Shown here: positions 1-64,000 of the stretch, one piece after another
Layout of the letters: each line of letters begins with the position of its first letter
How positions within the stretch are numbered: position 1 is the stretch's first letter
Assembly: GCA_002255935.1 (NCBI GenBank)
Contig: NKIO01000001.1
Span: 124,001-188,000 of the forward strand
Length of the DNA: 64,000 nt
Source: Comamonadaceae bacterium PBBC2
GTDB lineage: Bacteria > Pseudomonadota > Gammaproteobacteria > Burkholderiales > Burkholderiaceae_C
Direction of reading: 5' to 3'
Notes under the pieces: model-generated
The model's input: only the letters and a program-made list of their open reading frames with translations
Told to the model about the DNA's origin: nothing
Databases searched by the model: none
Position numbers and translations under genes: made by a program

Positions 1-1276
1 GCTCCAGCACCCACTCCCAAACCTTCCTGCGCTCTTGCAACACATCGGCTTCCAGCGTCAGGCCGGGTTTGAGGGCAATGTCTTCCCCATAAGCTTTGAT
101 ACTTTGGTCTGCCAATTGCACGTTGACGCGGTACATGGCTTCATTGCTGCCAGCTTGGCTCAATAACTGCTGGGCCAGGTTGGGCGGCAGCTCACTGGGG
201 GCAAATGGGGTGGCAGAGATGCTGGTGATTTTTCCGGCATACAGACCAAACTTTTGGTAGGGGTAGGCGGCGTAGCGCAGGTACACGGTTTGGCCGGGGC
301 GCACAAAGCCGGCGGTGCGGCTGGGGGCGTAAAGGTGGGCTTGCAAGTTGGATGCTTTGTCTTGCCCGGTGTTGCCTGGCGCTGCTTGCGGTAAGAGGGT
401 CAGCAAGCTTTGCCCCGCCTGCACCGATTGCCCGGCTTGCAGGCCGAGAGCCGTCACTGTGCCTGCAAAGGGTGCGGTGATAACCATGCTTTTGCGGGCG
501 GTGTTCTCAGTGGCTTCTTGGTCCAGGCTGGCTTGGCTGCGGTTGAGTTGGTTTACATCGGCTTGCAGTTGCGCGGCCAGTGCATCGCGCTCGGCTTTTA
601 CGGCTTGCAGGTCGCGCTGCAGGCTGGTGGTGTTGCGCTGGCTGCTTTGCAGGCGGGCTTCGGCGTCCAGGCGCTCCTCTTGGCGGCTTTGCACCTGGGC
701 GGGGGATACAAAACCGTCTTTAGCCAGATGCTGGTGGCGCTCTAGGGTGGTTTGGGCCAGCTGCACGCGGCGCTCTAGCAGGCTGTTTTGTTCTTCCACC
801 TGGCGCAGCTCGGCTTGTACGGTGCGCAGCCGGTCGTTCAGCACTTGCTCGCGCTGGCGCACTTGCAGCTCGCGCAGGGTCCGTTCGGTTTGCAGGGTCT
901 GGGTGCGGGTGGCGATTTGCTGGGCGATGCGGGCGCTGGTGTCATCCGCCACGCCGTTGCGCAGGGTGCTGCGTTCGGCGTTTAGCACCAGCAGCACGTC
1001 GCCCGCCTGCACAGTTTGGCCCTCGGTCACCGGGAGCTGTACTACGGTGCCGGGCTGCGGGGTGGTGATATTCAGGGTGCCCAGTGCGGGCACTAGCAAG
1101 CCAGACAGGTGGGCTTTGCGGTTGACCTCGCCCCAAGTGGCAAAGGCGATGAGCGCCATGGCGATAGCCAAGGCACCGCCGGTGACCAAGCTAAATGACA
1201 ACGGGCGGTGCAAACGCACGCTGCCCATCCACTGCGCGGTTTGGGCCGCTGCCACCTCTGGCCGAAACAAGCTCAT
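1..1276 (-). CDS. HlyD/CvaA-type membrane fusion protein of a peptide exporter (3' end outside window)
   Basis: This is the periplasmic adaptor of a type I secretion or bacteriocin-type ABC exporter. It links an inner-membrane ABC transporter to an outer-membrane channel. The minus strand is open for 425 codons from an ATG at 1276. Residues about 26-48 form one membrane segment. A biotinyl-lipoyl half domain follows (PQPGTVVQLPVTEGQ), then a long coiled coil (about 110-230), a second lipoyl half (TAPFAGTVTALGLQAGQ) and a beta-barrel region. The sequence leaves the window in RRKVWEWVLE, a C-terminal signature of HlyD/CvaA proteins, so only a short tail is missing. The ORF track shows only opposite-strand shadows here. 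The ABC partner is expected just beyond position 1. The substrate is unknown. Confidence 0.9.
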   Translation of the reverse strand, partial: MSLFRPEVAAAQTAQWMGSVRLHRPLSFSLVTGGALAIAMALIAFATWGEVNRKAHLSGLLVPALGTLNITTPQPGTVVQLPVTEGQTVQAGDVLLVLNAERSTLRNGVADDTSARIAQQIATRTQTLQTERTLRELQVRQREQVLNDRLRTVQAELRQVEEQNSLLERRVQLAQTTLERHQHLAKDGFVSPAQVQSRQEERLDAEARLQSSQRNTTSLQRDLQAVKAERDALAAQLQADVNQLNRSQASLDQEATENTARKSMVITAPFAGTVTALGLQAGQSVQAGQSLLTLLPQAAPGNTGQDKASNLQAHLYAPSRTAGFVRPGQTVYLRYAAYPYQKFGLYAGKITSISATPFAPSELPPNLAQQLLSQAGSNEAMYRVNVQLADQSIKAYGEDIALKPGLTLEADVLQERRKVWEWVLE

Positions 1277-1412
1277 GCGCCGATGCGCCCCTGGCGGCAC
1301 TGGGCGGGGCGTGCCCGGCGTAGTGTGCGGGCTTGCAAGCAACGTGTGCGTTGACTTGGCGTCAGGTAGTTGTAAGGCATGGCGCGATTGTTCAAGCGCC
1401 CTACTAGACTTA

Positions 1413-1447
1413 CAACCCTACAGATGTAGCCTACATCTGTAGGGTTG
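1413..1447. promoter_or_regulatory. Perfect 35-bp palindrome between the luxR-like gene and hlyD
   Basis: Two perfect 17-bp arms (CAACCCTACAGATGTAG and its complement) flank a single central base. The dyad lies ten bases past the stop of the LuxR-like gene and about 140 bp before the hlyD start. No T-run follows on the minus strand, so it does not look like an ordinary terminator. A two-fold operator, possibly for the neighbouring LuxR-type protein, is the simplest reading, but this is inference. Confidence 0.6.
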
Positions 1448-1456
1448 ACGCAAGCA

Positions 1457-1741
1457 TCACTCTTGCACTAACGAGCGCGGCACTGATCTGCGCTCGCCAC
1501 CGCCGCGGCGGTCTGTGCCACGCGGTGTAACTGAATTTTTGCCAATGGACGGGCGCGCAGGCTGGGTCGAAATGGCCGCCAGCAATGCAGCGCGGTTCTT
1601 GACGCTAAAGCGCGCAAACATGGGGCTGATGTTGTCGCGCACGGTGTGTTGGCTCAAGCCCAGAGCTAGGCCAATTTCTTTGTTGGTAAGGCCTTGTTGT
1701 AACAAGACAACGATTTGTAGTTCGCGGGGACTGAGATGCAT
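1457..1741 (-). CDS. Stand-alone LuxR/GerE-type helix-turn-helix regulator
   Basis: A 94-residue protein that is almost entirely a LuxR C-terminal DNA-binding domain. Residues 2-55 contain SPRELQIVVLLQQGLTNKEI followed by a recognition helix LSQHTVRDNISPMF. There is no receiver, PAS or autoinducer domain. An in-frame TAA lies eight codons upstream of the ATG, so the protein is not a mis-started larger one. The C-terminal 35 residues are Arg/Gly-rich and probably disordered. No clear ribosome binding site is visible. It is co-oriented with the hlyD gene and probably regulates it, which is inference. It could also be the tail of a decayed response regulator. Confidence 0.65.
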   Translation of the reverse strand: MHLSPRELQIVVLLQQGLTNKEIGLALGLSQHTVRDNISPMFARFSVKNRAALLAAISTQPARPSIGKNSVTPRGTDRRGGGERRSVPRSLVQE

Positions 1742-1869
1742 GTAGATGGTGGTGTGACAGACTTAAAAACCTACCGGAGCCCTGACCCAGTAGCCGTCGG
1801 AATTCTACTTACGTGAAGTTACGTATGCGGAACCAATCCGAAGTGAACGGCGGACCGGCGCTGAGCGAA

Positions 1870-1938
1870 ATGCTATCTGCTACAAATACAGGAGCTGCTC
1901 CCGCACTATCCATGGCCTGAACGACCTATTGGGCATAC
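1870..1938 (+). repeat. Dispersed repeat family A, copy 1
   Basis: Core AGCTGCTCCCGCACTATCCA at 1893-1912, followed by the usual right half (TGGCCTGAACGACCTATTGGGC). It sits just upstream of the EamA transporter gene in the 220-bp gap between divergent genes. Apart from this copy I see no gene in that gap. Confidence 0.85.
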
Positions 1939-1962
1939 AAACGGCTGATAACATGCACCACC

Positions 1963-2901
1963 ATGGACACCCGCAAAGCCCTCGACCCCCAAGCCATCTT
2001 CCTCATGATCTTGCTCTGTGCCACTTGGGGCATGCAGCAAGTCGTCCTCAAGGCCACGGCCGCAGACATTGCGCCCATCTTGCAGATTGCGCTGCGCTCT
2101 GGGGGCGCGGCCGTGCTGGTCAGCCTGGTGATGCTGGTGCGCGGGGAGCGCATGAACCTGGGCGACGGCACGCTCAAGCCCGGCCTGCTGGTGGGCGGGC
2201 TTTTTGGACTGGAGTTTTTGCTGGTGGCTGAGGGGCTGCGCCACACCAGTGCGTCGCACATGGCGGTGTTTTTGTACACCGCGCCCATTTTTGCGGCGCT
2301 GGGCCTGCACTGGCGTTTGCCCGCAGAGCGGTTGGGGGCCGTGCAGTGGTTCGGCATTGCGTTGGCCTTTGGCGGTATTGCGATGGCGTTTTTGGGGCGC
2401 AGCCAGGCCGCTAGCGGCGTGCCCGGCAATGCATCCGGCAATGTGCTGTGGGGTGATTTTTTGGGCCTGCTGGCGGGCATCGCCTGGGCCGCCACCACGG
2501 TGGTGGTGCGCTGCTCCACGCTGGCAAAAGCACCCGCCACGCAAACCTTGCTCTACCAATTGGTAGGGGCCTTTGTCTTGCTGATGGCGGGCGCGGTGGC
2601 CAGCGGCCAGGCCGCGTTTAACCCGACGCCCACCGTATGGGCCAGCCTAGCGTTTCATACGCTGGTGGTGTCGTTTGCCAGCTTTTTGGTGTGGTTTTGG
2701 CTGCTGCGCCAGTACCTGGCGTCGCCCTTGGGTGTGTTCTCTTTCTTGACCCCGTTGTTCGGCATCGTCTTTGGGGCCTGGCTGCTGAATGAGCCGATTG
2801 AGCCCAGCTTCTTGATCGGTGCCATTCCGGTGCTGCTGGGTATTGTGTTGGTGAGCGGCGGCGGGTGGCTGACGCAGCGGCTGCGGCCAAGCTCACCCTA
2901 A
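1963..2901 (+). CDS. EamA/DMT-family transporter
   Basis: An inner-membrane permease of the drug/metabolite transporter superfamily, 312 residues with two EamA repeats and about ten hydrophobic helices. Characteristic pieces are LCATWGMQQVVLKATAADIAP near the N-terminus and FASFLVWFWLLRQYLASPLG with GIVFGAWLLNEPIEPSF in the second half. The substrate cannot be told from sequence; the family exports amino acids and metabolites. The ATG at 1963 fits the start of the first helix, though no strong ribosome binding site is seen. The last residues (LTQRLRPSSP) run straight into the coding remnant of a DNA methyltransferase in another frame, so the natural C-terminus may have been altered by a deletion at this junction. 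Confidence 0.88.
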   Translation: MDTRKALDPQAIFLMILLCATWGMQQVVLKATAADIAPILQIALRSGGAAVLVSLVMLVRGERMNLGDGTLKPGLLVGGLFGLEFLLVAEGLRHTSASHMAVFLYTAPIFAALGLHWRLPAERLGAVQWFGIALAFGGIAMAFLGRSQAASGVPGNASGNVLWGDFLGLLAGIAWAATTVVVRCSTLAKAPATQTLLYQLVGAFVLLMAGAVASGQAAFNPTPTVWASLAFHTLVVSFASFLVWFWLLRQYLASPLGVFSFLTPLFGIVFGAWLLNEPIEPSFLIGAIPVLLGIVLVSGGGWLTQRLRPSSP

Positions 2902-3539
2902 CGGGGCTCTACAACGTGCTGGAAGCCCTGTGCGCAGGCCGCCCGCTAAACGCCAAAGAGAAAATCATTCACACCGAGGGTTTGGTGGGTGTACTCAAAG
3001 ACCTGCACGACGAGCTGGACGCGGCAGTGCTGGAAGCCTACGGCTGGAGCGACCTGGGTAACGGCGCTGCGGATACACCCGAGCTGCTAACCCGCTTGTT
3101 AGCACTCAACACGCGGCGCGCAGCAGAGGAAAAAGCCGGTACGGTGCGTTGGTTGCGGCCTGAGTTTCAGAACCCAGCTTCGCAAGCAAACGCTGCGTCG
3201 CTATCAAAAGAAGAGCTGCTCCCGCACATTCCATCGGCTCTGCAGGCTGATTTGGCACTCAATTCTCCCGAAGAAGATGAATTGGTGCCGGTAGTAAAAG
3301 CAGGCAAAACCAAAACAGCATCAGTGGCAGCGGATGCCCAAGCCTGGCCCGCGAACCTGCCCGACCAAGTACGGGCAGTGGTTGCTGTGCTGGTGGCGGC
3401 TGGCGCTGCCATGCCACTGACCGCGATAGAGGCCAGCTTCAAAGGCCGTGGCCCGTGGAAGAAAAGTCTGCCCCGCATCTTGGAAACCCTAGAAGCCTTG
3501 GGCCGGGCGCGGCGCGAAGGCGAGGCATGGAGAGCGTGA
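2865..3539 (+). pseudogene. C-terminal remnant of a large class I SAM-dependent (type IIG/IIL-like) DNA methyltransferase
   Basis: The ORF encodes LTLTGLYNVLEALCAG, then DELDAAVLEAYGW and ALNTRRAAEEKAGTVRWLRP. From memory, this series is typical of the extreme C-terminus of large restriction-modification methyltransferases that continue past a target-recognition domain. The methyltransferase core (SAM-binding motif, NPPY) is absent, so it cannot methylate DNA. Homology starts at about 2886, inside the last codons of the EamA gene, which marks a deletion junction. The tail (VRAVVAVLVAAGAAMPLTAI ... LPRILETLEALGRARR) looks intact. A copy of repeat family A lies in frame at 3199-3259. The GTG at 2865 is only where the open frame begins; translation is doubtful. 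Confidence 0.7.
3199..3259 (+). repeat. Dispersed repeat family A, copy 2, in frame inside the methyltransferase remnant
   Basis: Variant core AGCTGCTCCCGCACATTCCA at 3214-3233 with left half CGCTATCAAAAG and right half GGCTGATTTGGCA. It is read as SLSKEELLPHIPSALQADLA without breaking the frame. Confidence 0.8.
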
Positions 3540-3590
3540 AGTGCGTATCAGCCAAGGCACAATACCAGCAGGTCAATCCAAAGGGACAGC

Positions 3591-3893
3591 ATGCATCCAG
3601 TTTTGAATCTTGACGAACGCACCGTTCAAAAATTCTGTGAATCCCACAGTATTCGCAAGCTAGCCCTGTTCGGTTCGCAGGCCAATGGCAGTGCTGGGCC
3701 TGATAGCGACGTGGATTTACTGGTGGATTTCGAGTCCGACAGCGTGCCGGGCCTGCTGGGCATGGTGGCTATGGAAGATGAACTCTCTCAACTTCTAGGC
3801 GGGCGCAAAGTCGACTTGCGCACTGCCCGCGATTTGTCGCGGCATTTCCGGGATGAAGTGGTTCGTACAGCCCAAGTGCAATATGCGCGCTGA
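3591..3893 (+). CDS. mntA: MntA-type nucleotidyltransferase antitoxin
   Basis: A minimal nucleotidyltransferase of 100 residues. It carries the signature GS-x10-DxD as GSQANGSAGPDSDVDLLVDF (about residues 29-48), then a third acidic position in KVDLRTA. In characterised MNT/HEPN pairs the enzyme AMPylates a tyrosine of the HEPN toxin and so silences it. The following hepT gene overlaps this stop codon by 11 bp, as expected of such a pair. A good ribosome binding site (AAAGGGA) precedes the ATG. Function follows from family knowledge and was not tested here. Confidence 0.88.
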   Translation: MHPVLNLDERTVQKFCESHSIRKLALFGSQANGSAGPDSDVDLLVDFESDSVPGLLGMVAMEDELSQLLGGRKVDLRTARDLSRHFRDEVVRTAQVQYAR

Positions 3894-4224
3894 AGATCGC
3901 ATTCGCCTGCTTCACATGGAGGAAGCAGCGCAAGCTGCGATGCAATTCGTGTCAGGCCGTCAACGCAGCGATTTGCAAACGGACCAGATGCTTTTGTTTG
4001 CTGTGCTTCGGGCGATAGAAGTGATAGGCGAAGCTGCCAGTAAAGTTTCCGATGAAGTGCGAATGAATGCAACCAACATCCCCTGGAAAGCAATTGTGGG
4101 CATGCGCAATCGCTTAGTGCATGCCTACTTTGACGTCGACACCGATATGGTCTGGGAAACAGTACAAATGGAGATTCCGACTGTTCTAACCCGCCTGCAA
4201 GCGCTGCTGGGCGATCCCGAATAA
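3883..4224 (+). CDS. hepT: HepT-type HEPN toxin
   Basis: A 113-residue all-helical HEPN-domain protein, a probable ribonuclease toxin. The catalytic motif is R-x4-H with the downstream tyrosine that MntA modifies, seen as RNRLVHAYF (about residues 79-87). I start it at the ATG at 3883, which overlaps mntA and gives MRAEDRIRLLHMEEAAQ. The track start at 3853 lies 40 bp inside mntA and adds a peptide unlike the family. The 3' end overlaps the convergent membrane-protein gene by 39 bp. Together with mntA it forms a type VII toxin-antitoxin system placed beside a broken methyltransferase gene. Confidence 0.87.
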   Translation: MRAEDRIRLLHMEEAAQAAMQFVSGRQRSDLQTDQMLLFAVLRAIEVIGEAASKVSDEVRMNATNIPWKAIVGMRNRLVHAYFDVDTDMVWETVQMEIPTVLTRLQALLGDPE

Positions 4225-4584
4225 GCCCATGCTCAACAGCAAAACCGCCACCACATCAAACACAATCACCGGCCCCGCCTGGCCCAGGTAGGCTTGTCCG
4301 TAGACCAGCACCAGAGCGATGAAAATGAGTTTGCTTACCACCGCCACCGCCAACACCAGGGGGCGGCTGGCAGGGCGGAAGGCACCGTAGATCAGGAGTG
4401 CGCCGACCAGCGTGATCAGCGCGCCCCAATTGCGCACCACGATATTGGCCAGCGGCCCCTCCAGCGTGGTGCCAAAGGTGCTGCGCAGTGCGCCCTGCGG
4501 GTCAATGGCGGCGTACAGCATCGTGCAGGTCAGCGCGCCACACACCAGCATGATCCACTTCAATTGTTGGGCAATCCAGTTCAT
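4186..4584 (-). CDS. Small four-helix membrane protein of unknown function
   Basis: A 132-residue hydrophobic protein with about four membrane helices (residues about 8-27, 45-70, 75-97 and 103-124). I do not recognise its family. A clear ribosome binding site (AAAGGAGCTGTCA) precedes the ATG at 4584. It lies 23 bp downstream of the PACE efflux gene on the same strand and is probably co-transcribed with it. Its last 39 bp overlap the end of hepT on the other strand, so one of the two 3' ends may have been gained recently. Confidence 0.75.
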   Translation of the reverse strand: MNWIAQQLKWIMLVCGALTCTMLYAAIDPQGALRSTFGTTLEGPLANIVVRNWGALITLVGALLIYGAFRPASRPLVLAVAVVSKLIFIALVLVYGQAYLGQAGPVIVFDVVAVLLLSMGLFGIAQQRLQAG

Positions 4585-4607
4585 TGACAGCTCCTTTAAA
4601 GGAAAAA

Positions 4608-5045
4608 TTAGGACGATGATTCCAAGGCCGATTGTGGCAGCCCAAACACTTTGTCAAACGCCCAAGTAAAGCCCACGGTGTAGAAAAAGAAGAAGGCCAG
4701 CAAGCCCAGATCGGCCACCAAAGCCTCTAGTAGCGTGACATTCAGCCAGTAGGCCATCACCGGCAGCAGGATCAGCGCCAAGCCACCTTCAAAACCCACG
4801 CCATGGGCAATGCGCCGCGCGAGCGAACGGCCTTTGATGGTTTGGCGGGCTTCCCAGCGTTCAAACAGGCTATTGAACAGAAAGTTCCAGGCCAGCGCGA
4901 TGGTGGACATGACGGCGGACAACACAAAAGCTGAGGCTGGCGGATGGGAGAAAGCCAGCGCCAATACGGGCGTGACCACTGCAATAGCAATGCTCTCGTA
5001 GAGCGCGGCCTGTACAACGCGGCGGGTGGTAGGTGACAGTGTCAT
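4608..5045 (-). CDS. PACE-family (AceI-like) efflux transporter
   Basis: A 145-residue inner-membrane protein made of two bacterial transmembrane pair domains, the architecture of Proteobacterial Antimicrobial Compound Efflux pumps. The first helix carries YESIAI, whose glutamate matches the essential acidic residue near position 15 of AceI. Later pieces typical of the family are AWNFLFNSLFERWEA and FFFFYTVGFTWAFDKVFG. Known members export chlorhexidine, and their natural substrates include short diamines; the substrate here is unknown. The AceI-type LysR regulator is not adjacent. The small membrane gene downstream may share its transcript. Confidence 0.88.
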   Translation of the reverse strand: MTLSPTTRRVVQAALYESIAIAVVTPVLALAFSHPPASAFVLSAVMSTIALAWNFLFNSLFERWEARQTIKGRSLARRIAHGVGFEGGLALILLPVMAYWLNVTLLEALVADLGLLAFFFFYTVGFTWAFDKVFGLPQSALESSS

Positions 5046-5123
5046 GGCGCGATCATGCCATCACAGGGTGACGCCCAACGCTATCATCTCTCGCGTTATT
5101 CACTTGAGTCTGCTGGATTGAAT

Positions 5124-5738
5124 ATGCGGTTTGAAGGTACTTTAAAAACCTGGAACGACGACCGTGGTTGCGGATTCATCGAACCTACCCAGGGGGGTGA
5201 AGAAATATTTGTGCACATCAAGGCGTTTGATGCACGCGGTGGTCGGCCGCAGTTGAATCAACCTTTGTCATTTGAAGTAGAGATGGGGCCGCAGGGCAAA
5301 AAGCGGGCCCACAACGTGACCCCCATTCGCAAAGCACAAGTCGCCAAAACGCGGCATCGCGAGTCACCAGCGCAATGGGCAACCTCCACGCTATTCGCTA
5401 TTCCAGCTTTTCTAGTTCTCTACGTGGTTGTGAGCGTGATTTGGAGGCCTCCGCTTTGGATAGCAGCTCTCTACGCAGCCGCGAGCCTCATCACTTTCAT
5501 TGCCTACGCGATTGATAAATCCGCCGCAACCAAGGGCAACTGGCGCACACCAGAGAGCACCTTGCACCTACTGGCTTTGGCCTGTGGCTGGCCGGGTGCC
5601 CTGTGTGCGCAACAGCTTCTGCGCCACAAGTCGTCCAAGGCAGCGTTTCGGTCTGTCTTTTGGGCGACGGTCGTTCTCAATGTGGCTGGCTTCGTTTTTC
5701 TTTGCACGCCACTCAGAGAATTGCTAGCAAAAATATAG
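5124..5738 (+). CDS. Cold-shock domain / DUF1294 fusion membrane protein
   Basis: A 204-residue protein with an N-terminal cold-shock nucleic-acid-binding fold (MRFEGTLKTWNDDRGCGFIEP, with FVHIKAF) and a C-terminal DUF1294 membrane domain. The latter is marked by AYAIDKSAAT and TLHLLALACGWPGALCAQQL, followed by LRHKS. This arrangement is common in proteobacteria, but its role is not established. I use the ATG at 5124, the usual start of the cold-shock domain, rather than the track start at 5055. The final codons (LLAKI and stop) fall inside a copy of repeat family A, so the repeat supplies the present C-terminus. Confidence 0.85.
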   Translation: MRFEGTLKTWNDDRGCGFIEPTQGGEEIFVHIKAFDARGGRPQLNQPLSFEVEMGPQGKKRAHNVTPIRKAQVAKTRHRESPAQWATSTLFAIPAFLVLYVVVSVIWRPPLWIAALYAAASLITFIAYAIDKSAATKGNWRTPESTLHLLALACGWPGALCAQQLLRHKSSKAAFRSVFWATVVLNVAGFVFLCTPLRELLAKI

Positions 5739-5785
5739 CTGCTCCCGCACTATCCACGGGCTGAGCGGCAGATTTGGCTTTGAAA
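5721..5785 (+). repeat. Dispersed repeat family A, copy 3
   Basis: Core at 5737-5756, with the left half TTGCTAGCAAAAATAT forming the last codons of the DUF1294 gene and the right half running toward the clpB stop. It sits between two convergent genes. Confidence 0.85.
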
Positions 5786-5804
5786 TCCGCCGCTCGCCGA
5801 ACCC

Positions 5805-8408
5805 CTAACTAAAGCTGAACTGCCCCGGCGCTTGAATCGTGTCCACGCCCACATTGATCGTGTCCTTGGGCAAGAACTTGCCCTCCAGCAGCAGCTTAGA
5901 CAGCGGGTTTTCAATGCGCTGCTGGATCGCGCGCTTCAGGGGGCGCGCGCCAAACACGGGGTCGAAGCCGACCTTGGCCAACTCGGCCACCGCCGCGTCG
6001 CTCACCTGCAGCGTCAGGTCCATCTTCGCCAGGCGCGCCATCAGCGTCGCCAATTGGATCTTGGCAATCGACGCAATATTGGCGGCATCCAACGAATGGA
6101 AGACCACCGTTTCGTCAATGCGGTTCAAAAACTCGGGGCGGAAGTGGTTTTTCAGCTCGCCAGTCACGGCCTCTTTCACGTCCTCATAGTCCTGCCCCAC
6201 CATGCTCTGGATGAGCTGGCTGCCGATGTTGCTGGTCATCACGATGACGGTGTTCTTGAAGTCCACGGTGCGGCCCTGGCCATCGGTCAAGCGACCATCG
6301 TCCAGCACCTGCAGCAGCACATTGAACACGTCCGGGTGGGCCTTTTCAATTTCATCCAGCAGTAGCACGCTGTAGGGCTTGCGGCGCACGGCCTCGGTCA
6401 GGTAACCACCCTCCTCGTAGCCCACATAGCCGGGGGGTGCGCCAATCAGGCGGGCCACCGAATGCTTCTCCATGAACTCGCTCATGTCGATGCGCACCAG
6501 ATGCTCTTCGCTGTCGAACATGAAGCCCGCCAGCGCCTTGCACAGCTCAGTCTTGCCCACGCCCGTGGGGCCCAGGAACAGGAAAGAACCTGTGGGGCGG
6601 TTCGGATCAGAGAGGCCCGAGCGTGAGCGGCGAATGGCATTGGCCACCGCGGCAATGGCTTCGTCTTGCCCGACCACGCGGTCGTGCAGTTTGGTTTCCA
6701 TTTGCAGCAACTTGTCACGCTCGCCCTGCAGCATTTTGCTCACCGGGATGCCCGTGGCGCGGCTCACCACCTCGGCAATCTCGTCCGCACCCACCATGGT
6801 GCGCAGCAATTGGGCACGGCCACCGTGCTTGGCCGATTGGGCCTTGCCAGCTTCCTGGTCTTGGGCGTCCTTGAGGCGCTTCTCCAGCTCAGGCAGCTTG
6901 CCGTACTGCAACTCACCGGCCTTGTTAAAGTCGCCCTTGTCAGTCAATTCCTTGATCTGGAAGCGCACCTTCTCCACCTCTTGCATGATGGTCTTGGAGC
7001 CTTGGGCTTGGGCCTTCTCGGCCTTCCAGATTTCATCCAAATCGGCAATCTCCTTTTGCAGCGCGCTGATCTCTTCGTTGATCAGCTCCAGCCGTTTTTG
7101 CGAGGCTTCATCCTTCTCGCGCTTCACGGCTTCGCGCTCAATCTGCAACTGAATCAGGCGGCGATCCTTCTTGTCCATGACCTCGGGCTTGGAGTCCAAC
7201 TCGATCTTGATTTTGGACGCGGCTTCGTCGATCAAATCAATCGCCTTGTCGGGCAAAAAGCGATCCGTGATGTAGCGGTTAGAGAGTTCGGCCGCAGCCA
7301 CAATGGCCGGGTCGGTAATCTGCACGCCGTGGTGGGTTTCATAGCGCTCTTTGAGGCCGCGCAAGATGGCGATGGTGGCTTCCACCGTGGGCTCGCCCAC
7401 CAGAATTTTCTGGAAGCGGCGCTCCAGCGCAGCATCTTTCTCGATGTATTTGCGATATTCGTCCAGCGTGGTCGCACCCACGCAGTGCAACTCGCCACGG
7501 GCCAGCGCGGGCTTGAGCATATTGCCCGCATCCATCGCGCCCTCGGCTTTTCCTGCACCCACCATGGTGTGCAGCTCGTCAATGAAAACGATGGTCTGGC
7601 CTTCGTCTTTGGCCAAATCCTTCAATACATTCTTCAAGCGCTCTTCAAACTCGCCGCGGAACTTGGCACCGGCCAGCAAAGCTGCCATGTCCAGGCTCAG
7701 CACGCGCTTGCCTTTGAGCGAATCCGGCACCGCACCATCCACAATGCGCTGCGCTAGGCCTTCCACAATCGCGGTCTTACCCACGCCGGGTTCGCCAATC
7801 AGTACCGGGTTGTTTTTGGTGCGGCGCTGTAGCACCTGAATAGCGCGGCGGATTTCGTCGTCGCGGCCAATCACCGGGTCCAACTTGCCCATGCGGGCGC
7901 GTTCGGTCAGGTCAATGCAGTATTTTTTCAGCGATTCGCGTTGGTCTTCGGCATCCGCGCTGTCCACGCTTTGGCCACCGCGCACAGCGCTCAGCGCAGC
8001 CTCCAGGCTCTTGCGGGTCAGGCCATTGGCGCGCACAAGATTACCAATATCGGCTTTGCTATCGGCCAGCGCCAACAGGAACAAAGAACCTTCGACGAAC
8101 TGGTCGCCGCGCTTCATGGATTCTTTTTCAGCTGCCTGCAGCAGGCTCACCATGTCGCGTCCCACGGTCACTTGCTCGTGCCCCTGCACCTGGGGCAGCT
8201 TCTTCATCGCCACCTCGGCCGCCGTAGCCAATGCGGGCACGTTGACGCCCGCGCGCTGCAGCAAGGCCTTGGAGGGGCCATCGTCCTGGCGCAGCATGGC
8301 CAGCAGCACATGTACAGGCTCTATGAATTGGTGGTCATTGGCCAGCGCCAAGCTTTGGGCCTCGCCCAGGGCTTCTTGGAATTTGGTGGTCAGTTTGTCG
8401 ATTCGCAT
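5805..8408 (-). CDS. clpB: ATP-dependent disaggregase ClpB
   Basis: A cytoplasmic AAA+ chaperone that, with DnaK, extracts and refolds aggregated proteins. The 867-residue length matches the family. The layout is an N-terminal Clp repeat domain ([20 protein letters not shown]), nucleotide-binding domain 1 (GEPGVGKT), a coiled-coil middle domain (about 400-530) and domain 2 (GPTGVGKT), with arginine-finger regions and a C-terminal region [19 protein letters not shown]. The ATG at 8408 has a good ribosome binding site (CGGAGAAATGCT). A heat-shock-like promoter lies about 25-50 bp upstream. The long plus-strand ORFs over this gene are shadows. Confidence 0.97.
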
Positions 8409-8430
8409 AGCATTTCTCCGGTTGCATATG

Positions 8431-8458
8431 AGCTTGGGCCCATTGCGGGATTTTCAAG
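8431..8458 (-). promoter_or_regulatory. Candidate sigma-32 promoter of clpB
   Basis: Reading the minus strand upstream of clpB, CTTGAAA (an exact -35 match) is followed after 13 bases by CCCAAGCT, a partial match to CCCCATnT. ClpB is a classical heat-shock gene. The spacing fits, but the -10 element is imperfect. Confidence 0.5.
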
Positions 8459-8495
8459 CCCGCACAGGCTCTTGCGGTCTGACTAAAATCAAGGA

Positions 8496-9080
8496 ATGAA
8501 CATTCACCAACTGTCCGTGCGCTACCAGCACGAACAAGACCGCATTTTGATGAGCCTCAACACCGCAGACGGGCACGAGATGCAAATCTGGCTCACGCGG
8601 CGCATCATTTTGGGATTGTGGCCCTTACTGAATCGCCTGGCGATCGATCACTTTGCGGTGCCTGCGGACGCCAAGAGTGATGGCTTTGTCGACCTGAAGG
8701 CTCTGGACCACAAAACGCGCACGATGCTGGCCGATATGCGCCGCCAAGAAGTGCTGCAAACCCTGGATTTTCAGACCCCCTACAAAAGCGGCACCGGCAG
8801 CAAGCCGCTGGGCGACACCCCCCTGCTGCTGACCGAGATTAACCTCTCGCCACTGAAAAACGGCGCCTTGCACTTGCGCTTTCATGAAAAGCTGGAAGGC
8901 GTTACACCCGCCCGATCCTTTGAGATGCAGATTCCCCCAGAGATCATCTTCAGCCTTTTGCAACTGCTGGGCATGGCGGTGCAGCAATCGCAATGGAGTA
9001 TGGCCGGCGATGCACCGGTTCTGGAAAACGAGGTGGAACCCAGCCTGCTCAGTGACCTGCGCCCGGTGTACCTGAACTAG
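8496..9080 (+). CDS. Conserved protein of unknown function
   Basis: A soluble 194-residue protein that I do not recognise. It opens with MNIHQLSVRYQHEQDRILMS, suggesting a beta-rich fold, and has a hydrophobic patch near the C-terminus (EIIFSLLQLLGMAVQQSQW). No signal peptide, membrane helix or catalytic motif is seen. AAGGA is close to the ATG. It is divergent from clpB and lies 18 bp upstream of the large sensor kinase, so the two may be co-transcribed. Confidence 0.72.
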   Translation: MNIHQLSVRYQHEQDRILMSLNTADGHEMQIWLTRRIILGLWPLLNRLAIDHFAVPADAKSDGFVDLKALDHKTRTMLADMRRQEVLQTLDFQTPYKSGTGSKPLGDTPLLLTEINLSPLKNGALHLRFHEKLEGVTPARSFEMQIPPEIIFSLLQLLGMAVQQSQWSMAGDAPVLENEVEPSLLSDLRPVYLN

Positions 9081-9098
9081 CGGCCCGCGAGACCCGCC

Positions 9099-12000
9099 AT
9101 GCCGCTAGCCCCCGACCCAAGCCTGTCGCGGCACCACGTAACGCGCAGGGCCGTTGGGGATGCACGGCGCACGCTGCTGTGGCCGGTGATTATTTTGTTC
9201 ATCGGCAGCGCGCTGTCGGTACTCGCCACCCTGTATGTGCAACGGGTCGTTCAGCAGGATGCCCAGGCGCGGTTTGCGGCCCAGGTCGACCGCATTCAAA
9301 GCGAGATCGAAGAGAGTTTTGAACGCCCTCAGCACGCGCTGAATGGCTTGGTGGGCTTCTACAACGCTACGCGGTCGGTGGGGCGCAAAGAGTTTGATGC
9401 CTACTGGGAGTTTCGCAACATCGACCGTGAATTTCCCGGTGTTCGCAGTTTTGGTTTCATTCAACCCGTATTGCGGGAAAACCTGGCGGCCTTTGTGGCG
9501 GCGGCCAGCGCGGATGGACTCAGCGAATACAAAGTCAGAACCCAAGGCGATGACCCTGAGCTTTTTTTGGTCCGGCACATGGCATCCGCCGTGGACAACA
9601 AGGCGGCCCTGGGCATTGATCTGAATGTAGAGAAGGTGCGCCGCGCCGCTATCACCGAGGCCATTCAATCTGGCACAGCCGTGCTGTCGGGTGCTATCCA
9701 GTTGGGCCTGCCCGATGGGCAGCGCAAACCAGGCTTCCTTTTGATGCAACCGGTCTACCGCAGCGGTGCCGACCCCAAGACTTTTGCGCAGCGCCGCGCG
9801 GCGTTAGTGGGCTTGGTCTACGGCGCGATTGTGATGGACGAGCTCATAGGGCGCAGCACCCAAACGGCCGATGGGTTCACCGAGTTTCAGATCTTTGATG
9901 GCGCACCGCACAGCAACGACAACCGTGTTTTTAGTTCGCTAAAAGCGCATGCGGAAAACTACCCGCCCTTTTCGGGCAAGCGCGGCCTGGAAATTGCCGG
10001 GCGAACCCTGGACCTGGAGGTGGTCAGCACACCGGCGTTTGCCGCATCGCTGGATGATTCACGCCCCGCTTTGGTGGGCAGCGTGGCCCTGCTGCTCACC
10101 CTGTTGGCCACGATGGGGGTATGGCAATTGACACGCGGCCGTGCGCTGGCCGAGCGCCAGGCCCACCGGGTGTCGGCCGAGAATGACCGCCTGGCCAAGG
10201 TGGTGCAGCTCACCAATAACTCGGTGGTGATCACCGATGCGCAGGGCCATATTGAATGGGTGAACCCCGCCTTTAGCAAGCTCAGCGGCTTTAGCCTGAA
10301 GGAGGCCTATGGCAAGAATGCTGCCGAACTGCGAGGTACGCAGTCGTCGGACCCAGCCGCCTTTGCCACCATTCAGCAAGCAATCGCCCAGGGTGAAGAC
10401 GCACGCGTGCAGACCCACAATTTGGGCCGCGACGGACAAGACTATTGGCTAGACCAGGACATTCAGGTTTTGCGCGATGAGCACAACCAAGTCTCGGGTT
10501 ACATGGCCATTGAGACCGACATCACCGCCGAGAAGCGCGCAGGCGAGACGCTGGCTGCGGCCCTGATGGAAACCGCCGCGTTGATGAACACCATCAACAT
10601 CCACAGCATCGTGTCTGAGGCCGATTTGGCGGGCCAAATCACCCATGTCAACAATGCGTTTGAGCTGATTGGCGGCTACAGCCGCGCAGAGCTGCTGGGG
10701 CGCAACCACCGTATCGTCAATTCCGGGCTGCACCCGGCCGAGTTTTGGGAAGAGATGTGGAGCACCATTGCCAGCGGCCAACCCTGGCGCGCAGAGGTTT
10801 GCAACCGCGACAAAAGCGGCAAGCTGTATTGGGTAGACAGCCTGATTGCGCCGTTTGTGGATGCGCAGGGCAAGGTGGTGAAATATGTGTCCATTTGCAC
10901 CGACATTACGGCGGCCAAACGCTACCAAACATCCCTACATGAGGCGCGCGCCAAAGCCGAAGAAGCCACCCGCAGCAAGGGCCAATTTTTGGCGAATATG
11001 AGCCACGAGATTCGCACCCCCATGAATGCGATCTTGGGCATGCTGAGCTTGCTGCAAAAGACCGATCTGAACAACCGCCAGGCAGACTACGCCAACAAGA
11101 CCGAAGGTGCCGCGCGCTCGCTGCTGGGCTTGCTCAATGACATTCTGGATTTCTCCAAGGTGGAGGCCGGCAAGATGAGCCTGGACGTGCAGCCCTTCCG
11201 GCTGGACCGGCTCTTGCGCGACTTGTCGGTGGTGCTGTCCTCCAATGTCGGCACCAAGAGTGTGGAGGTCTTGTTCGACATCGACCCCAAGGTGCCCAAG
11301 CTCTTGCTGGGCGATGCGCTACGGCTGCAGCAGGTGCTGATCAATTTGGGGGGCAATGCGGTCAAATTTACGGCGCAAGGCCAGGTGGTGATTTCGATCC
11401 GCCAAGCCAGCGGCGATGCCCCGCCAGACACGCTGCTGTTTGCCGTGCAAGACTCCGGCATTGGCATCGCCCCTGAGAATCAGGAACACATCTTCAGTGG
11501 TTTTTCTCAGGCCGAGGCGTCTACATCGCGCCGCTTTGGTGGCACCGGCTTGGGGCTGGCCATCAGCCAGCGCCTGGTGGCGGTGATGGGCGGCCAATTG
11601 CAATTGGCCAGCGCCCTGGGCCAGGGCAGCACCTTCAGTTTTGCGATTGCGCTGCCACAGGTGCAAGAGCAAATGGCAGCTGCAGATTTGCAACTGGAAC
11701 CAACACCCCCGATAGAGCCCCGCCATGTGCTGGTGGTAGACGACAACCCGATCGCGGGCCAGTTGATGGTGGCCATGGCGCACAGCTGGAACTGGACGGC
11801 TGACCTGGTTGGCAGTGGCGAAGAAGCCGTGCAACGCATCCGCGCCAGCATGGGGTCCGGGGCGGCCTTTCCCTACCACGTGGTTTTTCTGGATTGGCAA
11901 ATGGGCGCGGGCATGGACGGCTGGGAGACGGCGCGCCAGCTGCGCGCGCTGACCCAGGGGCTGGATGGCCCCAAGCCCACCCTGATCATGGTCACCGCAC

Positions 12001-13274
12001 ACGGGCGTGAGACGCTGTCGCAGCGCACCCACGAAGAACAAAGTTGGCTGAATGGCTTCTTGGTCAAACCCGTGACCGCCTCCATGCTGCTAGATGCCGT
12101 GGTGGATTCCCAATCGGCCGAGTCATCGCAATCCGGGCTGCGCCAAGCGGCCCGGGGCGCGAGCCAGCGTCGGCTCAATGGCCTGCGCCTGCTGGTGGTG
12201 GAAGACAACCTGATCAACCAACAGGTGGCCGAAGAGCTTTTGAATTCAGAAGGCGCTTTGGTGTCCTTGGCCGCCAACGGCCAATTGGGTGTAGAGGCCG
12301 TTTTGGCAGCCGACCCGCAATTTGATGCCGTGCTGATGGATCTGCAAATGCCGGTGCTCGACGGCTATGCCGCCACCCGTGTTTTGCGCACGACCCATGG
12401 CATGAGTAAGCTGCCCATCATCGCCATGACGGCCAACGCCATGGCCTCCGACCGCGAAGCCTGTTTGCAAGCCGGTATGAATGACCATATCGGCAAGCCC
12501 TTTGACTTGAATCAGCTGGTGACCCTGCTGCGCAGCTACACGCAGACACCCGTAAGTGCCCCTCCCAGCGGCTTGCCCCTGCAGCCACCTGCATCACCAC
12601 CCTCCTCTACTGCAAAGTCTGATCTGCCGCCAACCCCAGGCGTGGAGCTAGAGCAAGCCTTGGCGCGCTTGTCGGGGATGCAATCTTTGTATGTGCGGGC
12701 CGCCCGCGATTTTGTGTTGTCCATGGCCGATGCCCCGCAGAGCTTGCAAGCCGCATGGGCGCGCCATGCCTTTGACGAAGCCACCACGCAAATGCACACC
12801 ATCAAAGGCAATGCTGGCACCCTGGGTTTGCCAGCGTTGGCAGCCGAGGCGGGCCGCCTGGAGACGCTCTGCCGCCAGCAGACCACCCCAGGTGCCGCAG
12901 CGAACGCCAACCCGCTAGACGGCGTGACCGACACTTTTGCGCAAGTGCTGCACACCAGCCTGGCGGCTCTGCAGCAGGCCATTGAGGTGCTGGAGCCGCC
13001 TGTGGCACCCGCCGCGTCAACGCAGCCCACTGCGGGGAACATGGGCACGGTGCAGGTCAGGCAAGACGACACCCAGCACCGGGCGCTTCAAGCTGCTTTG
13101 GCAGAGCTTGCGCCACTGCTTGCAGCCTCTGATTTGACCGCATTGGAGCGCTTTACAGCGCTGCGCCCTGCACTGGCATACCTGCCAACGGGCCAACTGG
13201 CTCCGCTAGAGGCCGCGCTGCAAAGCCTGGAGTTGGATCAAGCCCATGCGCTGTGTGTGGCGCTGCAAACTTAA
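9099..13274 (+). CDS. Hybrid sensor histidine kinase with CHASE, two PAS, two receiver and Hpt domains
   Basis: A 1391-residue membrane phosphorelay kinase carrying every relay step. A periplasmic CHASE domain (about 70-300) lies between two membrane helices (about 28-50 and 323-345). Two PAS domains follow (about 365-480 and 497-610). The kinase core has phospho-accepting His636 in FLANMSHEIRTPMNAILGM and an ATPase domain with GGTGLGLAISQRLV. Receiver 1 has Asp932 (FLDWQM), receiver 2 has Asp1081 (LMDLQMP), and the Hpt domain has His1233 (MHTIKGNAGTL). CHASE domains sense small extracellular ligands; this ligand is unknown. No response regulator lies beside it, so its output partner must be elsewhere. 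Confidence 0.93.
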   Translation: MPLAPDPSLSRHHVTRRAVGDARRTLLWPVIILFIGSALSVLATLYVQRVVQQDAQARFAAQVDRIQSEIEESFERPQHALNGLVGFYNATRSVGRKEFDAYWEFRNIDREFPGVRSFGFIQPVLRENLAAFVAAASADGLSEYKVRTQGDDPELFLVRHMASAVDNKAALGIDLNVEKVRRAAITEAIQSGTAVLSGAIQLGLPDGQRKPGFLLMQPVYRSGADPKTFAQRRAALVGLVYGAIVMDELIGRSTQTADGFTEFQIFDGAPHSNDNRVFSSLKAHAENYPPFSGKRGLEIAGRTLDLEVVSTPAFAASLDDSRPALVGSVALLLTLLATMGVWQLTRGRALAERQAHRVSAENDRLAKVVQLTNNSVVITDAQGHIEWVNPAFSKLSGFSLKEAYGKNAAELRGTQSSDPAAFATIQQAIAQGEDARVQTHNLGRDGQDYWLDQDIQVLRDEHNQVSGYMAIETDITAEKRAGETLAAALMETAALMNTINIHSIVSEADLAGQITHVNNAFELIGGYSRAELLGRNHRIVNSGLHPAEFWEEMWSTIASGQPWRAEVCNRDKSGKLYWVDSLIAPFVDAQGKVVKYVSICTDITAAKRYQTSLHEARAKAEEATRSKGQFLANMSHEIRTPMNAILGMLSLLQKTDLNNRQADYANKTEGAARSLLGLLNDILDFSKVEAGKMSLDVQPFRLDRLLRDLSVVLSSNVGTKSVEVLFDIDPKVPKLLLGDALRLQQVLINLGGNAVKFTAQGQVVISIRQASGDAPPDTLLFAVQDSGIGIAPENQEHIFSGFSQAEASTSRRFGGTGLGLAISQRLVAVMGGQLQLASALGQGSTFSFAIALPQVQEQMAAADLQLEPTPPIEPRHVLVVDDNPIAGQLMVAMAHSWNWTADLVGSGEEAVQRIRASMGSGAAFPYHVVFLDWQMGAGMDGWETARQLRALTQGLDGPKPTLIMVTAHGRETLSQRTHEEQSWLNGFLVKPVTASMLLDAVVDSQSAESSQSGLRQAARGASQRRLNGLRLLVVEDNLINQQVAEELLNSEGALVSLAANGQLGVEAVLAADPQFDAVLMDLQMPVLDGYAATRVLRTTHGMSKLPIIAMTANAMASDREACLQAGMNDHIGKPFDLNQLVTLLRSYTQTPVSAPPSGLPLQPPASPPSSTAKSDLPPTPGVELEQALARLSGMQSLYVRAARDFVLSMADAPQSLQAAWARHAFDEATTQMHTIKGNAGTLGLPALAAEAGRLETLCRQQTTPGAAANANPLDGVTDTFAQVLHTSLAALQQAIEVLEPPVAPAASTQPTAGNMGTVQVRQDDTQHRALQAALAELAPLLAASDLTALERFTALRPALAYLPTGQLAPLEAALQSLELDQAHALCVALQT

Positions 13275-13900
13275 GCGCTGGGTGGCTTAGGGTGTGAGGG
13301 GGCCGCGTTGGCATTGGCGTCCGCGTCCGCATTCGTGACCTGAATGCCCCAGCGCGCCATGGCGGCATCGTCTGCCACCCGCGCATCCACCCAATGGCTG
13401 CCTTGCAACGTGGCCTCTTTCTTCCAAAACGGTGCTTGGGTTTTCAGGTAGTCCATCAAAAACTCGCAGGCCTGAAAGCTCTGCCCCCGGTGCGCCGAGG
13501 TCACCGCCACCAACACAATCTGGTCGCTAGGCTGCAGCAGCCCCACGCGGTGCACCACACGGGCTCCAAAAATATCAAAGCGCGCATGTGCCGCATCGAT
13601 CATGGCCTCAATAGAGCGCTCCGTCATGCCCGGGTAATGCTCCAGCTCCAACGAGAGAATGCTGGGTTCAACAGCGGGGAGCGTGGGGGCCATCGTTTCG
13701 CCGCCGGGCCGCCCCAAGGCGAAATGCGCCCCCTCGGGGGGCAGCGAACCACGCGCAGCGGGGAGTGTGGGGGCCATCTCTCTGTCGCGAACGGTGCCCA
13801 CAAAACTGCACACCGCCCCCACCCGGCGGTCGCCCGCACGCAGCGCAGCAATCTCCGCCGAGACATCAAAATCTGCCGTTTGAATCGAGACGCGTACCAT
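13271..13900 (-). CDS. moaE: Molybdopterin synthase catalytic subunit MoaE with an in-frame repeat insertion
   Basis: The large subunit of molybdopterin synthase, which puts dithiolene sulfur into precursor Z using the MoaD thiocarboxylate. Family motifs are CSFVGTVRD, LEHYPGMTE, VGLLQPSDQIVLVAVTSAHR and FWKKE. At 209 residues it is about 60 longer than Escherichia coli MoaE. Some 36 extra residues (starting EMAPTLPAARGSLPPEG) sit between FVGTVRD and SILSLELEHYPG and are the translation of GC-rich repeat family B. The C-terminus has a low-complexity Asn/Ala/Asp tail. The insertion falls in a loop position, so activity may be kept. The stop overlaps the convergent kinase gene by 4 bp. Confidence 0.92.
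   Translation of the reverse strand: MVRVSIQTADFDVSAEIAALRAGDRRVGAVCSFVGTVRDREMAPTLPAARGSLPPEGAHFALGRPGGETMAPTLPAVEPSILSLELEHYPGMTERSIEAMIDAAHARFDIFGARVVHRVGLLQPSDQIVLVAVTSAHRGQSFQACEFLMDYLKTQAPFWKKEATLQGSHWVDARVADDAAMARWGIQVTNADADANANAAPSHPKPPSA
13674..13779 (-). repeat. GC-rich repeat family B inside moaE
   Basis: The unit GCCGGGCCGCCCCAAGGCGA ... CCCCCTCGGGGGGCAGCGA ... GCAGCGGGGAGTGTGGGGGCCATC is preceded by a partial second copy of its right end. About 22 bp (GCGGGGAGYGTGGGGGCCATC) is therefore directly repeated at both edges. Two related units lie at 53307-53463. The length keeps the moaE frame open. Confidence 0.82.
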
Positions 13901-13914
13901 GCCAGTCCTATGCG

Positions 13915-13975
13915 AAATCAGGCTGTAAAGCCCATGGATAGTGCGGGAGCAGCTACCAACTTCATAGCAAGCAGC
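13915..13975 (-). repeat. Dispersed repeat family A, copy 4
   Basis: Inverted core TGGATAGTGCGGGAGCAGCT at 13935-13954, filling the 78-bp gap between moaD and moaE. Confidence 0.85.
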
Positions 13976-13978
13976 ACT

Positions 13979-14242
13979 TTAGCCACCAGTAACTGGCGGA
14001 AAGAATGCGACCTCGGCTCCCTGCGACAAGGGGGCCGATTCACTACACAGCACTTGGTTGAGCGCCATGCGCACCGCACGGCCCTGGCCCAGGCTTTCCG
14101 CGTGTTGGGCATCCAAGGCCATCAGCTCGGCACGCAGTTGCCCCACCGTAGTCGCCTGGGTTTCAAAGTCCACGGGGCCCACCCCCAGGGATTCGCGCAG
14201 AGAGGCAAAGTATTTCACCCGCACCCGAATGCTATGTGTCAT
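13979..14242 (-). CDS. moaD: Molybdopterin synthase sulfur carrier subunit MoaD
   Basis: A ubiquitin-like sulfur carrier of 87 residues ending in the obligatory Gly-Gly (FFPPVTGG). The C-terminal glycine is thiocarboxylated and passes sulfur to MoaE. The beta-grasp core is visible as IRVRVKYFASLRE and ALNQVLC. Its start overlaps the moeA stop by 4 bp (ATGA), so translation is probably coupled. MoaE follows after a repeat-filled gap. Confidence 0.93.
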   Translation of the reverse strand: MTHSIRVRVKYFASLRESLGVGPVDFETQATTVGQLRAELMALDAQHAESLGQGRAVRMALNQVLCSESAPLSQGAEVAFFPPVTGG

Positions 14243-15582
14243 GACAGGAGATCTGCAAAGGATAAAAACTGCACGGTATCACCTGGCGCAATGGTTTGCC
14301 CGCTGGGGTTATCCACCACGCCATCGCCCCACACGGCAGACGTCAGCACGCCCGAGCTTTGGTTGGGGAACAAATCCAGCCCACCCGCCGCATTGCGCCG
14401 CACCCGCAAGAACTCACGCCGCCGATCCGCCTTGGGCCAGGCAAAATCCGCGCGCACGGGTGTAGCAAACGCAGTGGAAGGGCTTTGCCCCTGCAAGGCC
14501 TGCAAAAACGGCCGCACCAGCAGCAAAAAGGTCACAAAACTGGACACCGGGTTACCCGGTAGGCCGATGAAATGACAAAACTCCGTTCCGGCTGAGCACG
14601 CCGAAGCCGGTGTGAGTCCTTCGACCCCTTCGACGGGGCTCAGGACAGGCGGCTCAGAGCGAGCGGTGGTGTGGATACGCCCATGCGCAAAAGGCTTGCC
14701 GGGCTTGATGGCGATTTGCCACAGATCGAGCTGGCCCAGCGCCTGCACTGCGGGTTTGATGTGGTCTTCTTCACCCACCGACACGCCGCCGCTGGTCAGG
14801 ATCAGGTCGTGGTGGGCGGCAGCATCGCGCAGCGCGGCCACCGTGGCGTCCAGCTTGTCGGGCACGATGCCCAGGTCCGTGACCTCGGCTCCCATGCGGC
14901 GCAGCAGCGCACTCAAAAAGAAGCGGTTGGAGTTGTAAATGGCACCGGGCTGCATGTCTTGCGGCGCGCGGGTGCCGGGCATCACCAGCTCGTCGCCGGT
15001 TGAAAATAAGGCCACACGCGGGCGGCGCGCCACGCTTAAGCTTGCCATGCCGATGCTGGCCGCCAAGCCCAGTTCGGCAGGCCCCAGGCGCTGGCCGCGC
15101 GACAGCACTACGGCGTCACGGCTCACGTCTTCACCGGCACGGCGGATATTTTGGCCTGGCGTGGGCGGCTGGTTCACGATCACCTGGGACGCGGTGCCCT
15201 GTCCATCCGGCGCGGCCACGGCAGTGCAATCCTCTTGCATGACCACAGCATCGGCCCCCGCAGGCACCACGGCCCCGGTAAAAATGCGCGCCGCAGTGCC
15301 AAGGGTCAGGGCCTCAGCCCCGCCGCCCGCGGCAATGCGCTGGGACACGGTGAGCGCCGTGCACAATGCCATCACATCCGCACAGCGAATGGCATAACCG
15401 TCCATGGCGCTGTTGTCGTGCGCGGGCACTTGCAGTTCTGACACCACGTCTTGCGCCAGCACGCGGCCATCGGCCTCCATCGTGGGGACCTGCTCTGCCC
15501 GGCCCAGCGGCGCAGCCGTGGCCAGCAATTGCGCCAAGGCATCGTCCAGGCTTAACAGAGGTGGGCGGCCAGGTGAATTCAT
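14239..15582 (-). CDS. moeA: Molybdopterin molybdenumtransferase MoeA with an in-frame repeat insertion
   Basis: MoeA inserts molybdate into adenylylated molybdopterin. Its 447 residues include PAHDNSAMDGYA, RRAGEDVSRDAVVLSRGQRL, ALFSTGDELV, ILTSGGVSVGEEDH and GLPGNPVSSFV. About 28 extra residues (ARSEPPVLSPVEGVEGL ... SACSAGTE) between GRIHTT and FCHFIGLPG are the translation of repeat family C. Other MoeA proteins go almost directly from KPFAxG into the GLPGNPVS loop, so the insert lies close to the active site. The ATG at 15582 abuts a copy of repeat A. A six-codon mini-ORF (MKRVAL) in that repeat ends on the moeA start codon. Confidence 0.93.
   Translation of the reverse strand: MNSPGRPPLLSLDDALAQLLATAAPLGRAEQVPTMEADGRVLAQDVVSELQVPAHDNSAMDGYAIRCADVMALCTALTVSQRIAAGGGAEALTLGTAARIFTGAVVPAGADAVVMQEDCTAVAAPDGQGTASQVIVNQPPTPGQNIRRAGEDVSRDAVVLSRGQRLGPAELGLAASIGMASLSVARRPRVALFSTGDELVMPGTRAPQDMQPGAIYNSNRFFLSALLRRMGAEVTDLGIVPDKLDATVAALRDAAAHHDLILTSGGVSVGEEDHIKPAVQALGQLDLWQIAIKPGKPFAHGRIHTTARSEPPVLSPVEGVEGLTPASACSAGTEFCHFIGLPGNPVSSFVTFLLLVRPFLQALQGQSPSTAFATPVRADFAWPKADRRREFLRVRRNAAGGLDLFPNQSSGVLTSAVWGDGVVDNPSGQTIAPGDTVQFLSFADLLS
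14578..14668 (-). repeat. Dispersed repeat family C inside moeA
   Basis: An imperfect inverted repeat: CCGTTCCGGCTGAGCACGCCGAAG at one side, GGGGCTCAGGACAGGCGGC and AGAGCGAGCGG at the other, with TTCGACCCCTTCGACGG in the middle. It resembles the short 'TTCGACAAGCTCAGGGCGAACGG' elements that I recall from many proteobacterial genomes. It stays in frame within moeA. Confidence 0.72.
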
Positions 15583-15645
15583 AGCGCTACTCTTTTCATA
15601 GCTGCTCCCGCACTATCCACGGCCTCAATGCCCGATTTCATACTT
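15583..15645 (+). repeat. Dispersed repeat family A, copy 5
   Basis: Core at 15600-15619. It occupies the whole gap between the thrC stop and the moeA start and therefore forms the moeA leader on the minus strand. Confidence 0.85.
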
Positions 15646-17164
15646 ATTTAGCGCATTCCGCCACGATCAGCGCCTGAATCGCTTTCACGTCGGCGTCCAT
15701 CACCAGCACGCGTTTGGGCAGGGCTTCAATGCCCTCAAACTTGGCCGGCCGGTCCGGCTCGCGGCCCAGAGCTTGCACAATCGTTTCGGCAAACTTGATC
15801 GGTAGCGCGGTTTCCAAAACGATCATCGGCACCGTCGCTGTGCGGTGCTGGTGCGCCACCTTCAGGCCATCGGCCGTGTGGGTGTCGATGATGAGCGCAT
15901 GCTGGTTCCAGGTGGCGCGGATGGTGTCGATGCGGTCGGCGTGGGTGCTCTTGCCGCTGACAAAGCCGTAGCGCGTGGCAGCCTGCGCGAACGCAGGGTC
16001 AGCGCTCAGGTCAAACTGGCCCGTTGTGGCCAGGCCCTCGCCAAACAGCGCCTTCACACGCGCGCCATCACGGCCCAGCAGATCAAACACAAAGCGCTCG
16101 AAGTTGGAGGCTTTGGAAATATCCATCGACGGGCTAGAGGTCTCATGTGTATCGGCGCTGCCGCGCACGCGGTACACACCGGTGCGGAAGAACTCGTCCA
16201 GCACATCGTTCTCATTGGTGGCGATCACCAGTTTTTCGATGGGCAGGCCCATCATGCGGGCCACATGGCCAGCGCACACATTGCCAAAGTTGCCCGAGGG
16301 CACGGTGAAGCTGACCTGGGGCGTGACGGTGGGCTCGCTGCGCGGCATCAGCGCATCGCGCGGGCCGGGGGCCTTGGGCGGCGGTGGCTCAGTGGCCTGC
16401 AGGTAGCCGGCAAAGTAGTAAACCACCTGGGCCAGCAAGCGCGCCCAGTTGATCGAGTTGACGGTACCAATTTTGTATTGGCGCTTGAACTCCAGGTCAT
16501 TGCTCACGGCCTTGACCATGTCCTGGCAATCGTCAAAAACGCCCTTGACGGCAATGTTGTGGATATTGGCGTCCATCAGGCTGAACATCTGAGCCTGCTG
16601 GAAAGCACTCATGCGGCCATACGGGCTGGTCATGAAAACGCGCACACCCTGCTTGCCGCGCATGGCGTATTCGGCCGCGCTGCCGGTGTCGCCACTGGTG
16701 GCACCCAGAATATTCAGCTCTTCGCCCCGGCGCGCCAGCTCGTACTCAAACAAATTGCCCAGCAGCTGCATGGCCATGTCTTTAAAGGCCAGCGTGGGGC
16801 CATTGGACAGGGCTTCCAGGTACAAGCCGGGCTCGCCGAACTTGGCATCCGGCGCTTCCAGCGTCTTCAGGGGCACGATCTGCGGTGTACCAAACACCTC
16901 TTCGGTATACGTCTTCTGGCAAATGGCCTTCAGGTCGGCGGCGGGAATGTCGTCAATGAAAAGCGACAAAATCTCAAACGCCAAGTCGGCATAACCACCG
17001 CTCTCGCCCTTGCGGAAAGTGCGGCGCAGGCGGTTCAGTGCCGCAGCGTCGATTTGCGGGTAGGTTTCGGGCAGATACAAGCCGCCATCGGGGGCCAAGC
17101 CTTCGAGCAGGATTTCGCAGAATTGCTTGCGGTCGGCGTGACCCCGCGTGCTTAGGTATTTCAT
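15644..17164 (-). CDS. thrC: Threonine synthase
   Basis: A PLP enzyme converting O-phosphohomoserine to threonine. Its 506 residues begin MKYLSTRGHADRKQFCEILL; the PLP lysine lies in GPTLAFKDMAMQ, and FTVPSGNFGNVCAGH is clear. A Pro/Arg-rich linker of about 25 residues (ATEPPPPKAPGPRDALMPRS) precedes FTVPSGNFGN and is longer than I expect for the family. It may be an eroded GC-rich repeat. The start overlaps the hom stop by 4 bp, so the two consecutive threonine-pathway enzymes are translationally coupled. Confidence 0.96.
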   Translation of the reverse strand: MKYLSTRGHADRKQFCEILLEGLAPDGGLYLPETYPQIDAAALNRLRRTFRKGESGGYADLAFEILSLFIDDIPAADLKAICQKTYTEEVFGTPQIVPLKTLEAPDAKFGEPGLYLEALSNGPTLAFKDMAMQLLGNLFEYELARRGEELNILGATSGDTGSAAEYAMRGKQGVRVFMTSPYGRMSAFQQAQMFSLMDANIHNIAVKGVFDDCQDMVKAVSNDLEFKRQYKIGTVNSINWARLLAQVVYYFAGYLQATEPPPPKAPGPRDALMPRSEPTVTPQVSFTVPSGNFGNVCAGHVARMMGLPIEKLVIATNENDVLDEFFRTGVYRVRGSADTHETSSPSMDISKASNFERFVFDLLGRDGARVKALFGEGLATTGQFDLSADPAFAQAATRYGFVSGKSTHADRIDTIRATWNQHALIIDTHTADGLKVAHQHRTATVPMIVLETALPIKFAETIVQALGREPDRPAKFEGIEALPKRVLVMDADVKAIQALIVAECAK

Positions 17165-18504
17165 GCCAACTCTTCCTTGCGGATGCGCACAATCGGTGCC
17201 AACACTGTCGGCAGCGCCTGCATTAGCGCCAGTGCCTTGTCCATGCGCGACTCTTGGCAGGCGTGCGTCAAGATGATCAGGTCGGTCTGGGTGCCGCCCT
17301 CGCCGCTCACCTCATCGGCCTCGCGCTGCAGCATCGCATCAATGCTGATGTCGGCGGACGCCAACAGGCCGGTCACCATGGCCAGCACGCCAGTCTGGTC
17401 GGCCACGCGCAAGCGCAGGTAGTAGCTGGTCACCACATCACCCATCGGCAGCACCGGCGTGTCGCTCATGCTCTGCGGCTGGAAGGCCAAGTGCGGCACG
17501 CGCTGTGCCGCGTTGGCCGTGTGCAGGCGGGCAATGTCCACCAGGTCAGCAATCACGGCGCTGGCGGTGGGCTCGGAGCCCGCGCCTTTGCCGTAGTAGA
17601 GCGTGGTGCCCACGGCATCGCCATTCACCACCACTGCGTTCATCGCGCCCTCCACATTGGCGATCAGGCGCTTGGCCGGAATCAGCGTGGGGTGCACGCG
17701 CAGCTCGATGCCTTCAGTGCCATTGGTCGCGGTGGCTTGCCGACGCTTGGCAATGCCCAAAAGCTTGATGCGGTAGCCCAGTTGCTCGGCGTACTTGATA
17801 TCGGCCGCGCCCAGCTTGGTGATGCCTTCCACATGCGCCTTGTCAAACTGCACCGGAATGCCAAAAGCAATCGCGCTCATCAGCGTGACCTTGTGCGCCG
17901 CGTCCACGCCTTCAATGTCAAAGGTCGGGTCGGCTTCGGCATAACCCAGGCGCTGTGCTTCTTTCAGCACCACGTCAAAGTCCAGGCCCTTGTCGCGCAT
18001 CTCGCTCAAGATGAAATTGGTCGTGCCGTTGATGATGCCGGCGATCCACTGAATGCGGTTAGCCGTCAGGCCTTCGCGCAGCGCCTTGATGATGGGAATA
18101 CCTCCGGCCACAGCGGCTTCAAACATCACCATCACGCCCTTGGCAGAGGCCGCCGCAAAAATCTCGGTGCCGTGCACTGCCAGCAGCGCCTTGTTAGCCG
18201 TGACCACGTGCTTACCGGCAGCAATGGCTTCCATCACGAGCTGCTTGGCAATTCCGTAGCCACCAATGAGTTCGATGACGATGTCGATGTCAGGGTTGGC
18301 AATCACCGCGCGCGCGTCGTTGACCACCTTCACATCCGGGCCGACGATGCTTTGCGCACGCGCCACATCTAGGTCGGCCACCATCGTAATTTCAATCCCC
18401 CGGCCAGCACGCCCTTGAATGTCGTGCTGATTGCGCTGCAGCACATTGAAAGTGCCGGAGCCTACGGTGCCGATGCCTAAGAGGCCTACTTGGATGGGTT
18501 TCAT
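17161..18504 (-). CDS. hom: Homoserine dehydrogenase
   Basis: Reduces aspartate semialdehyde to homoserine. The protein starts MKPIQVGLLGIGTVGSGTFN (Rossmann GxGxxG), continues with ANKALLA and the catalytic region INGTTNFILSEM and AYAEADPTFDIEG-like segment, and ends with an ACT regulatory domain (YYLRLRVADQTGVLAMVTGL). I use the ATG at 18504; the track start at 18513 is a TTG three codons earlier. No strong ribosome binding site supports either. It forms an operon with thrC and lies downstream of alaA, separated by a repeat A copy. Confidence 0.95.
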   Translation of the reverse strand: MKPIQVGLLGIGTVGSGTFNVLQRNQHDIQGRAGRGIEITMVADLDVARAQSIVGPDVKVVNDARAVIANPDIDIVIELIGGYGIAKQLVMEAIAAGKHVVTANKALLAVHGTEIFAAASAKGVMVMFEAAVAGGIPIIKALREGLTANRIQWIAGIINGTTNFILSEMRDKGLDFDVVLKEAQRLGYAEADPTFDIEGVDAAHKVTLMSAIAFGIPVQFDKAHVEGITKLGAADIKYAEQLGYRIKLLGIAKRRQATATNGTEGIELRVHPTLIPAKRLIANVEGAMNAVVVNGDAVGTTLYYGKGAGSEPTASAVIADLVDIARLHTANAAQRVPHLAFQPQSMSDTPVLPMGDVVTSYYLRLRVADQTGVLAMVTGLLASADISIDAMLQREADEVSGEGGTQTDLIILTHACQESRMDKALALMQALPTVLAPIVRIRKEELA

Positions 18505-18530
18505 GTCGTTCAAGGTAAAAATTGCGGTTT

Positions 18531-18574
18531 GAGCTCATGGATAGTGCGGGAGCAGCTATCAAATTCAGAGCATT
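18531..18574 (-). repeat. Dispersed repeat family A, copy 6
   Basis: Inverted core at 18538-18557, in the short gap between alaA and hom. Confidence 0.82.
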
Positions 18575-19801
18575 TCAGGTGCCGTGGCGTTTTCGGTAGC
18601 TCTCCAAAAACTTGGCGATGCGGTTGATGGCCTCGCGCAAGTCGTCTTCGTGCGGCAAAAACACAATGCGGAAATGGTCGGGTTGCTTCCAGTTGAAGCC
18701 GGTTCCCTGGACCAGCATGACGCGGGTCTCGCGCAGCAGCTCCAGGAAAAATTGCCGGTCGTCCGCGATGGGGTACACCTTCGGGTCCAGCTTGGGGAAC
18801 ATGTAGAGCGCGGCCTGCGGCTTGACGCAGCTCACGCCCGGAATGGCGGTGATCAAATCATAGGCCAGATCGCGCTGGCGGCGCAGGCGTCCGCCCTCGC
18901 ACACCAGATCGTTGATGCTCTGGTAGCCACCCAGCGCCGTCTGAATGGCCCATTGGCCCGGCACGTTGGAGCACAGCTTCATGTTCGAGAGCATGTTCAA
19001 GCCCTCGATGTAGTCGGTGGCCGATTTCTTGTCCCCCGACACCACCAGCCAGCCCGCGCGGTAACCACACGAGCGGTAGCTTTTGCTCAATGAATTGAAG
19101 GTCAGCGTCAGTACATCGGTCGACAGGCTGGCGATCGCCGTGTGCTTCACGCCGTCGTACAAAACCTTGTCATACACCTCGTCCGCCAGGATCACCAAAC
19201 CGTGTTCGCGGGCCAGTTCCACGATGGCCTTGAGCAGCGCGTCGGAGTACAAAACGCCAGTGGGGTTATTGGGGTTGATAACCACGATGCCCTTGGTGCG
19301 CGGTGTGATCTTGGACTTGATATCCGCCAGATTGGGCATCCAGCCATCGGCTTCATCGCACAGGTAGTGCACGGGTGTGCCGCCCGACAAGCTGGTGGCT
19401 GCGGTCCACAGCGGGTAGTCGGGCATGGGCAGCAGCAGTTCGTCGCCATCGTCCAGCAGCGCATTGGTGGCCATGGTGATCAGCTCACTAGCACCGTTCC
19501 CCAGGTAGATGTCGTCCAGCGTGACGCCTGCAATCGCCTGTTTTTGCGTCTCGTGCATCACGGCCTTGCGCGCCGCGAAGATGCCCTTGCTGTCCGAATA
19601 ACCCGCCGAATTGGGCAGGTTGCGGATCATGTCCTGCTGAATTTCCTCGGGCGCATCAAAACCAAACACCGCCAAATTGCCCAGGTTGAGCTTGATGATC
19701 TTCTGGCCCTCGTCCTCCATCTGGCGCGCCGCGTCCATGATGGGGCCGCGGATGTCGTAGAGTACGTTGGCGAGCTTGGCCGATTTCTGAATGGTTTTCA
19801 A
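18575..19801 (-). CDS. alaA: Alanine-synthesising aminotransferase AlaA
   Basis: A class I PLP aminotransferase of 408 residues of the AlaA/YfbQ type, which makes alanine from pyruvate and glutamate. Recognisable parts are YDIRGPIMDAARQMEDEG at the N-terminus, INPNNPTGVLYS, ADEVYDKVLYDG and the PLP-lysine segment FNSLSKSYRSCGYRAGW. The C-terminal part (FRIVFLPHEDDLREAINRIA) is full length. This enzyme sits upstream of hom and thrC in several relatives, so a shared transcript is likely. A divergent gene of unknown function starts 115 bp upstream. Confidence 0.93.
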   Translation of the reverse strand: MKTIQKSAKLANVLYDIRGPIMDAARQMEDEGQKIIKLNLGNLAVFGFDAPEEIQQDMIRNLPNSAGYSDSKGIFAARKAVMHETQKQAIAGVTLDDIYLGNGASELITMATNALLDDGDELLLPMPDYPLWTAATSLSGGTPVHYLCDEADGWMPNLADIKSKITPRTKGIVVINPNNPTGVLYSDALLKAIVELAREHGLVILADEVYDKVLYDGVKHTAIASLSTDVLTLTFNSLSKSYRSCGYRAGWLVVSGDKKSATDYIEGLNMLSNMKLCSNVPGQWAIQTALGGYQSINDLVCEGGRLRRQRDLAYDLITAIPGVSCVKPQAALYMFPKLDPKVYPIADDRQFFLELLRETRVMLVQGTGFNWKQPDHFRIVFLPHEDDLREAINRIAKFLESYRKRHGT

Positions 19802-19916
19802 AGTCCCTCCGGGAAGTAGCGATACAGGGGGCAGTACAGGGCGAAACCTATAATTTGACCACAGTTCCGCGCCAAATTAGTGCGGCGCAGCATTCATTTC
19901 CCACATCGGTCCTCCT

Positions 19917-20282
19917 ATGAAATTCCAGCCAGACACCATGCAAGCCCAGTCCATCACCGGCTACGGCACCGGGTGGGTGGCCGTGAACGGGGAAAAACGC
20001 ACCAGCAGCGTGCTGGTGAGCGCCGCTGGTGCACGCATCGACTGGAACTGCGCGCGCTTTGAAGACCTGACGGCGGAGCACTTTTCACAGCTCATCGATT
20101 TGGACCCCGAGTTGGTGATTTTTGGCAGCGGGGAGCGCATTCAGTTTCCCAAGCCCCAGTGGCTGGAAGCCCTGTTTGCCCGGCGTATTGGCCTGGAAAC
20201 CATGGACACCCAGGCGGCCTGCCGCACTTACAACTTTTTGGCCGGGGAAGGCCGCCGGGTGGTTGCCGCGCTTTTGTTGTAA
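19917..20282 (+). CDS. Mth938-like (DUF498) domain protein
   Basis: A small soluble protein of 121 residues belonging to the Mth938/NDUFAF3-like family. The typical segments are GYGTGWVAVNGE, DPELVIFGSGERIQFP and GLETMDTQAACRTYNFLAGEGRRVVAALLL. The mitochondrial homologue helps assemble respiratory complex I, but the bacterial role is not established. It is divergent from alaA and precedes bcp by 136 bp. I see no clear structure in that gap, which probably holds the bcp promoter. Confidence 0.85.
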   Translation: MKFQPDTMQAQSITGYGTGWVAVNGEKRTSSVLVSAAGARIDWNCARFEDLTAEHFSQLIDLDPELVIFGSGERIQFPKPQWLEALFARRIGLETMDTQAACRTYNFLAGEGRRVVAALLL

Positions 20283-20418
20283 CGAGTGCTAACCCTGATG
20301 TCCGCAGGGCAGTGTTTCAGGTTAAAATCACGGGTTGCAGTCGAGGGTGACTCAGCGCTGTCACGCTGAATCCCCTTTGCTTTGACTGACCCACCAGCAC
20401 GCGAGATTTAAGTACCTT

Positions 20419-20895
20419 ATGGCAATCGTTGTCAACAAACCCCTGCCCGAATTTGAATCCATCGCAACCGGCGGCATCAGGGTTACCAACACCACCCATG
20501 TTGGCAAAACCATGGTGCTGTACTTCTACCCGAAGGACAATACCCCCGGATGCACCACCGAAGCCATGCAGTTTCGTGACAAGTACAAAGATTTTGTGAA
20601 AGCCGGTGCCGCCGTTTTCGGTGTCTCCCGCGACAACATGAAATCCCACGACGAGTTCAAGGCGAAGCTGGAACTTCCGTTTGAGCTGATCGCCGATACC
20701 GAAGAGAAGATGTGCCACATGTTTGGCGTCGTCAAAAACAAGATCATGTATGGCAAGAAGGTTAAGGGCATCGAACGCAGCACCTTCCTGATCGGTGCCG
20801 ATGGCATCCTGAAAGAAGAATGGCGCGGCTTGAAGGTTCCTGGCCACGTGGATGATGTGCTCAAGGCTGTTAAAGCGCTTAAAAAAGCGGCTTAA
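20419..20895 (+). CDS. bcp: Thioredoxin-dependent thiol peroxidase (Bcp/PrxQ type)
   Basis: A cytoplasmic peroxiredoxin of 158 residues reducing hydrogen and organic peroxides. The peroxidatic Cys45 lies in YPKDNTPGCTTEAMQFRD. Escherichia coli Bcp has a resolving cysteine five residues later; here that position is Met/Gln. The only other cysteine is Cys99 (EEKMCHMFG). The enzyme is therefore either a 1-Cys form or uses Cys99. The thioredoxin fold end is visible as GIERSTFLIGADGILKEEWRG. It stands alone before a bidirectional terminator. Confidence 0.92.
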   Translation: MAIVVNKPLPEFESIATGGIRVTNTTHVGKTMVLYFYPKDNTPGCTTEAMQFRDKYKDFVKAGAAVFGVSRDNMKSHDEFKAKLELPFELIADTEEKMCHMFGVVKNKIMYGKKVKGIERSTFLIGADGILKEEWRGLKVPGHVDDVLKAVKALKKAA

Positions 20896-21002
20896 GTAAG
20901 CTCAAGTAACTTTGGGACCTGTTTGGTCCGAACAACGATTGAAGTCACGCAGCTCATGCATAATGATTTCATGCCGTTGAGACTTGCAACTGTGTTCCCC
21001 CT

Positions 21003-21033
21003 AAAAAGCCGCCTTGGCTCAAGGCGGCTTTTT
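21003..21033 (+). terminator. Rho-independent terminator between bcp and phoH
   Basis: AAAAAGCCGCCTTG, loop GCT, CAAGGCGGCTTTTT: a 14-bp perfect stem with flanking A- and T-runs. It lies about 110 bp after bcp and about 50 bp before phoH on the same strand, so phoH needs its own promoter or is read through. Confidence 0.88.
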
Positions 21034-21086
21034 CGTTTCTGCCACCCTGGTGGTGTTTGACTTTCCCTTTAGCGAGCCAATTGCCC

Positions 21087-22829
21087 ATGCCCTTGCCCCC
21101 CGCCCCCACCAAACGTGCTGACCGTCTGAACGACAAAGCCTTTGAAGCCCAGGCCCGCAGTGCCCCGCGCAGCAGCCGTGCCAAAAGCAATACTGAGGTG
21201 TCTACGGCCCGTATCGAACCCCATGCCTCGGCACCCGTTGCACCCGCCCCGGCAGCGCCCGCGCGCAATACCGCCCGGGATACGGCCCGCGACTCCACCC
21301 GTAAACCCGCCAGCAGCGCCTACCTGACCTCGGCACCCAAATTGGCACCTGCGCCTGTTGCGCAGATCTCCACTCCTGTTTTGCCACCGGTAGCAGCGCC
21401 TGCAGCCGCCCCGAGCCGCGCCCGCAAAGCGGCACGCACCGGCCCCACCAAACTGTTTGTGCTGGACACCAATGTGCTCTTGCACGATCCGATGTGCCTG
21501 TTCCGCTTTGAGGAACACGACATCTACCTGCCGATGATCGTGCTCGAAGAGTTGGACGGCCATAAAAAGGGCATGACCGAAGTGGCCCGCAACGCCCGCC
21601 AGACCAGCCGCACGCTGGACGCACTGGCTGGTACACCGGGGGCAGATATCACACTGGGCTTTCAACTGGACAGCACGGGCCACCGCGATGCCCGCGGCAA
21701 GCTCCTGTTCCAGACCCAGCCACTGAACTATTCCCTGCCCACCAGCCTGCCCCAAGGCAAGGCCGATAACCAGATCCTTGGTGTGGTGGAGGCCCTGCGC
21801 CAGAAATACGCGCCACGCGAAGTGGTGTTGGTGTCCAAAGATATCAATATGCGCGTCAAAGCCCGTGCACTGGGGCTGGCCACTGACGACTACCAAAACG
21901 ACAAAACCCTGGAAGACGGCGACTTGCTGTATTCGGGTTCTCTCGCCCTGCCCTCGGATTTTTGGGCCACCCACGGCCAGCAGGTGGAAAGCTGGCAGCA
22001 AGGCCAACACACCTTCTATAAGGTCGACGGCCCATCGGTGCCGGGCATGTACATCAACCAGTTTGTCTACTTTGAATCCCCCGGCGAGCCCAGCCTGTAC
22101 GCCCGCGTGAGCGAAATCCGGGGCACTACCGCGGTACTCAAAACCCTGCGCGATTTCAACCATTTGAAAAACGCGGTGTGGGGCGTGACCACGCGCAACC
22201 GCGAGCAGAACTTCGCGATGAACCTGCTGACCGACCCGGAAGTGGACTTTGTGACGCTCACCGGCACAGCCGGTACCGGTAAAACGCTGATGGCCCTGGC
22301 CGCAGGACTGACCCAGGTGCTGGACGACCGCCGCTATACCGAAATCATCGTCACCCGCGCCACGGTGAGCGTGGGCGAAGACATAGGCTTCCTACCAGGC
22401 ACCGAAGAAGAAAAAATGGGCCCCTGGATGGGCGCGCTGGACGACAACCTGGAAGTGCTGGGCAAGACCGACACCAACGCCGGTGAATGGGGCCGTGCTG
22501 CCACTAACGAATTGATCCGCAGCCGCATCAAGATCAAGAGCATGAACTTTATGCGCGGGCGCACTTTCCTGAATAAGTACGTGATCATTGATGAAGCGCA
22601 GAACCTGACACCCAAACAGATGAAGACGCTGATCACCCGTGCCGGCCCCGGCACCAAAATCATCTGTATGGGCAATCTGGCGCAGATCGACACGCCCTAC
22701 CTGACCGAAGGCTCATCCGGCCTGACCTTTGCCGTGGACAAGTTCAAGGGCTGGCCACACGGGGGACACATCACACTGGCCCGCGGTGAGCGCTCGCGCC
22801 TTGCCGACTTTGCCAGCGAAGTTCTGTGA
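21087..22829 (+). CDS. phoH: PIN-domain PhoH-family ATPase/ribonuclease
   Basis: A cytoplasmic PhoH-type protein with an N-terminal PIN nuclease domain (KLFVLDTNVLLHDPMCLFRF, with EELDGHKKG) and a C-terminal PhoH ATPase (Walker A GTAGTGKTLMALAAG, Walker B YVIIDEAQNLTPKQMKTL). PIN-PhoH proteins couple RNA unwinding with cleavage. Between the start and the PIN domain is an Ala/Pro/Arg-rich segment of about 110 residues, probably disordered. I use the ATG at 21087; the track start at 21057 is a TTG almost in the terminator. No strong ribosome binding site is seen. Confidence 0.92.
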   Translation: MPLPPAPTKRADRLNDKAFEAQARSAPRSSRAKSNTEVSTARIEPHASAPVAPAPAAPARNTARDTARDSTRKPASSAYLTSAPKLAPAPVAQISTPVLPPVAAPAAAPSRARKAARTGPTKLFVLDTNVLLHDPMCLFRFEEHDIYLPMIVLEELDGHKKGMTEVARNARQTSRTLDALAGTPGADITLGFQLDSTGHRDARGKLLFQTQPLNYSLPTSLPQGKADNQILGVVEALRQKYAPREVVLVSKDINMRVKARALGLATDDYQNDKTLEDGDLLYSGSLALPSDFWATHGQQVESWQQGQHTFYKVDGPSVPGMYINQFVYFESPGEPSLYARVSEIRGTTAVLKTLRDFNHLKNAVWGVTTRNREQNFAMNLLTDPEVDFVTLTGTAGTGKTLMALAAGLTQVLDDRRYTEIIVTRATVSVGEDIGFLPGTEEEKMGPWMGALDDNLEVLGKTDTNAGEWGRAATNELIRSRIKIKSMNFMRGRTFLNKYVIIDEAQNLTPKQMKTLITRAGPGTKIICMGNLAQIDTPYLTEGSSGLTFAVDKFKGWPHGGHITLARGERSRLADFASEVL

Positions 22830-22837
22830 ACTTGCGG

Positions 22838-22870
22838 GTCAGACCACTCGCGTAGCGACGTACTCTGACC
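22838..22870. repeat. Inverted repeat GGGTCAGA...TCTGACCC
   Basis: Eight-base perfect arms with an 18-bp interior, just after the phoH stop. The GGGTCAGA/TCTGACCC arms resemble palindromes that I recall around REP-associated transposase sites. No transposase is present here. Confidence 0.5.
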
Positions 22871-22886
22871 CCAACTGATACACAAA

Positions 22887-22945
22887 GTAGCTGTTTGCGC
22901 ACAGTCTATGAGGGCTAGAGGCCAATTTGGCTTCTAGCCCTTTTT
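22887..22945 (+). terminator. phoH terminator formed from a divergent repeat A copy
   Basis: GGGCTAGAGGCC AATTT GGCTTCTAGCCC TTTTT (22912-22945) is a strong hairpin with a T-run. The bases in front (AAAGTAGCTGTTTGCGCACAG) and the phrase GAGGCCAATTTGGCTT align with repeat family A, so the terminator seems to be the right half of a divergent copy. The remaining bases up to the dnaB stop at 23071 hold GC-rich sequence in which I see no gene. Confidence 0.75.
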
Positions 22946-23070
22946 GTGTGCCCAGCCCGCTTAGCGGCGGGACTGGGTTGCGTGGCAAAGCGAAGTCAAG
23001 GCGGAGCCCGAAGGGCGGGGGACATGAGCGGCGGCGCGCATCCCGGTTCTGCTGCGGGTTGAGCAGGGTC

Positions 23071-24474
23071 TCAGTAGTCTCCGCCACCACCCGAAGCCAA
23101 GCTCTCAAACTTGGTGATCTGGCGCAGGAAGGCCAGCTTGACGGTGCCCGTCGGGCCGTTACGCTGCTTGGCGATGATGACCTCGGCGACCCCTGGCTCC
23201 TTGCACTGGTCCTTGGTGTAATACTCGTCGCGGTAGATGAACATGATGATGTCGGCATCCTGCTCGATAGCGCCGGATTCCCGCAAGTCACTCATCATCG
23301 GGCGCTTGTCGGGCCGCTGCTCCACCGAGCGATTCAGCTGCGACAGCGCAATGACCGGGCACTTCAATTCCCGCGCCAGCATCTTCAAACCCCGTGAGAT
23401 CTCGCCCAGTTCGGTTGCACGGTTTTCGCCGTCATTGCTGCTACCACTCATCAGCTGCAAGTAATCCACCACGATCAGGCCAAGCTGGCCGCACTGGCGT
23501 GCCAGACGGCGGGCATTGGCCCGCAGCTCGCTCGATGTCAGACCCGCACTCTCATCAATGTGCAGCGAGATCGTGCGCAGCTTTTCAATCGCCTCCGACA
23601 AACGTGGCCACTCGTCATCTGTCAACTTACCAGTACGCAAATGACCTTGGTCAATGCGTCCGATGGAGCCCACGATACGCACGGCCAACTGGGCGGCCCC
23701 CATTTCCATCGAGAACACGGCCACGGGCAGGCCTTCATTCAAGGCCACATTCTCGGCAATATTGATCGCCAACGCGGTCTTACCCATGGACGGTCGCGCA
23801 GCCAACACGATCAAGTCTCCGGCCTGAAAGCCCGCCGTCATCCGGTCCAGATCATAAAAACCCGTGGGTACGCCGGTCACATCGTTGGGGTTATCGGCCA
23901 TCTCCTGCACGCGGTCCAGCAGCTTGACCACCAGCGAGTCCATGGCTTGAAAACCCTGCTTGTTGCGCTTGCCCTGCTCACCAATATTGAAGATTTTTTG
24001 TTCCGACTCATCCACGATATCGGATACCGGGCGCCCCTTGGGATTGAAGGCGTTGGTGGCGATTTCATCGCTGGCGCTCACCAGTTTGCGCAGAATGGAA
24101 CGATCACGCACGATCTCCGCATAGCGGCGAATATTGCTGGCGCTGGGCACATACTGCGCCAGCGAATTCAAGTAGGCCAGGCCACCGATCTCCTCCGCCT
24201 TGCCCTGGTTTTGCATGTGCTCAAACACCGTGATCACATCGGCGGGTTTGCTGGCATTCACCAGTGCACCAATGGCCGCGTAAATCAGCTTGTGCTCGTA
24301 GCGGTAAAAGTCACCGTCCTGCAGGATGTCGCCGACTCGGTCCCAGGCGTCGTTGTCCAACAGCAAGCCACCCAACACGCTGGACTCGCCCTCAATCGAA
24401 TGGGGTGGTACGCGCAATTGCGCCACCTGGCGGTCCGGGGTGAAGTCGTCAAGGTCAGAAAAAACGGCGGACAT
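23071..24474 (-). CDS. dnaB: Replicative DNA helicase DnaB
   Basis: The hexameric helicase of the replication fork, 467 residues. It has an N-terminal primase-interaction domain (LRVPPHSIEGESSVLGGLLLD), a linker and a RecA-like motor with Walker A ARPSMGKTALAINIAENVA and Walker B LIVVDYLQLM. It also has motif VIALSQLNRSVEQR and the arginine-finger region. The C-terminus ends in a Gly-rich tail. It is the last gene of the rpsF-priB-rpsR-rplI block but lies behind a terminator, so it may have its own promoter. No intein or insertion is present. Confidence 0.97.
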   Translation of the reverse strand: MSAVFSDLDDFTPDRQVAQLRVPPHSIEGESSVLGGLLLDNDAWDRVGDILQDGDFYRYEHKLIYAAIGALVNASKPADVITVFEHMQNQGKAEEIGGLAYLNSLAQYVPSASNIRRYAEIVRDRSILRKLVSASDEIATNAFNPKGRPVSDIVDESEQKIFNIGEQGKRNKQGFQAMDSLVVKLLDRVQEMADNPNDVTGVPTGFYDLDRMTAGFQAGDLIVLAARPSMGKTALAINIAENVALNEGLPVAVFSMEMGAAQLAVRIVGSIGRIDQGHLRTGKLTDDEWPRLSEAIEKLRTISLHIDESAGLTSSELRANARRLARQCGQLGLIVVDYLQLMSGSSNDGENRATELGEISRGLKMLARELKCPVIALSQLNRSVEQRPDKRPMMSDLRESGAIEQDADIIMFIYRDEYYTKDQCKEPGVAEVIIAKQRNGPTGTVKLAFLRQITKFESLASGGGGDY

Positions 24475-24615
24475 GGGGAGGACTCAGGTGAATGACCAAA
24501 ATGCAGGCAAGAAAACCGAATAGAACATGCTACGCGGCGACCTCATTCCTGTCGATGGAGAAGGCTGGGCAGAAGCTGTGCACAAGCTGTGTAAATGCAA
24601 GGATATCTTGCCGCG

Positions 24616-24655
24616 CAAAAAACAAAAGCCGCGCGGGACGAACCCATGCGGCTTT
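24616..24655 (-). terminator. Terminator after rplI
   Basis: On the minus strand AAAGCCGCATGGG, loop TTCGT, CCCGCGCGGCTTT is followed by TGTTTTTTG. It ends the ribosomal-protein transcript about 45 bp after the rplI stop. The rest of the 220-bp gap to dnaB shows nothing else that I recognise. Confidence 0.85.
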
Positions 24656-24697
24656 CTGGCGTATCAGCCAAATCCGAAGATTTGGCATAGCGCGTGT

Positions 24698-25150
24698 TTA
24701 GGCAGTTTCGCCGTACACAGACACGTTGATCTCAACGACCACGTCGGTGTGCAAAGCAACGCTCACAGCGCTTTCGCTAACGATCTTGATAGGACCGTTA
24801 GGCATGCGAACTTGCGACTTCACAACCTTGTAACCGGCCTTGACCAGCTCTTCAGCGATGTCATGGTTGGTCACGGAGCCGAACAAACGGCCATCCACAC
24901 CGGCTTTTTGTGTCAGCTTGATGGTGGTACCACCGAGCTTGGCACCCAAAGCTTGGCACTCGGCCAGCTTGGCTGCAGCCGCTTTTTCGAGTTCGGCGCG
25001 CTTGGCTTCGAACTCGGCTTTAGCCGATGCAGTGGCGCGACGGGCGCGGCCAGAAGGGATCAAAAAGTTGCGTGCGTAGCCATCTTTAACTTTGACGACA
25101 TCGCCGAGATTACCGACGTTGATAACCTTGTCGAGCAGAATAATTTGCAT
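24698..25150 (-). CDS. rplI: 50S ribosomal protein L9
   Basis: The 150-residue two-domain L9 protein, which binds 23S rRNA at the base of the L1 stalk. The N-terminal signature [19 protein letters not shown] with [16 protein letters not shown] is exact for the family, followed by the long connecting helix (about 40-75) and a C-terminal domain with [16 protein letters not shown]. It lies 10 bp downstream of rpsR in the usual order. Confidence 0.97.
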
Positions 25151-25160
25151 GGTCTACCCC

Positions 25161-25442
25161 TTAGATCTTGTGCTGGTCGCTGTAAGGCAGCAACGCGAGG
25201 AAACGCGCGCGCTTGATAGCGGTGTTGAGTTGGCGCTGGAAAATAGCGCGGGTGCCGGTCAAACGTGCGGGAATGATCTTGCCGTTTTCAGCAATGAAGT
25301 CACGCAGAGTGTCGATGTCTTTGTAGTCAATCTCTTCAACACCGGTCACTGTGAAGCGGCAAAAACGCTTGCGCTTGAACAGCAGGTTTTGGGCGGGGCG
25401 CTTTGGGCGCTTGTCTTTGTTGAACTTTTTAAACGTGGCCAT
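25161..25442 (-). CDS. rpsR: 30S ribosomal protein S18
   Basis: A 93-residue primary 30S protein that binds together with S6. Typical segments are [20 protein letters not shown] and [25 protein letters not shown]-like sequence (AGGAGGCCCTC) precedes the ATG. It lies between priB and rplI as in most proteobacteria. Confidence 0.97.
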
Positions 25443-25460
25443 GAGGGCCTCCTGAAAAAA

Positions 25461-25754
25461 TTAGTCTTGCGAAAATTCTTGAATGTGAAAAGTCACTGTT
25501 TTGCCGTGCGGAGCATTGGCCAGAAAACCGGTAAACCTCCAGACGCTGCCGATGGCTTGTTTGGCAAGCCGCTCTGCTATTGCGCCGAAAGCCACTGCTT
25601 TCACTGCTGCTTTCACTTGTCGGGCTTGACCAGCTTCTGACACCTGGGACTCGTGTTCGAGTCGCATATTCAAAGCGGGCAAACCAGCGGGGGTGTAACG
25701 CAGGGCTTCCACCTCTGCAATACAAGCGCTTAAGACAACTGAATTAGCGGGCAC
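25461..25754 (-). CDS. priB: Primosomal replication protein PriB
   Basis: A single-stranded-DNA-binding OB-fold protein of 97 residues that acts with PriA in replication restart. Family features are LSACIAEVEALRYTPAGLPALNM and the central SVWRFTGFLA. The gene is placed between rpsF and rpsR, its standard position. The only possible start is the GTG at 25754, because an in-frame TAA lies two codons upstream. The ribosome binding sequence TAAGGA directly touches the GTG, an unusually short spacing that suggests weak or coupled translation. Confidence 0.92.
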   Translation of the reverse strand: MPANSVVLSACIAEVEALRYTPAGLPALNMRLEHESQVSEAGQARQVKAAVKAVAFGAIAERLAKQAIGSVWRFTGFLANAPHGKTVTFHIQEFSQD

Positions 25755-25776
25755 TCCTTACAACAATACGGTGTCT

Positions 25777-26142
25777 TTACGCCTGGTACTCAGCCTGTTG
25801 AGTCTTGCGAGTTTCTTCGCGCTCCACAGTCTTCATCATGGACGAAGGACCTGTTTCGGCTTTCTTCTTCAAGACAGTCAGATGGCGCAACACAGCGTCA
25901 TTGAACTTGAACGCATGCTCCAACTCGGACATCACCGCCTGGTCGGCTTCGATGTTGATGCACAGGTAATGCGACTTGGCGAGCTTGTTGATCATGTAGA
26001 CCATCTGACGACGGCCCCAGTCTTCCACGCGGTGGATTTTCCCGCCGCCGGCAGTGATCATGCCCTTGTAACGCTCCAGCATAGCTGGAACCTGCTCGCT
26101 CTGATCCGGGTGGATCATGAGGATGATTTCGTAGTGACGCAT
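25777..26142 (-). CDS. rpsF: 30S ribosomal protein S6
   Basis: A 121-residue S6 protein, partner of S18 on the platform of the small subunit. It starts [21 protein letters not shown] and has [16 protein letters not shown] and [16 protein letters not shown]. The tail after about residue 98 is charged and probably flexible. AAAGGAGTTTCA before the ATG is a strong ribosome binding site. It is the first gene of the rpsF-priB-rpsR-rplI operon. Confidence 0.97.
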
Positions 26143-26162
26143 TGAAACTCCTTTTGGATGAA

Positions 26163-26186
26163 CCCGGGCTTATTTGTTAACCCGGG
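26163..26186 (-). promoter_or_regulatory. Hairpin in the rpsF leader
   Basis: CCCGGGTTAACAAATAAGCCCGGG can fold with CCCGGG arms 20 bp before the rpsF ribosome binding site. Many bacteria control this operon by S6:S18 binding to an mRNA leader, so this hairpin is a possible site. I cannot confirm the conserved bulge. Confidence 0.35.
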
Positions 26187-26225
26187 AAAAGAAAAGCCGC
26201 CCTCAGCGTCTAATTGAGGTGCGGC
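26187..26225 (-). terminator. Terminator between the symporter gene and rpsF
   Basis: On the minus strand GCCGCACCTCA, loop ATTAGACGC, TGAGGGCGGC is followed by TTTTCTTTT. It ends the ppsA-symporter transcript before the ribosomal operon, or acts as an attenuator if rpsF is read from further upstream. Confidence 0.75.
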
Positions 26226-26266
26226 AAGGCTAGCCCAAGATTATAGCCCATGCAGCCGCGGCAGGT

Positions 26267-28558
26267 CTAGATGGGGCCTGATGCGGCTTGCTGGGGGCGT
26301 CCTAGCCAACTAACCACCAGGGTGACAACAACACCGGCCGACACGCCGAAAACACCTGCAGACACCGGCTGAATACCCCACCACAGGCCAGTGCCCGTCA
26401 GCCCGAAGTTGTTTCGAACCCAGGGCACATTGATGACCATGTAGTAGATCGTGACGCCCAGACCTGCCAACATCCCCGAAACCGCGCCCGCCTGCGTAGT
26501 GCCGCGCCAGAAAATGCCCAGCACCATGGACGGCACCAAAGCCGCCCCTGCCAACGAAAAAGAAGCCGACACCAAATACAAAATCCCTGCCGGGCGTTGT
26601 GCCGCTACGTAGGCCGCCACCAGCGCCACCACCAGCAGTGCAAATTTGGACAGCATGACCCGGCGCATAGCCCGCGCCTTGTTGGCATCGCCATCGAAGT
26701 ACATATCGTGGGCCAGCGCATTGCCAATCGTGAGCAACAACCCATCCGCCGTAGACAAAGCGGCGGCCAAGCCCCCGGCCGCCACCAGCATGGACATGAC
26801 GTACGGCAAGCCACCAATCTCGGCCGACGCCAGCATCACCAGATCGGGCCCCATGCGCAACTCGGCGAATTGAAGGATATGGTCGCCGTTGACATCGCTC
26901 ACGGCCAGCAGGCTGGGGTCGCGGGCCCACTGCGCCACCCAAGCGGGCAGGTCATTAAAGTTTTGGCCCACCAAATGCGCCATAACCTCGTATTTCACCA
27001 ACACGGCCAGGGCCGGGGCGGACAGGTACAGCAAGGCAATGAAGAACAGCGACCACGCCACCGACGTGCGGGCCTCGGCCACCGAGGGCGTGGTGTAGAA
27101 GCGGGTCAGCAAGTGGGGTAATCCCACGGTACCCACCATCAGGCAAAAAATCAGTGCCATGAAGTTCAGGCGCGAGGTCTCGGACTCGGCCTGCTCTTGC
27201 TGCGAGCCGCGCGCATCGCCCGCAAACGGCTTGCTGTGCGCGGGCATTCCCCCAAGGGGTTTGGCCCGCTCGCGGTAATCGGCAGCCATGCGGCTCCAAT
27301 ACTCTTGCGCGGCCTTGGCGTCTTTGGGTAGCGCGGCAATTTCGCGGCGCAGTTCGGTGGCCAGCCCGTCGCTGGATTTTTGCTCTTCCGTCACCCGCAA
27401 TTGCTGGCGCAGCATCTGTCGCTCGGTTTGCAGCGCTTGCTCTGCATCTACCAGCTTTTGCTCCAGGCGCTCGGCGCGGCGGGCGTATTCAGTGCGCACC
27501 GATTGCTCAGCGGGGGAATCCATCAGCGTGCGCTCCAGCGTCGCAATCTTTTCCAGTTGTTGACCGTAAGCCAGTGGCGCAAAGGGGTTGCCCACCTGCT
27601 TGTAAGACAGCCAAGACACCGGAATTAGAAACGCCAAGATGATGATCGCGTATTGCACCACCTGGGTCCAGGTCACGGCACGCATACCGCCCAGAAATGA
27701 ACACACCAACACTCCGCCCAGTCCCAGCAAAATTCCGATCTCAAACTGAACACCAGTGAGACGCGAGGTGATTAAACCCACACCATAGATTTGCGCCACG
27801 ACATACATGAAGGAACACAAAACGGCGGCCAGCGCCGCAATGATGCGGGGCCAGCGCCCACCATACCTTGCGGCAAAAAAGTCAGGGATCGTATACAGGC
27901 CCATGCCACGCAGATACGGAGCCACCAGCATCGCAACCAAACAAAAGCCGCCGGTCCAACCCAGGATGTAGGCCAGCCCGCCCGCCTGAGTGCTGGTGCC
28001 CGAGAAGCCCTGTAGATACAGACCACCGGCCAGGCTGATGAAGGATGCTGCGCTCATCCAATCTGCCGCTGTGGCCATGCCGTTGTACATGGCCGGAATC
28101 CGCCGCCCTGCCACGTAGTATTCAGCAGCATCGGCGGTGCGGCTGCGGATGCCGATCACGGCGTACATAACCAAGGTGGAGAATAAAAAGATACCCGCAA
28201 TCCAGGCCTTGGACAGACCCGATTGCTCGGCAAGTGTGAGGCCCACGATGAAGGTCAGCAGCGCGATCACATAGCCGGCAAATCGGCGGTTGAGCTTGCG
28301 CTTGACGAGCCCGTAGCCCGGCCAGTCCACTACGGCAGATTCAGGATCGCGGCGGTTGATCTTCCAGGCAAACGTGACGACGATGCCGATGAACACCACC
28401 ACCCCGCCCTGGGCCGCAAACCAGAACACGAAAGGCCAGCCCGCAACCTGGAATGTCAGGCTATCGGCAAAGAAAACAATGCCGAAAGACGCCACAAACC
28501 AGACGAGCAGCAGACCGACGTGCAGCCGGCTGCTCCGCGCAATGGCCGCGCCGGTCAT
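26267..28558 (-). CDS. Sodium/solute symporter (VC_2705-type) fused to a DUF4212 small subunit
   Basis: A 763-residue inner-membrane transporter. Residues 1-75 (LHVGLLLVWFVASFG with FWFAAQGGVVVFIGIVV) match DUF4212, the small subunit of solute:sodium symporters, usually a separate gene. Next comes an SSF permease like the acetate carrier ActP, with AEYYVAGRRIPAMYNGMATAADWMSAASF. A charged coiled coil of about 90 residues (about 345-440) interrupts it. Near residue 555 the loop DVNGDHILQFAEL fits an EF-hand calcium site. The start lies 10 bp after the ppsA stop, so the two form an operon. That suggests uptake of a gluconeogenic substrate such as acetate or a similar acid, which is inference. 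Confidence 0.88.
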   Translation of the reverse strand: MTGAAIARSSRLHVGLLLVWFVASFGIVFFADSLTFQVAGWPFVFWFAAQGGVVVFIGIVVTFAWKINRRDPESAVVDWPGYGLVKRKLNRRFAGYVIALLTFIVGLTLAEQSGLSKAWIAGIFLFSTLVMYAVIGIRSRTADAAEYYVAGRRIPAMYNGMATAADWMSAASFISLAGGLYLQGFSGTSTQAGGLAYILGWTGGFCLVAMLVAPYLRGMGLYTIPDFFAARYGGRWPRIIAALAAVLCSFMYVVAQIYGVGLITSRLTGVQFEIGILLGLGGVLVCSFLGGMRAVTWTQVVQYAIIILAFLIPVSWLSYKQVGNPFAPLAYGQQLEKIATLERTLMDSPAEQSVRTEYARRAERLEQKLVDAEQALQTERQMLRQQLRVTEEQKSSDGLATELRREIAALPKDAKAAQEYWSRMAADYRERAKPLGGMPAHSKPFAGDARGSQQEQAESETSRLNFMALIFCLMVGTVGLPHLLTRFYTTPSVAEARTSVAWSLFFIALLYLSAPALAVLVKYEVMAHLVGQNFNDLPAWVAQWARDPSLLAVSDVNGDHILQFAELRMGPDLVMLASAEIGGLPYVMSMLVAAGGLAAALSTADGLLLTIGNALAHDMYFDGDANKARAMRRVMLSKFALLVVALVAAYVAAQRPAGILYLVSASFSLAGAALVPSMVLGIFWRGTTQAGAVSGMLAGLGVTIYYMVINVPWVRNNFGLTGTGLWWGIQPVSAGVFGVSAGVVVTLVVSWLGRPQQAASGPI

Positions 28559-28568
28559 GCCTGGCCTG

Positions 28569-30965
28569 TCATGTTGCGGCGAGTTGCTGCCAGGTTGCGA
28601 TCACGGAGTCAGGGTTCAGTGAGATCGAGGAAATACCTTCGTCCTTCAGCCACAGCGCAAAGTCAGGATGGTCGCTAGGGCCTTGTCCGCAGATACCGAT
28701 GTACTTGCCCTGACGCTTGCAGGCCGCAATGGCCAGGCTGATCAATGCCTTGACTGCGGGGTCGCGCTCATCAAAATCAGCAGCCAACAATTCCAGCCCG
28801 GAATCTCGATCCAGGCCCAGCGTCAACTGTGTCAGATCGTTAGAGCCAATCGAGAAGCCGTCAAAGTACTCCAGGAACTGGTCCGCCAAAATTGCGTTGC
28901 TCGGGATCTCACACATCATGATGACTTTGAGTTCGGCTTCGCCACGGCGCAGGCCGTGCTTGGCCAACAATTCAGTGACCTTCTTGGCCTGGCCCAAGGT
29001 GCGCACAAACGGCACCATCACCTGCACATTGGTCAAACCCATTTCATTGCGCACGCGCTTCAAGGCTTCGCACTCCATTGCAAAGGCTTCGCCAAACTCG
29101 GCGCTGGTGTAGCGCACCGCACCGCGGAAACCCAGCATCGGGTTCTCTTCTTCGGGCTCGTAGCGGCTGCCGCCGATGAGCTTGCGGTATTCGTTGCTCT
29201 TGAAGTCGGACAGACGCACGATGACCGGTTTGGGCCAGAAGGCTGCGGCAATGGTGGCCACTCCTTCGGCAACCCGGTCCACATAAAAGGCGCGAGGAGA
29301 TGCATGGCCGCGTGCCACCGACTCCACGGCCTTTTTCAAATCGCTGTCGATATTGGGGTAATCCAAAATCGCTTTCGGGTGCACACCAATGTTGTTGTTG
29401 ATGATGAACTCCAAGCGCGCCAGGCCCACGCCTTCGTTAGGCAACTGACAGAAGTCAAACGCCAACTGCGGATTGCCCACATTCATCATGATCTTGACCG
29501 GGCTGGGTGGCATCGCGCCGCGCTGCACTTCGGTCACTTCGGTTTCCAGCAGGCCGTCGTAGATAAAGCCGGTGTCGCCCTGGGCGCAACTCACGGTCAC
29601 CAGCATGCCGTTCTTCAGGACTTCGGTGGCATCACCACAGCCCACCACGGCAGGTATGCCCAATTCCCGCGCAATGATGGCCGCGTGGCAGGTGCGCCCG
29701 CCACGGTTGGTGACGATAGCACTAGCGCGCTTCATCACAGGTTCCCAGTTCGGGTCGGTCATATCGGTGACCAGAATATCGCCCGCTTGCACAGTGTCCA
29801 TCTCGCTGATGTTGTGCACGATGCGCACGGGGCCGGTGCCGATCTTTTGACCAATGGCGCGGCCTTCGACCAGCACAGCGCCCTCCCCTTTGAGCTTGTA
29901 GCGCAGCTCGACTTGGTTGCCGGCCTGGCTCTTCACGGTTTCAGGCCGGGCCTGCAGGATGTAGAGCTGGCCGTCTAGGCCGTCTTTGCCCCATTCAATG
30001 TCCATCGCGCGGCCGTAATGTTCTTCGATCACCAGCGCGTAGCGGGCCAGTTGCTCCACATCGGCATCGGTGAGGGAATAGCGGTTGCGCAGCTCGGTGG
30101 GTACATCGGTGGTCTTGACCAGCTTGCCACTAGCGGCAGCTTTCTCAGCGGCGGTGGTGAATTGCATTTGCAGCAGCTTGGAGCCCAGGTTGCGGCGGAT
30201 GACCGCGCGCTTGCCAGCCTTCAGCATGGGCTTGTGCACATAAAACTCGTCGGGGTTCACTGCGCCCTGCACCACGGTCTCGCCCAGGCCGTAGCTGGAG
30301 GTAATGAACACCACATCGGAGAAGCCGGACTCGGTATCGATCGTGAACATGACACCTGCAGCGCCCAGATCGGAGCGCACCATGCGCTGAATGCCGGCGC
30401 TCAAAGCCACGATATCGTGGGCAAAGCCCTTGTGCACGCGGTAGCTGATGGCGCGGTCGTTGTAGAGGGATGCAAACACTTCGCGGATCTTGTGCAGGAT
30501 GTCTTCAATGCCATGCACATTCAAAAAGGTTTCTTGTTGGCCCGCGAACGACGCATCGGGCAAGTCTTCCGCCGTGGCGGACGAGCGCACCGCAAAGGTG
30601 GCGTCGGCATTGCTGGCAGACAGGACGGCAAACGCTTCGCGAATGCCTTTTTCCAGATCGGCCGGGAAAGGCTGGGCTTCCACCATCGCACGGATCTCGG
30701 CACCGGCTACGGCGAGTGCGCGCACGTCTTCGGTGTCCAGGCTCTTCAGGCGGGCGCTGATTTTTTCGGTCAGACCACCAAACTTCAAAAATTCACGGAA
30801 GGCATGGGCGGTGGTGGCAAAGCCGGTGGGCACTTTGACACCGGTGGGCAGGTGGGAAATCATCTCCCCTAGGCTGGCATTTTTGCCGCCGACCAATTCG
30901 ACATCGGTCATGCGCAGCAACTCGAAGGGAACTACCAGATCGGTAGGGCTGAAAAGTTTTGACAT
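28569..30965 (-). CDS. ppsA: Phosphoenolpyruvate synthase
   Basis: Converts pyruvate and ATP to phosphoenolpyruvate, AMP and phosphate for gluconeogenesis. The 798 residues contain the ATP-grasp domain ([18 protein letters not shown]), the swivelling phosphohistidine domain with catalytic His in [20 protein letters not shown], and the PEP-binding barrel ([16 protein letters not shown] with [12 protein letters not shown]). It is divergent from ppsR, which encodes its regulator, and is co-oriented with the symporter 10 bp downstream. Confidence 0.97.
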
Positions 30966-31146
30966 ACAAGCTCCAAAGTTAAAACTGTTTCATGGCCGAT
31001 GGTGCCGGGCACCCACCTGCCTTCGCGCCGACGCAATTTCAATGCTCTAAGCGGGGGATTTGTGTTGTTGCTGTTGTTGAAAATCCCGGCCCGAGCGAAA
31101 TGCGCCAAAAATGCGCTAGATTGCGTTCATTGTAGAGGCCACCCCC

Positions 31147-31968
31147 ATGCACCAACGCACCGTCTTTTTCGTCTCCGATGGCACCGGCATCACCGCCGAA
31201 ACCTTTGGCAAAGCCATCCTGGCGCAATTTGAAGCCAAAGTTCGCCAAATTCGCTTACCGTTTGTTGACACAGTGGACAAAGCCCACCAGGCCGTGCGCC
31301 AGATCAACCATGCCGCCACCGTGGAGGGCAACCGCCCCATCGTCTTCACCACACTGGTGAACATGGAGGTGCTCAAAGTGATTCAAGAGGGATGCCAGGG
31401 CATGCTGCTGGACATGTTTGGCACCTTTGTCAACCCGCTGGAGACGGAGCTGGGTATCAAGTCCAACCACCGCATTGGCCGCTTTAGCGATGCCAGCAAA
31501 AGCCAGGAGTACCAGGACCGGATTGAGGCCATCAACTTCTCATTGGCGCACGACGATGGGCAAAGCAATCGCGACCTGGAACAAAGCGACGTGATTCTGG
31601 TGGGCGTGAGCCGCAGCGGTAAGACGCCGACATCGCTGTACCTGGCGATGCAATACGGCCTGAAGGCCTCCAACTACCCGCTGATTCCGGAAGACTTTGA
31701 ACGCCGTCAACTGCCGCCTGCACTTATGGCGCACAAGGCGAAGATTTTTGGGCTGACGATTCAACCCGAGCGGCTGGCCGAAATTCGCAATGAGCGCAGG
31801 CCGAATTCCAAATACGCGTCACTGGAAAACTGCCGCCATGAGGTGGCTGAGGGTGAAGCCATGATGCGACGCACTGGCATACGTTGGCTATCCACGACGA
31901 CAAAGTCGATTGAAGAGATTGCGACGACCATCCTGCAGGAAATTCATCCGGATAGGTTGGTGTATTGA
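31147..31968 (+). CDS. ppsR: PEP synthase regulatory protein (bifunctional kinase/pyrophosphorylase, DUF299)
   Basis: A 273-residue regulator that phosphorylates PpsA with ADP as donor and removes the group by phosphorolysis. It starts [19 protein letters not shown] and has the P-loop-like [20 protein letters not shown] and later [20 protein letters not shown]. Divergence from ppsA across a 180-bp gap is the usual arrangement and places both promoters there; no clear operator is seen in it. A copy of repeat A follows its stop. Confidence 0.95.
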
Positions 31969-32316
31969 GGGCTCTCCAGCGCGGCTGACTCTGGAAAAAC
32001 GCTACTGTTTTAGGAGCTGCTCCCGCACTATCCATGGGCCGAATGGCCTATTTGGCTTGAAATTTGAGGGACAGCGTTGTTTTTCGTCGTTCGGCTCGAT
32101 GTTGAAGCCAGAAACGAATGTTCGGATTGGAGAATGGTGTATTTCTGCAATGCGGGCGAAAGCTGTCGTTCACGACAGTCGCCCAATTTCAGTCTCATTG
32201 AGTCTGTGTACATGATTTAGCATCCGCCGGTCTCGGCTCGTCTGCCAGAATATCGAGCATCAGCCAGTTTATCGAGCACTTGTTGGTGCTCTGGACATTA
32301 CGTTAACCATCATTTC
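31969..32316. other. Non-coding accessory stretch before the integron-like cassette
   Basis: Apart from a repeat A copy, I see no gene. It holds a short palindrome (CTGTCGTTCACGACAG, 32163-32178), a hairpin GAGCACTTGTTGGTGCTC (32274-32291), and ACGTTAACC about 10-15 bp before the next ATG, which looks like an integron core site. Confidence 0.5.
32000..32068 (+). repeat. Dispersed repeat family A, copy 7
   Basis: Core at 32015-32034 with a full right half (GGGCCGAATGGCCTATTTGGCTTGAAA) that makes this one of the best-preserved copies. It lies after ppsR. Confidence 0.88.
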
Positions 32317-32706
32317 ATGAGCAGTGCTACCTCAGTCACTATCGTCGCAGCAGTGTTCACGTTAGCTGCCTGTGCCGCGAATCCACATCAGAACCCAAAG
32401 GAGTTTTGGCCCCCACCGGATACGTCAGGCGCCCGGCTCAGATTCGCGGAAATCGCCACACCCTCGCTTGCTACAGAAATTGAAGAAGACGAAGTGGTCG
32501 GTATCGTGCAAGAACAGGCTCGGTTCTGTGATACCGACCCATGGCGGCAGTTCAAATGGATAACTACCAAGCAACTGCTCTTGATGTGCGCATGTCCCGG
32601 TCGCTATGGAACAAACATGGCGCTCTTCGCTGTGGACCGGTTGAATGGCGGGCAGTGGCGTGTTGTGCAGCAGTATTCAATCCCGACCGCCCAGACTGTG
32701 CCATGA
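32317..32706 (+). CDS. Putative lipoprotein carried on an integron-type gene cassette
   Basis: A 129-residue protein that I cannot assign. The N-terminus is a lipoprotein-like signal with a lipobox (VAAVFTLAACAANP, Cys about residue 19), then a Pro/Asp-rich region and a hydrophobic C-terminal half with three cysteines (RFCDTD, LLLMCACPGRYG). Its base composition looks less GC-rich than the neighbours. The ATG is just after a GTTAACC core-site match, and an attC-like structure begins about 20 bp after the stop. This is the compact layout of a mobile gene cassette. Many cassette genes encode unknown small secreted proteins. Confidence 0.65.
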   Translation: MSSATSVTIVAAVFTLAACAANPHQNPKEFWPPPDTSGARLRFAEIATPSLATEIEEDEVVGIVQEQARFCDTDPWRQFKWITTKQLLLMCACPGRYGTNMALFAVDRLNGGQWRVVQQYSIPTAQTVP

Positions 32707-32727
32707 AGCGCAGCAGCAAAGATGATT

Positions 32728-32812
32728 GTTAACAAGTTGCTCGTCACGGACACGCACCAGCAGTCGCCGCTGCGCGGCACTTGCTGCGTGCCAGTGGCCC
32801 CCAACGTTAAAA
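32728..32812 (+). mobile_element. attC recombination site (59-base-element type)
   Basis: Outer simple sites TTAAC and GTTAA enclose two imperfectly complementary arms. The left arm (TTAAC AA GTTG ... GTCAC ... CACGC ... GCA ... CCGC) pairs with the right arm read backwards (TTAAC GTTG ... CCAC ... CACGC ... GCA ... CCGC), with extra bases on one side, as in true attC sites. The centre CGCCGCTGCGCGGC resembles known attC centres. The length of about 84 bp is in range. No integrase is present in the window. Confidence 0.72.
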
Positions 32813-33035
32813 CAGCATTTTGAATGGCCGCTTCGGAGCGGCAGCTAAGACCGCTTTGGGCCTCTCAGCGACTTTCAGCAACCTGATCCAGCTGTGCGTC
32901 AAAGTTGCCGAATGCATGCGCCTCCCACGTGTTGACCAATGAATACGTCTAAAAGCGGGGCGAGCGCTGACTAAACTGATCGCACCGAGTTCGCGGTGTA
33001 AAGCGTCTCCCTACCGCCCGAAAGAGTGCCGAGAA

Positions 33036-33102
33036 CCGCTATGTTTTTCATAGCTACTCCCGCACATTCCACCTGGGCCCCAGCCCCATTTGACTCAAAA
33101 TT
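33036..33102 (+). repeat. Dispersed repeat family A, copy 8 (diverged)
   Basis: Variant core AGCTACTCCCGCACATTCCA at 33052-33071, with the left half GCTATGTTTTTCATAGC forming a perfect small dyad. It lies next to the decayed ahpF fragment, as copy 9 lies next to intact ahpF. Confidence 0.78.
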
Positions 33103-33117
33103 CTCCAAAAATCGGGC

Positions 33118-33250
33118 TAAAACGGCTTCCTGCGGCTTGAACAGAATCACCGGCTTGCGAATCGCGTCGTCAATTGCGCTAAGCGCGGTCTGTAGCCTCC
33201 GTTTGCGGCAATCACAATTTACCTGAACGGCACAGTGGTGCAGTTACTTT
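33118..33250 (-). pseudogene. Decayed copy of the 3' end of ahpF
   Basis: The minus strand reads CTTVPFR-stop-IVIAANGG and, after a frameshift, TALSAIDDAIRKPVILF. Intact AhpF ends [16 protein letters not shown] and [18 protein letters not shown]. At DNA level CGGCAATCACAATTTACCTGA aligns with CAGCAATCACGATTTGCTTGA. Only the last 40 or so codons are present, with an in-frame stop and a frameshift, so this is a clear gene remnant. Confidence 0.8.
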
Positions 33251-33298
33251 CCAGAGTTGACTTAGTCCAGCAAGATCTTCGTGACCATAGGGTTTTCA

Positions 33299-33316
33299 AA
33301 TACAGATATCTGTATT
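33299..33316. promoter_or_regulatory. Palindromic operator before vapB
   Basis: AATACAGATATCTGTATT is a perfect 18-bp palindrome 12 bp before the antitoxin ATG. Ribbon-helix-helix antitoxins normally bind such sites to repress their own operon. Confidence 0.68.
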
Positions 33317-33328
33317 AAAGTGTCAACC

Positions 33329-33586
33329 ATGAAAACCACGCTCAACATTCACGATACGCTACTCCAAGAGGCAAAAGCCTTCGCTGCGCAGCAGCGCACG
33401 ACGCTGACAAAGCTGATTGAAGAAGGTTTGCGTATGCGTTTGCAACCCAAGCAAGCTGATAAACGAAGCACCGTCGCCATCAAGCTGCCAACCTTACCCA
33501 GTAAAAAAGGGCGCGGCCTCCAGCCGGGTATTGACCCGCTGTCTAACAAGAGCTTGTACGACGCAGCAGACGGCTTGCCATCTTGA
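33329..33586 (+). CDS. vapB: VapB-type ribbon-helix-helix antitoxin
   Basis: An 85-residue antitoxin. The N-terminal ribbon-helix-helix is visible as MKTTLNIHDTLLQEAKAFAA followed by TTLTKLIEEGLRMRL; the flexible C-terminal half should wrap the toxin. I use the ATG at 33329, directly after the palindrome; the track start at 33281 would place coding sequence across the operator. Its stop overlaps the vapC start (TTGA), so the pair is translationally coupled. Confidence 0.87.
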   Translation: MKTTLNIHDTLLQEAKAFAAQQRTTLTKLIEEGLRMRLQPKQADKRSTVAIKLPTLPSKKGRGLQPGIDPLSNKSLYDAADGLPS

Positions 33587-34029
33587 AGACGTATTTTCCA
33601 GATATCAATGTGCTGATCGCCTCTGCGCGTGAGGACCATAGCACCCACGCTGCCGCCAAAGCGTGGTTAGCCCAGGCGGCGCTGGATGCGCGCAATGGCC
33701 TGTGCAACATTGCCTTGCCCATGTTGGTGGTGTCGGGCTTTGTGCGCTTGGTCACCCATCCAAAGATCATGAGTCCGCCCAATACACCGGACGAAGCATT
33801 GGCGTACATCGACGCGTTGTTGGATGTCCTACAGATCAACGTGAGTGACGCGCAAACTTGGGCGACCTTCCGGTCTTTAGTTTCCCGCCAACAACTGAGC
33901 GGAAATGACATCCCCGATGCATGGTTAGCCAGCTATGCCGAAGCCACGGGTGCCGCAGTGGCCACCTTTGACAAAGGTTTTAAAAAGCTGCTGCCACGGT
34001 CACAGGTGATTCTGCTGAGCCCACGCTAA
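33583..34029 (+). CDS. vapC: VapC-type PIN ribonuclease toxin
   Basis: A 148-residue PIN-domain endoribonuclease of the VapC class. The acidic active-site residues are visible in FPDINVLIASAREDHSTH (Asp near residue 7), in the central segment around LSGNDIPDAWLASYAE, and in VATFDKGFKKL near the C-terminus. The start is a TTG overlapping the vapB stop. The pair lies between a decayed ahpF 3' end and intact ahpF, which suggests arrival by an insertion that duplicated flanking DNA. Confidence 0.88.
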   Translation: MKTYFPDINVLIASAREDHSTHAAAKAWLAQAALDARNGLCNIALPMLVVSGFVRLVTHPKIMSPPNTPDEALAYIDALLDVLQINVSDAQTWATFRSLVSRQQLSGNDIPDAWLASYAEATGAAVATFDKGFKKLLPRSQVILLSPR

Positions 34030-34108
34030 CTTTCACTGTGTTTCGGTAACAACGACGGTATGGGATTGGCCTGACAGGTTGGTGTAGTGAGTACCCTCAG
34101 CGCGAGTT

Positions 34109-34185
34109 GTGCGGGAGCACTGCTATAAGTTTAGTAGCTGCTCCCGCACTATCCACGGCCTGAATGGACTAAAACACTTAAATTT
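34109..34185 (+). repeat. Dispersed repeat family A, copy 9, with an inverted partial core
   Basis: Core at 34136-34155. About 17 bases upstream GTGCGGGAGCA (34109-34119) is the inverted start of another core, so the pair can form an 11-bp stem. It is the only copy here with such a partner and may terminate vapBC and ahpF transcripts. Confidence 0.8.
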
Positions 34186-34192
34186 CCTCCAC

Positions 34193-35788
34193 TTAAGCCG
34201 GGACCGCCTCTTCAACCTTGGCTTGAACTACTGGCGTTCGAATCAGGTGATCAAAGGCACTCAGCGCCGCCTTGGAGCCATCACCCGCAGCAATCACGAT
34301 TTGCTTGAACGGCACGGTGGTGCAGTCACCTGCAGCAAACACGCCGGGCACGTTGGTGTGGCCCTTGGCGTCTACCAAGATTTCGCCGAACTTGCTCAGG
34401 TCGATCGTGCCGCGCAGGAACTCAGTGTTGGGCACCAGGCCGATTTGCACGAACACGCCTTCCAGCGCCACGTGGTGTTCCACACCGGTCGTACGGTCCT
34501 TGTATTTCAGGCCATTGACCTTGCCGTCGGCTCCCGTGATTTCAGTCGTCTGCGCGTTGGTATGCACCGTCACGTTGGGCAGGCTGTTGAGCTTGTTGAC
34601 CAGCACGGCGTCGGCCTTGAGCTGGTCGGCAAACTCAATCACGGTCACATACTTCACTACGCCTGCCAAGTCGATGGCAGCCTCGATACCCGAGTTACCG
34701 CCACCGATAACCGCAACATCCTTACCCTTGAACAGCGGTCCATCGCAATGCGGGCAGTAGGCCACGCCTTTGTTTTTGTATTCCTGCTCGCCGGGCACGT
34801 TCACATTACGCCACCGTGCGCCGGTGGACAAGATCACCGTCTTGGATTTGAGTGAGCCGCCGTTGGCAAGCTTCACTTCAATCAGGCCGCCCACTTGCGG
34901 TGCTGGCACCACGGCCTGCGCCATTTGCAGGTTCATGATGTCCACACCGTAAGAGCGCGTTTGTGCTTCTAGCGCAGCCGCGAATTTGGGGCCATCGGTT
35001 TCCTGCACGGAGGGGTAATTCTCAATCGCCATGGTGTCATTGGTCTGGCCGCCAAAGCGCTCAGCCGCCACACCCACACGGATGCCTTTGCGCGCGGCAT
35101 ACACCGCCGCCGCCGCGCCTGCGGGACCACCGCCGATGATCAGCACGTCATACGGGTCTTTGGCGGACAGCTTGGCCGCGTCCTTGGCCGCAGCACCAGT
35201 GTCCAGCTTGGCCACAATTTCTTCGACCAGCATGCGGCCGTTACCAAACAGCGCACCATTCAAATAGATGCTGGGCACGGCCATGATTTCGCGCTCGGTC
35301 ACTTCGGCCTGGAAGGCCCCGCCTTCGATGACGGTGGTTTTAACCTTGGGGTTGAAGATGGCCATCAGGCTCAGCGCCTGCACCACGTCCGGGCAGTTGT
35401 GGCAGGTCAGGCTCATGTAGACCTCGAAATTGAAGTCTCCGTCCAAGCCTTTGATCTGCTCAATCACTTCGGGCTCCACCTTGGGCGGGTGGCCGCCGCT
35501 CCACAGCAGGGCCAGCACCAGGGATGTGAACTCATGGCCGAGCGGCAGACCCGCAAAGCTTAAAGAAGTGTCCGTGCCAGCGCGCTTGAGTGAGAAGGAT
35601 GGCTTGCGCGCATCGGTGCCGTCATAGGCCACGCTGATCTTGTCGGCGCGCAAGCTTTGAATAGTTTGCAGCAGCTCGCGCATCTCGGCAGAGTTGCTGT
35701 CATCGCCCAGCGACGCCACGATCTCGATCGGTAGCGTGACGCGTTCCAGGTAAGCGGCGAGCTGGGATTTGAGGGTGTCGTCTAGCAT
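34193..35788 (-). CDS. ahpF: Alkyl hydroperoxide reductase subunit F
   Basis: The flavoprotein disulfide reductase that regenerates AhpC with NADH. The 531 residues contain two N-terminal thioredoxin-like folds with the CxxC of [14 protein letters not shown]. They also contain the FAD domain ([21 protein letters not shown]), the NADH domain ([18 protein letters not shown]), the active-site CxxC of [10 protein letters not shown], and [21 protein letters not shown] use the ATG at 35788 with its AAGGAATCACC ribosome binding site; the track start at 35830 is inside the upstream terminator. It follows ahpC. Confidence 0.96.
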
Positions 35789-35811
35789 GGTGATTCCTTT
35801 GAATTTTGGCG

Positions 35812-35859
35812 AAAAAAAGCCGGACGGCAAGGTGCTAAGGCACCTTGACGCTGTCCGGC
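35812..35859 (-). terminator. Terminator between ahpC and ahpF
   Basis: On the minus strand GCCGGACAGCGTCAAGGTGCC TTA GCACCTTGCCGTCCGGC forms a long hairpin followed by TTTTTTT, only about 35 bp after the ahpC stop. It should reduce read-through so that ahpC is made in excess of ahpF. Confidence 0.85.
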
Positions 35860-35893
35860 CAGGGAGCTCGCGCTCCGGCGGGGCCTGAAAAGA

Positions 35894-36457
35894 TTAAATC
35901 TTGCCGACCAAATCCAAGGATGGCGTGATCGTCTTTGCGCCATCGTTCCACTTGGCTGGGCAAACTTCACCAGGGTGGGCGGCGGTGTACTGTGCGGCCT
36001 TCAACTTGCGCACGGTTTCTTTCACGTCACGGGCGATTTCGTTGGAGTGCACTTCCATAGTCTTGATGGTGCCCGAAGGATCGATGATGAAGGTGCCGCG
36101 CAGGGACATGCCGTCTTCGTCGATGTGCACGCCAAAACCGCGGCTCAGCACGTGAGTTGGGTCACCGATCAAGGGGAACTTGGCCTTGCCCACAGCGGGG
36201 GAAGTCTCGTGCCACACCTTGTGTGCGAAATGGGAGTCGGTGGTGACGATGTAGACCTCGGCGCCGGCCTTTTGGAATTCAGCGTAGTTGTCAGCTGCGT
36301 CTTCTACTTCCGTAGGGCAGTTGAAGGTGAACGCTGCGGGCATGAAAATGAACACGTTCCACTTGCCCTTGAGGGTTTCGTTGGTCACGGTGATGAACTT
36401 GCCGTTGTGGAAAGCTTCGTTCTTAAAAGCGACGACTTGTGTGTTGATCAAAGACAT
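35894..36457 (-). CDS. ahpC: Alkyl hydroperoxide reductase subunit C (2-Cys peroxiredoxin)
   Basis: A 187-residue typical 2-Cys peroxiredoxin. The peroxidatic cysteine is in FTFNCPTEVED (about Cys47) and the resolving cysteine in HPGEVCPAKW (about Cys166). The start MSLINTQVVAFKNEAFHNGK is typical of the family, with AGGAAGTACTCGC before it. It scavenges peroxides in the cytoplasm and is recycled by AhpF downstream. I could not identify a convincing OxyR site in the 130-bp upstream gap. Confidence 0.96.
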   Translation of the reverse strand: MSLINTQVVAFKNEAFHNGKFITVTNETLKGKWNVFIFMPAAFTFNCPTEVEDAADNYAEFQKAGAEVYIVTTDSHFAHKVWHETSPAVGKAKFPLIGDPTHVLSRGFGVHIDEDGMSLRGTFIIDPSGTIKTMEVHSNEIARDVKETVRKLKAAQYTAAHPGEVCPAKWNDGAKTITPSLDLVGKI

Positions 36458-36591
36458 GCGAGTACTTCCTTTTGCGTTGTTGGTAAAACTATTGAGAAAC
36501 CTGGGTGATAGCCAATTTCTTCAATGGCGCAAGTTTATTGCATTTGAGTGCGCCGGGCGATGTGCAATCTCAATCAGGGCCATAGGTTTTC

Positions 36592-37851
36592 TCAACGATC
36601 TCCCGTGCTCTCAGCCATTGCGACAACTTGGCCCAACCCGCGCTCCAGGGACGACGCGCTGGGGTTCTCTACAAACACGCACTGTTTGCCCGTGCGCTTG
36701 CAAAAATCTTTGACGCGCCAATAGGCGTTGTGGCTAATGCAACCGGTCTGGCAAATGACCAAATCGGCCGCCGCCAAATTGGCATCCAACACCGACACGT
36801 TGTCCTCCACGCCACCGTCATGGTGGGTGAATCGCCCCCCTACCCGCTCGACCACATCGCGGTAATTGGCCAAGTTGCCACTGCGCCCGCCCACGCACAA
36901 CACCACCTTGTGGTGCAGGTGCAGCGTGATGGGCTGGGCTTGCAACGCGGGCTTGTCTTCCGGTGTGGGCATTTCCAGCAAAGCCAGTCCGGCTGCCACA
37001 CGTTCGGCCGCAGCGCGATCTGATGCCGCCAGCTTACGACGCAGTTCCGCATTTTGGGCCTCCAGTTCACTCTGGCGCGCAGTCATCTGGTCCACGCGTT
37101 TTTGCAGACGCTGCTTGTCCTCCAGCTGCGGTATGGACGCTTGCAGTGCCTCCAGGTCTTGGGTCAAAAATGCTATGCGGCTGTCTTTGGCAATAGCCGC
37201 GGCGCGTGCTTGCATCAGCTCGGTGGTCATGCGCTCCATCTCGCAAGACTTCTGGCCCATCACACGCGTCATGCGCTCCTGCACCCTGGCCAGCTCGCGG
37301 GCCAGCACGCCGTTCTCATCGGCCAGCGCGTTGAAGCGCACGATTTCCAGGCGCACCCCGGCACCCGCCTGGTGTTGGAACATGTGCAAGTCTTTGCACA
37401 TGGCTTCTTGCAACGGCTCGTCGCAACGCGGGTGGGTTAAACCGGCCCAAAATGCACCCGCCACATCACCGGCACTCAAGTATTTGATCCACAACTCGGC
37501 CACCGCCAACGAGCTTTTGGCCAACTTGAAGTTTTGAATCTCGCGGGCGTAACGGGCGTCCAGCTCGGCCTGCATCAGCTCCGACAACTTGCTGCGGCGC
37601 GCGCACTCTGAGACTGCGCCGGCATGCACCTCGTAGTCATTGGCCACGGCGTTGCCGCCCAGCGCTTTGTTCACCAACCGGCGCAGCGTATCCATCGGCA
37701 GGCTCACGCCCACTAGGGGGCAGTGGCACAGATGCTCCAGATCCCACAGGCGCTTGCGCCGCGAACCGACCTGCGGTGCGGCCACATGCAGAGCCTTGCA
37801 GGGTGGTTCGTAGGGTGTGGTGGGTTCGGGTGACGGCGGGCTCTTTAGCAT
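36592..37851 (-). CDS. DUF2325 domain protein with central coiled coil
   Basis: A 419-residue protein of unknown function. An N-terminal region has HLCHCPLVGVSL, two cysteines before a conserved helix. The middle (about 190-300) is a long coiled coil. The C-terminal DUF2325 domain reads VVLCVGGRSGNLANYRDVVE, then LVICQTGCISHNAYWRVKDF and CKRTGKQCVFVENP. The repeated cysteines and the histidine suggest metal or redox binding. It is the last gene of a three-gene operon behind a Fur-like site and is divergent from bacterioferritin. An iron-linked role is inferred from context only. Confidence 0.82.
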   Translation of the reverse strand: MLKSPPSPEPTTPYEPPCKALHVAAPQVGSRRKRLWDLEHLCHCPLVGVSLPMDTLRRLVNKALGGNAVANDYEVHAGAVSECARRSKLSELMQAELDARYAREIQNFKLAKSSLAVAELWIKYLSAGDVAGAFWAGLTHPRCDEPLQEAMCKDLHMFQHQAGAGVRLEIVRFNALADENGVLARELARVQERMTRVMGQKSCEMERMTTELMQARAAAIAKDSRIAFLTQDLEALQASIPQLEDKQRLQKRVDQMTARQSELEAQNAELRRKLAASDRAAAERVAAGLALLEMPTPEDKPALQAQPITLHLHHKVVLCVGGRSGNLANYRDVVERVGGRFTHHDGGVEDNVSVLDANLAAADLVICQTGCISHNAYWRVKDFCKRTGKQCVFVENPSASSLERGLGQVVAMAESTGDR

Positions 37852-38192
37852 GGGCTCACCTCAATTACTATCATTTTCGTAGCTGCTCCCGCACTATCCA
37901 CGGCCTCAAATGCCAATTCGGCATCCAAGTCAGCTTCTAAATCAGCCTCAGGGCCCTGGCGCAAAGATTCTTGCGCCTGCAGCGCGGCCAAACGGGTGCG
38001 CCAGGCCAAGACGGGGCGTGTGCCTGGGTGCGTTGCTGCGCGTGATTCCGGGTGTGTTGTTGCGCGGCGCTGCCGCCTGCCTGCTTGTGCTGGCGGCTCC
38101 TCAGGTGCACAGCACGCACACATCGGCTTGTAGCGGCTGCGTGCGGGGCCAGGTTCGTGCGCGTCGGCCCAGGCCTCTACAGCCGACCTCAT
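37845..38192 (-). CDS. Small unknown protein of the DUF2325 operon, ending in a repeat
   Basis: A 115-residue Arg/Ala-rich protein with one cysteine cluster (KPMCACCAPEEPP) and an acidic stretch (ADLEADLDAELAFE). Its ATG at 38192 overlaps the stop of the preceding gene (ATGA) and its stop overlaps the DUF2325 start, so it is translationally linked on both sides. The last 20 residues (EAVDSAGAATKMIVIEVSPC) come from a repeat A copy, which means the original C-terminus has been replaced. I do not recognise a family. The first 35 residues of the track ORF are not used. Confidence 0.6.
   Translation of the reverse strand: MRSAVEAWADAHEPGPARSRYKPMCACCAPEEPPAQAGRRQRRATTHPESRAATHPGTRPVLAWRTRLAALQAQESLRQGPEADLEADLDAELAFEAVDSAGAATKMIVIEVSPC
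37866..37923 (+). repeat. Dispersed repeat family A, copy 10, inside a coding region
   Basis: Core at 37881-37900. It is read in frame on the minus strand as AVDSAGAATKMIVIE, the same reading frame as in rpoS and rlmD. Confidence 0.85.
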
Positions 38193-38503
38193 TGCACCAC
38201 CTCCGGGCTGGTGTGCCAGAGATGGCGCTCGGTGGCGGGTAGTGGCTGAAGCGCATCGGCAGGCGTTTGGTTCAGCCAGCGGCCACGCAAAGACCACAAC
38301 AAGGTTTTGAAGCCCGGCGACAACATCGGATCGGCCGACAGCGTGGCCAAATTCGACACAATTTTCCCGACCATGGCCTCCCGGTGGGTGCCGCAGCAGG
38401 CCTGCACATGGCCAGTCATCAGCGCCAGCGTGCCGGCCAGCAAAACTTCGGTGCTGGGCAGGGTGTATTCCTCGTTGGTATGGGGTTCAGAGGTGCTTTG
38501 CAT
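38189..38503 (-). CDS. Unknown protein, first gene of the Fur-box DUF2325 operon
   Basis: A 104-residue protein with LLAGTLALMTGHVQACCGTHR followed by KIVSNLATLSADPMLSPGFK. This pattern (helix, Cys-Cys, basic helix) I loosely associate with small genes next to DUF2325 in betaproteobacteria, but I cannot name a family. I use the ATG at 38503; the track start is a TTG five codons earlier. The stop overlaps the next start (ATGA). A Fur-like box lies about 65-85 bp upstream. Confidence 0.7.
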   Translation of the reverse strand: MQSTSEPHTNEEYTLPSTEVLLAGTLALMTGHVQACCGTHREAMVGKIVSNLATLSADPMLSPGFKTLLWSLRGRWLNQTPADALQPLPATERHLWHTSPEVVQ

Positions 38504-38568
38504 GGGTCTCTTTCTCAATGAAGGGCACCACAGGTCTTCAATTCAGTGGTGGATCGGATTTAGTATAT

Positions 38569-38587
38569 GCGAATCATTCTCATTTGC
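38569..38587. promoter_or_regulatory. Fur-like box between the DUF2325 operon and bfr
   Basis: GCGAATCATTCTCATTTGC matches the 19-bp Fur consensus at 12 positions by my count. It lies about 65 bp before the first gene of the minus-strand operon and about 100 bp before bfr, so it could act on either or both. Confidence 0.65.
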
Positions 38588-38685
38588 AACACCATTGAGG
38601 TAACAAGGTTTTGTGCCCATTGCGCTAGCCCTGTTCGCACAGCACTGGCGCTGGACATAATGGGGTTTTCACACAAGGAGCCCCC

Positions 38686-39162
38686 ATGAAAGGCGACCCC
38701 CAAGTCATTGCCCATTTGCAGGCACAACTCAAGAACGAGCTCACCGCGATCAACCAATATTTCTTGCACTACCGCATGTACAAACACTGGGGTTTGGACA
38801 AGCTGGCCAAGAAGGAATACGCCGAATCCATTGGTGAAATGAAGCACGCGGACCAACTGATGGACCGCATCTTTACGCTGGACGGTCTGCCCAATGTGCA
38901 AGACATGGCAAAAATTTTGGTGGGTGAAGATGTGCCCGAAGCGCTGGCGTGCGACCTAAAGGCCGAAGTGGGCGCGCAAGCCACTATCAAGGCAGGCATT
39001 GCCCACTGCGAAAGCGTGCGTGATTACGTATCACGCGACCTGCTGCAAAAAATTCTGGACGACACCGAAGAGCACATCGATTTTCTGGAAACCCAGATCG
39101 AGCTCATCAGCAAAGTGGGACTGCAGAACTACCTGCAGAGCCAAATGGGCGAGCTGAGCTAG
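38686..39162 (+). CDS. bfr: Bacterioferritin
   Basis: A 24-mer heme-containing iron-storage protein of 158 residues. The ferroxidase ligands are in place: Glu18 (LKNELTAINQYF), Glu51 and His54 in ESIGEMKHADQ, and a second EEH motif in DDTEEHIDFLETQ. Heme-ligand Met52 is present. ACAAGGAGCCCCC before the ATG is a strong ribosome binding site. A terminator follows, then the ferredoxin gene bfd, which serves to release stored iron. Confidence 0.97.
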   Translation: MKGDPQVIAHLQAQLKNELTAINQYFLHYRMYKHWGLDKLAKKEYAESIGEMKHADQLMDRIFTLDGLPNVQDMAKILVGEDVPEALACDLKAEVGAQATIKAGIAHCESVRDYVSRDLLQKILDDTEEHIDFLETQIELISKVGLQNYLQSQMGELS

Positions 39163-39231
39163 ACCAGCAGCAGCAGGCTAGCTGGCAACACAGCCCTCAA
39201 GCGGGGCCTCCGGCAGGTGTTCGCATGCTTT

Positions 39232-39258
39232 AAAAAGCCCCTTCTTAGGGGTTTTTTT
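39232..39258 (+). terminator. Terminator after bfr
   Basis: AAAAAGCCCC TTCTTA GGGGTTTTTTT, about 70 bp after the bfr stop. It separates bfr from the Fur-boxed bfd transcript. Confidence 0.82.
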
Positions 39259-39275
39259 GTTTCCTGAATGCAAAT

Positions 39276-39294
39276 GCGATAGATTCTCATTTAA
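39276..39294. promoter_or_regulatory. Second Fur-like box, upstream of bfd
   Basis: GCGATAGATTCTCATTTAA shares GCGA and ATTCTCATTT with the box at 38569 and lies about 40 bp before the bfd GTG. It probably governs bfd and possibly the receptor genes downstream. Confidence 0.6.
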
Positions 39295-39333
39295 AATAGC
39301 GGTATCGATATTGCCTTGCCAAAAGGATTCAAC

Positions 39334-39549
39334 GTGATTGTTTGCGTCTGCCGCCGCGTCTCTGACAAAGAAATCGTCCACCACGCCAGTGAAGGCAAAG
39401 GCTTTGACGACATCCAGTTTGACCTGGGTGTAGCCACCCAGTGCGGGCGCTGCGAAGACTGCGCGCGCGACATCGTAGAGCAGTGCCACGCGAAATCTGC
39501 CATGGCCCACGGGGGCTGGATGCCCATGTCCCTTGCCATGGGACGCTAA
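39334..39549 (+). CDS. bfd: Bacterioferritin-associated ferredoxin
   Basis: A 71-residue [2Fe-2S] protein with cysteines in CVCRRVSDKEI and CGRCEDC. Bfd reduces the ferric core of bacterioferritin and releases iron. I use the GTG at 39334, which has AAAGGA six bases upstream and gives the normal start MIVCVCRRVS; the track start at 39316 is a TTG. Its Fur-like box fits the known induction of Bfd under iron shortage. Confidence 0.93.
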   Translation: MIVCVCRRVSDKEIVHHASEGKGFDDIQFDLGVATQCGRCEDCARDIVEQCHAKSAMAHGGWMPMSLAMGR

Positions 39550-39679
39550 TTTCGCCTTTTTAGTCGCTTTTTTTCGACCGTAAACAGGAATGCTTCTTGT
39601 TTATATCCCTTTAACCGTAGCAAGCCACATGGGTCAGCGTCAGTTGCCCTACATAGCCAGCCAGCCCAACCCTCTGACC

Positions 39680-41956
39680 ATGAAACCCGCTATGCCACAC
39701 ATCGCTCCTGCTAAATCAGCCGCATTGCCGCGCACGCCCGCTCTGCACGCCACCCCACTCTTGCCCCTGGGCGCCATGCTCCTGGCGGGCTCCATGTCGG
39801 CTCTGGCCCAGCCCGTCAACCCGGCGGCCAACCAGGCGGAAGTCAAGTCCCTGAAGCCCATCACGATTGTGGAAAAAGCAGAGGCGCCAGAAGGCAAAGA
39901 CAGCCTGCGCACCACCACCACCAGCATTGGCAAGGGCAAACAAGAGCTGCGCGACATTCCCCAGTCGGTAACCGTTGTGACCGAAAAGCTGATCGACGAT
40001 CGCAACCTCGACACCCTGAAAGAAGTGCTGCACAACACAGCGGGCGTGACTTTCCTGGCGGCTGAAGGCGGCGAAGAAGACATTCGCCTGCGTGGCTTCT
40101 CGTTGGCGACCACCGGCGACATCTTTGTGGACGGCATGCGCGACCCCGCCTTCTACGAGCGCGACACCTTCAACAGCGACCGCATTGAGCTGCTACGCGG
40201 CTCTGCCTCCATGCTGTTTGGCCGCGGCTCCACAGGTGGCGCGGTAAACCAGGTGAGCAAGCAACCCCGCGCCATGGATGACAATGAAATCTCCACCACG
40301 CTGGGCAGCTTCAACTACGCCCGCGTGACCGGCGACTTCAATGTCAGCACCGGTGAAAACTCGGGCCTGCGCATCAATGCTATGGCCACCAAGGCCGACA
40401 ACAATGGTTCCGGCAGCGCCCTGAACAAGAAGGGGATCGCCGCCACCTACCGCTTTGGTATTGGCACCAAAGACGAGTTCTCTATCGGCATCTACAGCCT
40501 GATCAACAACAACGGCATGAACTACGGTCTGCCATGGATTCGCCCCACGGCAACATCGCCCGTGGGCGATACCACGGTGAACGACAACCTGGACCCGAGC
40601 AATTACTACGGCATGTCCAGCGACTACAACGACGGCAGCGCGCGCAATTACACCGTCAGCCACACCCACCGTTTTGACGATGGCTCCGAGCTGAAGACCG
40701 CATTGCGCAGTGGCACGTACACCCGCGACCAACGCGCCAGCTTGATCCGGTATTGCACACGCTCTACCGCCAACCCACTGTGCGCTGTTGGAACGGTGGC
40801 ATTGGATAACTTCACGCCAGGCAACTACTTGACCCGCGCCAACCAAACCAAGATCCAAGACCTGAACTCTTTGTACGGCCAAAGCGACTACACCGGCAAA
40901 TTCACCGCATGGGGCCTGGGCCACACGCTGATCACCGGCATCGATTTCGGTCGTGAAGGCAAAAATGTGTACGCCGCAGCGGCCATCACCAAGCCCAACA
41001 CTGCAGCCAACACGCCGAACGACGGTGCGTCCGTGCCGGAATGGTCACGCGTGCTGCGCAAGTCCAGCGCCTTCTCTGCGGATAACTTGGGCATCTATGC
41101 CCAAGACATGGTGCAAGTGGCCCCCACCTGGAAGGTACTGGGCGGCCTGCGCTATGACAGCATGCGCGGCTCCTTTGACAACATCGGCACCACCGGCATT
41201 ACCAGCAGCTACGCGCAGACCATTGGCGATTGGAGCCCACGCGTAGGTGTGCTGTACCAGCCGAACGATCTGCATTCGTACCACTTCTCGTGGGGCACAT
41301 CGTTCAACACCTCGGCCGACACCTATTCGTACAGCGCACTCAGCGCCAATACGGATCCAGAGAAAAGCCGCAACATCGAAATCGGTGCCAAGCTGGACAC
41401 CGCCGACAAGCGTTTCACCACGCGTTTGGCGATCTTCCAATCGACCAAGTACAACGAGCGCAATACCGATCCTGATTCGGCGGCTACTGCGTTCTTGCTG
41501 TCTGGCCAACGCCATGCGTCGGGTGCAGAAATTGACGTGACCGGTCGCCTGACACCGGCTTGGGAAGTGTTTGGCTCTTACATGTGGATGCCGGATGCCG
41601 TGATTGACATCGCAGCGCCCACCGCAGGTGCCGGTGACCGTGCGGGCGAACGCCCTGCCCTGACACCTATTCACAGCGGTACGGTGTGGACAACTTACCA
41701 GCTGAACTCGCAATGGCGTGTGGGCGGCGGCATTAACTTCCGCAGTGAACAGTCTCCTAACCGCAACCCCGGTTTTATGGCCAAGGCGTTCACTACGGTT
41801 GATTTGATGGCGGAGTACACCTACAGTGAAGCCATCTCGGTCAAGGCCAATGTCACCAACGTGAACAACACCTTGTATGCAGACGCTCTGTACACCGCGT
41901 TTTACGTGCCAGGCCAGGGTCGCAACACCCAAGTCACTTTGAACGTGAAGTTCTAA
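39680..41956 (+). CDS. TonB-dependent catecholate-type siderophore receptor
   Basis: An outer-membrane beta-barrel for ferric siderophore uptake, similar to Fiu-type receptors. It has a signal peptide ([17 protein letters not shown]), then a plug domain with [37 protein letters not shown] and [20 protein letters not shown], and then the barrel. It ends in the aromatic residue typical of outer-membrane proteins (VTLNVKF). The track starts at 39590; I prefer the ATG at 39680 because it gives a signal peptide of ordinary length. The piuC gene follows after 5 bp, a pairing seen with Fiu and YbiX in Escherichia coli. Confidence 0.92.
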
Positions 41957-41961
41957 ACACC

Positions 41962-42657
41962 ATGCTCCTGCACCTGCCCGACATCCTGACCCCCGACGAA
42001 GTCCGCGAGGCGCAAGCCTTGCTGGCCACTGCGCCGTGGGGGGATGGACGTGTGGGTGCTGGCGAGCTGGCGCGGCAAGTCAAGAACAACGAACAGCTGG
42101 ACCACGACTGCGATGCAGCGCGCGCCATTCGGACCCTGGTGCTACGCGGCTTGGACCGCAACACCACGTTCTTCTCTGCGGCTTTGCCCAAGAAGGTGTT
42201 TCCCCCGCGGCTCAACCGCTATGGCGGAGACAGCAACTACTACGGCAACCACATTGATGGCGCGGTGCGCTACACGCCGGGCACCACCACCAGCATTGCC
42301 GAACGCGTGCGTACCGATGTGTCGTGCACGGTATTTTTGAGCAACCCTGAAGACTATGACGGCGGCGAACTCTGCATCGCCGATACCTTTGGCGAACAAG
42401 CCATCAAGTTACCCGCAGGGCATATGGTGCTTTACCCCGGCACCAGCCTGCACCAAGTCAAGCCGGTCACCCGTGGCCACCGTTTGGCTTGTTTTTTTTG
42501 GATTGAAAGCATGGTGCGCAGCGATGAGCAGCGCCGCCTGCTCTATGAACTCGACATGAACCTTTTAGGCTTGCGCCAGCAGCATGGTGATTCCGACGAG
42601 ACCGTCGGCTTGACCGGCGTGTACCACAACCTTTTGCGCATGTGGGCGGATACCTGA
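41962..42657 (+). CDS. piuC: PKHD-type Fe(II)/2-oxoglutarate hydroxylase (PiuC/YbiX)
   Basis: A 231-residue cytoplasmic dioxygenase of the YbiX/PiuC family. The iron ligands are His and Asp in [15 protein letters not shown] and the distal His in [16 protein letters not shown], whose Arg binds 2-oxoglutarate. Members are iron-regulated and sit beside catecholate receptors; their substrate is not firmly known. It is 5 bp after the receptor gene and overlaps the tonB start by one base (TGATG), so the genes form one operon. Confidence 0.93.
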
Positions 42658-43364
42658 TGAACGTGCCAAGCGCTTCTCCTTCCCGCACCAGCGTCATCGT
42701 GGTGACCGTATTGCTGCTCCATGTGGGCGGCCTGTGGGCATTGCAATCGGGCCTGCTGCGTCGCATCGTTGCTGATCTGGTGGTTCCGGCCGAAGTGCTG
42801 ATTGACATGAGCCCGGCCGATGCCGAACCTGCTCCGCCCAAGCCGCCTGCGCCGGTAACCCCGCCGCCACCGGCCCCGCGCACGCCAGCGCCACAGCCAA
42901 CACCGGCCAAAGCCCCGCAAACCGCGCCCACACCCCTGGCCTTACCCGCCACCCAGGCCGAGCCGGACAACTCAGCCTTGAGCCCGGCACCGGTAGCCGT
43001 GGCCGCCAATACCAGCGCCACCGGCACCAGCAGCGCCAGCCCGCCCCCGGGCACCGCCGTAGCTGCCAGCCGCGCGCCAGCGCTGGAGCTGCCCAGTAGC
43101 GATGCGCAATACCTAAACAACCCCACACCGGCTTACCCCGCGGTGAGCAAACGATTGGGCGAGCAAGGCAAGGTCGTCATTCGCACCTTCATTGGCGTGG
43201 ATGGCGTTGCCCAACAGGCCCAAATCAAAACGTCCAGCGGCTATGACCGCCTGGACCAGGCCGCTCTGGCCACCGCCTTGAAGTGGCGCTACGTACCCGG
43301 TAAGCGCGCAGGCGTGGCCGAGGCCATGTGGTTTGACGTGCCCTTCAACTGGGTATTGCGGTAG
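42657..43364 (+). CDS. tonB: TonB energy transducer
   Basis: A 235-residue periplasm-spanning protein that passes proton-motive energy from ExbB/ExbD to the outer-membrane receptor. It has an N-terminal membrane helix (VIVVTVLLLHVGGLWAL), a long Pro/Ala-rich linker (about 50-145) and a C-terminal TonB domain (PTPAYPAVSKRLGEQGKVVI). The ATG at 42657 overlaps the piuC stop; the track start five codons earlier lies inside piuC. Confidence 0.93.
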   Translation: MNVPSASPSRTSVIVVTVLLLHVGGLWALQSGLLRRIVADLVVPAEVLIDMSPADAEPAPPKPPAPVTPPPPAPRTPAPQPTPAKAPQTAPTPLALPATQAEPDNSALSPAPVAVAANTSATGTSSASPPPGTAVAASRAPALELPSSDAQYLNNPTPAYPAVSKRLGEQGKVVIRTFIGVDGVAQQAQIKTSSGYDRLDQAALATALKWRYVPGKRAGVAEAMWFDVPFNWVLR

Positions 43365-43422
43365 CCCGCATTGGCACTGAATCGTCTTGGAATTTTTACT
43401 TTTTTAAATAACGGAAATCACT

Positions 43423-44139
43423 ATGGAATCGCAACTCGGACTCATCACTTTGTGGACACAGGGCGACTGGGTCACCCGTTCCGTCGCGGCCCTGCTGCTG
43501 ATCATGTCGTTGGCATCCTGGATCGTCATACTCAGCAAGGCGCTGGACATCGTCAAGTACAAAGCCCTGGCCCAGCGCACTGAAGCCTTCTGGCACAGCA
43601 AAGACTTTGCTGGTGGCGTTGAAGCGCTGGGCGTGGCCAAGGACAACCCGTTTGTGCAAATGGCCCACGCCGGCCAGGAAGCCACAGCCCACCACCGCAA
43701 CACCCAGGCCCAGTTGCACGACAGCCTGGACGTGAGCGACTGGATCAGCCGCACACTGCGCAACTCGATTGACGACAGCACTGCACGCTTCCAAAGCGGT
43801 CTGGCCGTGCTGGCTTCGGTCGGTTCCACTGCGCCGTTTGTTGGTCTGTTTGGCACCGTGTGGGGTATCTACCATGCTCTGGTGGGCATTGGCGCCAATG
43901 GCCAGGCGGGTATTGAAACCGTGGCCGGCCCGATTGGTGAAGCCTTGATCATGACGGCGCTGGGCTTGGCCGTGGCCATTCCAGCGGTGCTGGGCTACAA
44001 CGCCCTGCTGCGCGGCAACAAGTTCATCCTGACCAAACTGAACCGCTTTGCGCACGACCTGCACGCCTACTTTGTGACCGGTGCCCGCGTGGGCAACCAG
44101 CGTGGTGGCCAGGTGCTGCCGCTGCACGCCGCTAAATAA
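43423..44139 (+). CDS. exbB: ExbB proton channel subunit
   Basis: A 238-residue MotA/TolQ/ExbB-type membrane protein with three helices. It contains SLASWIVILSKALDIVKYK in the first helix region and the signature VGLFGTVWGIYHALVGIG in the second. With ExbD it forms the motor that drives TonB. It follows tonB after 58 bp and precedes exbD by 21 bp. Confidence 0.95.
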   Translation: MESQLGLITLWTQGDWVTRSVAALLLIMSLASWIVILSKALDIVKYKALAQRTEAFWHSKDFAGGVEALGVAKDNPFVQMAHAGQEATAHHRNTQAQLHDSLDVSDWISRTLRNSIDDSTARFQSGLAVLASVGSTAPFVGLFGTVWGIYHALVGIGANGQAGIETVAGPIGEALIMTALGLAVAIPAVLGYNALLRGNKFILTKLNRFAHDLHAYFVTGARVGNQRGGQVLPLHAAK

Positions 44140-44160
44140 CTTTCCCCGGGGAAAATTACT

Positions 44161-44586
44161 ATGGCTTTCGGAATGCACGACTCTGCCGCCGACCTGGACG
44201 GCGACATGATGAACGAGATCAACATGACGCCCCTAGTGGACGTGATGTTGGTATTGCTCATCATCTTCATCATCACCGTGCCGGTGATGAAACACGCGCT
44301 GCACGTCGAGCTGCCGCGCGCCACCACCCAGCCCCAAACCGTGAAGCCGGATGTGAACCAGCTCAGTATTGACGCCCAGGGTGCCTACTTCTGGAACCAA
44401 AAGCCCATCACCCTAGAGGCGCTGGAGCCCCTGCTGCGCGCAGAGGCCGAAAAAGCACCCCAGCCCGAGCTGCATATCCGTGGCGACAAGGCCGCGCGCT
44501 ATGAGTTTGTGATGACAGCCATGGCCCAGGCGCGCCAAGCCGGGCTGAAGAAGATCGCCTTCATTTCTGAGCCCGGAACCAAGTAA
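44161..44586 (+). CDS. exbD: ExbD proton channel subunit
   Basis: A 141-residue TolR/ExbD-type protein. The single membrane helix carries the essential aspartate in MTPLVDVMLVLLIIFIIT (about Asp24), and the periplasmic domain ends with VMTAMAQARQAGLKKIAF. It belongs to the tonB-exbB-exbD unit. Confidence 0.96.
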   Translation: MAFGMHDSAADLDGDMMNEINMTPLVDVMLVLLIIFIITVPVMKHALHVELPRATTQPQTVKPDVNQLSIDAQGAYFWNQKPITLEALEPLLRAEAEKAPQPELHIRGDKAARYEFVMTAMAQARQAGLKKIAFISEPGTK

Positions 44587-44588
44587 AC

Positions 44589-44822
44589 GTGACCGTAACC
44601 CCGCCCACTACCCTGCCAGACGACACTGCGGGCGCATTGCCCGGTGCTGCGCCTGCGGCTGTGGGCGCGGCGACTGACAAGCCGTTGGCAGCGGGCAACA
44701 CAGAAGAGGTGCTCACCGCCCAAACCCTGTTGGTGGGCCGCCCCTGGGTCGGCATTGAGCACAACGGCCAGCATTACCGCCTGCAGACCACGCGAGCTGG
44801 TAAGTTGATACTGACCAAGTAG
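44589..44822 (+). CDS. hemP: Hemin uptake protein HemP/HmuP
   Basis: A 77-residue protein whose C-terminal half is the HemP domain (IEHNGQHYRLQTTRAGKLIL, ending TK). The first 40 residues are low-complexity. HemP/HmuP acts in heme uptake; in some relatives it is a transcriptional activator of heme genes. It starts with GTG two bases after exbD, so it is co-translated with the TonB system. No heme receptor is present in this window. Confidence 0.88.
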   Translation: MTVTPPTTLPDDTAGALPGAAPAAVGAATDKPLAAGNTEEVLTAQTLLVGRPWVGIEHNGQHYRLQTTRAGKLILTK

Positions 44823-44832
44823 CTCCTACCTG

Positions 44833-44900
44833 AATTCGGCATCCAATGTGCCACGCAGGCCGTGGATAGTGCGGGAGCAGCTCCTAACTTTGTAGCAATT
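44833..44900 (-). repeat. Dispersed repeat family A, copy 11
   Basis: Inverted core at 44863-44882 between the convergent hemP and antitoxin genes. Confidence 0.84.
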
Positions 44901-44920
44901 CGGTCAAAAGCGGGGCACCG

Positions 44921-45268
44921 CTACGCCGCCTCCAGCATGAACTCAACCTTCACGGCCTCAAAGGGAAACACAACGCCCCCCTCTGCAGCACGACTAAGAA
45001 CACCGGCATCCAACAAAGCCACTACATCCCCGTGCACAGCCTTCACGTCACGCCCAACGCGTCTGGCCGCCTCGCGGATAGACATGGCACCCGCGCCACA
45101 CATGACTTTGAGCAGCTCCCATCGTTTGGCCGTTAGCACCTGCCACAACAACTCGGGCGTGGCAAAACCAATACGGGCCTCACGCTCAGCGCGACCGGAC
45201 TTCATGGCGCTGGCTGCATCTGCAAGCGTGTCCGCCAGGGAGCGAACCTCAAGAATGACTGTGTTCAT
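44921..45268 (-). CDS. TumA-like (HVO_A0114-type) winged-helix antitoxin
   Basis: A 115-residue DNA-binding protein. The helix-turn-helix region ELLWQVLTAKRWELLKVMCG, then SIREAARRVGRDVKAVHGDVVALLDAG, matches the HVO_A0114 family found as antitoxins. I use the ATG at 45268, preceded by GAGGTGGAATC. It overlaps the end of the toxin gene by 20 bp. The order is toxin first, antitoxin second. Confidence 0.78.
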   Translation of the reverse strand: MNTVILEVRSLADTLADAASAMKSGRAEREARIGFATPELLWQVLTAKRWELLKVMCGAGAMSIREAARRVGRDVKAVHGDVVALLDAGVLSRAAEGGVVFPFEAVKVEFMLEAA

Positions 45269-45554
45269 GATTCCACCTCGTAATATCTGCATTGAAGTCG
45301 AGCATCAGCTGTTCCGGCGTTGAGAAGGCATAGTCCAGCTCCTGCCCTCCGAAGTGCCGGTGATCACCCTTACCGCGCTCGTTGTCATATCTCAGAACGC
45401 ACTGCCCACCAACCACATATGCAAGACGATATTTGAACGGATGCTCAGACGGCGGGACAGGTGCAGGGACTCGCCATACGGCCACCTCTGCAAATGCGCC
45501 GAGAGCAAGGACAACGCGACGGCGAATGAGCGGGACAGCCTTCATGTTGGACAT
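45249..45554 (-). CDS. TumE-like (DUF6516) toxin
   Basis: A 101-residue protein with the family pattern AVWRVPAPVPPSEHPFKYRL, CVLRYDNERGKGDHRHFGG and a C-terminal LMLDFNADITRW. DUF6516/TumE proteins are toxins paired with HVO_A0114-type antitoxins, as here. I use the ATG at 45554, which lies inside a nested palindrome; the track start at 45641 would put coding sequence through the whole operator. A second ATG three codons on (45545) is also possible. Confidence 0.78.
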   Translation of the reverse strand: MSNMKAVPLIRRRVVLALGAFAEVAVWRVPAPVPPSEHPFKYRLAYVVGGQCVLRYDNERGKGDHRHFGGQELDYAFSTPEQLMLDFNADITRWNHEHSHS

Positions 45555-45591
45555 TGTGACAACACAGCATTCTGTTGTCAATTTGTCCAAC
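45546..45591. promoter_or_regulatory. Nested palindromes over the toxin start
   Basis: An outer pair GTTGGACA/TGTCCAAC encloses an inner pair GACAACA/TGTTGTC, all perfect. The site covers the toxin start codon, so a bound regulator should block transcription or translation of the pair. The antitoxin is the likely ligand. Confidence 0.68.
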
Positions 45592-45652
45592 AACATTGAC
45601 TCTCCTGTGCGCAAGGAAATGCTGTTCCCTACGAGTTGCACTGCATCGCCAG

Positions 45653-46078
45653 CTACCGCATATGCCGCAACTGCGCCTTCAGCGCAGACAACATCGCCTT
45701 CTTACGGTCCTTCAATTCGTCCGCGCCAGCCAACACGGCCAATCGCCGGCCATCCGAGTAGGCTCCCTCCAGAAAACCGGTCTGGTCATTGGCCCTGTCG
45801 CCATGCCAAAACACTAGGCGAATGCAGTCCTTTCGGTAGAAGTTAAAGACTACTAAGTGCCGCCGATATTCTTTGGGGTTGAAGGGCTCCATCGGCCCGG
45901 TGAAGAAGAATGCCGGGGCATTCCATTTGATCTCTTCGCCAATGCTTTTGTCTGCCGCGAGAATGGTCTTGCGCAGCAGGGCCGCCAAATCTGCCAACGG
46001 ATGTTTCAACGTCTGCATATAAGCGTCGACCGCTGCGGTGTCTGTGGGTTTGGTGGTGGCTGTGGGGCTGGGCTTCAT
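45653..46078 (-). CDS. DUF1801 (YdhG-like) domain protein
   Basis: A 141-residue soluble protein with IGEEIKWNAPAFFFTGPM and VVFNFYRKDCIRLVFWHGD, the core of DUF1801. The family fold resembles frataxin-like iron chaperones, but no role is proven. The C-terminal basic segment RKKAMLSALKAQLRHMR is typical. It lies between the TumE-like toxin gene and the diguanylate cyclase with no shared motif and appears to be a single gene. Confidence 0.85.
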   Translation of the reverse strand: MKPSPTATTKPTDTAAVDAYMQTLKHPLADLAALLRKTILAADKSIGEEIKWNAPAFFFTGPMEPFNPKEYRRHLVVFNFYRKDCIRLVFWHGDRANDQTGFLEGAYSDGRRLAVLAGADELKDRKKAMLSALKAQLRHMR

Positions 46079-46089
46079 AGCCCCCCACT

Positions 46090-46740
46090 CTACGCCAGCG
46101 GCATCAAGCCCGATGTTTTGCAGGTGTACATGGCCTGGTCTGCCACGTCCAAAATGTCGCGCAGGTTGTCCCCATCTTTGGGGTACCAGGCGTAGCCCAC
46201 GCTGGCCCCGACTGCCACGGTTTCGCCAGAGTCCAGCGTCAGGTCTTTCGACACCACATCCACCAGTTTGTGGCCCAGTGCTTCCAGTTGGGCGCGCTCG
46301 GTAATCGACTCTACGATCAGCACAAACTCATCACCGCCGAGGCGCGCCACCGTATCAGATTCGCGCACGATAGACACCAGGCGCTGTGCCACGGTGACCA
46401 ACACTTTGTCACCCGCGGCATGGCCATAGGTGTCGTTGATGGCCTTGAACTTGTTCAGGTCCAGCATCAGCACCGCAAACTGCTTGCGGCTGCGCCGCGC
46501 ATGGCGCATGGCCACCTCAAAACGGTCCATCATCAAGAGCCGATTGGCCAGCCCGGTAAGGGGGTCTAGAAAGGCGCTCTTTCTCAGGGCGCGCTCGGCA
46601 TCCTTGAGCTTGGCCAGGTGCTTTTTTAGCCTTTGGTTTTTGGCAGAAGCCTGGCGCAGCCGCAAGGCAAACACCGTAGCCAGCAGGCCCAAAACCACAG
46701 TGAGCGCGGCAAATAAATAACTGGTGAAGGCATATTGCAT
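46090..46740 (-). CDS. Membrane-anchored diguanylate cyclase (GGDEF)
   Basis: A 216-residue protein with one N-terminal membrane helix (SYLFAALTVVLGLLATVFALR), a short linker and a GGDEF domain. The substrate and active-site segment VARLGGDEFVLIVES is intact, so it should make cyclic di-GMP. No sensory domain is present. I see no RxxD inhibitory site at the usual position five residues before GGDEF. I use the ATG at 46740; the track start is a GTG three codons earlier. Confidence 0.9.
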   Translation of the reverse strand: MQYAFTSYLFAALTVVLGLLATVFALRLRQASAKNQRLKKHLAKLKDAERALRKSAFLDPLTGLANRLLMMDRFEVAMRHARRSRKQFAVLMLDLNKFKAINDTYGHAAGDKVLVTVAQRLVSIVRESDTVARLGGDEFVLIVESITERAQLEALGHKLVDVVSKDLTLDSGETVAVGASVGYAWYPKDGDNLRDILDVADQAMYTCKTSGLMPLA

Positions 46741-46857
46741 GGTGTGCAACTATTCTGGGTTCAGCGCGCGGGGTTTGCGACGGTTTGAACACTCTTTTAC
46801 AAAGCGCCCGCCCTATACTGACCACTGATCCACGGCCTGCAAAAAAGAGAGAACGCC

Positions 46858-47397
46858 ATGTCCGCTTACGTCGCCTTGCTGCGCGGTATCAATGTCGGCA
46901 AAGGCAACCGCCTGCCCATGGCCGATTTGCGTGCCATGCTGACGGAAATGGGCCATACCGATGTGGCCACGCTGCTCAATAGTGGCAACGCGGTCTTTTG
47001 CGCCAAGAGTGCACCTTCTGCTACGCATGCGAAGCGCATTGCGGTGGCTATCACCGGCAAGTTCGGGCTGGATATTTCGGTTGTGGTGAAGTCTGCCGCC
47101 GAGTTTGCGGCGGTGGTGCAAGGCAATGCCTTGGCCGACGGTGCAGATGATCACTCGCGTTTATTCACCGTATTTGCGCAAGAGGCCGAAGCACTCAGCG
47201 CACTGACCGCGATTACCCCCCTGGTGGTACCGCCCGAGGAATTTGCCATTGGCCCGCACGCGGCCTATTTGCACTGCGCCAGCGGCGTACTAGAGAGCAA
47301 AGCCGGTGCCGCGTTGCTGGGCAAAGCTGGCCGCCTGGTCACCACCCGCAACTGGGCCACCACCTTGAAGCTGCAGGCGTTGCTCCAGGCGCTGTAG
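46858..47397 (+). CDS. DUF1697 domain protein
   Basis: A 179-residue soluble protein of the DUF1697 family: MSAYVALLRGINVGKGNRLPM at the N-terminus, LLNSGNAVF in the middle and TTRNWATTLKLQALL at the end are characteristic. The biochemical role is unknown. AAAGAGAGAACGCC precedes the ATG. It is divergent from the diguanylate cyclase. Confidence 0.88.
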   Translation: MSAYVALLRGINVGKGNRLPMADLRAMLTEMGHTDVATLLNSGNAVFCAKSAPSATHAKRIAVAITGKFGLDISVVVKSAAEFAAVVQGNALADGADDHSRLFTVFAQEAEALSALTAITPLVVPPEEFAIGPHAAYLHCASGVLESKAGAALLGKAGRLVTTRNWATTLKLQALLQAL

Positions 47398-47412
47398 CAA
47401 GCGCAGGCCTCA

Positions 47413-47529
47413 GGGTGGATATCGGCGCAGCAGCCTATTTTCAGCACGCCCAGCAGCGTGGCTACCAGGGCAAAGCCGGGCCGATGCTGTTGTTTAGCAC
47501 CACCGCAGCGCAGTTTGCAGAAATTTAAG
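47413..47529 (+). pseudogene. Possible 3' remnant of an unrecognised gene
   Basis: After the DUF1697 stop the plus strand remains open as VDIGAAAYFQHAQQRGYQG, then KAGPMLLFSTTAAQFAEI and a stop. The composition looks coding rather than random, but no start region or family is seen. It may be the tail of a deleted gene. Confidence 0.3.
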
Positions 47530-47588
47530 CCCAATACGGCTTTCAGACCGTGGATAGTGCGGGAGCAGCTACTTATTTAATAGCAAAT
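47530..47588 (-). repeat. Dispersed repeat family A, copy 12
   Basis: Inverted core at 47551-47570, between the convergent DUF1697 and hydrolase genes. Confidence 0.84.
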
Positions 47589-47621
47589 GTCTGCTGCCAA
47601 GCCCGTAACTCCTAGGACTTA

Positions 47622-48866
47622 CTAACGCGCCAACTGCGCATCCAGCCAGTCAAACGCGGCCTCTTGCTGCTCTTTCACAAACACATGCCCTAAAGGCCAG
47701 GTGCGGGTTTGCAATCGCCTATCCGCACCAAACGCCGACCACACGGCGCGCATCCTGGTAAACGCCGCCTGCACGGACGGCAACGGGAACAAGGCGTCTT
47801 GTTCACCCGCATACAACAGCAGGGGCTTGGGGGCGGCTAGGGCGGCTACATCGGGGTAGTCCAGGTAGCGCACCAGGTGCGGGTGCAGCATGGCGTAGGC
47901 CGACTGGCCTTTGAGCTGGTTGTTGCCAGGCACCATCAGGCCCTGCACGGTGGCCATCCAGTTCACGGCCACTGCGGCAGCTATGTCGTCTGACAATGCC
48001 GCCACCTGCCAAGCCCGAAATGCCCCCATGGAGAAGCCAAGTGCAGCCACGCGGCGCGGGTCTACTTCGGCCTGGCTGGCCAGAAACCGGGCAGCGCGTA
48101 CGTCTTCGGTGGCGATGATGCTGGCAAACGAAGTGCCCAAGTTCATCAGATTGGCCGCCAGCGCTTGCTGGCTGCTGGCCTGAAAACCCGGCGCGCTGCG
48201 GTCGCCCCAGCCCAGCGCATCCACCGCCAGCACCACATAGCCGCGCTGCGCCAGCGCATCACCTACAAAGCGGCCCGAAAAGTACTTGTCAGCCCACTGC
48301 TGCGCAGACTCGGCGCGCGCGCTGCCCGCCTCGGGCGCAATCAGCTTTTCTTTGCCAATGTCAAAGCGCGCGCCGTGGTCATGCAGTACCAGCACCGCCG
48401 GAAAAGGCCCCGCCCCCTTGGGCACCAGCATCCACGCCAGCACCCGGCTGTGGGCCGTCACATTGAATTCAATCTGCCGCGCCACATAGCTGCCACGGTC
48501 TTGCTCACCGATCACTTGGGGCTGGAAAGGCGTGGCATCTTGGCCGGGCTGGAGCATGAGCTCGCGGGCCTTTTGCAAGCCTGCGGCCCGCCAGGCCTGG
48601 GGCTGCTTTTGCTGCGCTGCCGTCCAGCCCAAACTGAAATCCATTTGCTCCCGCAGTTGCGCATGAAAGGCGGGCAAGCTGCCATCCGGCCCTACCAGGC
48701 CCGAGCTTGGGTGCTGCGCTAAGGCAACTCCAGCCCATGCGCTCAAGCCAAAGCAAAACCCCACCGCAAGCCCGCTGCGGCCAAGCCGCGCCACGAGACG
48801 CGCCATTGGACGGGCTGCGAAGCGGAACAGCCTCAGGCTCAGCAGCGCTTGGATCGTTGTCAACAT
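47622..48866 (-). CDS. Secreted alpha/beta hydrolase (dienelactone-hydrolase-like esterase)
   Basis: A 414-residue protein with a long N-terminal signal region ending WAGVALA before QHPSS, so it is probably periplasmic. The catalytic serine is in VAALGFSMGAFRAW, the acid likely in LYAGEQDALFPLPS and the histidine in WPLGHVF. An oxyanion-region motif VLVLHDHGA precedes them. The fold is that of acetyl-xylan-esterase or dienelactone-hydrolase relatives; the substrate is unknown. I use the ATG at 48866, preceded by GAAAGGGTGCC; the track start adds 20 basic residues. Confidence 0.82.
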   Translation of the reverse strand: MLTTIQALLSLRLFRFAARPMARLVARLGRSGLAVGFCFGLSAWAGVALAQHPSSGLVGPDGSLPAFHAQLREQMDFSLGWTAAQQKQPQAWRAAGLQKARELMLQPGQDATPFQPQVIGEQDRGSYVARQIEFNVTAHSRVLAWMLVPKGAGPFPAVLVLHDHGARFDIGKEKLIAPEAGSARAESAQQWADKYFSGRFVGDALAQRGYVVLAVDALGWGDRSAPGFQASSQQALAANLMNLGTSFASIIATEDVRAARFLASQAEVDPRRVAALGFSMGAFRAWQVAALSDDIAAAVAVNWMATVQGLMVPGNNQLKGQSAYAMLHPHLVRYLDYPDVAALAAPKPLLLYAGEQDALFPLPSVQAAFTRMRAVWSAFGADRRLQTRTWPLGHVFVKEQQEAAFDWLDAQLAR

Positions 48867-48967
48867 GCTTGGCACCCTTTCATGGAGACGCGATTGTCTA
48901 CCGCAATGCGCAGCGCGCGGGGCCACTTATGATGGCCGCAATGCCCCAACCGTGAACGCCACACACC

Positions 48968-49444
48968 ATGAACCTGCCCAGCCAAGAACTCACCATGACC
49001 GTCTTGATGACGCCCGATATGTCCAACTTTTCGGGCAACGTGCATGGCGGCAGCATCCTGAAACTGCTGGACCAAGTGGCCTACGCCTGCGCCAGCCGCT
49101 ATGCGGGGCGCTATGTGGTGACTTTGTCGGTCGACCAGGTCATGTTTCTGCAAGCCATTCACGTGGGGGAGTTGGTCACGTTTTTGGCATCGGTGAACTA
49201 CGTGGGCAAGTCGTCCATGGAGATCGGCATCAAGGTGATTGCCGAGAACATTCAAACCCAGGTTGTGCGCCACGCCAACAGTTGCTTCTTTACGATGGTG
49301 GCTATCGACGAGGAGCGCAAGCCCGCGCGCGTGCCCCCATTGGAGCTGGTGACTGCGGATCAGCAACGGCGCTTTAAAGCCGCTGAGGTGCGCAAGCAAC
49401 TGCGCCAGGAGCTTGGGCAGCGCTTTGAAGCCCTGCGGAGTTGA
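48968..49444 (+). CDS. Acyl-CoA thioesterase (YciA-type hotdog fold)
   Basis: A 158-residue hotdog-fold hydrolase of acyl-CoA esters. The diagnostic part is NFSGNVHGGSILKLLDQVAY, with the catalytic aspartate in LLDQ, followed by VVTLSVDQVMFLQAIHVGE. The C-terminal 30 residues are helical and charged. It is divergent from the esterase gene, with about 100 bp between. The cellular substrate is not predictable, but medium- or short-chain acyl-CoAs are usual. Confidence 0.9.
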   Translation: MNLPSQELTMTVLMTPDMSNFSGNVHGGSILKLLDQVAYACASRYAGRYVVTLSVDQVMFLQAIHVGELVTFLASVNYVGKSSMEIGIKVIAENIQTQVVRHANSCFFTMVAIDEERKPARVPPLELVTADQQRRFKAAEVRKQLRQELGQRFEALRS

Positions 49445-49552
49445 CTTGCGCCAGGTCACCTCAGGGTTTGTGTATGCAAGCGCACGGACGCAGGGCTGGG
49501 CGTGCGGCATTCTCGGGTCTCGGATGCAATTCAACCCTAACGAAAGAGACCC

Positions 49553-49936
49553 ATGTCAACTACCAAAACCACAGCAACATCGTCTTATGGCAAGTTCCTC
49601 TGCCCTGCCCTGGCTGCGCTAGCACTGGCAGCCGGTGCGGCCATGGTGCATGCGGCACCGCAGGATTCGCCCACCGTCGGTGAAAAGATGGATACGGCCG
49701 AAAAGAAGGTAGAAAAAGTAGTGGCTGACAGCTGGATCACGACCAAGGTGAAGTCAGAAATTCTGGCCAATAGCGCATCCAAAGCCTTCAAGGTGCAAGT
49801 GAAGACCAAGGGCGGCGTGGTGTCGCTCAATGGCAAACTGCCCACCAAAGATGCGGTGGACCTTGTCAAAATGATTGCCGAGAAGGTCAAGGGCGTCCGC
49901 AGCGTTGACGCCGCAGGCTTGACCGTCGAAGGTTAA
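49553..49936 (+). CDS. Periplasmic BON-domain protein
   Basis: A 127-residue exported protein with signal peptide (LAALALAAGAAMVHAAP) and one BON domain (DSWITTKVKSEILANSASK, then GGVVSLNGKLPTKDAVD). BON proteins bind phospholipids and are often induced by osmotic or envelope stress, as with OsmY. AAAGAGACCC precedes the ATG. It is convergent with the GlcG-like gene, 15 bp away. Confidence 0.9.
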   Translation: MSTTKTTATSSYGKFLCPALAALALAAGAAMVHAAPQDSPTVGEKMDTAEKKVEKVVADSWITTKVKSEILANSASKAFKVQVKTKGGVVSLNGKLPTKDAVDLVKMIAEKVKGVRSVDAAGLTVEG

Positions 49937-49951
49937 AGCGCCTTACTTGCT

Positions 49952-50359
49952 TTACAGACCCAAAGCGGCAATGCCCGCCTTGGCGATCTGTGCGTCTTCA
50001 GTGGATTTAACACCGCTGACGCCCACAGCGCCCAGGCATTGGCCGTCTTTGAGGATGGGCACGCCGCCCTCCAGCAAGCCGGTCAACTCTGGTGCGCTCA
50101 AGAAAGAAACGCGACCGCCATTGATCATGTCTTCATAGACTTTGCTATCACGGCGGCCCAAGGCGGCAGTGCGAGCCTTGGCCGGGGCGATATGGGCAGA
50201 GATGGGCGCGGCACCGTCCAGGCGCTGGAAGTGCAGCAAATGCCCGCCATCGTCCACGATGGCGATGCTCACGGCCCATTGGTTTTTCAGGGCTTCGGCT
50301 TCGGCAGCGCTGGCAATGGCTTTGAGGTCAGCGGCTTCAAGAATGGATTTGGTTTTCAT
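49952..50359 (-). CDS. GlcG/HbpS-family protein
   Basis: A 135-residue protein of the GlcG/HbpS family: AVSIAIVDDGGHLLHFQRLD, APAKARTAALGRRDS and GVPILKDGQCLGAVGVSG are typical. Some members bind heme or cobalamin and others accompany glycolate oxidase. No glc genes are nearby, so its ligand cannot be inferred. The 200-bp gap to the next gene holds the promoters for two divergent genes, with no other feature that I see. Confidence 0.88.
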   Translation of the reverse strand: MKTKSILEAADLKAIASAAEAEALKNQWAVSIAIVDDGGHLLHFQRLDGAAPISAHIAPAKARTAALGRRDSKVYEDMINGGRVSFLSAPELTGLLEGGVPILKDGQCLGAVGVSGVKSTEDAQIAKAGIAALGL

Positions 50360-50558
50360 GGTGTGTGCGATGTTAAAAGTAAGACAAGCAACAGCATACC
50401 GCGCCCGCTATCTGCCATAGCGTTAGCCCAGGGTAGAACAGTTATGACCGCACCGTCGCCGCCGACTCCCTCACTCAGGCTGGGGTTTTGCGGCACAGCC
50501 ATTGAATCCCCCTAGAATGTCTGCATCTGCATATGGCAGTTACCAAGGAGTAAGCACT

Positions 50559-51260
50559 ATGAACGACAACATCACCACCATTGACAGCATGGGCTACGGC
50601 TCGTCTGTGGACGAACGCAACAAGGTTTTGCGCAACACCTACTGGCTGTTATCCCTGTCCATGGTCCCCACCATCTTGGGTGCCTGGATCGGCGTAGCCA
50701 CCGGAGTGGGCGCAGCCATGGCCACGATGTCCCCCTGGATCAGCTTGATCGTTTTCATGGGCGGCGCGTTCGGCTTCATGTTTGCGATTGAAAAATTCAA
50801 AAACTCCGCAGCGGGTGTGCCCATTTTGCTGGCGTTCACCTTCTTCATGGGCTTGATGCTGTCCCGCCTGATTGGCAATATTTTGGGCCTGAGCAACGGC
50901 GCTAGTTTGATCATGACGGCCTTTGCAGGCACCGGTGGTATCTTCTTGGGCATGGCCACGCTGTCCACCGTCATCAAGCGTGATCTGTCGTCCATGGGCA
51001 AGTTCTTGTTCATCGGCATGGTCATGGTGCTGGTGGCTGCTGTCGCCAACATCTTCTTCCAAAGCCCCGCTTTGATGATTGCTCTGTCGGTGCTGGTGAT
51101 CGGTATCTCCTCCGCTTTCATTCTGTATGACCTGAAGCGTGTGAAAGACGGCGAAGAAACCAACTACATCACCGCCACTTTGAGCGTGTACATCAGCCTG
51201 TACAACATCTTCAGCAACCTGCTGGCTTTGTTGGGCATCTTTGGCGGCGAACGCGACTGA
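50559..51260 (+). CDS. Bax inhibitor-1/YccA family membrane protein
   Basis: A 233-residue protein with seven predicted membrane helices, matching the BI-1/YccA family. Characteristic parts are NKVLRNTYWLLSLSMVPTIL, FFMGLMLSRLIGNILGLSNG and the final helix SLYNIFSNLLALLGIFGGERD with its conserved acidic end. YccA modulates the FtsH protease in Escherichia coli. I use the ATG at 50559 with CAAGGAG nine bases upstream; the track start at 50502 is not supported. Confidence 0.92.
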   Translation: MNDNITTIDSMGYGSSVDERNKVLRNTYWLLSLSMVPTILGAWIGVATGVGAAMATMSPWISLIVFMGGAFGFMFAIEKFKNSAAGVPILLAFTFFMGLMLSRLIGNILGLSNGASLIMTAFAGTGGIFLGMATLSTVIKRDLSSMGKFLFIGMVMVLVAAVANIFFQSPALMIALSVLVIGISSAFILYDLKRVKDGEETNYITATLSVYISLYNIFSNLLALLGIFGGERD

Positions 51261-51302
51261 TAGCAGCAACAGGCGCCTTAGCTTCTGCTAAAGGCCACAA
51301 AA

Positions 51303-51324
51303 GAAGGCCCTTCGGGGCCTTTTT
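51303..51324 (+). terminator. Terminator after the yccA-like gene
   Basis: GAAGGCCC TTCG GGGCCTTTTT, a stable TTCG tetraloop hairpin with a T-run, about 40 bp after the stop. Confidence 0.88.
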
Positions 51325-51403
51325 CTTTGGCTCTGGCCTGCCGTGCGGGCTCAATAGCAGGGCAACATCTGCCGATAAGAAGTCAAGACCCATAGTGCCC
51401 CGT

Positions 51404-51784
51404 ATGTTGCTACGCCCCACTTCAGCCGCCCTTATTCTGAGCACCGCCCTGCTGTTGTCGGGGTGCGACCTGGAGGCCCTGCTGGCCGACCCCAAGGTGG
51501 CCCAAAAGGAAGCAGATGCCAAGGCCATTGGTGGCGCTTGCAGGCACGGCCTGCGCAGCATTGAGGATTGCTACTCACTCAATGAAAAAGCCCCCCGCGC
51601 CGCCATTTTTGCGGGCTGGAAAGACATGGACCAGTACATGCGGGACAACAAAATTGAAGGCGTAGTGCCCCAAGGCCTGAAGCCCACGCCTGCCGCCGCG
51701 CTGCCCTCAGAGGAAGTCATCATCGAAGACCCCAAGGCCAAGGTCGCAGCCAAAACAGCCACCAAACCCAAGTCCGGGCACTAG
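51404..51784 (+). CDS. Conserved lipoprotein of unknown function
   Basis: A 126-residue predicted lipoprotein: MLLRPTSAALILSTALLLSG followed by the lipobox cysteine (LLSGCDLEAL). The middle has two more cysteines (GGACRHGLRSIEDCYSLN) and an Ala/Lys-rich tail. The spacing ACRxGLRSIEDCY suggests a disulfide and is conserved-looking, but I cannot name the family. The start is the ATG at 51404 or a GTG three codons upstream. It converges with rlmD. Confidence 0.72.
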   Translation: MLLRPTSAALILSTALLLSGCDLEALLADPKVAQKEADAKAIGGACRHGLRSIEDCYSLNEKAPRAAIFAGWKDMDQYMRDNKIEGVVPQGLKPTPAAALPSEEVIIEDPKAKVAAKTATKPKSGH

Positions 51785-51801
51785 CCCCGGCTGGATTGGC
51801 A

Positions 51802-53271
51802 TTAGCCGATCAAATCAAACACCGCCATGCTCTCCACATGGGCCGTGTGGGGGAACATATTCACCACCCCCGCACTGGTGCAGCGGTAACCGGCCTGGGT
51901 TACCAACACACCAGCATCCCGCGCCAAGGTGGCCGGGTTGCAACTCACATAGACAATGCGCTTGGGCGGGAACCAGGCTTTTTCTGCCGCATTGGCCCGG
52001 CCATCAGCCTTGCGCAGGCACAGCTCTGCCAAGGTTTGCACCAAGGAGAAAGCGCCTTCGCGGGGTGGGTCCACCAGCCACTTGTCCGCCGCGCCATCCG
52101 CTACCAATAATTCTGGCGTCATCTCAAACAAGTTGCGCGCTACGAATTTAGTAGCTGCTCCCGCACGCTCCATGAGGCCTGCAGCCTGATTGATCTTCAA
52201 ATTCTCACGGGAACGGGCCACCAGCGACTTAGCCCCCTCAATCCCCAGCACTTCGCGCGCCTGCGTGGCCAGAGGCAAGGTGAAGTTGCCCAGGCCGCAA
52301 AACCAGTCGATCACCCGCTCCTCACGCGCCACCGCCAGCAAGCCCAGCGCCCGGGTTACCAGCACGCGGTTGATGTGGGGGTTGACCTGGGTGAAGTCGG
52401 TCGGCCTGAAGGGCATCACCACACCAAACTGCGGCAGCGCATAGGCCAGTTGACCGGTCTCGTGGCCCGGCAGTTCGTCCAGGCGGTGAATCGAATCCGG
52501 CCCCTTGGGCTGCAGCCACCACTGCAAGCCGGGGTTAGCAGCAGCAAACACGCGCAGGCGCTGCAAATCGGCCTCGCTTAAGGGCTCCATGTGGCGCAGC
52601 ACCATGGCGGTCACATCGGCCGTGCCGCCACCCTGGTCGCCTACGGCCAGCTCGATCTGCGGCACAGTTTCTACAGCGTCCATAGCCCCAATCAAGGCGC
52701 GTAGCGGCATCAGCATGGCGCTGACATGCGGCGCCAGTACCTTGCAGGTTTTCATGTCGGCCACATAGTGGCTTTTGCGCTCATGAAAGCCAATCAGCAC
52801 TTCACCCTTTTTGCGTACAAACCGGACCGAAATCCGCGCCCGGTAGCGGTAGCCCCAGGCGGGGCCTTCGATGGGGCGCTGGATGTTGCCAGGCTTCACC
52901 TTGCCGATATGCCAGAGGTTGTCTTCCATCACGCGCTGCTTGACGGCGACCTGGGCCGCTGGATGCAGGTGCTGCATCTTGCAGCCGCCGCACGACTGGG
53001 GCTCCAGGCCAAAGTGCGGGCACTCGGGGCGCACGCGCTGCGATGACTCGCGGTGAATGGCGCTCAGCGTGCCCTTCTCAAACGCGGCCTTGCTACGGTG
53101 GATGTTGGCGCTAACAATCTCAAACGGCAGGGCACCGTCGATAAAAACCACCTTGCCATCGGGCCTGTGCGCCACGCCCTGGGCTTCCAGGTCGAGGGAT
53201 TTGACTTCCAGCCAGCCCTCCAGCAAGGGCTTTCCGGTTTTCTTGGTTTCTTCTACTTTGGTATCGGTCAT
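51802..53271 (-). CDS. rlmD: 23S rRNA (uracil1939-C5)-methyltransferase RlmD with an in-frame repeat
   Basis: An RumA-type methyltransferase of 489 residues. It has an N-terminal TRAM domain and the [4Fe-4S] cysteine pattern [18 protein letters not shown]. It also has the SAM site ([14 protein letters not shown]) and the catalytic cysteine in [13 protein letters not shown]. Between LKINQAAGL and [13 protein letters not shown] lie about 12 residues ([10 protein letters not shown]) encoded by a copy of repeat A. The insertion is in the loop after the SAM-binding motif and evidently leaves the frame open. It follows rpoS, with two repeat B units between. Confidence 0.94.
52139..52186 (+). repeat. 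Dispersed repeat family A, copy 13, inside rlmD
   Basis: Variant core AGCTGCTCCCGCACGCTCCA at 52153-52172 with a typical left half (GCTACGAATTTAGT). Two bases of the core differ from the consensus in a way that replaces VDSAG by MERAG. Confidence 0.82.
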
Positions 53272-53306
53272 AGCCCGCTATTGTCTCAGGTAGCAAGGCA
53301 AATCTG

Positions 53307-53463
53307 CGCCGGGCCGCCCCCAGCAGATTTAGCCCCCCCAATGGGCAGCGACCCGCGCAGCGGCGGAGCGTGGGGGCCAACAATTTCCCGCCGGGCCGCC
53401 CCAAGGGAGATTCGCCCCCCTGGGGGGCAGCGACCCGCGCAGCGGCGGAGCGTGGGGGCACCA
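53307..53463 (-). repeat. GC-rich repeat family B, two tandem units
   Basis: Two units of about 75 bp (53307-53378 and 53388-53463), each starting GCCGGGCCGCCCC and ending GCAGCGGCGGAGCGTGGGGGC. They fill most of the rpoS-rlmD gap. The same unit is found inside moaE. Inverted GC-rich parts could form hairpins that reduce read-through from rpoS into rlmD. Confidence 0.85.
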
Positions 53464-53465
53464 TT

Positions 53466-54491
53466 TCACATCAGCGCGTCGCGGGTGATTCCACGGCGGC
53501 TGATATGCCGCTTGAGCTTTATCAATGCCTCGTTTTGTACCTGGCGCACCCGCTCGCGGGTCAGGCCCAAGCGCTGGCTCAAGGTGTCAAGCGTTTCGGG
53601 TTCGCGGTTATGCAGACCAAAGCGGCCTTCCAGCACCTCGCGTTCGCGGTTGCTTAAAGACGCAATCCAGCTTTCCAGCAACTGGTCCACCTCATGGGCC
53701 TGGGCCGCATCCTCCGGGTCGAGGGCCAGCTCATCCACCAGGGTGTCACCCAGCGTCTGGTCCTCACCATTGCGGTCCAATGTGGCATCCAGCGAGCGGG
53801 GCGATTCGCCCATGGACAGCAGATCGGCTACATGGCTAGCATCCTGGCCCAAAAAGGCAGCGATATCGTCGACGCGGATGCCTTCGGGGCGCTGGGCGAC
53901 CAGATTGGCATCACTTTCCAATAGACGCCGCGCCCGCAGCACCTGCTGCAGCTCCCGCACGATATTCACCGGCAAACGCACCGCCCTGCCCTGGTACATC
54001 AAGGCGCGGTCTACCGACTGGCGTATCCACCAAGTGGCGTAGGTCGAAAAACGAAAGCCGCGCTCGGGCTCAAATTTGTCGATGGCGTGCATCAGCCCCA
54101 GGTTGCCCTCTTCAATCAAATCCCCCATGGGCACACCCCGCCCCGCATAGCCTTTGGCAATGCTGACCACTAGGCGCAGGTTGTGCTCAATCATGCTTTG
54201 GCGCGCAGCAAAGTCGCCGGCGCGGGCGCGCGTGGCGGTTTCAAACTCTTCTTGGGGGGTGAATAGCTCGGTGCGGCGCACGCCGCGCAGATAGACCGAT
54301 AGTGCATCTCCAGAGCCCTCGGTCGACGATTGCGCCAGCGCATCCATCACGTCGGCGGGCTCGTCACTGGGGAGTTCGTCCGCAGCATCGATTGCTATCG
54401 AATGAATAGCTGCTCCCGCACTATCCACGGGCTCTACAGCCTGTAAGCCCACCCAGTCATTCGCTTCATCAGGACGCTGGGGGGTTTTCAT
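53466..54491 (-). CDS. rpoS: Stationary-phase sigma factor RpoS with an in-frame repeat
   Basis: The general stress sigma factor, 341 residues. Region 1.2 starts near [21 protein letters not shown], region 2 holds [20 protein letters not shown] and [15 protein letters not shown], and region 4 ends with [20 protein letters not shown]. The N-terminal tail carries [20 protein letters not shown], of which the central part is encoded by a repeat A copy. This tail precedes the conserved regions, so function should survive. It follows nlpD by 12 bp in the usual surE-pcm-nlpD-rpoS order. Confidence 0.96.
54391..54449 (+). repeat. Dispersed repeat family A, copy 14, inside rpoS
   Basis: Core at 54408-54427 with an exact consensus and a typical left half (ATTGCTATCGAATGAAT). 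Read on the minus strand as [14 protein letters not shown]. Confidence 0.88.
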
Positions 54492-54503
54492 GGCAGCTTT
54501 AGG

Positions 54504-55415
54504 CTAGCGGGCGGGTAAGTACTTGCCGGGGTCTACGGCAACGCCCATGCGCCGCAGCTCGAAGTGCAGCTTCACCTTGTCGGTGCCGCTTTTGCCCATT
54601 TCGGCAATCTTTTGGCCCTTTTTGATTCGCTGGTCTTCTTTGACCAACAAGGTGCTGTTGTTGGCGTAGGCGGTCAGGTAAGTTTTGTTGTGCTGCACGA
54701 TGATCAGGTTGCCATAGTGGCGCATGGTGCCCTCACCGGCTGCAGCCCAAATCACGCGGCCATCGGCGGCGGCCAGCACGGGGTCGCCTGCGGCTCCACC
54801 AATATCAATGCCTTTGTTCTTGCCTTCATCAAAGGCCGTCATCAAGGGACCAGCGCTGGGCCAGATCCAACCCAGATCATCGTCACCCCCGGCGGCAGAG
54901 GCTGAAGACGCTGGCGACGCTGCAGAAGCTGCTGCACTGGGGCTAGACGCTGCCTTGGCGGGTTCGCCTGGGGCTACGGTTGTGGCCACCACCGTGCCTG
55001 TGCTCACGGGCTTGGTCACTGCGGTGCCCTCGTTCGTACCGGGCGCTGCTACGCGCAACACTTGGCCAACTTCAATCTTGTTGGGATTGTCCAGATTGTT
55101 CCAGCGCGCGATGTCTTTGTAGCTTTGGCCTGTTTCGAGGCCAATGGCGATCAGCGTGTCTTTGGGTTTGACGGTGTAGTAGCCGGGCTTTCCGGCGTTC
55201 TCCGCGCCGGGCGCGGGCTTGGCGGGTGCCGCTACCGGTGCGGGCTCTGGCGCAACCACCACCGTGGGCTTGGGTGCCGTGCCGCGATCTTCAACAGGCG
55301 CGCGGTTCAACGAGGTCGAGCTGCACCCGGAAAGGAAAAGACCCAGTGCCAATGCGGCCATGCCCAAGCCCTTTGGCCCAACCACCTGCTCCCGCTTAAC
55401 TATCACACCAAACAT
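54504..55415 (-). CDS. nlpD: Murein hydrolase activator NlpD (LysM and LytM domains)
   Basis: A 303-residue lipoprotein that activates an amidase at the division septum. It has a lipobox signal (LALGLFLSGCSS), a LysM domain (YYTVKPKDTLIAIGLETGQS), a low-complexity Ala/Ser linker and a C-terminal peptidase M23 fold (KGIDIGGAAGDPVLAAADGR). Most active-site histidines of true M23 enzymes are lacking, as in other NlpD proteins. I use the ATG at 55415 with GGAGAG upstream; the track start extends into pcm. Confidence 0.93.
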   Translation of the reverse strand: MFGVIVKREQVVGPKGLGMAALALGLFLSGCSSTSLNRAPVEDRGTAPKPTVVVAPEPAPVAAPAKPAPGAENAGKPGYYTVKPKDTLIAIGLETGQSYKDIARWNNLDNPNKIEVGQVLRVAAPGTNEGTAVTKPVSTGTVVATTVAPGEPAKAASSPSAAASAASPASSASAAGGDDDLGWIWPSAGPLMTAFDEGKNKGIDIGGAAGDPVLAAADGRVIWAAAGEGTMRHYGNLIIVQHNKTYLTAYANNSTLLVKEDQRIKKGQKIAEMGKSGTDKVKLHFELRRMGVAVDPGKYLPAR

Positions 55416-55426
55416 AATCTCTCCGT

Positions 55427-56200
55427 TCAAGCAACGCCTGATTTTAGGGGGACAAACAAAACGGCCTCTAAAACTGTATGGCGAATGCCCTGAGCCGTCT
55501 TGTCCAACACCATTAAGGACTGAGAACCTGCTGCGCCGTGGCCGGTAGCCACTGGCGCTACCAAGCGCCCACCCACCGCCAATTGGTCGATCCAAGCCTG
55601 GGGCACGGCCTCCCCCCCTGCTGCGGCAATGATGGCCGCGTAGGGTGCGCCTTTGGCATAGCCCACCATGCCATCCCCAAACAGCAAATGCAGGTTGTGC
55701 AGACGCATGGTGCGCAAGTTTTCACGCGCTTTGTCATGCAGGCCACGCAGGCGTTCGATGCTGTAAACCTCATCCGCCAGCAGGCTGAGCACGGCGGCCT
55801 GGTAGCCGCAACCGGTGCCGATTTCGAGCACGCGGCCCAGCTTGCCGCTTTGACCCAGCGCTCCTTGCCGCAGCAGCTCCAGCATGCGCGAAACCACCCC
55901 CGGCTTGGAGATGGTTTGCCCCAGGCCAATCGGCAAGCTGGTGTCTTCATAAGCCTGGTTGACCAAGGCGCTGTCTACAAACCGGTGCCGCTCTACCGTG
56001 CCCATGGCCTGTAAGACCAGGGGATCGCGCACACCCTGCGCTGCAATTTTTTGCACCATGTTGTGGCGCACGGCTGCCGAGTCCATGCCATGCCCCCGCG
56101 CCACGGCCACCGGCACCACAGCGCGCGGCTTGGCCGCTATGGGGTGTGCCCCTGCGTCCATCTTGGCCGGAAAAGAGGGCCTTTGCTTCATAGCAGTCAT
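55427..56200 (-). CDS. pcm: Protein-L-isoaspartate O-methyltransferase
   Basis: A repair enzyme methylating isoaspartyl residues, 257 residues with an N-terminal extension of about 40. Motif [20 protein letters not shown] and the SAM motif [20 protein letters not shown] are clear. I use the ATG at 56200, whose ATGA overlaps the surE stop; the track start lies 77 codons inside surE. It lies between surE and nlpD. Confidence 0.94.
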
Positions 56201-56958
56201 GCGTGCGCCAACAGCGCAGCGGTCTGGGCCCAATAGCCCAGCTTGTCGTGGTCGGTCAGGTCTACTTTTAGCGGTGTCATCGCCATATGGCCCTGGGCAG
56301 TGGCGTGGAAGTCGGTGCCTTCGGCATCGTCTTTGACCGGGCCAGCCGCGCCGATCCAGTACATGGTCTCCCCGCGCGGGCTCTGCTGCATGACCACCTT
56401 TTCTGCCGCATGGCGCCTGCCCAGCCGACACAGCTTCATCGCACCAATCTGTTCATACGGCAGATTGGGAATATTGACGTTCAGTAGCCAGGGCGTGGGC
56501 GTAATCAACTGCTGGCTTTGCAGCGCCAGCACCATGTCACGCGCCTTGCGGGCGGCAGATTCCAGATGGATCCAGTCGCGCTCTACCTGCGAAAACGCAA
56601 TCGCCGGAATGCCAAACAGAAAACCCTCCATGGCTGCACCCACAGTGCCAGAGTAGATGGTGTCGTCGCCCATATTCGCGCCGTTGTTGATGCCGGATAC
56701 GACCAGATCGGGCCGGTAGTCCAGCAAGCCTGACAGCGCAATGTGCACGCAGTCGGCCGGTGTGCCATTCACATAACGAAAGCCATTGGCCGCCCGGTGC
56801 ACGGATAGCGGCGAATGCAGCGTCAACGCGTTGGATTTGGCGCTGTTGTTTTGCTCGGGGGCAATCACCTCCACCTCAGCCACATCTTTAAGCGCTTCGT
56901 ACAGGGCCACAATGCCCGCGGCTTGGTAGCCGTCGTCGTTGGAAATCAGTATTTTCAT
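56197..56958 (-). CDS. surE: 5'/3'-nucleotidase SurE
   Basis: A stationary-phase survival phosphatase of 253 residues acting on nucleoside monophosphates. The metal ligands are in [16 protein letters not shown] and in [20 protein letters not shown] use the ATG at 56958 because it gives the family N-terminus; the track start is 12 codons upstream. It is the first gene of the surE-pcm-nlpD-rpoS block and diverges from the quinone oxidoreductase gene. Confidence 0.95.
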
Positions 56959-57082
56959 GGTCAATTCGGGTTTGCTTGATTGTAGGTGGGCCACCCCGGC
57001 CGCCGTCGCCCTCGGGACAATTCAATCCGCGTCTAGCAGGCGCTGCGCCTATGATGCGACCAACCTTTTTTGGAGACTTCCC

Positions 57083-58060
57083 ATGCATGCCTGGCTCTGT
57101 GAGAACCCCACTGGCGTTGACGCCCTGACCTGGACCGAACTGCCCACACCCCAGCCCAAAGCGGGCGAGGTGCTGCTGGAGATCAAGGCTGCCAGCCTGA
57201 ACTTCCCTGACATCCTGATTGTTCAAAACAAATACCAGATGAAGCCGCCGCTGCCCTTTGTGCCGGGCTCGGAATACGCTGGCACCGTGCAGGCCGTGGG
57301 AGAAGGCGTCACGCATTTGAAAGTTGGCCAAGCAGTGGCTTGCCTGAGTGGCACCGGTGGATTTGCTACGCATACCCTAGCGCCTGCCGCAATGTGTATG
57401 CCGCTTCCAGCCGGTTTTCCTATGGTGGATGCAGCCGCTTTCATCATGATTTACGCCACCTCGTACCACGCGCTGGTCGACCGTGCGCAGCTCAAGGTCG
57501 GCGAAACCGTGCTGGTGCTAGGTGCTGCAGGTGGCGTAGGTACATCGGCGATTCAAATTGCCAAGGCCATGGGTGCGCGGGTGATCGCGGCAGCATCTAC
57601 CCAAGAGAAATGTGATTTGTGCAAGTCGATTGGTGCGGACGCCACCATCAACTACTCGACCGAGAACCTGCGGGACGCGATCAAAACGCTGACCGATGGC
57701 AAAGGCCCTGATGTGATCTACGACCCCGTAGGTGGTGACTTTGCGGAGCCTGCATTCCGATCCATCGCATGGCGCGGTCGCTATTTGGTGGTGGGCTTTG
57801 CTTCGGGCCCGATCCCCGCGCTGCCCTTCAATTTGGCATTGCTCAAAGGTGCGTCCATCGTCGGTGTGTTCTGGGGCGACTTTGCCAAGAAGGAACCCAA
57901 AGCCAACGCCGCCATGATGGGCGAGCTGGCGCAGTGGTACGGCGCTGGCAAGATCAAACCTGTGATAGACCGCACTATGCCTATGGCCGAACTGAAAGCC
58001 GCCTATGCCCATATGGGCTCGCGCGGCGTGATGGGCAAGCTGGTGATGGTTAACGCTTGA
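57083..58060 (+). CDS. NADPH:quinone oxidoreductase family protein (zinc-free MDR)
   Basis: A 325-residue medium-chain dehydrogenase/reductase lacking zinc ligands. It has the substrate-domain segment KAASLNFPDILIVQNKYQ, the GxGxxG-like VLVLGAAGGVGTSAIQIAKA and DVIYDPVGGDFAEPAFR. Members reduce quinones or enoyl compounds with NADPH. I use the ATG at 57083 with TTTGGAGACTTCCC upstream. The track start at 56939 overlaps surE. There is no obvious operon partner. Confidence 0.92.
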   Translation: MHAWLCENPTGVDALTWTELPTPQPKAGEVLLEIKAASLNFPDILIVQNKYQMKPPLPFVPGSEYAGTVQAVGEGVTHLKVGQAVACLSGTGGFATHTLAPAAMCMPLPAGFPMVDAAAFIMIYATSYHALVDRAQLKVGETVLVLGAAGGVGTSAIQIAKAMGARVIAAASTQEKCDLCKSIGADATINYSTENLRDAIKTLTDGKGPDVIYDPVGGDFAEPAFRSIAWRGRYLVVGFASGPIPALPFNLALLKGASIVGVFWGDFAKKEPKANAAMMGELAQWYGAGKIKPVIDRTMPMAELKAAYAHMGSRGVMGKLVMVNA

Positions 58061-58104
58061 ACCAACGCCTGCCTTGAGAGGTTTTCTTACGTCTGGGGTG
58101 CCGA

Positions 58105-58377
58105 CTATTTCGGGCTCAGCGGCATGGACACGGTGGGGGCGAATGATTTCTCCTCCTCTTCCACCGCATCGGTCCACACACCCCAGTCCGTATTGCCACC
58201 GTTGCCTTCAATGACTTCGTGAGAAGCCTCCCCTCGGGCGTCCCATTCCTCCCTAAAAGCTTCAAGACGACTTTCCTTTGGCACGACAGCTACCCGTGTC
58301 GGAGCCACAGGTGCAGGCGTAGGCGCAGTTGGTTTCGCTGGCGTCGCTTTGGCACGATTGAACAATTTACTAAACAT
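58105..58377 (-). CDS. Small unknown acidic protein
   Basis: A 90-residue protein starting MFSKLFNRAKATPAKPTAPT, with a basic amphipathic start, a Pro/Ala linker and an acidic Trp-containing part (RLEAFREEWDARGEASHEVI, then TDWGVWTDAVEEEEKSF). No family is recognised. The layout resembles small genus-level proteins. It lies between the oxidoreductase and tRNA-His. Confidence 0.55.
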   Translation of the reverse strand: MFSKLFNRAKATPAKPTAPTPAPVAPTRVAVVPKESRLEAFREEWDARGEASHEVIEGNGGNTDWGVWTDAVEEEEKSFAPTVSMPLSPK

Positions 58378-58478
58378 GGTGGACTAATTTTACGAGACGA
58401 ACAATACGCGTAGCGATTGAAGCGTCTTTGTGGCCCGCGCAGAGCCGGACTGGGGCAGCTCACTGGCTACTTAGCCAC

Positions 58479-58510
58479 AAAAAAGCTCGCTACCAACTTG
58501 GTAGCGAGCT
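58479..58510 (-). terminator. Terminator of tRNA-His
   Basis: On the minus strand AGCTCGCTACCAAGTTGGTAGCGAGCT followed by TTTTTT: a 13-bp arm with almost no loop in the paired form, 15 bp after the tRNA. Confidence 0.85.
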
Positions 58511-58524
58511 CTTCAATATTCATC

Positions 58525-58601
58525 TGGGGTGGCTGATGGGGCTCGAACCCACGACAACAGGAATCACAATCCTGGACTCTACCAACTGAGCTACAGCCAC
58601 C
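58525..58601 (-). tRNA. tRNA-His (GTG)
   Basis: The minus strand gives GGTGGCTGTAGCTCAGTTGG at the 5' end, anticodon loop TTGTGAT (anticodon GTG), T-loop GGTTCGAGCC and acceptor CAGCCAC plus C73 and encoded CCA. The extra 5' G (position -1) opposite C73 is the histidine identity element. Confidence 0.96.
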
Positions 58602-58645
58602 GCAAGCCCATGATTATAGCGACAAATCGACGGGCTTTTTGCCGC

Positions 58646-60565
58646 TTATTTGGTTTCTGTTGGCTTGGCGGGTTTCGCGACCTTGATCAAGCCTTTATGG
58701 CGTACTTTCAAGAGCTGCTGGTAGGCATCGCTCTCTGCCTTGGCGATCACCGTGGTGTATTGACTGCGCTCTTGGGTCGCCACCTCTGCTGCAACGGGTT
58801 CACGGTCCAGCACTTTAGTAATGCGTGCAACAGCGTAGCCTTGGTTTCCTAAATCAACCCCAGTCCAGGTCGGCAGTGTCGTTGCATCTGCACGCAAGAT
58901 GGCATCCAACATCGGGCCTTGAATGGGTGTGTTCGCACCCCGTGTGACCACAATGGGAGCTGGCAAGCTAGTGGCTTCAGCACCGGCTTTCCAGGCAGCC
59001 AACTTAGCGATTCCGTCTGCTTTTGCCAGCTCTGCCGACTGGCTCATCACCAGTCTAGATTTCACGCTGGCGCGCACCTCATCCAACGGCAAAGTACGTG
59101 CAGCCGTGTATTGGGTAATACGCGCTGCTGCAATTTGGTTGCTTCCCACTTCAACGGCTTCCGTATTGCGCTTTTTTTCAATAGAGTCAGCACTGAATAC
59201 TGCCGCCAAAAATTTGGGGTTGGCGAGCACGCCAGGAGCAGCCGGAGTCGGCACGCGGCGCAGATTCGGAAAAGTCTTAACTTCCAGCTTCAAACGCTCG
59301 GCAATGGGCTTCAAACTATCTGCCTGTTCATACACGCCGTTGGTAAAGGTCTCTGCGATCTCGGCAAACTTACGTTGCGCCTGTTGGGTACGAAGATCGG
59401 ACTCTAGACTTGCGCGCAATTCCTCAAAGCTCTTTTGTTGCGGCAATTTAACATCAGTAACCTTAATGATGTGGTACCCAAAGTCGGATTCCACGACATC
59501 ACTGATATCACCCTTTTTCATCGCAAACGCGGCTTCTTCAAAAGGTTTGACCATAGCACCGCGCCCGAAGAAATCGAGGTCACCGCCCGCAGGAGCAGAA
59601 CCGGTGTCTTGGGAGTTTTTACGGGCCAAATCGGCAAAGGCGTCAGGCTTCTTACGCACTTCGGCCAGCAGCGCATCAATCTTCTCCTTGGCCTTTTTCC
59701 GCTCAGCAGCCGGTGCGTCCTTGGCAGCGGTAATGAGAATGTGGCTTGCACGGCGTTGCTCGTTGCCGCTCAAACGCGTGACGTTTTGCTCGTAATAAGT
59801 TTTCAGGTCAGCTTCATTCAGCGTGATGGACTTTTTCACGGCGTCAATATCCAAGACCACGTACTCAATCGCTGCAGTCTCTTCAGCTTGAAAAAGCTTG
59901 GGGTTGGCCTGGTAATAGGTTTCCACTTCAGCGTCGGAAGGCGTGACTTTGGCGCTGTAGTCCGCCGGATTGAAGCGCACCACCTGCACCTCACGCCGAC
60001 CAAAAAAAGCGTTCAAAGTGACCTGGGCCATCGCAGCGGACGAAAATGCCGTCGAAGTCACACCAGACTCCACTTGACGCACCGACAAATCAGTGCGCAC
60101 ACGAGCCTCAAAGCCTTCGGTCGTTAAGCCTTGACTGGCAGCCAGTTGGCGGTAACGCTCCATATCAAGCTTGCCATCGGGTAAACGCATTGAAGAGATC
60201 GTAGGGTCTTGCTGAAGCTCTTTAGCCAGGCGCGCATCCGTCGTAGTCAAATGCTCCGCGCTTGCCGCTGTGGCCAAAACACGCTCACGCACCAAACGCT
60301 CTAGCGTTGCATACTTTGCTTGCTCAGAATCCAACAATTTAGCGTCAATGTTCGGGCGCGAGGCGCGAATTCTGTCGACTTCATTCTTATGCGCAGCATC
60401 CCATTCGCTTTGCGTGATCTTGGTTCCACCCACACTGGCAACAGTCGCAGCCTTGTCTGTCATCCCTGCGTAGTCACCAACTGACTGAAACACAAATGCC
60501 AAGATGATGATCAAGAAAAAAGGGATCGCAATCACCTTCATGTACTTGCGAATAAAGTCAAACAT
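58646..60565 (-). CDS. ppiD: Periplasmic folding chaperone PpiD (SurA-N/parvulin)
   Basis: A 639-residue inner-membrane-anchored periplasmic chaperone. One N-terminal helix ([20 protein letters not shown]) is followed by a SurA-like N domain. A parvulin domain comes next ([20 protein letters not shown] ... [20 protein letters not shown] ... [12 protein letters not shown]), then a second degenerate region. It helps newly exported outer-membrane and periplasmic proteins fold. tRNA-His lies 44 bp downstream and tRNA-Val and hupB upstream; hupB-ppiD adjacency is common. Confidence 0.94.
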
Positions 60566-60624
60566 GCGCTACATCTCCAGGGAAACAAAAAAAAAGCGAA
60601 CAGTCATGTTCGCCTTTAGGTGGG

Positions 60625-60700
60625 TGGTGGGTGATGACGGGCTCGAACCGCCGACCTACGCCGTGTAAAGGCGCCGCTCTACCAACTGAGCTAATCACCC
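60625..60700 (-). tRNA. tRNA-Val (TAC)
   Basis: The minus strand gives GGGTGATTAGCTCAGTTGGT, anticodon loop TTTACAC (anticodon TAC), T-loop GGTTCGAGCC, acceptor ATCACCC, A73 and encoded CCA. Confidence 0.96.
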
Positions 60701-60717
60701 CACCTGAAACCAAAAAT

Positions 60718-60990
60718 TTAATTCAACGCATCTTTCAATGCTTTGCCAGGACGGAACTTTGGCACCTTGGCAGCCTTGATTTTAATCGCATCGCCTGTAC
60801 GGGGATTACGACCAGTGCGGGCTGCACGTTTGCCGACCGCAAATGTACCAAATCCTACCAATGATACCGTGCCACCCTTTTTAAGCGTGGTCTTTACGGC
60901 ACCAATCGTTGATTCCAAAGCGCGCGTAGCTGCGGCTTTAGAGATATCAGCGTGTTTTGCAATATGTTCGATCAGTTCAGTTTTATTCAC
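60718..60990 (-). CDS. hupB: DNA-binding protein HU-beta
   Basis: A 90-residue nucleoid protein that bends DNA as a dimer. [20 protein letters not shown] and the arm region [20 protein letters not shown] with the intercalating proline are exact for HU. The C-terminus [16 protein letters not shown] is standard. It lies just upstream of tRNA-Val and ppiD. Confidence 0.97.
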
Positions 60991-61319
60991 AAAGACCCCT
61001 TGAGTGCGAGCAGCGTTGGTTGAAATGTCTCTTCAAATCTATTCTTCAGTCACATGGTGTAGCACGATGCCGCCATTCGATCTTGCAAAGCTTTACTCTA
61101 CGACTAGATCACGAAGGTGACGATTTTCAGCACCAGCTTCCATTACAGCGACGTGAAGGCAGCATGTCAATACGCCCGCACTTTTACATTGATATGGACG
61201 CGAATTCTAGTCGGTTTTGAACCTGAAAATTATTGGTAAGTGCAAGAAAAAGTGTGCTAAGTGAGAACCTGAACATGCACCGTAGCGGGGCTGATTCAAC
61301 GCGCTCGATAACGTGCCTA
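60991..61319. other. Non-coding gap upstream of hupB
   Basis: About 330 bp between pgsA (whose stop is at 61320) and hupB, both on the minus strand. The open frames in it are short, lack start signals and show no family. The hupB promoter should lie in the left part. I see no hairpin with a T-run and no repeat A copy. Confidence 0.5.
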
Positions 61320-61895
61320 CTAGCGCGCTCTGGCACGAATTTCAGGCAGCGCCTTCTGCAGGTAATACACCATGGACCATACGGTGAGCACGGCGGCAAT
61401 CCAGATCAGGCCATTGCCCCACCAGTGGGTATTGATCCATCCAAACAGCAGGCCATCAAACAGTAAAAACGGTATTGCCACCATCTGCACTACGGTTTTC
61501 AATTTACCCACCATGTGCACGGCCACGCTTTTAGACGCACCAATCTGGGCCATCCACTCACGCAACGCCGAGATCGCAATCTCGCGGCCGATGATGATGA
61601 GCGCCACAAATACATCCGTGCGCTGCAAATGCACCAACACCAGCACGCAGGCACACACCAAAAATTTGTCAGCGACCGGATCGAGGAAGGCACCAAATGC
61701 CGATGTCTGATTGAGCTTGCGGGCCAAATAGCCGTCTAACCAATCGGTGGCCGCAAACAGCACGAACATGACCGTGGCCACTAAGTTTTTACTACCGGGG
61801 CCGATCCAGGCTTCTGGCAAATAAAAGATACCAACGATTAAAGGGATCGCGAAAATTCGCGTCCAGGTCATGATGGTGGGTATCGTCCAAAACAT
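61320..61895 (-). CDS. pgsA: CDP-diacylglycerol-glycerol-3-phosphate 3-phosphatidyltransferase
   Basis: A 191-residue membrane enzyme making phosphatidylglycerophosphate, the precursor of phosphatidylglycerol. The CDP-alcohol transferase motif is complete (DWLDGYLARKLNQTSAFGAF, then LDPVADK). The first helix starts MFWTIPTIMTWTRIFAIPLI. It lies 27 bp downstream of uvrC, an association seen in many proteobacteria, so the two are probably one operon. Confidence 0.96.
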   Translation of the reverse strand: MFWTIPTIMTWTRIFAIPLIVGIFYLPEAWIGPGSKNLVATVMFVLFAATDWLDGYLARKLNQTSAFGAFLDPVADKFLVCACVLVLVHLQRTDVFVALIIIGREIAISALREWMAQIGASKSVAVHMVGKLKTVVQMVAIPFLLFDGLLFGWINTHWWGNGLIWIAAVLTVWSMVYYLQKALPEIRARAR

Positions 61896-61922
61896 GGCGG
61901 CATTGTGGCATGGCCAAATAGG

Positions 61923-63914
61923 CTAATGCAGGGCTCGGTAGATTTCATCGGCCAAGTCGCGCGAGATTCCTTCCACCGTTGCCAAATCTTCGGCACTGGC
62001 TAAGGTCACGCCACGCACCCCACCAAACCTTTGCAGCAGCCGCGCACGGCGCTTGGGGCCGATTCCCGGAATTTCTTCCAGCTTGCCGCCGCCCACTCGC
62101 ACTTTGGCCCGCTGCGCGCGCATGCCGGTGATGGCAAAGCGGTGCGCTTCATCGCGTATTTGCGCCACCAACATCAGCGCGGCAGAGTCAGAACCCAGGT
62201 AGACCTTGTCGCGCCCGTCGGCAAACACCAACTCTTCCAAACCCACTTTGCGTCCCTCGCCTTTTTCCACACCCACGATCAACGACAGGTCCAGCCCCAA
62301 GCCTTCAAACACTTCGCGCGCCATGGACACCTGGCCCTTGCCTCCATCCACCAACACCAGGTCGGGCATGCGGGCAAAGCCGGTGGGCGTCTGACCGGCC
62401 TTTTTGGCTTCAGCATAGGCTTCGGCCACCTTGCTGTAGCGCCGCGTCAGCACCTGGCGCATGGCGGCGTAGTCGTCCCCGGCAGTAATACCCTCAATGT
62501 TGAAACGGCGGTATTCCGAGTTTTGCATCTTGTGGTGGTGAAACACCACGCACGAGGCCTGCGTGTTTTCGCCTGCCGTGTGCGAAATGTCAAAGCATTC
62601 GACCCGCAGCTCCTCCAGATTCTCGAGTGTCAGATCCAGTGCTTCGACCAGTGCACGGGTGCGGGCCTGCTGCGAGCCTTCCTCCGCCAGCAAGCGCGCA
62701 AGCTGAATCGCCGCATTGGTCTGGGCCATATCCAGCCACGCCCGCCGCTGCTCGCGCGGCTGGTGCACGGCGGTGACCTTGACGCCGGTTTGCTCAGACA
62801 AGGCCTGCAGCAGATCCTTGCGCACGGGCTCGCTCACCACCAGCGTGCCGGGCATCGGAATGCCTATGTAATGCTGTGCCAAAAAGGCTTCTAGCACCTG
62901 GGCCTCCACCGAGATCGCCGGGCCGCTGTCCTCCTCCAGGTCCTGCCAACTGACGGCATCTTCCACGTGCACAGGAAAGTACGGCCGGTCACCCAAGTGG
63001 CGGCCACCGCGCACCATCGCCAGGTTGACGCAGGCTTTGCCGCCCTGCACTTTCACGGCGAGGATGTCCACGTCGCGGTCCAGCACGTTGTCCACCGACT
63101 GCTGGTGCAACACATTGGAAAGCGCAGCCACCTGGTTGCGCAACTCCGCGGCTTGCTCAAACTCAAGTTTGTCAGCATGGGCCATCATTCGGGCTTCTAG
63201 CCCGCGCATGACTTCTTGCGCATCGCCCCGCAAAAACTTTTCTGCATTGGCGACATCTTCGGCGTAGTCGGCGGCATTGATATGCCCCACACAGGGCGCG
63301 GAGCAACGTTTGATTTGGTACAGTAAACAAGGCCGCGTGCGGTTGCTGAACACCGGGTCTTCACAGGTGCGCAGCCGGAACACTTTCTGCATCAGCAAAA
63401 TCGCTTCTTTGACTGCCCAGGCGCTGGGGTAGGGGCCAAAGTAGCGGTGCTTCTTTTCCACGCCGCCGCGGTAATACGACACACGGGCAAAGTCGCCGGG
63501 CGCAGCTGGCTTGAGTGCGGTAGGGTTGATCGCGAGTTGGCTGGCCCCACCGCTCTCACCCTTGCGCGACACCGTTGCTAGCCCCGACATCTTCAAGTAC
63601 GGATAGCTTTTGTCGTCCCGGAACAGAATGTTGTACTTGGGATTCAGCGTCTTGATGAGGTTGTTTTCCAGCAGCAGCGCTTCGGCCTCCGAGCGCACCA
63701 CCGTAGTCTCCAGCCGCACAATCTTGCTGACCATGTGCCCGATACGGGTGCCGCCATGGTTCTTCTGAAAATAACTCGACACGCGCTTTTTCAGACTAAT
63801 CGCCTTGCCCACATACAGCACTTGGCCATCGCTATCAAAGTAGCGGTACACGCCGGGCAGCGGCGGCAGTGCCGCCACTTCGCGTAAAAGTTCTTCGGAA
63901 TGCACAGGGGTCAT
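61923..63914 (-). CDS. uvrC: Excinuclease ABC subunit C
   Basis: The dual-incision nuclease of nucleotide excision repair, 663 residues. It has a GIY-YIG domain ([20 protein letters not shown]), the Cys-rich region ([20 protein letters not shown]), a UvrB-binding UVR motif ([20 protein letters not shown]), an RNase H-like second nuclease ([20 protein letters not shown]) and C-terminal helix-hairpin-helix ([20 protein letters not shown]). After [10 protein letters not shown] lies an extra stretch of about 20 residues (starting [16 protein letters not shown]) that Escherichia coli UvrC does not have. Its source is unclear. Confidence 0.96.
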
Positions 63915-63980
63915 GGGGCGGTATTGTGCTCAATCCTGCGCACATCTGGCGCGTCCACGACTCGATAGACAATTCAGCCC

Positions 63981-64000
63981 ATGTCCACGGCCCAAACACC
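63981..64000 (+). CDS. Possible start of a gene leaving the window
   Basis: ATGTCCACGGCCCAAACACC (MSTAQT) opens 66 bp upstream of, and divergent to, uvrC. Only six codons are visible, so no function can be proposed, and the start itself is tentative. Confidence 0.25.

Follow-up and report, generated by a model that had tools for sequence, protein, structure and literature searches.

Organisation of the locus

The window analysed here, a 64-kb stretch of Comamonadaceae DNA, lies in contig C8 of an assembly that is a metagenome bin (3.73 Mb, 95% complete, 8.7% contaminated). Along it follow, in order, the gene for a PPDK regulator (Kinase-PPPase; 31147-31968, + strand), a core sequence GTTAACC, a short open reading frame (ORF), an attC structure, a partial duplicate of the 3' end of ahpF (about 33100-33260), a vapBC-like pair encoding DUF6364 and PIN-domain proteins (33281-34029), and ahpF itself (34193-35830, - strand). 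The bin also holds second copies of the PPDK-regulator gene (G000:C31:18598-18941) and of ahpF (G000:C81:54551-54706), with 72% and 87% identity respectively, which indicates that it is mixed. Together with the level of contamination, these duplicate copies make both the host of the contig and the lack of intI from its genome uncertain.

Downstream of the region of main interest, between positions 33031 and 34329, the vapBC-like pair is flanked on one side by the partial ahpF duplicate and on the other by the true ahpF, and the same 42-nt extragenic repeat accompanies both. This arrangement suggests that the pair was inserted by duplication.

The attC site

The structure that follows the ORF, described initially as an 84-bp element with TTAAC/GTTAA ends, is a real attC site at 32727-32812 on the + strand. 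Its R'' box (TGTTAAC) occupies 32727-32733, L'' 32739-32751, L' about 32788-32798 and R' (GTTAAAA) 32806-32812, with GCCGCtgcGCGGC at the tip of the structure. The L'' arm and its extrahelical bases are intact, whereas the R and L' boxes have diverged; R'' and R' depart from the strict RYYYAAC/GTTRRRY consensus at two positions and one position respectively, and the L' arm, GTGCCAGTGGCCCCC, differs from the GTGCCGGACAGCGCC of its attC family. The divergence of this arm suggests that the site would now work poorly.

Folding of 32727-32812 alone is mildly unusual (z about -2), and an Rfam search returned no attC family with a meaningful score. A strict consensus finder (RYYYAAC/GTTRRRY, 6/7 pairs) overlooks the site because its R boxes have diverged. 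In view of this mild folding support and the miss by the strict search, attC sites were harvested from IntI-bearing relatives. The closest is an 87-nt site in the array of a genome of the same genus, G387 (L090), with 82% identity over 65 nt; its local score of 67 compares with 33 for the next best among the loci then compared, on both strands, and with at most 26 for shuffled sequences. A pattern drawn from the common left arm occurs at 44 places in GTDB genomes. Most of these places are in Burkholderiales, among them Rhodoferax and Polaromonas, and nearly all of the Burkholderiales matches have attC anatomy.

A covariance model, R1, was built from 38 Comamonadaceae attC sites, comprising pattern matches and L090, with the window excluded. 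The 38 sites align without gaps and share invariant AAC, TTGCTCG and CGGACACGC elements, which are partly fixed by the search pattern. Covariation supports their structure: nine pairs have changed on both sides, compared with 5.7 in shuffled alignments, and 90.9% of cells are paired, a share that does not exceed 42% when the structure is slid along the alignment. R1 recovers tandem arrays, such as that of L109 with at least seven sites above 40 bits spaced a few hundred bases apart, and it also finds attC sites beside known intI genes.

Applied to the cassette, as had been proposed when the locus was first described, the model gives a strong match of 61.8 bits (E 4.5e-19) that spans model positions 1-87, with the boxes and extrahelical bases in place, and only 15.1 bits on the - strand. 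This is the sole significant match in the window and in the whole assembly, where the next best scores 17.3 bits (E 0.36); the count of one attC is that of R1, which could miss attC sites of other families. We conclude that the model match and the homology to the G387 site settle the identity of the attC, where fold energy alone is not decisive.

Among the Comamonadaceae arrays, a 60-nt attC site is letter-identical in two that lie beside intI (L059 2464-2523 and L062 11143-11202); it resembles the aadA1 type.

The cassette and its ORF

Two G|TT cores bound a gene cassette of 504 bp (32303-32806, + strand; TTAACC at its start and AACG at its end). It carries an ORF for a putative lipoprotein of 129 residues (MSSATSVTIVAAVFTLAAC) at 32317-32706, in the same direction as the attC, with its ATG at 32317 and its stop at 32704-32706. 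The ORF thus begins 14 nt inside the cassette, near the G32302|TTAACC core, and ends 20 nt before the attC. Core, short ORF with a lipobox and attC structure are therefore all three present in the compact order that the preliminary description had recognised. The R'' box matches the cassette's own 5' core at six of seven positions both ways, a comparison that does not discriminate, against seven of seven in the cassette of G438 discussed below.

The lipobox, LAAC (consensus [LVI][ASTVI][GAS]C), lies at residues 17-20 with no positively charged residue before it; the product may be an outer-membrane lipoprotein. The protein is as unfamiliar as it first appeared. It matches nothing in Pfam, NCBIfam or the PDB, and a single-sequence structure prediction is of low confidence (pLDDT 56). 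No relatives were found in 400 other genomes of the family or, by a peptide-pattern scan, in GTDB species, nor on plasmids, phages or viral contigs. Conservation of the ORF and its flanks in collinear order among relatives, which would have spoken against a mobile cassette, is thus not seen (0 of 400), and the absence of the ORF from the family genomes and GTDB species scanned is that of a mobile element. The ORF has a GC3 of 0.59, below the values of the adjacent PPDK-regulator gene (0.71) and of ppsA and ahpF (0.74), a difference that acquired DNA would be expected to show. A sigma-70-like promoter was not seen nearby.

Beyond the attC, a weak motif match marks the start of the following sequence (32806-32833, + strand), in which GCATTTTGAATGsCyGCTT also directly follows an attC in G402, a genome of the same genus. 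A second cassette, since lost, may have begun here.

The attI site

Upstream of the cassette lies an attI site, at about 32220-32308 on the + strand. Its core, GTTAACC (32302-32308), can be written TGCTCTGGACATTAC|GTTAA, and alignment with other cores places the recombination point after G32302. Two direct repeats precede it, CCAGAATATCGAGCA at 32245-32259 and CCAGTTTATCGAGCA at 32264-32278, which are identical at 13 of 15 positions, together with an inverted pair formed by GAGCAC in repeat 2 and GTGCTC at about 32286-32291. Direct repeats and an inverted pair before the core are the layout expected of an attI, as known from attI1.

Homology points the same way. In a flank search against fetched loci, the 60 bp that lead up to the core are similar to sequence preceding the first cassette in other integrons: L139 (82% over 62 nt, E 2e-10), L121 (78% identity) and L113 (25 of 27 nt identical), in the last of which a fragment of intI adjoins the attI. 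Two loci with a complete intI, L144 (Rhodoferax antarcticus) and L127, have the last ten bases of the site, ACATTACGTT, ahead of their first cassette, and also show the paired-repeat layout at the same place. The window site therefore combines homology to sites between intI and a first cassette with direct repeats and a core. It follows that the cassette is the first, attI-proximal one of a platform that has lost its integrase. Of the preliminary description, the reading as an integron cassette with an attC holds, and its placement at a secondary site or at the end of an array does not, since the DNA upstream is attI.

Copies of this attI were sought on plasmids and phages, and of the attC on plasmids, and none was found. 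Short matches to the attI query in ten more genomes of the genus (L202-L211) proved not to be attI sites; eight (L202-L205 and L208-L211) are one conserved coding segment, and those in L206 and L207 are short and unrelated.

Six integrons, some of which have lost intI (L178, L113, L127, L114, L079 and L080), have a LexA-like CTG-N10-CAG box 120-121 nt ahead of the attI core. The window has a LexA-like box as well, CTGTCGTTCACGACAG at about 32163-32178, but its distance to the core is 139 nt instead of the 120-121 nt of the relatives, and it was not counted as evidence.

A further feature of these sites is an ORF of 20 codons that overlaps attI in seven Comamonadaceae integrons (L113, L114, L121, L127, L139, L140 and L144). 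It begins 58 nt before the core G, in most cases with a Shine-Dalgarno-like AGGAG or GGAG, and in five of the seven the core itself forms the stop (CG|TTAA or CG|TTAG), so that an incoming cassette supplies the stop codon. In the window this frame is open up to the TAA, but the start and the Shine-Dalgarno sequence have been lost. The ORF resembles ORF11 of class 1 integrons, which is a translation aid, and a conserved leader of this kind would extend such an aid to chromosomal integrons.

Integrase loss in the window and its relatives

No functional intI adjoins the attI, and no IntI-like translation beyond chance occurs within 1.5 kb upstream of the core. Nor does any gene of the assembly, a mixed bin, pass the cut-off for IntI: the best match to TIGR02249 reaches 83.8 bits of the required 265, and the gene concerned, in contig C13, reads as a XerD-type recombinase. 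The initial remark that no integrase is visible is borne out by this search.

IntI above the cut-off is found in 2 of 90 genomes of the genus, compared with 129 of 301 genomes of the family. Sites of attI type with no recognisable intI within 1.5 kb occur in L121, L139, L178 and L201, and also in L114, L119, L140 and L147, with some near contig ends. G411, G409 and G402 likewise have one or a few attC sites and no intI above the cut-off. The genus thus seems to keep remnants of decayed integrons. Pseudogenes make up about one third of surveyed intI genes (PMC2426708), and the picture of repeated integrase loss, with attI and cassettes persisting, is in line with this high share.

Origin of the lone cassette

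We are confident that 32220-32812 is what remains of a chromosomal integron, namely attI and the first, now only, cassette, the integrase gene having been deleted. This reading is carried by the attC and attI homology, the cassette layout, the finding of no intI close to the site and no IntI passing the cut-off in the assembly, and the absence of the ORF from relatives. The order of events may be pictured as follows. A 504-bp cassette would have been present as a circle, and an IntI, resident or supplied in trans, would have recombined the bottom strand of its attC, in folded form, with attI at G32302|T32303 to produce the order attI, cassette, attC. Later, intI would have been lost along with the beginning of the attI leader and the remainder of the array, leaving the cassette frozen between the PPDK-regulator gene and the vapBC-like pair next to ahpF. 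Against this reading stand the departure of the R boxes and L' arm from consensus, the failure to find an empty attI, or an attI with intI, at the exact locus, and the mixed nature of the bin, which is contaminated and holds the PPDK-regulator and ahpF genes a second time.

A second copy of the site, in another species of the genus, raises the question of whether an integrase-free unit of attI and cassette has itself moved between loci. Positions 32214-32312 of the window match G438 over 99 bp with 90.9% identity (G438:C118:2121-2219; L201, L214), where an attI without intI carries one cassette encoding a GNAT acetyltransferase, whose R'' box (GGCTAAC) is exactly complementary to its 5' core (GTTAGCC). 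The G438 copy adjoins a dehydratase gene, in a locus unrelated to that of the window, and outside these 99 bp the window has no match in the 14 kb of G438 contig with which it was compared. Among the loci compared, the window and G438 alone share the 25 bp that immediately precede repeat 1, and none of the intI-bearing attI sites examined has them upstream. The same truncated attI at unrelated places in two species, with different cassettes (a lipoprotein-like ORF and an acetyltransferase), is what a moving unit would leave. However, there are two instances only, and an ancestral loss of intI with later rearrangement of the genome accounts for these facts too, so that we consider movement of the unit unlikely. 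The wider proposal, that integrase-free units of attI and a single cassette reach new sites in the chromosomes of this genus, through an IntI acting in trans or in some other way, we regard as equally doubtful; if they do spread, attI would be a mobile landing pad and not only a fixed part of an integron.

Insertion of a lone cassette by IntI in trans into a secondary site outside any integron (attG) would account for the single attC and for the lack of intI in the neighbourhood. It is largely refuted by the attI homology, since the 60-100 bp upstream, with their direct repeats and core, are homologous to the attI of several integrons and the cassette does not lie in DNA that is neither attI nor attC; we consider it very improbable. 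That the structure is a chance hairpin or a transcription terminator after an orphan gene, as a fold with a z of only about -2 might allow, has a negligible likelihood and is refuted by the match to a model built without the window (E 4.5e-19), the homology to array attC sites, the asymmetry between strands (61.8 against 15.1 bits) and the attI upstream.

Understood as an integron remnant, the locus shows that a lone cassette in an integrase-free genome can be traced to a lost integron through its attI, and that integron decay and insertion at a secondary site can thereby be told apart. With this family of attI and attC sites as a tool, integron loss can be mapped across the Comamonadaceae.

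Comparison with known systems

Loot et al. 2024 (cited in PMC12444791) are said to have described single cassettes at attG sites, inserted by IntI in trans. The window cassette resembles these in being solitary, chromosomal and without an adjacent intI, but differs from them in sitting at an attI-type site. The integrons of Rhodoferax, Polaromonas and Acidovorax (L144, L127, L109, L113 and L139) share with it the 87-nt attC family and the type of attI core; unlike the window, L144 and L127 retain a complete intI, and the array of L109 is still longer than one cassette.

Clusters of attC sites lacking integrases (CALIN; PMC9024848) are similar in having attC without an integrase. By the default of IntegronFinder 2 a CALIN has at least two attC sites without intI, so that the window, with one, falls outside this class, but single-attC cases can be true positives (PMC9024848). 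A CALIN with its own attI has been reported in the Shewanella prophage M16-3 (PMC9892861).

A likeness in both components, attI and attC cassette with the integrase lost, exists to sedentary chromosomal integrons whose intI is lost or broken, the 'pseudo-integrons' of the In0/CALIN continuum. The window differs from these in that intI is absent rather than frameshifted and that one cassette is left. The relic is of a known and ordinary kind, and many such relics can be found in this bacterial group.
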